The position numbers were made by a program, and so were the translations under genes. A DNA stretch of 37,155 nt from Pseudomonadota bacterium (GTDB lineage Bacteria; Desulfobacterota; S145-22). The DNA lies in NCBI GenBank assembly GCA_015493505.1, contig WGDA01000003.1:1-37155 (forward strand), written 5' to 3'. Shown one piece after another: positions 1-37,155 of the stretch; position 1 is the first letter of the stretch, and the number at the start of each line of letters is the position of its first letter. The notes under the pieces were generated by a model, which saw only the letters and a program-made list of their open reading frames with translations, was not told the DNA's origin and did not search any database.

Positions 1-2
1 GT

Positions 3-1085
3 CTACACGTTGAACCGGAAGGTGATGACGTCACCGTCTTTGACGGGATACTCCTTTCCCTCCAGACGGAGCAGGCCTTTCTGGCGGGCTTCGGGAATTC
101 CCCCCACGTTCATGAGGTCCTCGAAGGCGATGACCTCCGCTTTGATAAATCCACGTTCGAAATCAGAATGAATTACCCCGGCGGCCTTGGCGGCGGGAAG
201 CTCCTCCGGAATCGTCCATGCCTTCACCTCGTCCTTCCCCACGGTGAAGAACGAGATTCTTCCCAGTTTTCGGTAACATAGATGGATCAGCCGGTTCATG
301 GCGCTTTCCGCTATCCCCAAGTCTTCCAGGAACGCCGCCGCGTCATCCGCTGAGAGTTGCGCAATCTCCATCTCTATCTTGGCGGCCACGGTGAACAGGC
401 TTTCCCTCAGGAACGGGTACGCGGCCTCGATCTCGGAGCTGAGTTTCCCGATCTCCGGAGACCCCAACTGGTCTTCATGCACGTTCAACGCCACGATCAT
501 GGGGCGCATGGTCAAAAAATCGAATCCCTTCAGGCGCTGCCGTTCCATGGGGGTGAAATCAAGCTGGTTCAGAAAAGTCTCTGACTCCAGGGATTCCTGA
601 CAGCGTTCGAGCAGGGATAGCTCTTCCTTGACAGGCAGCCCCCGCTTCAGGTCTTTGCGGAGGCGCTCGAGGCGTTTCTCAACGATGGAAAGGTCTGACA
701 GGATCAGGTCCGTGTGGAAGCGCTCCACATCCCGAAGAGGGTCCACCTTGCCCAGCGGGTGCGGGAAGACACTGTCCGGAAAGACCCGAACCACGTGAAC
801 GAAGGCGTCGATCTTTCCAATGGATTTCAGAAACGCGCCATCCATCTCACCCTTTTCTCCGTCCTTGACGATTCCGGCGAAATCGAGATATTCCATTTCA
901 GCGTAGGTGGTCTTTTTGGGCTGGTACATTTCGGACAGGCGGGTGACCCGTTCATCCATGACCTTCACGACCTTGATGTCGGGGCCTTGCCTCCCCGCCT
1001 TGTGGTCTTCCGAAGACGCCCCCGTCAGGGCGTCGAACAGGGTTGTCTTGCCGCTCAGGGGCAGGCCAATGATTCCAATTCTCAT
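3..1085 (-). CDS. ychF: Redox/ribosome-associated ATPase YchF (Obg-family P-loop NTPase)
   Basis: The 360-residue product starts MRIGIIGLPLSGKTTLFDAL, which carries the P-loop GLPLSGKT (residues 7-14). It ends in a beta-grasp (TGS-like) domain with the typical EYPVKDGDVITFRFNV terminus. Known YchF proteins are ATPases of the Obg family that bind ribosomes and take part in stress responses. Length matches the family (about 360 aa) and the gene is complete, with its stop at the window edge. It diverges from the flavoprotein operon at 1257. On the minus strand a weak promoter can be drawn (TTGAAT at 1120-1115, 17 bp, TAGAGA at 1097-1092), but the -10 box is poor. Family assignment is firm; nothing here tells more about its cellular role. 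Confidence 0.95.
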   Translation of the reverse strand: MRIGIIGLPLSGKTTLFDALTGASSEDHKAGRQGPDIKVVKVMDERVTRLSEMYQPKKTTYAEMEYLDFAGIVKDGEKGEMDGAFLKSIGKIDAFVHVVRVFPDSVFPHPLGKVDPLRDVERFHTDLILSDLSIVEKRLERLRKDLKRGLPVKEELSLLERCQESLESETFLNQLDFTPMERQRLKGFDFLTMRPMIVALNVHEDQLGSPEIGKLSSEIEAAYPFLRESLFTVAAKIEMEIAQLSADDAAAFLEDLGIAESAMNRLIHLCYRKLGRISFFTVGKDEVKAWTIPEELPAAKAAGVIHSDFERGFIKAEVIAFEDLMNVGGIPEARQKGLLRLEGKEYPVKDGDVITFRFNV

Positions 1086-1196
1086 ACCCCCTCTCTATCC
1101 CAAAAATATCCTGAATTCAAGGGGCATGGCGCCAAAAGGATTGCCTACGATCCCCATCTTTACGCGAATCATTCGGTGGTCCGCGAAAATTTTTTC

Positions 1197-1230
1197 TTGA
1201 CATGTAAAAATTATAATGGTAGAACCATTA
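1197..1230 (+). promoter_or_regulatory. Promoter with GntR-type operator, block A
   Basis: TTGACA lies at 1197-1202. A perfect 17-bp palindrome, TAATGGT-AGA-ACCATTA, spans 1214-1230. The layout recurs upstream of 6815 and 13039. With a 17-bp spacer the -10 would be TAGAAC (1220-1225), inside the palindrome, so a bound repressor would block polymerase. The core TGGTnnnACCA is the known recognition pattern of FadR-subfamily GntR proteins. Binding by the regulator at 6815 is inferred. Confidence 0.75.
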
Positions 1231-1256
1231 AAACGCTTAAAAAGGAGGAAGGACAG

Positions 1257-2468
1257 GTGGCGGGGAGACCCGCGCCGATGGTCCGGATGGGTGAGATGGC
1301 GGATAAAAGCTACGATGTGGTGATTGTGGGGGGCGGCGTCATGGGCTGCGCCTGCGCCTACTTCCTGAAACAGGCGGATGAAACCATCCAGGTGGCAGTA
1401 GTCGAGAAGGACCCCTCATACACCTACGCGTCCAGCACCCTTTCCATGGCAAACGTCCGGATACAGTTCAGCCTGAAGGAAAATATCGAGATTTCCCTGT
1501 ACGCCTTCGAATTTTTTGACCGGTTTCAGGAAGAGATGGCCGTGGACGGAGACGCGCCGGACCTGAGTTTCCAGAGGGAAGGGAATCTTTTTATAGCCGA
1601 TGAGGCAGGGCGTCCCGCTGCCGAAGAGGCGCTGGCGCTTCAGAAATCGCTGGGATGCCGCGTGGACTGGTGGACCCCAGAGGAGATTCGGGCTCACTAC
1701 CCCCTGTATCGCCCGGAAGAATTCGCGGGGGGGACCTTTGGGCCGGATGACGGGTATATCGACGCGTACTCCATGCTCATGGGGTTCAGAAAGAAGGCCA
1801 GGGTTTTAGGCGCGGAGTTTGTCCAGGACGAGGTAACGCAGGTCGAGGTGGATGACCGGCGTGTCGTTGGCGTGCGGCTCGCTTCTGGTGAGCGCCTGCG
1901 GGCGGGCGCCGTGGTCAATTGCGCGGGGGCGTGGGCGGCCGAGGTTGCCTCGACAGCGGGGATACATCTTCCCATTGAACCGGTCAAGCGCCAGATCTAC
2001 GCCCTGAAGACCGGCGTCAAGTTCGACGCGCCGTTGCCCTTGACAGTCCTCCCCTCCGGGCTCTATTTTCGGACGGAAACGGGAAACCTCATTCTGGTGG
2101 GAAAGTCCCTGGATGAGGACCCGGTGGGGTTCGACTTTACCTGGGAGAGAAGACGGTTTGAAAGGCTGCTCTGGCCGGAACTGGCCGACTTTGTTCCCGC
2201 CTTCGACGCGGTCAAAGTGGTTCGGGGATGGGCGGGGCTTTACGCGGTCAACCGGATGGATGACAATGCGGTCCTGGGTGAGTGGCCTGAGGTGAAGGGG
2301 TTTTATCTGGCGAATGGCTTTTCGGGCCACGGCCTGCAACAGGGTCCCGCGGTGGGCCGGTATATCTCTGAATTGATTCTGCAACGGCCGCCCACATTGG
2401 ATCTTTCCATCTTTGGGCCGGAGCGCGTGCTGGAAAACCGTCCGTTGAGCGAAAGCGGGATCGTGTAG
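1257..2468 (+). CDS. FAD-dependent oxidoreductase, DAO/FOXRED1-like
   Basis: This is a 403-residue flavoprotein of the D-amino-acid oxidase/DadA superfamily. The Rossmann motif DVVIVGGGVMGCACAY lies near residue 22, and a C-terminal GFSGHGLQQGPAVG segment is typical of the FAD-binding end of sarcosine dehydrogenase/FOXRED1-like enzymes. Such enzymes oxidise secondary or primary amines of amino acids. I place the start at GTG 1257 because AGGAGG sits at 1243-1248, eight bases upstream; in-frame ATGs at 1278, 1287 and 1296 have no such site. The open frame runs much further upstream, but that part is antisense to ychF. It is the first gene of block A, behind the GntR-type operator and ahead of the 2-oxoacid oxidoreductase genes, which suggests it makes an imine or 2-oxoacid for them. 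The substrate cannot be read from sequence. Confidence 0.85.
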   Translation: MAGRPAPMVRMGEMADKSYDVVIVGGGVMGCACAYFLKQADETIQVAVVEKDPSYTYASSTLSMANVRIQFSLKENIEISLYAFEFFDRFQEEMAVDGDAPDLSFQREGNLFIADEAGRPAAEEALALQKSLGCRVDWWTPEEIRAHYPLYRPEEFAGGTFGPDDGYIDAYSMLMGFRKKARVLGAEFVQDEVTQVEVDDRRVVGVRLASGERLRAGAVVNCAGAWAAEVASTAGIHLPIEPVKRQIYALKTGVKFDAPLPLTVLPSGLYFRTETGNLILVGKSLDEDPVGFDFTWERRRFERLLWPELADFVPAFDAVKVVRGWAGLYAVNRMDDNAVLGEWPEVKGFYLANGFSGHGLQQGPAVGRYISELILQRPPTLDLSIFGPERVLENRPLSESGIV

Positions 2469-2542
2469 GAAATGATGCATTCGCAAGTGATCAAAATTAG
2501 AAGGCAAGGTTTTTTACAGAGCCGTCAAAGGTGAATATAAGA

Positions 2543-3694
2543 ATGTCTGAAGCAACCACCCAACAGGTCACGGCGTCCCTTCCCGAGGGCCGCTATTTTT
2601 TCTCCGGCAACGAGGCGGTGGCGGAGGGGGCGTTATCGGCTGGGTGCCGGTTCTACGGGGGCTATCCCATCACGCCGTCCAGCGAGATTATGGAGCGGAT
2701 GGCGGCGCGCCTTCCGGAGCGAGGGGGCGTGTTCATCCAGATGGAGGATGAGATTGCCTCCATCGCGTCAGTCATCGGTGCCTCCTGGGCGGGTGCCAAG
2801 GCCATGACCGCCACTTCCGGTCCCGGGATCAGCCTCATGCAGGAAGGAATCGGCTACGCCGTTTTTACTGAAACCCCGTGTGTCATTGTGGACATTCAGC
2901 GGGCGGGCCCCTCCACGGGCCAGGCCACCAAGGTGGGCAGCGGGGACATCATGCAGGCCAAGTGGGGGTCTCATGGGGACGCCCTTCCCATCGCCCTGTC
3001 TCCCTGGTCCGTACAGGAGATGTTTGACCTGACTCTCCAGGCGTTTAACCTGGCAGAGCGGTTTCGCGTTCCGGTGTACCTGATGGGGGAGGAGGCCACC
3101 GCCCATCTGCGGGAGGGCATCCGGGTTCCCGAACGGGTGGAGGTGGTTGAACGAAACCGGGGCCCGGGAGACCCCTTTGGCACCGACGAGCCGGACGGCG
3201 TGCCTCCCATGCCGGCCTTTGGGGATGGACAGAAGCTGCTGGTGACCGGCTCCACCCATGACCGGAGGGGGTTTCGCAAAACGGATGATCCGGAGACCCA
3301 TCGGGTTCTCGTGGAGCGGCTTCATAAAAAGATTCTCAATCACGCGGCGGAGATTATCCAGATGGAAGCCTATCACCTTGAGGACGCCCGTGTCGGGATT
3401 GTCGCCTATGGGTTTACCGCCCGCAGCGCCCTGTTCGCGGTGAACAGGCTGCGAAAGGAAGGCTTGCCCGTTGGCCTTCTCCGCCTGAAGACCCTCTGGC
3501 CCTTCCCTTACGAGACTGTCGAGGCCCTGACCGGCTCCCTCGCCCACTGCCTGACCTTCGAAATGAACATGGGGCAGGTCTCCGGAGAGATTCAGAAGGT
3601 CTGCCGGTGCCCGCTGAGTGTGACCACACAGGTCAATGGCACCATCATTTCTCCGCTCACTATCGAGCGGAAGATTCGGGAGGTTTTATCATGA
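2543..3694 (+). CDS. 2-oxoacid:ferredoxin oxidoreductase alpha subunit (KorA-like)
   Basis: This subunit carries the pyrimidine-binding and linker domains of the KorA/VorB family of thiamine-diphosphate 2-oxoacid:ferredoxin oxidoreductases. Family hallmarks are GNEAVAEGALSAGCRFYGGYPITPSSEI near the N-terminus, the QMEDEIASIASVIGASWAGAKAMTATSGPG segment split here as QMEDEIA and TATSGPG, and GPSTGQATKVGSGD. The enzyme decarboxylates a 2-oxoacid to acyl-CoA and reduces ferredoxin in the cytoplasm. ATG 2543 follows an AAGGTG site at good distance; an in-frame GTG at 2531 is the alternative. Its last codons overlap the beta start in an ATGA arrangement, so the subunits are translationally coupled. 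The sequence alone does not separate 2-oxoglutarate from branched-chain or other 2-oxoacids. Confidence 0.9.
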   Translation: MSEATTQQVTASLPEGRYFFSGNEAVAEGALSAGCRFYGGYPITPSSEIMERMAARLPERGGVFIQMEDEIASIASVIGASWAGAKAMTATSGPGISLMQEGIGYAVFTETPCVIVDIQRAGPSTGQATKVGSGDIMQAKWGSHGDALPIALSPWSVQEMFDLTLQAFNLAERFRVPVYLMGEEATAHLREGIRVPERVEVVERNRGPGDPFGTDEPDGVPPMPAFGDGQKLLVTGSTHDRRGFRKTDDPETHRVLVERLHKKILNHAAEIIQMEAYHLEDARVGIVAYGFTARSALFAVNRLRKEGLPVGLLRLKTLWPFPYETVEALTGSLAHCLTFEMNMGQVSGEIQKVCRCPLSVTTQVNGTIISPLTIERKIREVLS

Positions 3695-4443
3695 CCCGGG
3701 CGCTTGAGGGATATATCCGGCCGGAGATTACCGGCACGCCGTTCTGCCCCGGCTGCGGGCATGGCAGCCTTATGGGCACCATCCTGCGGGCCATCGAGGA
3801 CCTCGGCTGGGACATGGACGACATGCTTTTTGTCTCCGGCATCGGGTGCGCCGGCTGGATCCCCAGCCCCCATTTCAATGCCGATACCCTGCATACCCTT
3901 CACGGGCGGGCCATCGCCTTTGCCACGGGCGCGAAGCTGGTTAACCCCGATCTCAGGGTCATGGTCATCGGGGGAGACGGAGACCTCACCTCCATCGGGG
4001 GCAACCACCTGATACACGCCGCCCGCCGGAACATCGACCTGACCGTCATCTGCGCCAACAACATGATTTACGGCATGACGGGAGGCCAGGCGGCATCCAC
4101 GACGCCGGTAGGTTGTTTCAGCTCCACCACCCCTCAGGGGAACCCTTATCCCCCCTTTGATCTCTGCAAGCTCCTGGAGGGGGCCGGCGCCCGTTACGTG
4201 GCACGGTTTGCCATTACCCAGCCCCTGGAGCTCCGGGAGGCCATCAAAAAGGCCCTGACGTTGACCGGTTTTACCTTTGTGGAGGCTGTTTCCCCCTGTC
4301 CCACTCAGTTCGGTCGCCGGAACAGGATCGATCAGGCGACGGGAATGATTCGCTATCTTCAGGAGCACTGCCTGCCGAAGGAAGAGGCGACCGGCAGCGA
4401 GGGGCCTGACAAAATCATCACGGGAGAATTTGTCGGTGCGTGA
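3691..4443 (+). CDS. 2-oxoacid:ferredoxin oxidoreductase beta subunit (KorB-like)
   Basis: This 250-residue subunit binds thiamine diphosphate. It has FCPGCGHGS near residue 18, the metal/ThDP motif GGDGDLTSIGGN and the closing CANN (together GDG-Nx~25-NN). These place it in the KorB/PorB family. It forms the active site together with the alpha subunit encoded directly upstream. The start ATG 3691 overlaps the alpha stop (ATGA), and its own stop overlaps the gamma start. Cysteines in the CPGC motif and later (GIGCAG, PVGCFS) are compatible with the [4Fe-4S] cluster known in this subunit family. The length is slightly short against some KorB proteins (270-290 aa) but all core motifs are present. 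Confidence 0.9.
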   Translation: MTRALEGYIRPEITGTPFCPGCGHGSLMGTILRAIEDLGWDMDDMLFVSGIGCAGWIPSPHFNADTLHTLHGRAIAFATGAKLVNPDLRVMVIGGDGDLTSIGGNHLIHAARRNIDLTVICANNMIYGMTGGQAASTTPVGCFSSTTPQGNPYPPFDLCKLLEGAGARYVARFAITQPLELREAIKKALTLTGFTFVEAVSPCPTQFGRRNRIDQATGMIRYLQEHCLPKEEATGSEGPDKIITGEFVGA

Positions 4444-4984
4444 GATTATTCAGATTCGGTTGGCGGGGTTTGGTGGTCAGGGCGTCGTCCTTGCCGGGAT
4501 GCTGCTGGCCGCGGCGGGGGTCAAAGAGGGCCTGGAAGTGGCGAATTCAAATTCGTACGGGGCCCAGGCGCGGGGAAGCGCCTGCAAGGCGGAAGTGGTT
4601 CTGGGGAAACGCCCCATCATCTTCCCGCATGTTCTGACCTCCGATATCCTCATCGCCTTTTCGCATGAGGCGTATGGCCTCTTCCTGCCAGACATGGCTC
4701 CGGAGGGAACGATCCTGTACGACCCCTATCACGTAAGCCCGGGGGAAACGGGGCACGCCTACGTCGAGGTGCCTGCCACGCAGACGGCCCTGGATACCTT
4801 CGGGACCCCCCAGTCCGCCAACATCGTCATGCTGGGCGCCCTGACGGAACTGCCGGAGACCATCTCCGGGAAGAGCATGACCGAAGCCGTTCGCGAGAAC
4901 TCCCCCCGCCGGTTTCTGGAGGCCAACCTGAAGGCCCTGGCGCTTGGCATTGCCCTGATGAAAAACCGGAAAGGAAGTGACTGA
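4436..4984 (+). CDS. 2-oxoacid:ferredoxin oxidoreductase gamma subunit (KorC-like)
   Basis: The 182-residue product has the gamma-domain signature IRLAGFGGQGVVLAG at the N-terminus, then NSNSYGAQARGSACKAEVVL, typical of KorC/PorG subunits that complete the CoA-binding part of the complex. I prefer GTG 4436, because GGGAG at 4422-4426 sits about nine bases upstream; an in-frame TTG at 4430 would be too close to that site. The gene overlaps the end of the beta gene by eight bases and its TGA overlaps the next ATG (TGATG), so alpha, beta, gamma and the GltD-like gene form one coupled unit. Confidence 0.88.
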   Translation: MREIIQIRLAGFGGQGVVLAGMLLAAAGVKEGLEVANSNSYGAQARGSACKAEVVLGKRPIIFPHVLTSDILIAFSHEAYGLFLPDMAPEGTILYDPYHVSPGETGHAYVEVPATQTALDTFGTPQSANIVMLGALTELPETISGKSMTEAVRENSPRRFLEANLKALALGIALMKNRKGSD

Positions 4985-6384
4985 TGGCCGTCGTTGGCAG
5001 AACCTTCAGACCCCGCGTCAATCATGAACGGTGCAATACCTGCAGCGTCTGCACCGAACAGTGCCCCGCCTACGTGGACCCGGGATTCCGGGATGCCACC
5101 GAGAGTGTGCGGGGCCAGGTCTTCGCGTCCTTTGCCGTTTCTCCGCCGGCGCAGGCCACCCCCATCGAGGCGTCTCCGCCCCCCTGCCAGGTCACGTGCC
5201 CCATCCACCAGGATGTCCGGGGCTACCTCAAGGCCGTGGCCGAGGAGAGATTCAGAGATGCCGTGACGCTGATTCGCGAGACCAATCCGCTTCCCCTCGT
5301 CTGCGGCACCATCTGCCCCCATCCCTGCGAACGTGAATGCCTTTGCGGGACGTTCGATGACCCGGTCGGGATCCGGGCCGTCAAGCGTTTCGCCGCCCTC
5401 TACGAGAAGCGGGAAGGGATGCGCCCGGAGGTTCCCCCGCCCGTGCCTGGAAAGAAAGTTGCCATCATCGGGTCCGGCCCCGCGGGGATCGCCGCCGCCT
5501 ACACCCTGATACGACGGGGCGTCACGCCTGTCGTTTTTGAAAAGACCTCAAGGCTGGGAGGAATGCTGGCGTGGGCCATTCCCACATTCCGCCTTCCCCG
5601 GGAGATCCTCGATTATGAGCTCGAAGTTCTCAGGGAGATGGGCGTGCGTTTCAGGACGGGTCAGGCCCTGGGAGAAACCCTCACGCTTTCCTCTCTGAGA
5701 AGCGAGGGGTATGCCGCCATCCTTCTGACGGTTGGCGCCACGAGGGGCCGTAAGGTCAGCCTGGAAGGGGAAGCGGCCTTTCCCGCGCATCTGGACTGCC
5801 TGGACGCACTCTTTGCCGTGCACCGGGGAGAGGCGCCGGATTTGGGAAGCGCCGTGGCCGTTATCGGCGGGGGAAACGCCGCCATCGACACGGCCAGGGT
5901 TCTCAAGCGGGAGGGCGTTTCCGAGGTTACCGTGATCTACCGGCGCCCCGAAGATCAGATGCCGGCTGACCCGGAAGAGGTTCAGGCGGCGAAAGGGGAG
6001 GGGGTGCGATTTCGCTTTTCAGCCCTGCCTACCCGCCTGTCCAGGGAAAATGAAACCTGGCGCCTGAGCGGGTTTGAGACCCGTTCCCAGGGAAGGGGCG
6101 CGCCGGTGGAAATGGTCAAAGATCGCTCTTTTGCGATTTCGGTCACGGGCCTGGTCTCCGCCATCAGCCAGGTTCCGGAGAGTGCGTGGGCGGAAGGTGA
6201 GGGCATCGCCGTCCATTCCGATGGGACCCTCCAGGTGGACGAGGCGATGCGAACCTCTCGGGAAGGGGTTTACGCGGCGGGAGATGCCGTCACCGGCCCC
6301 AGCACCGTGGTGGAGGCGATGGCCAGTGGCGCCATGGCGGCCGAACACATCCTGAAGTCCCTGACTGGAGGTGCCAAGTCATGA
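4984..6384 (+). CDS. GltD-like NAD(P)H:ferredoxin-type flavoprotein with N-terminal Fe-S motif
   Basis: This 466-residue protein starts with a Cys cluster, CNTCSVCTEQCP (C17, C20, C23, C27). Next comes the Fe-S helical domain of the glutamate synthase small chain (CQVTCPIHQDVRGYL, then CGTICPHPCERECLCG). Then follow an FAD Rossmann fold (GSGPAG near 163-168) and a nucleotide-binding fold (GGGNAAIDTA near 293-302), ending in the family's GVYAAGDAVTGPSTVVEAMASG. Related proteins are GltD and NfnB, which pass electrons between NAD(P)H and Fe-S partners. Its overlap with the KorC-like gene and with the next ferredoxin gene suggests it takes electrons from the 2-oxoacid oxidoreductase, or links that enzyme to NADP. 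No GltB partner is nearby, so glutamate synthesis is unlikely. Confidence 0.85.
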   Translation: MAVVGRTFRPRVNHERCNTCSVCTEQCPAYVDPGFRDATESVRGQVFASFAVSPPAQATPIEASPPPCQVTCPIHQDVRGYLKAVAEERFRDAVTLIRETNPLPLVCGTICPHPCERECLCGTFDDPVGIRAVKRFAALYEKREGMRPEVPPPVPGKKVAIIGSGPAGIAAAYTLIRRGVTPVVFEKTSRLGGMLAWAIPTFRLPREILDYELEVLREMGVRFRTGQALGETLTLSSLRSEGYAAILLTVGATRGRKVSLEGEAAFPAHLDCLDALFAVHRGEAPDLGSAVAVIGGGNAAIDTARVLKREGVSEVTVIYRRPEDQMPADPEEVQAAKGEGVRFRFSALPTRLSRENETWRLSGFETRSQGRGAPVEMVKDRSFAISVTGLVSAISQVPESAWAEGEGIAVHSDGTLQVDEAMRTSREGVYAAGDAVTGPSTVVEAMASGAMAAEHILKSLTGGAKS

Positions 6385-6683
6385 AAGGCTATCCCGTCTG
6401 CCGGGCCGAGAAAACACCCCGGGGCCTGTCTGCTTCAACCTTCGAAGGGAGCTCCTGGTCGGAACTGGAAGCCGCCGCTGTCCGGGAGGCGCGGCGATGC
6501 CTGGGCTCCTTCTTCTGCGACGCCTGCGACCTCTGCCTCCTCTTATGCCCAGACCTCTGCATCACGCGGGACGCATCGGGACATATCACCATCGACCTCG
6601 ATTACTGTAAAGGGTGCGGCGTCTGTGCCGCCATCTGTCCCAAGGGCGCCATTGAGATGATCCCGGAGAAAGAGGTTTCCTGA
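6381..6683 (+). CDS. Small 2x[4Fe-4S] ferredoxin (delta-type subunit)
   Basis: The 100-residue product has two clustered Cys motifs, CDACDLCLLLCPDLC and CKGCGVCAAICPKG, typical of ferredoxin delta subunits of 2-oxoacid oxidoreductases. Its first half (RRCLGSFFCDACDLC) resembles the C-terminal ferredoxin extension found on some GltD-like proteins, so it may be that domain split off into its own gene. The ATG overlaps the stop of the preceding gene (ATGA). It is the last gene of block A; the next gene begins 132 bases later behind its own promoter. It probably shuttles electrons between the KorABC-like enzyme and the GltD-like flavoprotein. Confidence 0.88.
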   Translation: MKGYPVCRAEKTPRGLSASTFEGSSWSELEAAAVREARRCLGSFFCDACDLCLLLCPDLCITRDASGHITIDLDYCKGCGVCAAICPKGAIEMIPEKEVS

Positions 6684-6718
6684 AAAGTCGTGTCACGGTT
6701 TGCCGGCCAGCAAATGCC

Positions 6719-6750
6719 TTGACGCTTAAAAATTAGAATGGTAAGACCAT
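6719..6750 (+). promoter_or_regulatory. Promoter with GntR-type operator, regulator block B
   Basis: TTGACG lies at 6719-6724, with a 17-bp spacer to TAAGAC at 6742-6747. The palindrome ATGGT-AAG-ACCAT (6738-6750) overlaps that -10. The spacing from the TTGAC box to the palindrome matches the sites at 1197-1230 and 12851-12887. It stands 64 bases upstream of the GntR gene, which points to autoregulation. The arms are only 5 bp here, so this may be the weakest of the three sites. Confidence 0.72.
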
Positions 6751-6814
6751 CAATATGAGTGGGGGAATCATCTCTCCACGGGTGGTATAAACGAGTATTT
6801 TCTGGAGCGCAAAG

Positions 6815-7537
6815 ATGCCCATGTTCAAGCCTGCCAAACAGAACCGGATCTTTGAAGACGTCGTGGAACAGATTCAGGACGCGATTTTGTCTGGTCAGGT
6901 AAAGCCCGGGGAGACCCTGCCGTCAGAGCGTGAGTTGAGAGAGGTTTTCAAGGTCAGCCGCGGAACCATCCGGGAAGCATTGCGGGTTCTGGAACAGAAG
7001 GGGCTGATAGAGATCAAACTCGGCGTGGGAGGGGGCGCGATTGTCAAGGAGGCCTCTGTCGATGTCCTGGCCGAAAGCCTGGACCTGCTGATTCGCCACC
7101 GTAAGGTATCGATGGAGCATTTGGCGGAGTTCCGGATCGGCGTGGAAGGGGATATCGTGGCGATGGCCGTCGAGCGCGCCACGCCACAGGACATAGAAGA
7201 ACTGGAACGAATTACGAAAATGGCCCAGTCTTACTGTGACAAGGGGCCAGATTACGTGCGCCAGTTCCTCGAGGCCGATATGCAGTTTCACCTGACCCTG
7301 TCCCGGATCACGAAAAACCCTATGTATGACGCCATTGGCCGGATCATCCATGAAAATATCCTTTCCTATTACAAAGATTTTATCGAACGCAAGGGTATCA
7401 AGCTGAAGGAAAACTGCGACGATCTTGCCAGGCTTGTGGCGGCGATGAAGGCGAAAAGGCCCGAAGAGGCACGCACCGTCCTCAAAGAGCACATCACGAG
7501 GTATGCATCTATCTTCGAGGAAAAGAAGGACCAGTAG
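6815..7537 (+). CDS. GntR-family transcriptional regulator, FadR/FCD subfamily
   Basis: The product has 240 residues. The N-terminal winged helix-turn-helix contains GETLPSERELREVFKVSRGTIREALRVLE in two parts: LPSERELREVFKVSRGT for the helix-turn-helix entry, and REALRVLEQKGLIE after it. An all-helical FCD effector domain follows, with the D-x3-H motif (DMQFH) and a final KEHI histidine (H226). In family members these residues bind a metal or the effector. The region where another ligand His is usual reads DDLARLVAAM, so that His is absent. FCD regulators usually respond to the substrate or an intermediate of the pathway they control. A matching TGGTnnnACCA operator lies upstream of this gene and of blocks A and C. 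The next gene starts one base after its stop region, so regulator and flavoprotein are co-transcribed. Confidence 0.92.
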   Translation: MPMFKPAKQNRIFEDVVEQIQDAILSGQVKPGETLPSERELREVFKVSRGTIREALRVLEQKGLIEIKLGVGGGAIVKEASVDVLAESLDLLIRHRKVSMEHLAEFRIGVEGDIVAMAVERATPQDIEELERITKMAQSYCDKGPDYVRQFLEADMQFHLTLSRITKNPMYDAIGRIIHENILSYYKDFIERKGIKLKENCDDLARLVAAMKAKRPEEARTVLKEHITRYASIFEEKKDQ

Positions 7538-7538
7538 G

Positions 7539-9623
7539 GTGCCCCGAAGGATTGAAAGACACCCGATCCTCTCCATTCCTGAAAAGCGGGAAGTGATGTT
7601 TGCCTGGAATGGGCAGACGCTGAAAGGTTACGAAGGGGAAACCCTCGCGGCGGCCCTCTTCGCGAACGGGGTTCATATTTTCGGGCATCACTTCAAGGAT
7701 GGAAGCCCCCAGGGCATTTTCTGCGCCAACGGGCAGTGCTCCCAGTGCCTGGTCATCGCGGACGGGCTTCCCGTCAAGGCGTGCATGACCCCTCTGAAGG
7801 AAGGGATGGTGGTTGAGAGCGTGGAAGGATTCCCCGCCCTTCCCGAGGATGATGCCGCCGTGAGTCCGCATCCTTCACCCATCCGGGAAGTGGATGTCCT
7901 GATTATCGGTGCCGGTCCCGCGGGCCTTTCCGCGGCCATTGAGTTGGGGAAACTGGGTATCGATACCCTCCTGGTGGACGATAAGGACCGGCTGGGCGGG
8001 AAACTGATCCTGCAGACCCACAAATTTTTTGGCTCCGTGGAGGATTCCCACGCGGGGGTGAGGGGGTACAGGATCGCGGATCTTCTCGCGGAGGAGCTGG
8101 CGCGATATCCGTCGGTGCGGGTGTGGCTGAATACCACCGCCGTGGGGGTGTTTGCCGATGGGGTTGTCGGGGCCGTGAAGGGAAAGGGTTACCGGAGGAT
8201 TCGCCCCCGAAAGCTTCTTGTCGCCATGGGGGCTCGCGAAAGGATGCTGGCCTTCCCGGGCAATACGCTGCTGGGGGTTTTTGGCGCCGGGGCGTTTCAG
8301 ACCCTTGTGAACCGGGATCTGGTCAGGCCATCCTCCAGGGTTTTTATCGTGGGGGGCGGCAACGTGGGGCTGATCGCCGGCTATCACGCCCTCCAGGCGG
8401 GAATCGAGGCCGCGGGCCTGGTCGAGGCGTTACCCCAGGTGGGGGGATACAAGGTTCACGCCGACAAATTGAAACGCCTGGGCGTTCCCATCTTCACGCG
8501 CCACACGGTGGTCTCCGCCAACGGGGACGACCACGTGGAATCTGTCACCATCGCCGCCCTCGATGAGAACTGGCGGATTGTTCCCGGTTCTTACAAGACC
8601 TTTGCCGTGGATACCCTCCTGATCGCGGTTGGCCTGGTGGAAGTCAACGAGTTTTACAGGAAGGCGGAGGCGTGCGGGATGGATGTCTTTGTGGCGGGAG
8701 ACGCCCAGGAAATCGGGGAGGCGACGGCGGCCATGTTCGCCGGGAAGGTGACGGGATTTAAAATCGCCAAATCCCTGGGGCGGTTTGAGGAGGAGATCCC
8801 AAGGGCATGGGAGACAAAGGCCGAGATTTTGAAATCGAAACCCGGTCCCGTTTGGAAACGCCCCGCGCCGGAAAAGTCGGAAGGGGTCTTTCCCGTGTTT
8901 CACTGCGTTCAGGAAATCCCCTGCAACCCCTGCGCCTCCGTCTGCCCGGAACACGCGATTGAAATGGACGGCGACGAACTGCTGGGGCTTCCCCGCCTGG
9001 TCGAGGGAGGACGGTGCGTGGGGTGCCTCTCCTGCGTGGCGGTCTGTCCGGGCCTGGCCATTTCTCTTGTTGATTTCAGGAAGGATTCCCGGAACCCGAC
9101 AGTCACGCTTCCCTACGAGGTCTGGCGTGAGAACGTCGCGCCGGGGCAGACGATCGAAGTGACGGATATGGAGGGGAATACCCTGGGCCGGTATCCGGTC
9201 AGACGGGTAACCGCCCTGAAGAAGAAATTTCCGGGAACCCTGCTGGTACAGGTGGAGATGGACGGGGAGCTGGCGAAACGGGCTGCCGGAATCCGGCTCC
9301 AGAAAGAATCAGCCGCGGAGAAACCGGGGGACGGGGAGGCGATTCCGGACGAGGCCATCATCTGCCGGTGCGAAAGGGTGACGGCGGGGGAGCTTCGCGC
9401 GCATATCCGGCAGGGGGTCCGGGACATGAACCAGTTGAAGGCTTTGACGCGGGCCGGAATGGGGGCGTGTGGCTCCAAGACTTGCAGGCCCCTGCTCTGG
9501 CAGTTGTTCCGGGAGGAAGGCGTCGACCTGAAGGAGGTGACGGACCTGGTGGACCGCCCCCTCTTCGTGGAGGTTCCCCTTGGATCGTTCGCCGGCGCGT
9601 GGGGAGACGAATCGGATGACTGA
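7539..9623 (+). CDS. Multi-cofactor FAD/Fe-S oxidoreductase large subunit (HcnA-HcnB / opine- or sarcosine-oxidase alpha-like)
   Basis: The product has 694 residues from GTG 7539 (GAAGGA eight bases upstream). Domains in order: a plant-type [2Fe-2S] fold with C62-x4-C67-x2-C70-x11-C82; an FAD Rossmann fold (GAGPAG, 124-129) and second nucleotide fold (VGGGNVGLIAGYHA); two bacterial [4Fe-4S] motifs (C456/C462/C465/C469 and C493/C496/C499/C503); and a C-terminal BFD-like [2Fe-2S] domain (C609-x-C611, C644-x4-C649). This order is known from sarcosine oxidase alpha, HcnA-HcnB, opine oxidase and dye-linked proline dehydrogenase subunits. Those enzymes oxidise the C-N bond of glycine, sarcosine, opines or imino acids with a DadA-like partner. 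That partner is the next gene (8-bp overlap). The extra ferredoxin clusters suggest electron transfer to ferredoxin or quinone rather than oxygen, an inference suited to an anaerobe. Confidence 0.85.
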   Translation: MPRRIERHPILSIPEKREVMFAWNGQTLKGYEGETLAAALFANGVHIFGHHFKDGSPQGIFCANGQCSQCLVIADGLPVKACMTPLKEGMVVESVEGFPALPEDDAAVSPHPSPIREVDVLIIGAGPAGLSAAIELGKLGIDTLLVDDKDRLGGKLILQTHKFFGSVEDSHAGVRGYRIADLLAEELARYPSVRVWLNTTAVGVFADGVVGAVKGKGYRRIRPRKLLVAMGARERMLAFPGNTLLGVFGAGAFQTLVNRDLVRPSSRVFIVGGGNVGLIAGYHALQAGIEAAGLVEALPQVGGYKVHADKLKRLGVPIFTRHTVVSANGDDHVESVTIAALDENWRIVPGSYKTFAVDTLLIAVGLVEVNEFYRKAEACGMDVFVAGDAQEIGEATAAMFAGKVTGFKIAKSLGRFEEEIPRAWETKAEILKSKPGPVWKRPAPEKSEGVFPVFHCVQEIPCNPCASVCPEHAIEMDGDELLGLPRLVEGGRCVGCLSCVAVCPGLAISLVDFRKDSRNPTVTLPYEVWRENVAPGQTIEVTDMEGNTLGRYPVRRVTALKKKFPGTLLVQVEMDGELAKRAAGIRLQKESAAEKPGDGEAIPDEAIICRCERVTAGELRAHIRQGVRDMNQLKALTRAGMGACGSKTCRPLLWQLFREEGVDLKEVTDLVDRPLFVEVPLGSFAGAWGDESDD

Positions 9624-10770
9624 GACCTACGACGCCATCGTGGTTGGGGCGGGCTCTGTGGGGGTTCCCACGGCGATGGCGCTTGCCGCACAAGGGGTGA
9701 GGACCCTCGTGATCGATCGGCATGTCTCTCCCGGTCAGGGTGAAAACAAGCACGCCCTGGGAGGAACCCGGGCCACGCATTCCGTCCCCGGAAAGATTCT
9801 CGTGTGCCTTCGGTCCCTCGAAATCTTTTCCACCTGGGAAGAGACCTACGGCGACCCAATCGACTGGGTCAAGGGGGGATACCTGTTCCCCGCGTATGGC
9901 GCGGAGGAGGAGAAGGTCTTGAAGGAGATTCTCCCCGTCCAGAGGCAATCTGGCCTCAATATCGATTACATAAGCCCTGAGGAAGTTCAGGAGATACTGC
10001 CGGGCATTCGCGCGGAGGGCCTGCGCGGGGGGAGCTATTCCCCGGATGACGGAAACGCCTCGCCCCTGCTGGCCATTAACGCGTTCTACCGCCGGGCGGT
10101 GGCGGAGGGGGCCGTGTTTCACTTTGGGGAGCGGGTGACGGCCATCCTGACACGGGACGACAGGGTCGAGGGGGTTGCCACAGAACGGGGAAAATACCAT
10201 GCCCCGGTCGTGATAGACACCGCGGGTCCCTTTTCACCGTCTCTGTGCGCCAACCTGGGAGAGGAACTGCCCATCCTTCCGGAGCTGCACGAAGCCGGCA
10301 TCACGGAACCGGTCCGGCCCTTTTTCAAATGCCTGGTGGTAGATTTGCGGTCGGGGCCTGGTTCAAAGAATGATTATTTCTGCCAGAACAACCGGGGGCA
10401 GGTGATATTTTCCCTCGCGCCGGATCCCCCGGAAATCGGGTTGAACAAACGGAGCACCTCTTCATTCCTTCCCCTCGTGAGCGCCCGGATGGTTGATATG
10501 ATGCCGCGACTGAAAAATCTCCGGGTGCGCCGAACGTGGCGCGGGATCTATCCCGTAAGTCCGGATGGCGCCCCCATCGTGGGATGGGACCAAAAGGTGG
10601 AAGGCTTGCTCCACGCGACCGCCATGTGCGGCCAGGGGTTCATGCTGGGGCCCGGGATGGGTGAACTGCTCTCCCGGATGGTGACCGGCAAAACGACGGA
10701 GAGAGACGCTGTGATTCTGAAGGAATTTTCTCCCCGCCGCCGATTTGAAAGCCACGAGGCGCTGAAGTAG
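9616..10770 (+). CDS. FAD-dependent oxidoreductase small subunit, DadA/HcnC/sarcosine-oxidase-beta-like
   Basis: The product is a 384-residue DAO-superfamily flavoprotein with the Rossmann motif YDAIVVGAGSVGVPTAMALA at the N-terminus and the C-terminal MCGQGFMLGPGMGELLS segment. The sequence GGTRATHSVPG after the first fold is where family members line the flavin. ATG 9616 overlaps the end of the large-subunit gene (ATGACTGA), so the two are coupled as in hcnBC, ooxAB and soxBA-type pairs. It is probably the substrate-oxidising subunit, passing electrons to the Fe-S large subunit. A longer frame from 9580 exists but would sit within the upstream gene without a better ribosome site. Confidence 0.85.
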   Translation: MTETYDAIVVGAGSVGVPTAMALAAQGVRTLVIDRHVSPGQGENKHALGGTRATHSVPGKILVCLRSLEIFSTWEETYGDPIDWVKGGYLFPAYGAEEEKVLKEILPVQRQSGLNIDYISPEEVQEILPGIRAEGLRGGSYSPDDGNASPLLAINAFYRRAVAEGAVFHFGERVTAILTRDDRVEGVATERGKYHAPVVIDTAGPFSPSLCANLGEELPILPELHEAGITEPVRPFFKCLVVDLRSGPGSKNDYFCQNNRGQVIFSLAPDPPEIGLNKRSTSSFLPLVSARMVDMMPRLKNLRVRRTWRGIYPVSPDGAPIVGWDQKVEGLLHATAMCGQGFMLGPGMGELLSRMVTGKTTERDAVILKEFSPRRRFESHEALK

Positions 10771-10877
10771 ATGGGTAAAGATGTGGGATTGTTTGGTTTT
10801 CTTGACAAAGGGGAGAAACCCTTTGAAATACCCGCATTCTCGGATATGAAAACAGGAAAACAGGGGTTCCAAAATTC

Positions 10878-10897
10878 CCGGCACGGTATACTGCCGG
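10878..10897. promoter_or_regulatory. Palindrome over a TATACT box upstream of proC-like gene
   Basis: CCGGCA (10878-10883) and TGCCGG (10892-10897) form a perfect inverted repeat around TATACT (10887-10892), 36 bases before the proC-like start. It could be an operator over a -10 box or a small RNA hairpin. No convincing -35 is placed at 16-18 bp (GGTTCC at 10865-10870 is poor). A TTGACA at 10802-10807 has only a weak -10. The role is unresolved. Confidence 0.3.
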
Positions 10898-10932
10898 CAT
10901 TTCAAGGCTAAAAAAAGGAGGAAACGCATCAA

Positions 10933-11754
10933 ATGCCACTCAAGGACAAAAAAATCGGGGTGATCGGGTCCGGGAACATGGGTGAAGCCCTGATCGGCGG
11001 GCTGGTCAATTCCAAATCTTCCGTCCCGGACGACATCATCTGTTCAGATGTCAGGAAAAACAAGCTGAAAAAAATCAGAGAAACATACGGGATAAGAACA
11101 ACCACGAGCAACGCGGACGTCATCAAGCGTTCGGAGGTTATTGTCTATGCCGTCAAGCCGCAAATCATCAAGTCCATTTTCGAGGAGACGGCACCCTACC
11201 TGGACATGAGCAAGCTGGTCATCTCCATCGCGGCGGGGGTTTCCATCCCTTTTATCGAGGAGGCCTTTAAGAAGGAGGTCCGGGTGATCCGCGTGATGCC
11301 CAATATCGCGGCGTTTGTCCGGGAGGCCGCCACGGCCATCGCCTCCGGGACCCACGCGGAAAAAAATGATATCCGGATCGCGCAGTCCATCTTCAACTCC
11401 GTGGGAAAGACGGTGGTGGTTGAGGAGGACCTGATGGACGCGGTCACGGGGCTCAGCGGCAGCGGGCCGGCGTTTGTCTTTTCCTTCATCGAGGCCCTGG
11501 TCGAGGGAGGGGTGTACATGGGGCTTTCCCACGACACGGCAATCTCGCTGGCGATTCAGACGGTCTATGGTGCCGCAAAGATGGCATTGACCACCCAGCA
11601 GCACCCTGCGGTGTTGAGGGACAAGGTGACCTCTCCCGGGGGAACCTCCAGTCACGGCCTGGCGGAGTTGGAAAAGCACGGCTTCAAATTTACCGTGATC
11701 CGCGCCGTGGAGCAGGCCACCATGCGGTCAAAAGAACTGGGGAAAAGAAAATAA
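10933..11754 (+). CDS. proC: Pyrroline-5-carboxylate reductase family protein
   Basis: The 273-residue product has the NAD(P) motif IGVIGSGNMGEALIGG at the N-terminus and the family's C-terminal domain with GLSGSGPAFVFSFIEALVEGG and KVTSPGGTSSHGLAELE. These are hallmark P5C reductase signatures. The known reaction is NAD(P)H reduction of 1-pyrroline-5-carboxylate to L-proline, in the cytoplasm. AGGAGG at 10916-10921 precedes ATG 10933 by 11 bases. It lies 162 bases after the DadA-like gene and 42 bases before the cyclodeaminase-like gene, so it could be a dedicated imine reductase of the island rather than (or as well as) the biosynthetic enzyme. Confidence 0.88.
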   Translation: MPLKDKKIGVIGSGNMGEALIGGLVNSKSSVPDDIICSDVRKNKLKKIRETYGIRTTTSNADVIKRSEVIVYAVKPQIIKSIFEETAPYLDMSKLVISIAAGVSIPFIEEAFKKEVRVIRVMPNIAAFVREAATAIASGTHAEKNDIRIAQSIFNSVGKTVVVEEDLMDAVTGLSGSGPAFVFSFIEALVEGGVYMGLSHDTAISLAIQTVYGAAKMALTTQQHPAVLRDKVTSPGGTSSHGLAELEKHGFKFTVIRAVEQATMRSKELGKRK

Positions 11755-11796
11755 GGGAGACCCAGGACGTAGAATGGAAAAGGGGGTGAGCACGGC

Positions 11797-12762
11797 ATGA
11801 ATTTGAGGGTTTTATCGGCAAGCGAAGTAACGGAGGCCCTGCCTATGGCAGAGGCGATCGAGGCGGTCAGAAGGGCCTTCGGGCAGTTTTCCGCAGGGAA
11901 GGCGGTGGTCCCCCTGAGATCGCGGATCGAGACAGAAAAAGGGGTCACCCTGCTGATGCCGGGGTACCTGCGGGAGACCCAGGAGATGGCCCTGAAAGCC
12001 GTATCTGTCTTTGAGGGAAATCCCACCCATGGGCTGCCCACCGTGACGGCTGTCGTGCTGGTGTTTGACCCGGCCACGGGGGTTCCGATCGCCCTCATGG
12101 ACGGCACCAGCCTGACCGCGATCCGGACGGGCGCGGCCGGGGGTCTCGCGGCGGACCTGCTCGCCCGGTCGGATGCCAAACGGGTGGTGCTGTTTGGGGC
12201 GGGTGTCCAGGGACGGTCCCAGTTGAAGGCAGTTATGACGGTTCGGAAAATTGAGGAGATTGCCATCATAGACGTTCGGGAAGGAGCGGCCGGGAAGCTC
12301 GCGGATGAGGTTCGAACATGGCCGGGCGCGCCAGAGGTTCGGGTACTTCCCCCTGTTGATAAAGCGGTTCGACAGGCGGATATCATCATCACGGCGACGA
12401 CAAGCGAATCCCCACTTTTTAATGGAGAAGCGTTGAAGCCTGGGACCCATGTCACGGCGATTGGCGCTTTTACGCCAGAGATGCAGGAGGTGGACCAGGC
12501 CACGGTGGACAGGGCCCGGGTCGTGGTCGATTCCCGTGAGGCCTGCCTGGCGGAGGCGGGTGACCTGATAAAGACACGGGCGCGCATCGACGCGGAGATC
12601 GGAGAGATTGTAAACGGCCAGGCCCCTCCCCGACAAAATCCCGAGGAGATTACCCTTTTCAAGACGGTTGGGTTGGCGGTTCAGGATGCCGCCGCCGCGG
12701 CGGCAATCCTGAGGCGGGCCGAGGAACGGAACCTGGGGACCACCATTGATCTTGGGGTGTAA
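11797..12762 (+). CDS. Ornithine cyclodeaminase / mu-crystallin family protein
   Basis: The 321-residue product has the family's substrate-binding N-terminal part (KAVSVFEGNPTHGLPTV, then ALMDGTSLTAIRTGAAGGLAA) and an NAD(P) Rossmann fold (VLFGAGVQGRSQLKA). The sequence ITATTSESPLF and IGAFTPEMQEVD follow; the last is the TPxMxEVD variant seen in imine/ketimine reductases and alanine-dehydrogenase-like members, rather than classical cyclodeaminases. Members either convert ornithine to proline or reduce cyclic ketimines such as 1-pyrroline-2-carboxylate. Next to the imino-acid-type dehydrogenase pair and a ProC-like enzyme, a cyclic imine reductase role is plausible. Start ATG 11797 follows GGGGGTG. 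It is the last gene of block B, followed by a 15-bp inverted repeat. Confidence 0.85.
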   Translation: MNLRVLSASEVTEALPMAEAIEAVRRAFGQFSAGKAVVPLRSRIETEKGVTLLMPGYLRETQEMALKAVSVFEGNPTHGLPTVTAVVLVFDPATGVPIALMDGTSLTAIRTGAAGGLAADLLARSDAKRVVLFGAGVQGRSQLKAVMTVRKIEEIAIIDVREGAAGKLADEVRTWPGAPEVRVLPPVDKAVRQADIIITATTSESPLFNGEALKPGTHVTAIGAFTPEMQEVDQATVDRARVVVDSREACLAEAGDLIKTRARIDAEIGEIVNGQAPPRQNPEEITLFKTVGLAVQDAAAAAAILRRAEERNLGTTIDLGV

Positions 12763-12767
12763 CCAGG

Positions 12768-12832
12768 CCGGGCACTAAAACCGATGAATGCTCCCCCTTT
12801 GAAATAACGTTCGCTCAGGTTTTAGTGCCCGG
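12768..12832. repeat. Perfect 15-bp inverted repeat, possible terminator
   Basis: CCGGGCACTAAAACC (12768-12782) and GGTTTTAGTGCCCGG (12818-12832) are perfect complements separated by 35 bases, starting five bases after the stop of the cyclodeaminase-like gene. It could end block B as an RNA hairpin; the nearest T run (12843-12848) lies 10 bases beyond. The long loop is unusual for an intrinsic terminator, so a small mobile or REP-like unit is another possibility. I saw no second copy in the window. Confidence 0.6.
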
Positions 12833-12850
12833 TGAGAAGGAATTTTTTCC

Positions 12851-12887
12851 TTGACAAGGGTATTTTATAATGGTATGACCATTATAA
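12851..12887 (+). promoter_or_regulatory. Promoter with GntR-type operator, transporter block C
   Basis: TTGACA lies at 12851-12856. A perfect 23-bp palindrome spans 12865-12887: TTATAATGGT, spacer ATG, ACCATTATAA. It is the longest of the three sites. The TAATGGT-N3-ACCATTA core is identical to that at 1214-1230. A 17-bp spacer from the -35 gives TATGAC (12874-12879) inside the palindrome. Confidence 0.78.
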
Positions 12888-12900
12888 TGAGGATCAAGAG

Positions 12901-12981
12901 ATGGATAAGATAGTGGAACTCTCCGGTCCGGAATTGGTTGAAATTGAGCACGGCGATATCGCTGATCCCTTACATCGATAG
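12901..12981 (+). CDS. Candidate 26-residue leader ORF
   Basis: ATG 12901 follows GAGGA (12889-12893) at a 7-base spacing and opens a 26-codon frame starting MDKIVELSGPELVEI and ending DIADPLHR before TAG. It sits just downstream of the block C operator and upstream of livH. The product is acidic in its middle and has no membrane segment. I do not recognise it. It may be a translated leader or chance; the well-placed ribosome site is the main support. Confidence 0.4.
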   Translation: MDKIVELSGPELVEIEHGDIADPLHR

Positions 12982-12997
12982 AAGTAAAGGAGAAGGA

Positions 12998-13042
12998 ATG
13001 GCTGGAACGCAACAAGGCACCACGCGAAAGAGTTGTTCATGA
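12998..13042 (+). CDS. Candidate 14-residue upstream ORF coupled to livH
   Basis: ATG 12998 follows AAGGAGAAGGA and encodes MAGTQQGTTRKSCS. Its TGA (13040-13042) overlaps the livH ATG (13039) as ATGA. Such an arrangement could deliver ribosomes to livH by translational coupling. The peptide matches nothing I know. Being short, it could also be a chance frame. Confidence 0.35.
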   Translation: MAGTQQGTTRKSCS

Positions 13043-13962
13043 GTGTTCTTCAGGTTATCCTAAACAGCATCATTCGCGCTTCTGAACTGGCCCTTTTAAG
13101 CCTGGGGCTGACCATCGTCTATGACATCCTCAAGTTCGCCAATTTCGCCCACACGGAATACGCGGTGGTGGGTGCCTATTTTGCCTTTATCCTCAATGTG
13201 ACCCTTGGACTTCCCATCTTTTTCTCGGCCATCCTTGCCGCCATCGCTACGGGGATATTTGCCATTCTCATCGATCGCGTCGTTTTCAAGAAAATGCGCA
13301 ACGCCAATGGCATCATTGTGATGGTGACCTCCCTGGGCGTGGCTATCGCCCTGAGGAACACGGTCAGGGCCATCTGGGGTGCCAGCCCCAAAAGCTATAA
13401 CGTGCCACTTCAGGCCCCCATCGTGACGAAATATTTCCGGATCACGCCCCTGCAGATATGGATTATCGCCGTCGGCGCGGCCGCCATGGTGGCCTTTTAC
13501 ATCCTTCTGCATTACACGCGGCTGGGGAAGGCGATGCGGGCTGCCTCGGACAACCCGGACCTGGCACAGGCAAGCGGCATCGCCACGGAAAAGATTGTGA
13601 CCGCCGTGTGGTTTATCGCCATCAGCTTTGCCTCCCTGGGCGGCATTCTAATCGGGATGGAAACGTATCTGCTGCCCTACATGGGGTTCGCGATTATCAT
13701 CCCGGTCTTCTGCGCGGCGATCATGGGGGGGCTGGGAAATCCGTATGGCGCCATGCTGGGCGCGCTGGTGCTGGGATTCGCCGAAAACTTTGGCCTTTAC
13801 ATCAATTTTGGCAAGCTGTTCAATCTGGGGGGGCTCCTGCATATCACCCATCGGGCGCTGTTTATTCCGACGGGGTATAAACCCGCCATCAGCTTTGTGA
13901 TTCTGATTGTGGTATTGCTTCTCCGGCCACGCGGGATTCTTGGAAAGAAGGAGGAGCGGTAA
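13039..13962 (+). CDS. livH: Branched-chain/hydrophobic amino-acid ABC transporter permease LivH
   Basis: This 307-residue inner-membrane protein has about eight hydrophobic segments. The N-terminal LALLSLGLTIVYDILKFANF and the conserved AxxDNPxLAxxxGI region (RAASDNPDLAQASGIATEKI) are typical of LivH permeases of the HAAT family. ATG 13039 is preferred over TTG 13033, since the latter has no ribosome site. It is directly followed by livM with no gap. It begins block C, behind the GntR-type operator, so the importer is likely induced by the same signal as the catabolic genes. The transported substrate may be any amino acid-like compound; HAAT systems are broad. Confidence 0.92.
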   Translation: MSVLQVILNSIIRASELALLSLGLTIVYDILKFANFAHTEYAVVGAYFAFILNVTLGLPIFFSAILAAIATGIFAILIDRVVFKKMRNANGIIVMVTSLGVAIALRNTVRAIWGASPKSYNVPLQAPIVTKYFRITPLQIWIIAVGAAAMVAFYILLHYTRLGKAMRAASDNPDLAQASGIATEKIVTAVWFIAISFASLGGILIGMETYLLPYMGFAIIIPVFCAAIMGGLGNPYGAMLGALVLGFAENFGLYINFGKLFNLGGLLHITHRALFIPTGYKPAISFVILIVVLLLRPRGILGKKEER

Positions 13963-14880
13963 ATGGGTTTTGTCAATTTCCTGGTCTATCTGGCCATCAT
14001 GATTGGGATCTTTGCCATCATGAGCCTCAGTTTGAACCTGCAGTATGGATTTACCGGGCTGGCAAATTTCGGCCAGGTCGCCTTTTTCTGCCTGGGGGCA
14101 TATACCACGACGATTATCACCCTGACCTTCGGACTGCCCTTTATCATTGGGCTGATCGGCGCTATGGTCGTCGCGGGTGTTTTTGGGTATCTTATCGCCA
14201 TTCCAACCGCCAACCTGAAAGAAGACTATTGGGCCATTGTGACCCTGGCTGCCGCTGAAATCGTCCGGATATTTTTCCTGAACGAGGGGTGGGTGGTCGG
14301 CGGCGGGCCCTACCGGGGTGGCGCGTTTGGCGTGGGAGATATCCCACAGCCCTTTAAATCCCATTTCTCCGCCCAGACGTATCCCTTCTTTTATCTGGGG
14401 ATTGTTCTGGTATGCCTGCTGATTACGTATCTGATTATTAACAAAATCACGGACGCGCCCTTTGGAAGGGTTGTTAAAAGCATTCGTGAAGGGAATGACC
14501 ACCTGGCGCAGGCCCTTGGAAAGGACGTGCGGAGATTCCGGCTGAAAGTCATGGCGACCGGCGGCGTCTTTGGCGGCATGGCGGGGTGCCTCTGGGCCCA
14601 CTATTACGGCTTCATCAGCCCGAGCCAGTTCCTGCCCCTGGTGACGTTTATCGTGTGGGCCATGGTGATTGTTGGGGGCAAGGGCAACAACAAGGGCGCG
14701 ATCTTAGGGACGATTGTCATTACCCTTTTTTACAATTCAACGCGCTTTCTGAAGGATTATATCCCCATCAATGAGATTACCCTGGCCAGCCTGAGGATGG
14801 TGGCGATCGGGGTTCTGATTGTGGTGGTCATGCTGTTCATGAACGAGGGTATCCTCAAAGAAAAGAAGAAAATCTATTGA
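13963..14880 (+). CDS. livM: Branched-chain amino-acid ABC transporter permease LivM
   Basis: This 305-residue multi-spanning protein has the LivM signature near the N-terminus (LSLNLQYGFTGLANFGQVAFF) and the cytoplasmic coupling segment GRVVKSIREGNDHLAQALGKD. It pairs with LivH to form the membrane channel. Its ATG immediately follows the livH stop. GVGDIPQPF in the large loop is a typical family feature region (GVxxIP). Confidence 0.92.
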   Translation: MGFVNFLVYLAIMIGIFAIMSLSLNLQYGFTGLANFGQVAFFCLGAYTTTIITLTFGLPFIIGLIGAMVVAGVFGYLIAIPTANLKEDYWAIVTLAAAEIVRIFFLNEGWVVGGGPYRGGAFGVGDIPQPFKSHFSAQTYPFFYLGIVLVCLLITYLIINKITDAPFGRVVKSIREGNDHLAQALGKDVRRFRLKVMATGGVFGGMAGCLWAHYYGFISPSQFLPLVTFIVWAMVIVGGKGNNKGAILGTIVITLFYNSTRFLKDYIPINEITLASLRMVAIGVLIVVVMLFMNEGILKEKKKIY

Positions 14881-14887
14881 GCGGGCT

Positions 14888-15670
14888 GTGGCTGAGATGT
14901 TGAGACTGGAAAACGTGGTTAAGAATTTTGGGGGGCTTCAGGCGCTTTCCGGCGTGAGCTTCCGGGTGGAGGCGGGGAGCATTACTGGCCTCATCGGCCC
15001 GAACGGCTCGGGGAAGAGCACCTGTTTCAACGTCATTACCGGTTTTTACGAGAAGGACGGCGGGGATATCTATTTCAGGGATGAGAACCTGGAAGGGCTG
15101 AAACCCTTTGAAATCGCGCAGCGGGGGCTCAGCCGTACCTTTCAGATTAGCCAGGTTCCGGAGAAGATGACCGTGTTTGAAAACCTCCTGCTGGCGCCGA
15201 AAGGACAGACGGGGGAGGTGATTACCAATGTGTTCTTCAAGGCGGCGCGGATCGAGGAGGAGACACGGGAATACCTGGAGAAAGCCAAGGATATTCTGAA
15301 ACTTCTGAAACTTTATGATTTGCGAAATGAATACGCCGGCAACCTGTCCGGTGGCCAGAAAAAGCTCCTCTCTCTCGGAAGGGTGTTGTTGACCGAGCCC
15401 ACCCTCATTCTGCTGGATGAGCCCACGGCCGGGGTTAACCCGACCCTCATCAACGACATCATCCGGGCGGTCAAACGGTTACGGGACGAGGAGGGGAAGA
15501 CGCTGCTCATCGTGGAACACAATATGAAGGTCATCAGCGAGATCTGTGACAAGGTTATCGTTCTCGATTTTGGCCGGAAAATTGCGGAAGGCACGCCCCG
15601 CGAAGTGCAGAACGACGAGAAGGTGCTGGAGGCGTATTTAGCCGGAAGCTCGAAGAAATGGGACGTGTGA
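14888..15670 (+). CDS. livG: ABC transporter ATP-binding protein LivG
   Basis: The 260-residue ATPase has Walker A GPNGSGKST (about residues 37-45), the signature LSGGQKKLLSLGR, and Walker B ILLDEPTAGVNP. The switch His lies in LLIVEHNM. The GLSRTFQ segment after Walker A is characteristic of LivG. It powers import with LivF. The start GTG 14888 has only a weak ribosome site; ATG 14897 is an in-frame alternative. It begins seven bases after livM. Confidence 0.93.
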   Translation: MAEMLRLENVVKNFGGLQALSGVSFRVEAGSITGLIGPNGSGKSTCFNVITGFYEKDGGDIYFRDENLEGLKPFEIAQRGLSRTFQISQVPEKMTVFENLLLAPKGQTGEVITNVFFKAARIEEETREYLEKAKDILKLLKLYDLRNEYAGNLSGGQKKLLSLGRVLLTEPTLILLDEPTAGVNPTLINDIIRAVKRLRDEEGKTLLIVEHNMKVISEICDKVIVLDFGRKIAEGTPREVQNDEKVLEAYLAGSSKKWDV

Positions 15671-15671
15671 A

Positions 15672-16382
15672 ATGAAAATCCTCGAGGCCAAGAACATTGT
15701 CGCCGGGTACAGCAAAACTGAAATTCTGCACGGCGTTTCCATCTATCTTGAAGAGAAGGAAGTCATTACCATTATTGGCCCCAACGGCGCAGGCAAGTCT
15801 ACCCTGATGAAGGCTGTCATGGGATACGTGTCCATTTACAGTGGAACAGTCACCTGGAAAGGGGAGGACGTAACTCATCTGAAACCTTATGAAAAAGTGA
15901 CGCGGGGATTTGGCTATGTCCCGCAGCTTGGAAACGTTTTCCCTTCCCTGACGGTGCTGGAAAATCTGGAGATGGGAGGCTACACGCGCCCCAAACCGGA
16001 GGTAAGGGATAAGATTGACAAGGCCTTCCAGCTTTTCCCCATCTTGAAGGAGAAGATGGGGAAAAAGGCGGGAACCCTTAGTGGAGGACAGCGTCAGATG
16101 CTGGGAATGGCGCGGGCGCTTATGACGGACCCCGAACTGATTATGCTGGATGAGCCGTCCGCCGGGCTTTCTCCCAAGGCCTCGGAAGAGGTGTTCATGA
16201 CCATTGCGGACATTCACAAGCGGCTGGAACGCTCCATCATGATTATCGAGCAGGATGCCTATCAGTCCCTGAACATCTCGGACAGGGGTTACGTGCTGGT
16301 CATGGGGCAGAACGAATTTGAGGACAAAGCAGAGAAAATCCTGACGAACCAGAAAATCAAAGAGGCATACCTGGGAGGATAA
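15672..16382 (+). CDS. livF: ABC transporter ATP-binding protein LivF
   Basis: The 236-residue ATPase has Walker A GPNGAGKST, GYVPQLGNVFPSLTVLENL (typical of LivF), signature LSGGQRQMLGMARAL and Walker B LIMLDEPSAGLSP. The D-loop and switch lie in IMIIEQDAY, where the usual H-loop His is replaced by Gln, as is common in LivF. It starts one base after the livG stop, so the two are coupled. Confidence 0.93.
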   Translation: MKILEAKNIVAGYSKTEILHGVSIYLEEKEVITIIGPNGAGKSTLMKAVMGYVSIYSGTVTWKGEDVTHLKPYEKVTRGFGYVPQLGNVFPSLTVLENLEMGGYTRPKPEVRDKIDKAFQLFPILKEKMGKKAGTLSGGQRQMLGMARALMTDPELIMLDEPSAGLSPKASEEVFMTIADIHKRLERSIMIIEQDAYQSLNISDRGYVLVMGQNEFEDKAEKILTNQKIKEAYLGG

Positions 16383-16426
16383 AAAGGAAAGGGGGTGAGG
16401 TGTAACAGTCGTTTAAAAACGTGGCA

Positions 16427-16454
16427 CCCTCTCATCTCTTGACAGCGGAGAGGG
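16427..16454 (+). other. Hairpin between livF and the binding-protein gene
   Basis: CCCTCTC (16427-16433) and GAGAGGG (16448-16454) can pair around a 14-base loop, 32 bases before the binding-protein start. There is no T run. Such intercistronic hairpins can protect the downstream message and raise binding-protein output; this is inferred only. Confidence 0.3.
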
Positions 16455-16486
16455 CCGGAAAAATTAATCCATAAAGGAGGGACAGG

Positions 16487-17623
16487 ATGAAAAAGGTTTT
16501 TTTACTAATGGGTGCGATCTGCATGGGACTGTTACTGACCGCCGCCATTCCGACGGTGTCACAGGCGGCAAGCCCTGTCGTGATTGGTTCGATCGATCCC
16601 CTGACGGGCAGCAACGCCATTCAGGGGGCGGACATGCAGCGGGGTGAAAAACTGGCCATGGAACAGATCAACGCGGCTGGCGGCATTTGTGGCCGGCCTC
16701 TTAAAATCATTTGGGAGGATACGGAATCCAGCGCCAAGGGTGGCATGGCCGCGGTCCATAAGCTGGTTGAGATTAACAAGGTGCATGTGATTCTGGGCGC
16801 GTATTCCAGCGGGATCAGCCTGCCCACAGGCCAGTGGACGAACTCCAAGAAGATTATTCAGATCTCCGAGGCCTCCACGTCGCCCAAGCTGCGGAACATC
16901 GGCCCGTACTTCTTCAACGTCATGGGTCTGGACGAGGTTATGGGGACCAAACTGGCGGAATTCGCCATGGAGAGTGGCGCCAAGACTTTTGCCTCCATCA
17001 CCGTGAACAACCCCTTTGGCATCGGGATCGAGATCTGGACGAAAAAGACCATCGAGAAGGCCGGAAGGAAGTGGCTGGTTGGCGTTCGCTATGATGAGAA
17101 GAAGCTGGATTATCGCGCGGAACTTCAGCGGCTTTTCGCCAAGAAGCCCGATGCGGTTTTCTTCACCGCGTATGGGACGGAGAGCAAGCTGATCCTCAAG
17201 CAGGCGTATGAGATGGGACTGAAGCCCCCCAAGGGATGGTACGCGGATTACATGACCATGTGGAGCAATGAGGTGATTCCGAAAACAGCGGAAGGCATAA
17301 AGGGACTCGTGATGGGGTCAAACTCGGGAGCCCGGTACGAGGCGTACCATAAAGCCTATTTGAAGCGGTTCGGGAAGGACGCGAAGCAGACAGCCTTTGG
17401 TGCCTACGCCTATGACGCCACCTGGATCGCCGCGTTGGCCATCAATATGGCGGGAACGGCCACCAACACGGACAAGATTGCCAAGGCCCTCTATACCGTC
17501 AGCCGCATCTATAAAGGCGTGACCGGCGACAAGAGCTTTGATAAAGACGGGATGCAGGTCACGGATTACTACCGCCGGATGATCTATCACAACGGAAAAC
17601 TGGTACCTTACAAAAAGAAATAA
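16487..17623 (+). CDS. ABC transporter substrate-binding protein, LivK/Peripla_BP_6 type
   Basis: The 378-residue product has a Sec signal peptide (KK, then a hydrophobic run to SQA before ASPVVIGSIDPLTG, about residue 27). No lipobox Cys is seen, so it should be a free periplasmic protein. The mature start IGSIDPLTGSNAIQGADMQRG and the following AMEQINAAGGICGRPL are hallmarks of type-I periplasmic binding proteins of the HAAT family. AAAGGAGG precedes ATG 16487. It completes the block C importer and defines its specificity. The ligand is unknown, but the shared operator suggests the same compound class that the flavoproteins oxidise. Confidence 0.92.
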   Translation: MKKVFLLMGAICMGLLLTAAIPTVSQAASPVVIGSIDPLTGSNAIQGADMQRGEKLAMEQINAAGGICGRPLKIIWEDTESSAKGGMAAVHKLVEINKVHVILGAYSSGISLPTGQWTNSKKIIQISEASTSPKLRNIGPYFFNVMGLDEVMGTKLAEFAMESGAKTFASITVNNPFGIGIEIWTKKTIEKAGRKWLVGVRYDEKKLDYRAELQRLFAKKPDAVFFTAYGTESKLILKQAYEMGLKPPKGWYADYMTMWSNEVIPKTAEGIKGLVMGSNSGARYEAYHKAYLKRFGKDAKQTAFGAYAYDATWIAALAINMAGTATNTDKIAKALYTVSRIYKGVTGDKSFDKDGMQVTDYYRRMIYHNGKLVPYKKK

Positions 17624-17651
17624 AAAGGTTCTTACAAAATCGGGCCTTAAA

Positions 17652-17687
17652 ACTGAGGCCGGCGCGTTGCGCCGGCCTCAGTGTTTT
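17652..17687 (+). terminator. Intrinsic terminator after block C
   Basis: ACTGAGGCCGGCGC (17652-17665) pairs perfectly with GCGCCGGCCTCAGT (17669-17682) over a 3-base loop, followed by a TGTTTT tract. It lies between the convergent binding-protein gene and the aldehyde oxidoreductase gene and may act both ways. Confidence 0.88.
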
Positions 17688-17708
17688 CGGTCAATTCACT
17701 TTGGAAAC

Positions 17709-19841
17709 TCAGGCGTTTTTCAAAACCTCCAGAACCTCCGGGAAATCGATACCGAGGCGTTTTACCGTTTCCACGGTGGGGATTCCATCCTTCGTCCAGC
17801 CACGGCGGCTGTACACGGCGTCCTTGAGCCTTTCGTACCTCTCCTCGCGGAATTTTCTGAGGAGCTTCAGCTTTTCTTCCGTGGACATGCCGTCGATATC
17901 CACGTGGTGCTCATCCCGCAACTGGCTGTCGTAACGTTCCCGCCGAGATTCGTATTCCTCCACCGTGACGGGTCCCACCGCGCGATAGGGGATGTCGTCA
18001 TGTTCCCGACGTCCGAACCCCATCCGGAGGTTGAAGATTCTCTGGAAGTTGTAAACCCCTTCGCTCATGCGGATCAAGTCGTCTCCCGTAACCTTCCGTC
18101 CCGTGACAGCGCTGAAAAACTGGGCGTACCAGTTCACATGTTTCATTACCTTTGCCGGTTCTTCCGTTTGATCGTTGTCCTCCGGGACGATATCATTCCA
18201 CGGGAGTTTGCACAGCCCGCACAGCCCGAACCAGGTGCGGAACATGGGGAACCAGTGTAGCGCCTCCGCCTTCTGCTCAAAGGTCGGCATCAGGTTTTCC
18301 ACCATGTCGAGGAAGATGAGCCATGCCTCGTCGTGCTGGGGGCCCTTGAGTGCCAGGCCATACCCTCCCTGCTGCGCCAGGGATTCCTTCGTCACGTACT
18401 CGGAGAACTCGAGGCCCTTGGCCTCCATGCCGATATCCTTCATGACAGCCGTGTCAGCCCCGAAGTCCCTGCTAAAGGTTTCCTTCATTCGCCGGATCCC
18501 CTGCCCGACAATTTTCCCGAATCCCCGTCCCTCGGCCATTTGATGGACAAGCTCCAGGGCGCTGGCGCGGTTGCCGAAGGAGAGGTCCAGCCCTCCCGTG
18601 TGGGAGGCATTGATGAGGCCCCGTTCGAAGCATTCCATGACGAAGGCGATTCCTGTTCCCACCGAGATGGTGTCCAGCCCATAGGTGTCGCAGTAGAAAT
18701 TCATCTCCAGCACGGTGTGGGGATCGAAGATACCGAGATTCGAGCCGCACCCTGCCAGAGTTTCGTACTCCGGGCCATCCACGAAGACCTTTTTCCCCTT
18801 GTAAGGGCCGGTCAGAGGGATGAATTCCCGCACGCAGTGGGCGCAGGATACCGTACACCCCACCCAGCAGCCGTCAAAGCCCGGGTCGAACAGCCGCTTG
18901 AAGACTTCGTGCCCGATGTTCAGGGCCTCGGGGTGGCTGCCATACTGGTAGTTCTTGGTCGGAAGCAGGTCGAATTCGTTCATGATGTCCACCAGGTGCG
19001 CCGTGCCGACGATGGCCATCTCGTTCTGCTTGGAATCAAGGGCCACGATCTCCTTCGAGTGTTCCCGGGCGACCTCTTTCAGGAGAGACGGATCCGCGGG
19101 CTTGTTCAATTCCATCGTAACTGTGTCCCAGCGCGCCACGATGGCCTTCAGCCCCTTATGGGCAAACACGGTCCCCACGCCACCCCGCGCCGCCTGTTTG
19201 TATCGCGCCTTTTTGCGTTTCGGGTCGTACCAGGAGAAATTGAGAATTCCAATTCGGGTATTTTTGGCGCCCGGACCCGAGGAAACCACCGAAATACTCT
19301 TCGGGTTGCCCTGGCCAAAATAGGCCGTCAGGGTCTCCGTTATCTCCTCGGAATAGTCCGACAATCCCTTCATCTCGAGGAGTTCGATTTTCTCTTCCAC
19401 GCCGTCGATTAAAAGAACCATATCCCCGCCGGCCGCCTTCCCCTGAACCTCCAGGCCGTCAAAGCCGCAGAATTTCAGATAAGGCCCGAAGTATCCTCCC
19501 ACATTGGAATCCATCACGCTTCCCGTGGTGGGTGAGATGGTGGTGACGATGCTCTTGCCCGCCCCAGGATAGCCCGGGGTTCCACCCAGGGGGCCGGCGG
19601 AGATACAGATTTCGTTTTCCGGGTCGTCCCATTTGGTGTTTCCGTTGACCGCCTGCCACAGGAGCCACAGGTCAAACCCTTTTCCCCCCACGAAGACCTC
19701 TTTCATTTTATCCGTGACCGGTTTGATGGTGATCTCGGGCCGGGAGAGTTCCACGTGCAGGGTCTGGTTGGCGTAGCCCTTTTCAACAACGGGGCGCTGA
19801 TAGGGCGTGCTCATGATGGTTTTTGTTTCGAGTTGTGTCAT
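17709..19841 (-). CDS. Aldehyde:ferredoxin oxidoreductase family protein (tungsten/molybdopterin)
   Basis: The 710-residue protein belongs to the AOR family: N-terminal VFVGGKGFDLWLLW and SAGPLGGTPGYPGAGKS (cofactor-binding domain), ARGGVGTVFAHKGLKAI, then a Cys-rich segment CWVGCTVSCAHC (about residues 324-335) and a late LCGLC (about 540-544). These would hold a [4Fe-4S] cluster near a tungstopterin. Family enzymes oxidise aldehydes to acids with ferredoxin; BamB of benzoyl-CoA reductase is a relative with another role. The Cys spacing (x3, x3, x2) is not the usual C-x2-C-x3-C. GGAGGA precedes ATG 19841. It is a single-gene unit with its own promoter, and could deal with aldehydes from 2-oxoacid metabolism next door. 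Confidence 0.9.
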   Translation of the reverse strand: MTQLETKTIMSTPYQRPVVEKGYANQTLHVELSRPEITIKPVTDKMKEVFVGGKGFDLWLLWQAVNGNTKWDDPENEICISAGPLGGTPGYPGAGKSIVTTISPTTGSVMDSNVGGYFGPYLKFCGFDGLEVQGKAAGGDMVLLIDGVEEKIELLEMKGLSDYSEEITETLTAYFGQGNPKSISVVSSGPGAKNTRIGILNFSWYDPKRKKARYKQAARGGVGTVFAHKGLKAIVARWDTVTMELNKPADPSLLKEVAREHSKEIVALDSKQNEMAIVGTAHLVDIMNEFDLLPTKNYQYGSHPEALNIGHEVFKRLFDPGFDGCWVGCTVSCAHCVREFIPLTGPYKGKKVFVDGPEYETLAGCGSNLGIFDPHTVLEMNFYCDTYGLDTISVGTGIAFVMECFERGLINASHTGGLDLSFGNRASALELVHQMAEGRGFGKIVGQGIRRMKETFSRDFGADTAVMKDIGMEAKGLEFSEYVTKESLAQQGGYGLALKGPQHDEAWLIFLDMVENLMPTFEQKAEALHWFPMFRTWFGLCGLCKLPWNDIVPEDNDQTEEPAKVMKHVNWYAQFFSAVTGRKVTGDDLIRMSEGVYNFQRIFNLRMGFGRREHDDIPYRAVGPVTVEEYESRRERYDSQLRDEHHVDIDGMSTEEKLKLLRKFREERYERLKDAVYSRRGWTKDGIPTVETVKRLGIDFPEVLEVLKNA

Positions 19842-19889
19842 CTTTTCTCCTCCGGAATAGTGGTATTATGGTTCCAAAGTACTTGATTT

Positions 19890-19917
19890 ATCTTAGCATT
19901 TTTATAAAAATTGTCAA
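19890..19917 (-). promoter_or_regulatory. Promoter of the aldehyde oxidoreductase gene
   Basis: On the minus strand TTGACA (19917-19912) and TAAGAT (19895-19890) are separated by 16 bp, about 50 bases upstream of the start. No full TGGTnnnACCA palindrome is present, so this gene is probably outside the proposed GntR regulon. Confidence 0.6.
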
Positions 19918-19961
19918 CAGGAAATATATGTCAGGGTGTGGCTTTGGCCGGTATTGTGGAC

Positions 19962-19994
19962 AAAAAAAGCGGGGCTCACACGAGCCCCGCTTTT
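19962..19994 (-). terminator. Intrinsic terminator of the mtrA-mtrB unit
   Basis: GCGGGGCTC (19969-19977) pairs with GAGCCCCGC (19982-19990) over a 4-base loop. On the minus strand it is followed by seven T (19968-19962). It lies 22 bases after the barrel gene's stop and can also act on the plus strand (TTTT at 19991-19994). Confidence 0.9.
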
Positions 19995-20015
19995 GGGTGG
20001 TTAAAAGGTTAACGC

Positions 20016-22196
20016 CTAAAAGGTGTAGTTCAGTCCTACGTTGAAGACCCACAGTTCGCCGTCCGCGTCATAGAGATACGGTTCGTCGTCCGTGTACTTC
20101 CGGTAGGTGACCACACCCGCCAGTTCCAGGGCCTTGTAGAGCTGCACATTGCAACCGAGGGAACAGTCGAACCGGCTCTGGTCCAGATCGGAGTAGTCGT
20201 CAAATCCAGAGTAATCCAACGTATAAGCGACACTCCACACTGGGGAGGGATCGTTCCACGTGGTAAAACCGGCAGGGGGTCCAGAGAAATGGACCGCATT
20301 GAAATCTGCCTTCGACTTGGTGTACGAGGCGTCGAGATTCAGGCTCACACGCTTTGTCGGGGTGAACAGAGCGGAGGCATACAGGACATGGTTTCTGATT
20401 TTGTAATCTTCATCGCTGCTCATGGAGCCAACCTGGCTCACCATACCCTGGCCCCCTCACCCGGAAAAGAGGTCAGTACAGAAATAGGTTTCATACTTCT
20501 CGTACTGATAATTGTACCCCAGCGAGAAACTCAGCTTCTGCATCGGCATGAACCAGAAGTTGATCCCCGCCATATAGGTGTGAGATTTCCAGTCTGAGTG
20601 GTCGTTTTTCTGGTACTGGTACTGGAAGATCCCGTTGAGAGACGTGTTCGTCTTTGGCATGTAGGTGGCCGTCATCTTGATGTCGTGAGACCATTCCGGC
20701 ATGTTGGAGCGGTCCCTCATGCGGTTTGCCTCGGTGAACACGTTTGAATAGGCCGTTGTGGCAATGCCAAGATCTTCCACGCGCTGACACGACCCCGCCA
20801 CATTGGTAAAGGGGTTGTCGATGTTCTTGTAGGTATATCCAACCCGGTATTTGAACTTCGTGTTGGGATGCCCGTTGACCGCCAGCTTAAAGGTATGGGT
20901 TTTCGTATCCTTGTCGGAGTGGGTGACATAGTAGTTGTCCCGATCCGTGTCGTCGAACTGGTACCCCGCGCGAATGGTGGTGCACCGGTTCAGACGGTAG
21001 GACGCGTCCAGGTTTCCCGTGAATTCATCCCGGTCGATGGCGGATTTCCGTGTAAAGCTGTAATCGGTCGCATTGCTGTAGGCGGGATCGTGCGGGTTGA
21101 AGTGATTGGTCACCGTGATGTGGGCGTCGTCACTGCTGATATCAAGGTAACGCCCCCGCGCCGATACCGTCAGGCGATGATCCATGAAGTCCTTCGTCAG
21201 TCGCAGGTTATAGGCCTGCTGATCCACGTCCAGATCATTGTAATCGTCCTCCATCGTGGAATAGACGAAAGAGCCATAGGCTGATGTCTGGGCGGGAAGG
21301 TCCGCGTGCATCTTGACCAGATGGGTCTTCTTGGAGGAATCGGGAATCAGGTTCCGGATCCCGTCAGCATTAACGATACTCAAACGTCCCGCGAAAACAG
21401 GCGTGTGCCCACCGGCTTTGACATCGTCGTAATGAATCATCTTTGTCGAGGCGTTGTTGTTGAACTCCCGGTCCGTGTAGGTGTAATCGATGGTGACAAC
21501 CCCCACGTTGACCGTGGCGCCCACGGAAAGGTCATCGGTGGACTGGTCGATGTGGTTGCCGTAGCCCACAACGTGGCATGGCGTGCACTTGCCGACCATC
21601 ACGGTTCCCTGTTTCCAGCCGTGCCGCTCTTCGTTCCGCCAGCCGGCGTGAAAGGTCAGGGCGGGGAAGGACGGCACCGTCACCTTGACGTGCATATTGG
21701 TCAATTGTCGGTAGATCTGGTAATTTCTACCAGGCTCCTGGTCTGTGAAACCCCAGGCCTGGACCCCCTCAAAATGACCTGTTGATGAATAGATGGGGTT
21801 GACAACCTTGTGTCCCGGTATCGAATCGTAAAACAGGGGATCGTGCCGGGTCCGGTGGATGAACTTGCTATAGTTCATCTTGAACCGGAAGACCCGGTTC
21901 AAATCCAGGTCCATCTTTCCCGCGTTGTCATCCTGAGTGGTGTAACGTCCGTTGACGCTGATAAAGTTTTTGCCGAATGATCCCACGTAATCAAACAAGC
22001 CCGTGGGGCTGCCGCCCGTGTCTTCATATTCGGCGACCTTGTTTTTGCTGTCATTTGTGCTGGTGCTGTAAAACCCAGCGCCCACTTTCAACCGGTAGGC
22101 CTTCTCCGCCTTTTGATCGCCGGCGAAGGCAGACCCCAGGGAAAGGGCGCAGATAAATACAGCGGCAACCAGCAGGATCAGGGTTGATCGTCTCAT
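20016..22196 (-). CDS. MtrB/PioB-type outer-membrane beta-barrel protein with in-frame UGA (possible selenoprotein or interrupted gene)
   Basis: From ATG 22196 (GGAGGA upstream) the product has a signal peptide ending near GSAFAGD (residue 26). A long alternating beta-strand protein follows, matching the decaheme-associated MtrB/PioB barrel family that houses an MtrA-type cytochrome in the outer membrane. A lone heme motif CTPCH lies at 204-208. Codon 580 (20459-20457) is TGA. The same frame then continues for 146 codons with barrel strands and ends in VFNVGLNYTF, a terminal-Phe strand as expected for outer-membrane insertion. The total of 726 codons fits the family; stopping at 579 would lose the last strands. 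A hairpin resembling a bacterial SECIS follows the TGA, and Cys573 precedes it. Alternatives are a nonsense mutation, a sequencing error, or restart at ATG 20444. Confidence 0.8.
20422..20459 (-). promoter_or_regulatory. UGA codon with candidate SECIS hairpin
   Basis: After the UGA (20459-20457), 22 bases lead to loop AGGUU (20434-20430). The loop is closed by GAGCC (20439-20435) pairing with GGCUC (20429-20425). Below a 2-base GU bulge, AUG (20444-20442) pairs with CAU (20424-20422). A G in the first two loop bases, a GGU in the loop, a bulged U on the 5' side and a loop 16-37 bases from the UGA agree with the general bacterial SECIS model and with the AGGUCU loop of E. coli fdhF. The upper stem is longer than in fdhF. 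Function is inferred only. Confidence 0.45.
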
Positions 22197-22271
22197 GAGT
22201 CTCCTCCTTCTCACTGGTGATTGGTGTGTTTTTTGATCCGTGTGTGACACGATTTTCCTCCGCTTTTGTAT

Positions 22272-23261
22272 TTACCGCGTTAAACCTTTCCCTTGTCCCG
22301 GCACGGAAAGTGACGGCAGGTCAGACCCGTGGATCTGGCTGTGGCACTGCGTGCATCGGGTGCCCATCGCCATCTGAGACCCGTGCGGGTTCGGGATCAT
22401 CCTGTTCTGGCCATTGACCGGTGAGTAGAACACCGTGTGGAAATGCAGATGGTGGCACTGCAGGCACAGGAACGGCTCGTTCTGCTTCAGCAGGTTGTCC
22501 GCCACGGTTCCATGGGGATCGTGACAGATGGTGCAGTCTTCCTCTACCGGCGGGTGCTGGTAGGTGTACGGCCCCTGCTTGTCCGCGTGGCATTTCAGGC
22601 AAAGGTCGCGCGTCCGCTCTTCTGTCTTCAGGTTGTTGACACTGGTGCCGTGCATGTTATGGCAGTCCGTGCATTTCATCTTGCCTTCCCGGATCGGGTG
22701 GTGAGAGGGATAATTCACCTTCGCCCGGATATCCTGATGGCACTGATAACAGAGCTGCGGTTCCGGCATTTTCAGGGTTCCCTTGGCGGGATCCTGATGA
22801 ATCTTGTGACAATCAATACAGGTCACATCGTTGAGGGCGTGTTCGTTGCCGCGCCAGTCCATCCCGGCATCCTTGGCGTGGCACCGCAGGCAGATGGCCG
22901 AAGCCTCTCCCGGCGTGATGCCACCCGGTTTCCCCACATTGGTGAAACGGATGATCTTTGTGGTATCTCCGTCATTTTCAATGTGGACGCTTCCGGGTCC
23001 ATGGCAGGACTCACAGCCTTTATGCCCTTTGACCTCGAAATCGGCCAACCTGCCGTGAATCGTTCCCTTGAACTGGTTCACGAGGTCTTCATGGCAGTCG
23101 GCACAGGCCTCAGTCCCCTCATACGTTGCTCCCTTGATTGCCACAGGCATCTTAATCATCGCCTTGCTCTTCCCTTTCATGGAAGCGCAAGTCCCCATGA
23201 CCATCGCCACCGATATGATCAGGGCGAGTATCATGAGGGTCTGAATGGTCCTTCGTTTCAT
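22272..23261 (-). CDS. Decaheme c-type cytochrome, DmsE/MtrA family
   Basis: The 329-residue product has an N-terminal hydrophobic export segment (about residues 6-24) and ten CXXCH motifs, starting at about residues 53, 83, 124, 148, 171, 197, 221, 243, 266 and 303. The GTEACADCHEDLVNQFKGTIHG start and GCESCHGPGSVH are typical of DmsE/MtrA/PioA periplasmic decahemes. Such proteins form a wire inside an MtrB-type barrel and carry electrons across the outer membrane. GGAGG precedes the ATG. The barrel gene follows after 75 bases in the same direction. No extracellular MtrC/OmcA-type cytochrome is seen in the window, so the terminal partner lies elsewhere or is not needed. A Cys at residue 25 (GTCAS) is a poor lipobox match. 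Confidence 0.93.
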   Translation of the reverse strand: MKRRTIQTLMILALIISVAMVMGTCASMKGKSKAMIKMPVAIKGATYEGTEACADCHEDLVNQFKGTIHGRLADFEVKGHKGCESCHGPGSVHIENDGDTTKIIRFTNVGKPGGITPGEASAICLRCHAKDAGMDWRGNEHALNDVTCIDCHKIHQDPAKGTLKMPEPQLCYQCHQDIRAKVNYPSHHPIREGKMKCTDCHNMHGTSVNNLKTEERTRDLCLKCHADKQGPYTYQHPPVEEDCTICHDPHGTVADNLLKQNEPFLCLQCHHLHFHTVFYSPVNGQNRMIPNPHGSQMAMGTRCTQCHSQIHGSDLPSLSVPGQGKGLTR

Positions 23262-23474
23262 GAGTTCCTCCTTCGTTTCGCAATGACTAACCTACTTCCT
23301 ACTCCTGTAGCAACAAACAATCAAAAAACGCGTAAAACTCTCCTTCACCTCCTTTCCTCCATGTAATTTATTCCCCGCCAATTATGTAAAAAAAACCCTT
23401 CCCATAAAGGGCGGGACAAGACAAACCTGTCAAAAAACGCCTTACTCTCTCTTCTGTCGCGTGATGTGAGACAC
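23262..23474 (-). other. Long 5' leader of the decaheme-barrel unit
   Basis: This AT-rich stretch of about 210 bases lies between the best promoter (23475-23502) and the decaheme start. It has no credible gene. It holds a hairpin plus T run (23388-23411), a second TTGACA on the minus strand (23433-23428) within a GACA-N4-TGTC repeat, and a GGAGG site before the start. I looked for the c-di-GMP riboswitch pattern and did not find it. Confidence 0.5.
23388..23411 (-). terminator. Attenuator-like hairpin in the decaheme leader
   Basis: On the minus strand CCCTT (23411-23407) pairs with AAGGG (23400-23396) and is followed by eight T (23395-23388). The stem is short (5 bp) but the T run is strong, and it lies between promoter and first gene, where a terminator would control expression. 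Confidence 0.4.
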
Positions 23475-23502
23475 ATTATAGTAAATTTTTTCACAATTGC
23501 AA
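23475..23502 (-). promoter_or_regulatory. Promoter of the decaheme-barrel unit
   Basis: On the minus strand TTGCAA (23502-23497) and a perfect TATAAT (23480-23475) are 16 bp apart. This gives a leader of about 200 bases before the decaheme cytochrome. Confidence 0.6.
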
Positions 23503-23643
23503 GCTTTTTTTATCATTTTTTTCTATTTTGTGAAGAAGAAAACAGTGGCTATTATCAATAATTGAAAATCCCGCCAGATATCATTTATTTGCGTGAAATA
23601 GGATCCAAAAGGGGGGTACTCGATGAAAATTGGGGCGTGAGGG

Positions 23644-23672
23644 TTGACAAAAGGGATTTTCTGTAATAGGAA
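23644..23672 (+). promoter_or_regulatory. Possible rpsT promoter
   Basis: TTGACA at 23644-23649 lies 17 bp before TAGGAA (23667-23672), a poor -10; TAATAG at 23664 is at 14 bp. The perfect -35 and its position 54 bases before rpsT support a promoter here, but the exact -10 is unsure. Confidence 0.4.
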
Positions 23673-23702
23673 GAGCCCACCAATTAAAAAGGAGGAGAGA
23701 CG

Positions 23703-23972
23703 TTGGCAAACCATCCATCTGCTTGGAAGCGCATTCGGCAGACCGAAAAGCGCACCATGAGGAATAAATTTTACCGGACCCGCATGAAAACATTTATCAA
23801 ACGGGTGAGGCAGGCGGTCAAGGAAAAAGACGCGGAACAGGCGACGGCGCACCTTCTCGCGGCCCAGGCCATTATCGCCAAAACCGCTTCCAAGGGCGTG
23901 ATCCATAAACGGACGGCGGCCCGCAAGATTTCCCGGCTGACCCGGCAGGTGAACGCCCTGAAGTCTTCCTGA
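23703..23972 (+). CDS. rpsT: 30S ribosomal protein bS20
   Basis: The 89-residue basic protein begins MANHPSAWKRIRQTEKR and continues with RNKFYRTRMKTFIK and the helical C-terminal part ending RLTRQVNAL, the standard S20 pattern. S20 binds 16S rRNA during early 30S assembly. The start codon is TTG at 23703 after AAGGAGGAG. A UUG start is also used by E. coli rpsT, where it takes part in autoregulation. The gene is alone on the plus strand, divergent from the decaheme unit and convergent with aroK, with a terminator shared downstream. Confidence 0.96.
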   Translation: MANHPSAWKRIRQTEKRTMRNKFYRTRMKTFIKRVRQAVKEKDAEQATAHLLAAQAIIAKTASKGVIHKRTAARKISRLTRQVNALKSS

Positions 23973-24027
23973 GGCCCCTGGGGCGTGAGCGCGTTAGAAT
24001 AATAGGACAGATAAAAAAACGAATGAT

Positions 24028-24065
24028 AAAACCCGTGGCGGTTTTACTGGCCACGGGCTTTTTTT
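24028..24065. terminator. Bidirectional terminator between rpsT and aroK
   Basis: CCCGTGGC (24032-24039) pairs with GCCACGGG (24050-24057). Seven T follow on the plus strand (24059-24065) and TTTT on the minus strand (24031-24028). The aroK stop codon lies within the plus-strand T run. Confidence 0.88.
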
Positions 24066-24582
24066 ACCCCCCTGACGCAAGAAGCGGAGACAAACGGCCG
24101 ATGATGTCCCCGCACGCCTCTTCTGGGCTCAGCCGCGTGTTGTCGCAGGTCAGGTCGGCGACCTTATGATAAAGGGGCAGCCGTTCACGGAACAGGGCCT
24201 CAAAGGTCTGGCCAGGGCGTTTGGCAATGCCGCGCTGGCCAAAATTGTGAATCCTTTTTTTCAGGCTTTCCAGTTCCACGTGTAAAAAGACGATGATGCC
24301 GTTTTCCTTCAGGTGCGCCATGGCTCGGGGGCTGTAAACCGCGCTCCCGCCCGTGGCCACAACGTGTCTCTCGAGGCGGAGAGAGAGCAGAAGCTCTTCC
24401 TCGATCTTCCGGAGTGCCAGATAGCCTTCCCGGTCCACGATATCCTGAAGGGTGCGTCCCTGCCGTTGTTCAATCAGGGCATCCGTATCTAGAAAACGGT
24501 AGGACAGGGCCTTGGCAAGGAGGACGCCCAGGGTGCTCTTTCCCGAGCCCGGCATGCCGACCAGGATAATGTTTTTTGCCAT
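24064..24582 (-). CDS. aroK: Shikimate kinase
   Basis: The 172-residue kinase has the P-loop GMPGSGKST (9-17), FLDTDALIEQ (shikimate-binding Asp region), FREREEELL-type segment ALRKIEEELL, and GQRGIAKRP in the lid. The usual GGG motif reads ATGGSAVY, so the third Gly is Ser. It phosphorylates shikimate at the 3-hydroxyl with ATP in aromatic amino-acid synthesis. It is the last gene of the minus-strand operon and its ATG directly abuts the holA stop. Confidence 0.85.
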   Translation of the reverse strand: MAKNIILVGMPGSGKSTLGVLLAKALSYRFLDTDALIEQRQGRTLQDIVDREGYLALRKIEEELLLSLRLERHVVATGGSAVYSPRAMAHLKENGIIVFLHVELESLKKRIHNFGQRGIAKRPGQTFEALFRERLPLYHKVADLTCDNTRLSPEEACGDIIGRLSPLLASGG

Positions 24583-25665
24583 TTATCCCCCCCGCTCGCT
24601 TTCCAGGGTGGAGAGTGCAAAGACGAGCTGCTCCATGACCTGGAGAGGTGGTAGGCGGCTCCCCTTGAGAAGGCGATCGGTCTCGCGAAGGCGGGTGAAA
24701 GCACGCCTCAGCCTTTCCATCGACATTCCCCGGGCCTGGCGGGTGATTTTGTCCACCACAAACCGGGAGTGATGGAGCCGCTTCAGCTCTTTCTGATTCC
24801 CCTCCTGAATCAGGACCCGCGCCTTCAAAACCAGGTGGTAATGCCAGGAAAGGACGGCAAGGATTCTCAGGGGCGGTTCAGGCATCCTCAGGATTTCCCT
24901 GATAATCTCCATGGCCTTTCCCTTCTGTCCGGCTGTGATGGCGTTCAGGAGGGCGAAGACATCCCGCGGCATTTCCGCGGCGGAGACGATTTCAAGGTCT
25001 TCTTCGGACAGTGTTTCCCGATCGCCTGACAGGAGCAGGACTTTTTCCAGCTCACTTGCCAGACGCGCGGCGTCCGGCCCAACCATCCCGATGAGTTGTT
25101 CCACCCATGTGGCGGAGGCGCGCTTTCCGTTTTCTGACAGGAAAGCCCGGACGAACCGGCTTGCCTCTGAGGCGGTAAACTGTGAACAGGGAACCAGTAC
25201 CGCCGCGTGGGGGAGTGCCCGGTACAGGCGACTATTTTTCCGGAGGCCAGCTGCGGAAGAAATCAGCAGCAGCGTGTTCCGGGAGGGATGGGCGATGTAT
25301 CTCAGCAGGGCGTTGTCAAGGCCGGAATCGGTCTCCCGGCGGGGGTTCTGATCGCGTTTTTTTTCTTCTTTGAGAAGGGACGCCGAGGCCGTTTCAAACC
25401 GCTGAAGCACGACGACTTTCAGCCTCTGGCCCATGGGGAGCGTTTTCAGGGTGCTAAGCAGGTGTCCCGGATCAGTTTCGCGCGCCTCCCATTCCTCCAG
25501 GGCAAAAACGCGGTCTTTTTCCGAGGGAAGGAGGTGTTCAACGAGTTGTGAGATGAGCCGGTTTCGGGTGTAGGTATCCGGGCCATAGACAAAAATGAGG
25601 GGAGGAAGGGATTTGCCCTTCCGTATTCCGTCCATCAGGGAGTCGGGGGATTTTTCTACGGCCAT
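24583..25665 (-). CDS. holA: DNA polymerase III subunit delta
   Basis: The 360-residue product has the HolA pattern: LPPLIFVYGPDTYTRNRLI at the start of the AAA-like domain, the central FVRAFLSENGKRA...LIGMVGPDAARLASELEKVLL region, then DVFALLNAITAGQKGKAMEI and the C-terminal collar helices. Delta opens the beta clamp in the clamp loader. The Walker residues are degenerate, as is normal for delta. It lies 38 bases after lptE; lptE-holA adjacency is widespread in Gram-negative bacteria and supports both calls. Confidence 0.9.
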   Translation of the reverse strand: MAVEKSPDSLMDGIRKGKSLPPLIFVYGPDTYTRNRLISQLVEHLLPSEKDRVFALEEWEARETDPGHLLSTLKTLPMGQRLKVVVLQRFETASASLLKEEKKRDQNPRRETDSGLDNALLRYIAHPSRNTLLLISSAAGLRKNSRLYRALPHAAVLVPCSQFTASEASRFVRAFLSENGKRASATWVEQLIGMVGPDAARLASELEKVLLLSGDRETLSEEDLEIVSAAEMPRDVFALLNAITAGQKGKAMEIIREILRMPEPPLRILAVLSWHYHLVLKARVLIQEGNQKELKRLHHSRFVVDKITRQARGMSMERLRRAFTRLRETDRLLKGSRLPPLQVMEQLVFALSTLESERGG

Positions 25666-25703
25666 GACGGGGTAAAGGGCGGGAAGCGGTTTACGGGCTT
25701 TTC

Positions 25704-26228
25704 TCAGAAATTCTCAAGCATCCGGTCATGGATCATTTCCGCGAGGTACCTGGCGATCTTCTGAATGGCCACCTTTTTGCGTGCCTCGTTCACGATGGTG
25801 TTGGTGGAGGCGTCATAATCCGCGTAGTCAGACAGGCGTTTCGCCCGCCAGATGACCTTTCCGGTTTTCGCCCGGACGAGGGAAACCTTGGCCGCGATGG
25901 TGACCCGATACTGGGAGACCTTGCCCCCGTTCGCGTAGGTCAAGGTGTCATCGCTGTATTCGGTCAAGACACCGTAGATAATGGCGTCGGCGTGTTTGGC
26001 ATCCGTGATTTTGAGCTCTTTCCCCTTGACGAACTGGGCGATGAGGGCGTTGGTGAAATAGTTTTCGATGTTGGTTTCCGTGGTGTTGTTTTTGAAGATG
26101 GGAATCGCGATGGACTGGATATCCTTGGGGAGGTTGTTCTCTTTCCCCTTGAAATGATAACCACATCCCCCTACAAAAATCAGGAGCAGAATGACCGCCA
26201 ATCCCTTCAACAGCAAACGGTTACGCAT
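25704..26228 (-). CDS. lptE: LPS-assembly lipoprotein LptE
   Basis: The 174-residue lipoprotein has a signal peptide with lipobox VGGC (Cys22) followed by GYHFKGKENNLPKDIQSIAIPIF, typical of the LptE family. It plugs the LptD barrel in the outer membrane and helps deliver lipopolysaccharide. VLTEYSDDTLTYANGGKVSQYR and WRAKRLSDYADY fit the family core. It lies between leuS and holA, the usual order in many proteobacteria, which supports the call. This also confirms a diderm, LPS-bearing cell. Confidence 0.88.
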   Translation of the reverse strand: MRNRLLLKGLAVILLLIFVGGCGYHFKGKENNLPKDIQSIAIPIFKNNTTETNIENYFTNALIAQFVKGKELKITDAKHADAIIYGVLTEYSDDTLTYANGGKVSQYRVTIAAKVSLVRAKTGKVIWRAKRLSDYADYDASTNTIVNEARKKVAIQKIARYLAEMIHDRMLENF

Positions 26229-26303
26229 AGGACTCTCCCTTTAAAGGTTCTCCTTTTCCTACCATACAGCACCGGATATGACAAGACGGGCGCGTCTCCC
26301 ACC

Positions 26304-28769
26304 CTATCCAACCACGATATTGAGCAGTTTTTTGGGAACGTAGATGACTTTCCGGATGGTCTTTCCCTTCATGTGTTTCTGAACCTTTTCCAGGGCCAGG
26401 GCCTTTTCCTTGACTTCTGCCTCCGTCACATCCGCTGGCAGGCTCAGGCGGTCCCGCAGCTTTCCATTCACCTGAACCACGATGGTGATTTCCTCCTCCC
26501 GCGCCGCCTCCGCGTCAAACCCCGGCCAGGGTTCATTCAGGAGATACGTTTGTCGCCCGATCCGATGCCACAGCTCCTCGGTGACATGCGGCACGAAGGG
26601 TGACAAGAGGATGAGGATGGCCGTAACCGCTTCCTGGAACGCCCCGGTGGTCGCCGCGTCCGGTGGTAACACCCCGTACACGGTGTTGGTCAGCTCCATG
26701 ATGGCGCTGATGGCCGTGTTGAAGTGATACCGGGCGATATCGTCCGTGACCTTGCAGATGGTCTGATGGGTCTTTCGATGGAGATCCTGGGAGGTCTTGT
26801 CGTTTCCCACTTGGGATGGCGTTCCTTTCAGGGTTTCCAGGTTTTCCATGACGAGCCGCCAGACGCGGTTGATGAAACGGTAGCTCCCCTCGACTCCCTG
26901 GTCGCTCCAGTCCAGGTCGCGCTCAGGCGGGGCGGCGAAGAGGCTGAAGAGGCGGGCCGTGTCCGCGCCATATTTTTCAATCAGGTAGTTGGGGTCCACC
27001 ACGTTCCCCTTGGATTTGGACATCTTCGCCCCATCCTTAATCACCATGCCCTGGGTCAGCAGGTTGGTGAAGGGTTCGTCGAAGGTCACGTAGCCAAAGT
27101 CCCTCAGGACCTTGGTATAGAAGCGGGAGTAGAGCAAATGGAGAATGGCGTGCTCGATGCCGCCGATGTACTGGTCCACGGGGAGCCAGTATTTGACTGC
27201 CTCCGGGTCGAACAGACCCTGGTCATAGTGGGGGGAGGCGTAGCGTTCGTAGTACCATGAGGATTCCACAAACGTATCCATCGTGTCCGTCTCCCGCCGC
27301 GCCGGTTTTCCGCATTTCGGGCAGGTGGTTTCGTAGAAGGAGGGGTCCCTGGGCAGGGGGGATTGGCCGTCCTTGCCCACCTTTAGGTCGAGGGGAAGCA
27401 CCACTGGAAGATCCTTCTCGGGAACGGGCACGATACCGCACGTCTCGCAGTAGATGATGGGGATGGGGGCGCCCCAGTAGCGCTGCCGGGAGATTCCCCA
27501 GTCGCGAAGCCGGTACTGCACCGTGCGTTTCCCGATGCCTTTTTCCTCCAGATAGTCGGCAATCCTTTCCATCGCCTCGCGGTTTGGAAGCCCGTTGAAG
27601 GGGCCTGAATTCACGAGGATTCCGTCTTCCGTGTAGGCCGCCTCCATGGTCTCCGGATCGAGGGGGTTTCCTTCCGGCTGAATGACCACCACAAGGGGCA
27701 GGTTGTATTTTTTCGCGAACTCGAAGTCGCGCTGGTCATGCGTGGGCACCGCCATGACCGCGCCGGTGCCGTATTCCATCAGAACGAAATTGGCCACGTA
27801 GATGGGCATCTCCCAACCGGTCAGGGGGTTGAGGCAATACGCCCCCGTAAAGACCCCTTCCTTTTCCAGGTCCTCCGAGGACCGCACGATCTTGTCCTGG
27901 CGTTTCGTCCGCTCCACGAAGTCTCTGACGGCCCCGAATTGAGGCGTTCCCTTTGCCAGTTCCAGCGCGAGGGGATGTTCCGGGGCCAGGCTCATGAAGG
28001 TGGCGCCGAAAAGCGTGTCCTGCCGGGTGGTGAAGACCGTGATGGCCTCGTCGCGGCCCTTGATGGGGAAGTCCACCTCCACACCGAAGCTCTTCCCGAT
28101 CCAGTTTCGCTGCATGGTCAGGACGCGTTCGGGCCAGCCGGGGAGTTTGTCGCAATATTCGAGGAGTTCATCCGCGTACGCGGTGATCCGGAAGAACCAT
28201 TGCTCCAGCTCCCTAGGGGTGACTTCCTGGTGGCATCGCCAGCATTTGCCTGCCTCTACCTGCTCGTTCGCCAGGACCGTCTGGCAGGTTTCGCACCAGT
28301 TTACCGTCGATTTCTTCTTGTATGCCAGCCCCTTTTCGTACATCTTGAGAAAGATGAGCTGCTCCCAGCGGTAGTATTCCGGTTCACAGGTGGCCAGTTC
28401 CCGGTCCCAGTCGTAACTGAAACCCATGCGTTTCAACTGCGCCCGCATGGCGTCGATGTTCTGATGGGTCCACACGTTCGGGTGAATCCCATGCTGAATG
28501 GCCGCGTTCTCCGCCGGCATCCCGAAGGCGTCCCACCCCATGGGGTGCAGCACGTTCAGCCCCCGCATCCGAAGGAAACGCGCCATCACGTCCCCGATGG
28601 AGTAGTTCCGCACGTGCCCCATGTGAATCTTTCCGGAGGGGTAGGGGAACATCTCCAGCAGATAAAATTTCTTCTTCGTGGGATCTTCCGTCACGTGAAA
28701 CAGCCGGTCGGCTTCCCACCGTTTTTGCCAGGCAGGCTCGATGACTTCCGGTTCATACTTGGGAATCAT
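26304..28769 (-). CDS. leuS: Leucine--tRNA ligase
   Basis: The 821-residue class-I synthetase has the HIGH-type motif HMGH (49-52, in [15 protein letters not shown]), a Cys pair typical of bacterial LeuRS ([18 protein letters not shown]), and an editing domain with [12 protein letters not shown]. It also has KMSKS in [10 protein letters not shown] (about 580). Its length fits the bacterial enzyme. It charges tRNA-Leu. It starts five bases after the argG stop, so it is part of the arginine-gene transcript. There is no leader space for a T-box. Confidence 0.97.
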
Positions 28770-28774
28770 GGTCT

Positions 28775-29992
28775 CTATCCTCGTGTTCTCTTTTCTTCCA
28801 TGAGTCTCCGGATTCTCAGTCTCAGGGCGTTCAGGCGAATAAAGCCGCTCGCGTCGCTCTGCTGGTACACCTCGTCCGCCTCGAAGGTGGCGAAGTCTTC
28901 ACTGTACAGGGAATAGGGGGACCGGCGGCCCACTACCATGCAGTTGCCCTTGTAAAGCTTCAGACGGACATCCCCGGTGACCTCTTTCTGCGTTTCCTCA
29001 ATGGTTTTCCAGAGGACTTGCATCTCGGGCGCGTACCAGTAACCGTAATAGATGAGTTCCGCGATCTTCGGCATGAGGCTGTCCTTCAGGTGCATGACCT
29101 CCCGATCCAGGGTGATCGATTCCAACGCACGGTGGGCGGTATGCAGCACGGTGCCGCCGGGGGTTTCATAGACACCGCGTGATTTCATCCCCACGTACCG
29201 GTTTTCCACCATGTCCACCCGTCCGATGCCGTTTTCGCCCGCGATCTGGTTCAGGGACTCCAGCAGGGTGGCCGGGGAAAGCCGTTTGCCGTCGATGGCC
29301 ACGGGGATTCCCGACTCGAAGGAAATCGTGATATAGCGCGGCGTGTCCGGCGCAGCCTCGGGAGAAACCGACATCACGAACATGTCTTCGGGAGGTTCGT
29401 TCCAGGGGTCCTCCAGGATTCCGCCCTCGAAGCTGATATGCAGAAGGTTCCGGTCACTGCTGTAGGGCTTCTCCTTCGTGACGGGAACCGGAATGCCGTG
29501 CTCCTTCGCGTAGGCAATCAGATCGCTGCGGGAACGAAACGACCATTCCCGCCAGGGGGCGATAACCCGGATGTTCGGGTCCAGGCTCAGGTAGGTCAGT
29601 TCGAAACGTACCTGGTCGTTCCCCTTGCCCGTCGCCCCGTGGGCCACCGCGTCGGCGCCTTCCTGGTGGGCGATTTCGATCTGCCGTTTGGCGATGAGGG
29701 GCCGGGCGACAGAGGTTCCGAGCAGGTAGCTGGCTTCATAGATGGCCCCCGCCTGAATGGTGGGAAAAACGAAGTCCCGAACGAATTCTTCACGCAGGTC
29801 GTCGATGTAAACCTTGCTGGCCCCGGTCTTTTTCGCCTTTTCCTCAATGGGCGCCACTTCTTCTCCCTGCCCCAGGTCCGCGGCAAAGGCGATGACCTCG
29901 CAGTGATAAGTCTCCATCAGCCATTTCAGGATGATGGAGGTGTCCAGGCCCCCCGAATAGGCGAGTACAACCTTTTTGATTTTATCAGACAT
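28775..29992 (-). CDS. argG: Argininosuccinate synthase
   Basis: The 405-residue product has the PP-loop AYSGGLDTS (11-19), [26 protein letters not shown] and [16 protein letters not shown], all argininosuccinate synthase signatures. It joins citrulline and aspartate using ATP, the step after ArgF. A gap of 89 bases separates it from argF upstream, with AAAGGAG before the ATG. No argH follows; leuS takes that place. Confidence 0.97.
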
Positions 29993-30081
29993 TGTGAATT
30001 TCTCCTTTTTTACTTCTTTTTTGTTTCCGGGCAGAACCGGTTTATTTAAACACCCTCTTTCGACTAATGTCGCCAGTGGAA

Positions 30082-30984
30082 TCAGGATAACAGAAAGGCA
30101 AGGATCGCCTTCTGGGTGTGCAGGCGGTTTTCCGCCTCATCGAACACGATGGATTGCGGCCCGTCCATGACCTCTGCCGCCACCTCCTGCCCCCGGTGGG
30201 CGGGCAGGCAGTGCATGAAGACCGCGTCCTTCGCCGCCAGGGCCATGAGGGACGGGGTGACCTGGAAATCTTTGAGATCCCGCAGGCGTTTTTGCGCCTC
30301 TTCTTCCTGGCCCATGCTGGCCCAGACGTCCGTGTAAACCACGTCGGCGCCTGCCACGGCCTCTTTGGGGTCGTGGGTGAGTGTGACGCGTTCTTTCGGC
30401 GCTTCCGCTATGATCTCAGGACTGGGCTCGTAGCCCGTGGGACACCCCAGTTTCAGGGTGAAATTGAGGCGGCTGGCCGCCAGGATCCACGAGTGGGCCA
30501 CGTTATTGCCATCCCCCACATAGGCGACAGTGACGCCTTCCACCGCGCCCTTTCGCTCATGGATGGTAAAGAGATCCGAGAGGATCTGGCAGGGATGGGT
30601 CAGGTCCGTCAGCATGTTAATCACGGGGACCGACGCGGCGGACGCCAGGGAGGTCACCGCCTCGTGGCTGTAGGCGCGAATCGCGATGCCGTCCGCATAG
30701 CGGGAGAGCACCTGTCCCGTGTCCTCCACCGTTTCGCCCCGCCCCAGTTGCATCTCGCCCGCGCGCAGGACGATGGGGGTGGCGCCGAGCTGGGCAATGC
30801 CCACCTCGAAGGAGACGCGGGTCCGGGTAGAGGGTTTTTCAAAGATGAGCGCAACGGTTTTTCCCAAAAGCATGGGGTGGGGGATTCCCCGTTTCTGAAG
30901 GTCTTTGAGCCGCGTGGCCTCTTCAATGATGTGAAGCATCTCCTCGCGGGTCAGCTCAAGCAGCGTTACCAGATCTCGTTTCAT
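30082..30984 (-). CDS. argF: Ornithine carbamoyltransferase
   Basis: The 300-residue product has the carbamoyl-phosphate motif STRTR (52-56), HPCQ (in [14 protein letters not shown]) and the ornithine-side motif [10 protein letters not shown]. It turns ornithine and carbamoyl phosphate into citrulline. Its ATG overlaps the argD stop (ATGA). The length matches anabolic enzymes. It sits directly in the arginine synthesis order argB-argD-argF-argG, which argues against a catabolic role. Confidence 0.97.
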
Positions 30985-32177
30985 TTAACCTCTCCAAATA
31001 TCTCTTCCAGAATTTCAAACATCTCTTCTACTTCTTTTTCAGAAATAATCAAGGGGGGAAGCAGTCGCAGGACCGATTCCTGGGTGCAGTTGATCAAAAG
31101 ACCCCGTTTGAAGGCGCTGGTTACCATCTCCTTGCAAGGAACGGACAGCTTGAGCCCCACGATCAGGCCGCGCCCACGGATTTCCTCGATAAAGCCGAAC
31201 CGCCCGGCCATCTCGTTGAAGCGGGCACGGATCAGGTCTCCCATTTCGAGGACGTGACGAAGGAATTTCTCGTCCGTGACGTGACGCATTACGACCAGGC
31301 CCGCCCGGCAGGCCACCGGATTTCCCCCGAAGGTGGAGCCGTGGCTGCCCGCGCCAAGGGTTTCCGCGTATTTTTCCTTCGCCAGCATGGCACCCAGGGG
31401 CAGGCCACCTCCCAGGGCCTTCGCCAGTGTCATGATGTCCGGGTTGATGCCGGCCCACTGGTGGGCGAACAGGTGTCCCGTGCGCCCCATGCCCACCTGG
31501 ATTTCATCCGCGATGAGGAGAATGTCCCGATCGGTACAGAGCTGGCGGACCTTTTTGAGATAGTTATCCGGAAGTACCACCACGCCGCCCTCTCCCAGGA
31601 TGGGCTCCAGCATGATGGCGCAGGTCTTCTCCGTAACCGCCTGTTCCATGGCGGCAAAGTCTCCCGCCGGGACGTGGACGAACCCCTCCAGCAGCGGCGC
31701 GAACCCTTTTTTGACCTTTGGCTGAGCAGTGGCGGAGATGGTTGCCATCGTCCGCCCGTGGAAGGAATCCTCAAGGGTGATGATTTCGTAGCATTCATCA
31801 CCATGGGTTTCCCGGGCGTATTTCCGCGCCAGTTTGATGGCCGCCTCGTTGGCCTCCGCCCCGGAGTTGCAGAAAAAAACACGGTTGAGAGAAGAGTTGC
31901 TGACGAGAGATTCCGCCAACTCCGTCTGGGGTGGCATAAAATAGAGGTTGGAAGCGTGCTGCAGGGTTTTGGCCTGGTCACAGATGGCCGCCACGATTTC
32001 CGGGTGGCTGTGCCCCAGGCTGGCGACGCCGATGCCGCTCAGGAAATCCACATAGCGCTTCCCCTCCGCGTCGAACAGGGCCGCCCCCTCTCCCCGGACC
32101 ATGGCCGAGGGAAACCGGTTGTACGTGGGAAAGAAAACCTTTTCGGAGGTCTCTCTGATTTGTTCGCTTCGTGTCAT
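30981..32177 (-). CDS. argD: Acetylornithine aminotransferase
   Basis: The 398-residue class-III PLP aminotransferase has FCNSGAEANEAAIKLARKY, the cofactor Asp segment LLIADEIQVGMGRTG and the Schiff-base Lys in LAKALGGGLPLGAML. It makes N-acetylornithine from N-acetylglutamate semialdehyde. ATG overlaps the argB end by four bases. Related enzymes (succinylornithine, GABA transaminases) share these motifs; position between argB and argF decides the call. Confidence 0.95.
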   Translation of the reverse strand: MTRSEQIRETSEKVFFPTYNRFPSAMVRGEGAALFDAEGKRYVDFLSGIGVASLGHSHPEIVAAICDQAKTLQHASNLYFMPPQTELAESLVSNSSLNRVFFCNSGAEANEAAIKLARKYARETHGDECYEIITLEDSFHGRTMATISATAQPKVKKGFAPLLEGFVHVPAGDFAAMEQAVTEKTCAIMLEPILGEGGVVVLPDNYLKKVRQLCTDRDILLIADEIQVGMGRTGHLFAHQWAGINPDIMTLAKALGGGLPLGAMLAKEKYAETLGAGSHGSTFGGNPVACRAGLVVMRHVTDEKFLRHVLEMGDLIRARFNEMAGRFGFIEEIRGRGLIVGLKLSVPCKEMVTSAFKRGLLINCTQESVLRLLPPLIISEKEVEEMFEILEEIFGEVK

Positions 32178-33052
32178 GTCGTATCCCTTGTAACTTCGGT
32201 GCCCACCCCGCCGCGGGTAAAGATTTCCAGCAGGACGGCATGTGGCAGGGAGCCGTTGATGATGTGGGTTTTCCCCACCCCGTTTTTGACCGCGTCGATG
32301 ACGCAGCGGATTTTTGGGATCATGCCCCCCTCGATGACCCCGTCGGCGATGAGTGCCTCGGCCTGGGACACGGTCAGGGACGACAGCAGACGGCCATCGC
32401 GGTCCATGACGCCGTCCACGTCGGTCAGGAGAATCAGCTTTTCCGCCCGCAGCGCCTCCGCGACGCGCCCCGCCACGTGATCGGCATTCAGGTTCAGGGC
32501 CTGGCCTCCGGCCCCCTGGCCAACGGGCGCCACCACGGGGATGAATCCCCGGGCGATGAGGGTCGAAAGGATGTCGGGGCGGATTTCCGCTACTTCGCCC
32601 ACCTGGCCCAGGTCCACCGTTTCTTCACGGGTTGCACCTCCGAGGCGCATCTTCTCCGCCCGGATGAGGTTTCCGTCCTTGCCGGCCAGCCCCACGGCGT
32701 TGCCGCCAAACTTGTTTATGCGGCGCACGATGTCCCCGTTCACCCGTCCCGTGAGGACCATCTCGACCACCTCCATGGTGCGTTCGTCCGTGACGCGCAG
32801 GCCCTCGTGGAAGCGGGTTTCAATCCCGAGCTGGGAAAGGAGCCGGGCGATCTGGGGGCCGCCCCCGTGCACGACGATGGGGTGAATCCCGACGGTGGCC
32901 AGCAGGACGATATCCCGGGCGAAGCCATCCTCCAGGGCCGGGTCCTGCATGGCGTGCCCCCCGTACTTGACGACAACGGTCTTGCCGGCAAACGCCTGAA
33001 TGTAGGGCAGGGCTTCGATCAGGGTTTCGGCGCGGTGAATCAGTTCCTTCAT
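32174..33052 (-). CDS. argB: Acetylglutamate kinase
   Basis: The 292-residue amino-acid kinase has VVKYGGHAM, IVVHGGGPQI, LNLNADHVAGRVAEAL and LLTDVDGVMD. An N-terminal helix (HRAETLIEALPYIQAF) precedes the fold, as in hexameric arginine-inhibited enzymes, so feedback inhibition by arginine is likely but inferred. It catalyses the second step of arginine synthesis. It starts seven bases after the hslU stop and overlaps argD. Confidence 0.97.
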   Translation of the reverse strand: MKELIHRAETLIEALPYIQAFAGKTVVVKYGGHAMQDPALEDGFARDIVLLATVGIHPIVVHGGGPQIARLLSQLGIETRFHEGLRVTDERTMEVVEMVLTGRVNGDIVRRINKFGGNAVGLAGKDGNLIRAEKMRLGGATREETVDLGQVGEVAEIRPDILSTLIARGFIPVVAPVGQGAGGQALNLNADHVAGRVAEALRAEKLILLTDVDGVMDRDGRLLSSLTVSQAEALIADGVIEGGMIPKIRCVIDAVKNGVGKTHIINGSLPHAVLLEIFTRGGVGTEVTRDTT

Positions 33053-33059
33053 GAGCCTT

Positions 33060-34445
33060 CTACAGGATATAGCGGCTCAGGTCTTCGTCTTCCACGAATT
33101 CCTTGAGCTGTTCTTCCACATACTCCGCGGTGATGGTGATGGCGGGTTCACTCATTTCGGGGGCCTTGAAGGAGATGTCGTCCAGCAGCTTTTCCATGAT
33201 GGTATAGAGCCTTCGCGCCCCGATGTTCTCCGTTTTCTCGTTGATCTCGGCGGCGATCTCCGCGATTTTCTCCACGGCGTCCGGGCTGAATTCCAGCTCG
33301 ATCCCCTCTGTTTTCATCAGGGCCTTGTACTGTTTGATGAGGGCGTTCTTGGGCTCCGTTAGGATGCGGACGAATTCCTCCTTTCCCAGGGAATCCAGCT
33401 CAACCCGGATGGGGAACCGCCCCTGAAGCTCGGGAATAAGGTCGGAGGGCTTGGAGACGTAAAAGGCGCCCGCGGCGATGAAAAGGATGTGGTCTGTCTT
33501 GACCATCCCGTGTTTCGTATTGACCTTGGTCCCTTCCACGATGGGCAGGATGTCGCGCTGGACCCCCTCCCGTGAGACGTCCGGGCCATGCCCCTGGTCC
33601 TTGCCGGCGATCTTGTCAATCTCGTCCAGGAAGACGATGCCCCCCTGTTCCACGAGGCTCAGGGCCTCTTTGACCACCCGGTCCATGTCTATCAGCTTCT
33701 GGACCTCCTCCTGCGTCAGAATCTCGAGGGCTTCGGGAATCTTGACCTTCTTCCGTTTCGTCTTCTTGGGGAGGAGGTTGGAAAACATGTCCTTGACGTT
33801 GATGCCCATTTCCTCGATGCCGGAACCCGAGAAGATTTCAAACATGGGCATGGATGTCTGGGTGATCTCCACGTCCACGAAGCGCTCGTCGAGGCTCCCG
33901 TTTCTCAGAAGCTGCCGCAGTCGCTCCCGCGTGGAGGGGGCGGTCTTTTCCCCCACGATCTCGAGAGGTTTCTCGCCGGAACGAAGTCCATCGGATGGGT
34001 GAGGTGCCGGCCGGGGCGGGAGCAGAAGGTCCAGGAGGCGTTCCTCGGCGATTTCCCGGGCCTTGAATTCCACCCGCTTGTTTTCTTCCGATTTGACCAT
34101 GTTGATGGCGATTTCCACCAGATCCCGGATCATTGATTCCACGTCGCGCCCCACGTAGCCCACCTCTGTGAATTTGGAGGCCTCGATCTTCAGGAAGGGG
34201 GCGTTGGAGAGTTTCGCCAGACGTCGGGCGATTTCCGTCTTTCCCACGCCGGTGGGGCCGATCATGATGATGTTTTTGGGGGCGATCTCGTCTTTCAGAT
34301 CGTCCGGAACCTGCTGGCGCCGCCAGCGGTTGCGCAGGGCCAGGGCGACCGCGCGTTTCGCCTCATGCTGCCCCACGATGTACTTGTCCAGTTCCGAAAC
34401 GATTTCTCGTGGCGTAAAGGTGTGAATCAGAGTTTCTTCTTTCAT
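33060..34445 (-). CDS. hslU: HslU ATPase subunit of the HslUV protease
   Basis: The 461-residue AAA+ unfoldase has [17 protein letters not shown] at the N-terminus, Walker A GPTGVGKT (63-70), an intermediate I-domain and Walker [14 protein letters not shown]. The C-terminal sensor-2 region contains [14 protein letters not shown], and the [10 protein letters not shown] tail docks into HslV. It unfolds substrates for HslV in the cytoplasm. ATG overlaps the hslV stop (ATGA), fixing partner stoichiometry at translation. Confidence 0.97.
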
Positions 34446-34984
34446 GGCAAGGTCTCGATAATAATTTCCTGGTTGGTGTAGATACAGATTTCCGAAGCGA
34501 TTTTCATGGCCGTTTCGACGATCTGTCGGGCGTCCATGTCCGTGTGGGCCATGAGGGCCTTGGCCGCCGCCTGGGCGTAGGCCCCTCCGGAACCGATGGC
34601 GGCGATGGGTTCATCCGGTTCAATGACGTCCCCGCTGCCGGAAAGAATGAGGATATGCTTTTCATCCGCGACGATAATCATGGCCTCCAGACGGCGGAGA
34701 AACCGGTCCGTGCGCCAGTCCTTCGCCAGGTCCACCGCTGACCGGAGGAGGTTGCCGCTGGTCTTTTCCAGTTTTTCCTCGAAACGTTCGAACAGGGTGA
34801 AGGCGTCCGCCGTGGCGCCGGCGAACCCCGCCATGACCCGGTCGTTGTAAAGACGCCGGATCTTCCGGGCGTTCTTCTTGAAGACGGTGACATCGAAGGT
34901 GACCTGGCCGTCTCCGGCCATGACGGTCTTTCCGTCCTTGCGGATGCATAGAATGGTGGTTCCGTGAAAGATGGGTTCTGGCAT
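34442..34984 (-). CDS. hslV: HslV peptidase subunit of the HslUV protease
   Basis: The 180-residue proteasome-like subunit has the catalytic Thr in [12 protein letters not shown] (Thr9), so an eight-residue propeptide must be removed; E. coli HslV loses only Met. [23 protein letters not shown] and the [14 protein letters not shown] segment are standard. It starts one base after the xerC stop. Usual length is 173-180 aa, so the protein is complete. Confidence 0.96.
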
Positions 34985-34985
34985 G

Positions 34986-35900
34986 TTATTTCCTCGGGTG
35001 TGTTTTGTCGTAAACCTGCATCAGGCGTTCGAGGCTGATGTGGGTATATCTCTGGGTGGTGGAGAGGCTGGCGTGCCCCAGCATTTCCTGGATGGCGCGA
35101 AGATCTGCCCCCGCGCCCAGCAGGTGGGTCGCGAAGGAATGCCGGAGGGCGTGGGGGTTTATCTTTCGAACCAGGCCCCGTTTTCGGGCGTAGGCCTTAA
35201 TCATTCTTTCCATGCTCCGGGCCGACAGCCGGGTGCCAAACCGGTTGAGAAAAAGGGCTCGCGTGGGCCGCCCGCCTTTCCGCTGGGCTGCCAGTTCGTC
35301 CCGTTTCGCCAGGTAGGCGCGCAGTGCCGTGAGGGCCTTTTCCCCGACGGGGATAATCCGTTCTTTGTTCCCCTTTCCCATCACGCGCACGAGCCGGATG
35401 GATTCGTCGATATCCCCCACGTTCAAGGAAACGACCTCAGAGACCCTCAGCCCGCTCGAATAAATCAGCTCGAGAATGGCCCGGTCGCGCAGGGCGAGTG
35501 GGGAGGCATCCTGCACATCGTTCAGGAGATGAAAGATTTCATCGACGCTGAGAAAATTGGGGAGCTTTTTGGGGATCTTGGGGGCGCTCACCCCTTGCAG
35601 CGGCGGGGCGTCGATCCACTTCCGGCGGCTGAGAAATCCAAAGAATCCCTTGAGGGAAGAGACCTTTCTCGCGATGGAAGACGGGGCATGGGAGTGGTAC
35701 AGGGAAACCAGGAACTGACGCACGTCCATGGCGGTAATCCGGGTGATGTCTTCCACCCCCAGCCGGGTGGCGGCCTCGCGTTCGAGGAACCGCCTGAATT
35801 GTGTCAGGTCTTTGCGATAGCTCTTGCGGGTGTTCGCAGAGAGATTCCGCTCCGTTTCCAGAAATATCATGTAGGCGTTCAGCGCGTCGTCAAAATTCAT
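34986..35900 (-). CDS. xerC: Tyrosine recombinase XerC
   Basis: The 304-residue product starts at ATG 35900 (GGGGA six bases upstream; TTG 35912 is weaker). It has the N-terminal SAM-like core-binding domain and the catalytic residues R152 (SSGLRVSE), K176 (MGKGNKER), H250-x2-R253 (HALRHS), H276 (LGHASLS) and Y285 (QRYTHI). It resolves chromosome dimers with XerD at dif. Position directly before hslVU is common in proteobacteria and Firmicutes and supports XerC rather than a phage integrase. It is the first gene of the long minus-strand operon. Confidence 0.93.
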
Positions 35901-35921
35901 ATTCGTCCCCAATGTTTTTTT

Positions 35922-35950
35922 ATCCTATCTTAAAGATTAGCAATAATCAA
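35922..35950 (-). promoter_or_regulatory. Promoter of the xerC-to-aroK operon
   Basis: On the minus strand TTGATT (35950-35945) and TAGGAT (35927-35922) are separated by 17 bp, 21 bases before the xerC start. No other strong promoter interrupts the run of overlapping genes until the argF-argG gap. Confidence 0.55.
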
Positions 35951-36167
35951 CCGGTTTAAAGGAGGTTCCGGCGGGCGATGCGGGACCGCGCCGGGTGGCC
36001 CGCGGGCGGGGGAACTTTCTTGAGCGGCGGATTCATGATAAAAAGAAACCCATAGGAAAAAGGGATTGGGAAAACAGATGATCATGGGCTCGATACCGGG
36101 GCCCCATGGGTGAAAGGAATCGGAATTGGATGTGGCGCGGGAACCTGAAAGTGCGGGGCAGGGGTGA

Positions 36168-37073
36168 ATGGGTATTTGGATGGGTGAGCGGTTGAGGGCG
36201 TGTCGGTTCAAGTGGGGTGTCACGGTGGGGATCCTCTGCTTGGCCTTCGTGGCGGGAGTTGTGTCGCGGGGGTTTTCCGCGGACGGGATGCGGATCCCGG
36301 ATTCCCTCCTTCAGGCGCTTGTCAAAACGGGTGTCACGAGGGAAGAGGCGAACCGGTTTCTGAACCCGGCGGTTGTTTCCGTGAACGTGCCGATTATCCT
36401 CAAGAATCTCACTCACCATGAAAGAAAAGAGGACTACCAGGCCTTTCTGAAAAGGGAGCGTATCGAAAGATCAAGGCAATTCCTGGCCCGGCACCAGGCC
36501 CTGCTGTCGGGTATTGAAAGGGCCTACGGCGTTCCCAAAGAGGTTGTCGTCGCCATTCTTTTGGTGGAGTCCGACCTTGGTCGTCATCACGAGCGCTATT
36601 CCGTGCTGGAGGTATACGCGTCCCTGGCCTCTCTCATCGATTCCAAGGTCCGGTTCCAGGTTTCCCGAAGGGCGCTTCAGGCGGGACTGGACCCCCGCTC
36701 GGCGGCCTTCAGGAGGCGCGTGAACCGAAAGGCTGCCTGGGGGCTGCGGCAGCTTTCCTGCCTGATCCGACTGGGCCGGTCAGGGGTGGTGGACATCACG
36801 AAACTGAAGGGGTCATGGGCCGGCGCGTTTGGCATCCCCCAGTTTATCCCGACCAGCGTGGAGGAATACGGGGTTGATTGGGACAGGGATGGGGCTATTC
36901 GATTGGATACCCTCCCGGACGCGGCTGCCTCCGCGGCCAATTACCTGAAGAAAGCGGGATGGACGGGCAGAATGACCCGTCAACAGGCCCTGGCCGTCAC
37001 CAGGCGGTATAATCACAGCCAGCCCTACGCGGAGACGATTCTGGAGATTGCAAGAAGGCTTGAAAAGAGATAA
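36168..37073 (+). CDS. Lytic murein transglycosylase, MltB-like
   Basis: The 301-residue product has an N-terminal hydrophobic segment (VTVGILCLAFVAGVV) ending near FSADG, so it is exported. The transglycosylase domain has the catalytic Glu in GVPKEVVVAILLVESDLG, then GSWAGAFGIPQFIPTSVEEYG and VDWDRDG, which are MltB/SLT_2 family marks, and ends with YNHSQPYAE. It cleaves peptidoglycan to anhydromuramyl products in the periplasm. No lipobox is visible, unlike E. coli MltB. The start is not settled: ATG 36168 or ATG 36180. The TAA directly touches the tRNA on the other strand. Confidence 0.88.
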   Translation: MGIWMGERLRACRFKWGVTVGILCLAFVAGVVSRGFSADGMRIPDSLLQALVKTGVTREEANRFLNPAVVSVNVPIILKNLTHHERKEDYQAFLKRERIERSRQFLARHQALLSGIERAYGVPKEVVVAILLVESDLGRHHERYSVLEVYASLASLIDSKVRFQVSRRALQAGLDPRSAAFRRRVNRKAAWGLRQLSCLIRLGRSGVVDITKLKGSWAGAFGIPQFIPTSVEEYGVDWDRDGAIRLDTLPDAAASAANYLKKAGWTGRMTRQQALAVTRRYNHSQPYAETILEIARRLEKR

Positions 37074-37149
37074 TGGAGCGGGCAACGGGACTCGAACCCG
37101 CGACCCCAAGCTTGGGAAGCTTGTGCTCTACCAACTGAGCTATGCCCGC
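37074..37149 (-). tRNA. tRNA-Gly(CCC), CCA encoded
   Basis: Minus-strand cloverleaf: acceptor GCGGGCA (37149-37143) with TGCCCGC, D arm GCTC/GAGC, and anticodon stem CAAGC/GCTTG around loop TTCCCAA (anticodon CCC, Gly GGG codon). The T arm is GCGGG-TTCGAGT-CCCGT, the discriminator T, and CCA is encoded at 37076-37074. Confidence 0.96.
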
Positions 37150-37155
37150 CCATCA

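Follow-up and report, generated by a model that had tools for sequence, protein, structure and literature searches.

A probable selenocysteine in an OmcL-like MtrB/PioB outer-membrane barrel of Desulfobacterota

The closest described counterparts of the locus analysed here are the MtrAB proteins of Shewanella (6r2q) and the GSU2203/GSU2204 proteins of Geobacter, the counterparts of OmcK and OmcL. To our knowledge, no selenocysteine (Sec) is known in MtrB. When Geobacter is cultured with the iron oxides hematite and magnetite, GSU2203 and GSU2204 are up-regulated (PMC4070692). OmcKL, which belongs to the same cytochrome and porin families as the pair described below, is proposed to act in extracellular electron transfer, as a porin:cytochrome outer-membrane conduit in the sulfate-reducing partners of methane-oxidising archaea such as HotSeep-1 SRB (PMC10553843). 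That work does not mention Sec, whereas the barrel of our locus most probably contains it.

MtrB/PioB barrels have nevertheless been listed as a selenoprotein family, in a 2022 review (PMC9312934) and again in a 2026 review (PMC13188914) which gives Zhang and Gladyshev 2008 as source. As far as the accessible text of the two reviews goes, the listed family and our protein share the family name, PF11854, NF041027 and a single Sec per protein, and neither a redox motif nor a function is given there. We found no mention of the MtrB/PioB family in the accessible main text of Zhang and Gladyshev 2008 (PMC2398784). The preceding examination of this DNA, hereafter the sequence-only reading, suggested that no selenoprotein had been described in the family; NF041027 and both reviews contradict it on this point. 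The selenoprotein finding is sound but already known.

The NCBIfam model NF041027, ‘GSU2204 family CXXCH-containing (seleno)protein’, is matched by the barrel protein with 535 bits (cut-off 350) over profile positions 3-580 of 580, and by all members of a 23-sequence alignment. Between this family and our protein there is no material difference, an internal CXXCH and the family of the upstream partner being shared. The last position of the model corresponds to the residue just before Sec. It therefore represents only the part of the protein before Sec, whereas ours continues for 146 residues after it.

The window, i.e. the whole stretch of 37,155 nucleotides that was analysed, includes the following features:

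22272-23261, minus strand: gene of a decaheme c-type cytochrome, MtrA/DmsE-like, GSU2203 (OmcK) family (NF041028, TIGR03508), directly upstream of the barrel gene
20016-22196, minus strand: barrel gene of MtrB/PioB type (PF11854; NF041027; OmcL-like), 726 residues with Sec580, from ATG 22196 to TAG 20018-20016
21573-21587, minus strand: CXXCH (CTPCH, residues 204-208), heme-c attachment motif within the barrel, invariant in 23/23 aligned sequences
20478-20480, minus strand: Cys573, seven residues before Sec580
20457-20459, minus strand: in-frame UGA, codon 580, in all probability read as selenocysteine
20422-20444, minus strand: hairpin core with lower stem AUG/CAU and a two-base bulge (GU), in this copy and close relatives, not conserved in distant ones
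20425-20439, minus strand: core of the candidate SECIS hairpin, 5-bp stem GAGCC/GGCUC with loop AGGUU (20434-20430), +18 to +32 after the UGA, compensatory changes in 4/5 pairs
19962-19994, no strand assigned: inverted repeat, rich in GC and bordered by runs of A and T, recognised in the sequence itself and not in the pattern-scan list

The barrel frame runs for 579 codons from ATG 22196 to the UGA; another 146 codons follow in the same frame, the last of them for Phe, before the TAG, so that the coordinates and frame given by the sequence-only reading are correct. The protein matches Pfam PF11854 (MtrB_PioB) with an E value of 2.6e-15 (56.5 bits, cut-off 23). It stays far below the cut-off of the MtrB/PioB subfamily model TIGR03509 (19.6 bits vs 240) and is 13% identical to Shewanella MtrB. 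The AlphaFold2 model of the read-through product displays long strands throughout (mean pLDDT 74, pTM 0.70), 26 by our count, and its best match among solved structures is MtrB (6r2q_B, E 2.1e-22, TM 0.64/0.71). A product ending at UGA580 would lack the last five strands as well as the terminal Phe.

The cytochrome encoded directly upstream reaches 447 bits with NF041028 (cut-off 325) and 257 bits with TIGR03508, and its top match among sequences of solved structures is chain A of the Mtr complex (6r2q_A). A gene with ten CXXCH motifs occupies this position in nearly every relative examined, being partial at some cut-short loci. An MtrB-fold barrel is hence paired with an MtrA-like decaheme cytochrome, the arrangement that defines a porin:cytochrome conduit. 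By their resemblance to MtrA-MtrB, the two proteins probably make up a conduit that takes electrons across the outer membrane. On the other side of the barrel gene, an aldehyde:ferredoxin oxidoreductase-type gene (17709-19841, minus strand) lies downstream behind the inverted repeat listed above, which is likely a bidirectional terminator between the two genes.

A search of 198 relatives revealed exactly one in-frame TGA in nearly every full-length homologue. Among 48 aligned relatives or fragments of the phylum, the Sec column holds UGA in 37 and Cys in two (L011, L084), the pattern that the sequence-only reading had anticipated for homologues at codon 580; the remaining sequences are divergent members with another residue, or fragments with a gap there. 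The UGA column is shared by relatives down to about 26% identity, in the family context (Y/F)xGU(A/G), and the same UGA is present in an 84%-identical relative from an independent assembly. Measured against that relative, dN/dS is about 0.04 after the UGA (dN 0.033, dS 0.76) vs about 0.11 before it (dN 0.10, dS 0.91), indicating that the post-UGA part of the barrel is under the stronger purifying selection. A few close homologues (L024, L030) have Leu or Ser in place of Sec.

Several members of the family deserve separate description. L011 (G050:C87) has Cys at the Sec column and, in a column of otherwise conserved Arg, a stray in-frame UGA, and for this reason was left out of the Sec count; the gene is probably damaged or affected by an assembly error. 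At L092 (G003:C34:13000-18500), the contig carries a Sec-less homologue with Ser (L030) and, after it, a fragment of a broken copy that contains Sec. A shorter, divergent branch of about 615 residues (L091, L093, L094, L097) has kept CXXCH but lacks both Sec and Cys in the column; the heme motif is thus independent of Sec. Finally, the genome of our locus carries a second copy of the family (L096, contig C56, about 2325-4940), in which the Sec column likewise holds a single UGA (FNGUAGS). A decaheme cytochrome gene lies upstream of this copy as well, and the residue seven positions before Sec is Trp rather than Cys.

The hairpin GAGCC-AGGUU-GGCUC starts 17 nt after the UGA with its loop 22 nt away, exactly where the sequence-only reading had placed it. 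Relatives carry stem variants such as GAACC/GGUUC, GACCC/GGGUC and GCCCC/GGGGC, and the second base of the five-base loop is always G. In the stem, 96% of alignment cells are paired, vs 25-55% when the columns are slid by 1 or 2 and 19-27% when slid by 3, a control which keeps the relatedness of the sequences. The covariation score is 0.64 vs 0.18 in shuffles, which ignore this relatedness. For four relatives (L019, L020, L022, L029) the register had to be moved by 1 nt to align the hairpin; with these left out, pairing in the other 17 sequences still reaches 98% of cells at an unchanged position.

The hairpin also agrees, with its 22 nt spacing and its AGGUU loop, with the bacterial SECIS rule as worded in the accessible text of a recent review, i.e. 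a spacing of 16-37 nt and a loop of 3-9 nt with G in the first two bases (PMC13188914). Of all TGA trinucleotides in the window, 38% pass a loose bacterial SECIS rule, so that such agreement says little by itself and was dropped as evidence; the exact hairpin geometry is found after 0.3% of them. Thus, of the SECIS-like features first put forward, the spacing and the loop G hold while their weight as an argument does not. Similarly, the 5′ bulge with U fits the predicted fold of this copy, but most relatives have C at the U position. Single-sequence folding gives a z of about -1.4, not markedly stabler than shuffles, and for a 45-nt segment a different fold is predicted; an Rfam scan of the window returned a tRNA and no further match. 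It is covariation across relatives that makes the candidate SECIS convincing.

The genome possesses the whole set of selA, selB, selC and selD on which the sequence-only reading had let its proposal depend, in the form of SelA, SelB, SelD and a tRNA-Sec with anticodon TCA. Its SelD (L054, contig C104:8988-9914) carries an in-frame UGA and is likely a selenoprotein itself, as is common for SelD. SelB scores above cut-off in 23 of the 27 genomes with a barrel homologue and was not found at this level in the four others, the UGA-bearing G001 and G003 as well as G037 and G038. G001 and G003 are fragmented assemblies: in the former SelB appears split over contigs and SelA was not found, in the latter SelA and SelD are present and SelB is not above cut-off. 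G037 and G038 yielded only stop-free matches; G038, whose homologue is devoid of UGA, has neither SelA nor SelB above cut-off. UGA also serves as an ordinary stop, as the sequence-only reading had noted: it ends 11 of the 27 window genes checked, and in L012-L014 it is used both for Sec and as the final stop within one gene. UGA is therefore not generally reassigned.

Taken together, column conservation, selection, SECIS covariation and machinery lead us to consider that UGA580 is decoded as Sec. On this comparative basis, the probability that the product of the barrel gene is a GSU2204-family (OmcL-like) selenoprotein is about 0.96. The core of the sequence-only reading, Sec at UGA580 of an MtrB/PioB barrel via a SECIS hairpin, is thus borne out by the machinery, the UGA/Cys column and the 84%-identical assembly. 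In the proposed mechanism, SelB with Sec-tRNA(UCA) would bind the hairpin, 17 nt downstream of UGA580, and insert selenocysteine; failing SelB/Sec-tRNA at the hairpin, translation would end before the last five strands. The resulting 26-strand barrel would pair with the upstream MtrA-like decaheme cytochrome, and electrons would cross the outer membrane.

Could UGA580 instead be a true stop, created by a nonsense mutation, in a pseudogene or by a sequencing error, and leaving a truncated barrel? UGA is a common stop in the window, and the stray UGA of L011, at an otherwise conserved Arg, shows that accidents of this kind happen, yet 37 relatives, some with as little as about 26% identity, hold UGA in the same column, purifying selection persists beyond it, the SECIS covaries, and five strands with the terminal Phe would be lost. 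This makes a true stop very improbable. We give even less credit to a two-part product, in which translation would stop at the UGA and restart at ATG 20444, the two polypeptides then assembling. A purine-rich stretch does lie upstream of this ATG, and the sequence-only reading had kept the restart as a possibility, but Met is present in L003-L005 whereas most other relatives have Phe, His, Trp or another residue at this position. Moreover, the second polypeptide, 142 residues long, would be devoid of a signal peptide, and re-initiation accounts neither for the hairpin and the invariant G of its loop nor for the Cys replacements.

Decoding of UGA580 as Trp or a near-cognate residue, by readthrough that dispenses with the Sec machinery, is hardly credible either, since no relative has Trp in the column, L011 and L084 have Cys there in an otherwise similar context, and the full Sec machinery is found together with a covarying SECIS. 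A different kind of alternative accepts Sec and assigns it another role, in which it would not relay electrons but form a selenenylsulfide with Cys573 as a redox switch. The residue is Cys in 26/37 Sec relatives, in line with the pairing proposed by the sequence-only reading, but Ser in 8/37 and Trp in 3/37. With Ser or Trp in 11 of 37, the partner is not conserved and the switch cannot be general for the family; we regard it as unlikely, and the Cys573-Sec580 bond would be lineage-specific at best.

A role of Sec580 as an electron relay, if real, would be exerted near the CXXCH, a motif that all relatives with sequence extending that far possess. By strand order, and assuming a periplasmic N-terminus, the model places the Sec loop (576-588) and the CXXCH loop (202-207) on the same, outer side of the barrel, with pLDDT below 50 at the predicted loop positions of both Sec and CXXCH. 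Sec580 could possibly, then, be an outer-face redox relay or a metal/heme contact near CXXCH, where electrons leave or enter; we put this forward tentatively. That Sec580 and a heme on the barrel's own CXXCH would together constitute a site of redox activity where the conduit opens to the outside is a rather speculative extension; in that case the barrel itself, besides the cytochrome threaded through it, would carry electrons or reduce an external acceptor such as a metal or selenium oxyanion.

The 37 Sec and 2 Cys relatives, together with the covarying SECIS, provide firm comparative support for recoding in this lineage. Uncultured assemblies are included, in which the annotation is likely to show the barrel gene cut short or split into two ORFs. 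The occurrence of a conserved Sec and a heme-binding motif in a presumed conduit barrel suggests that the barrel has a part in redox chemistry.
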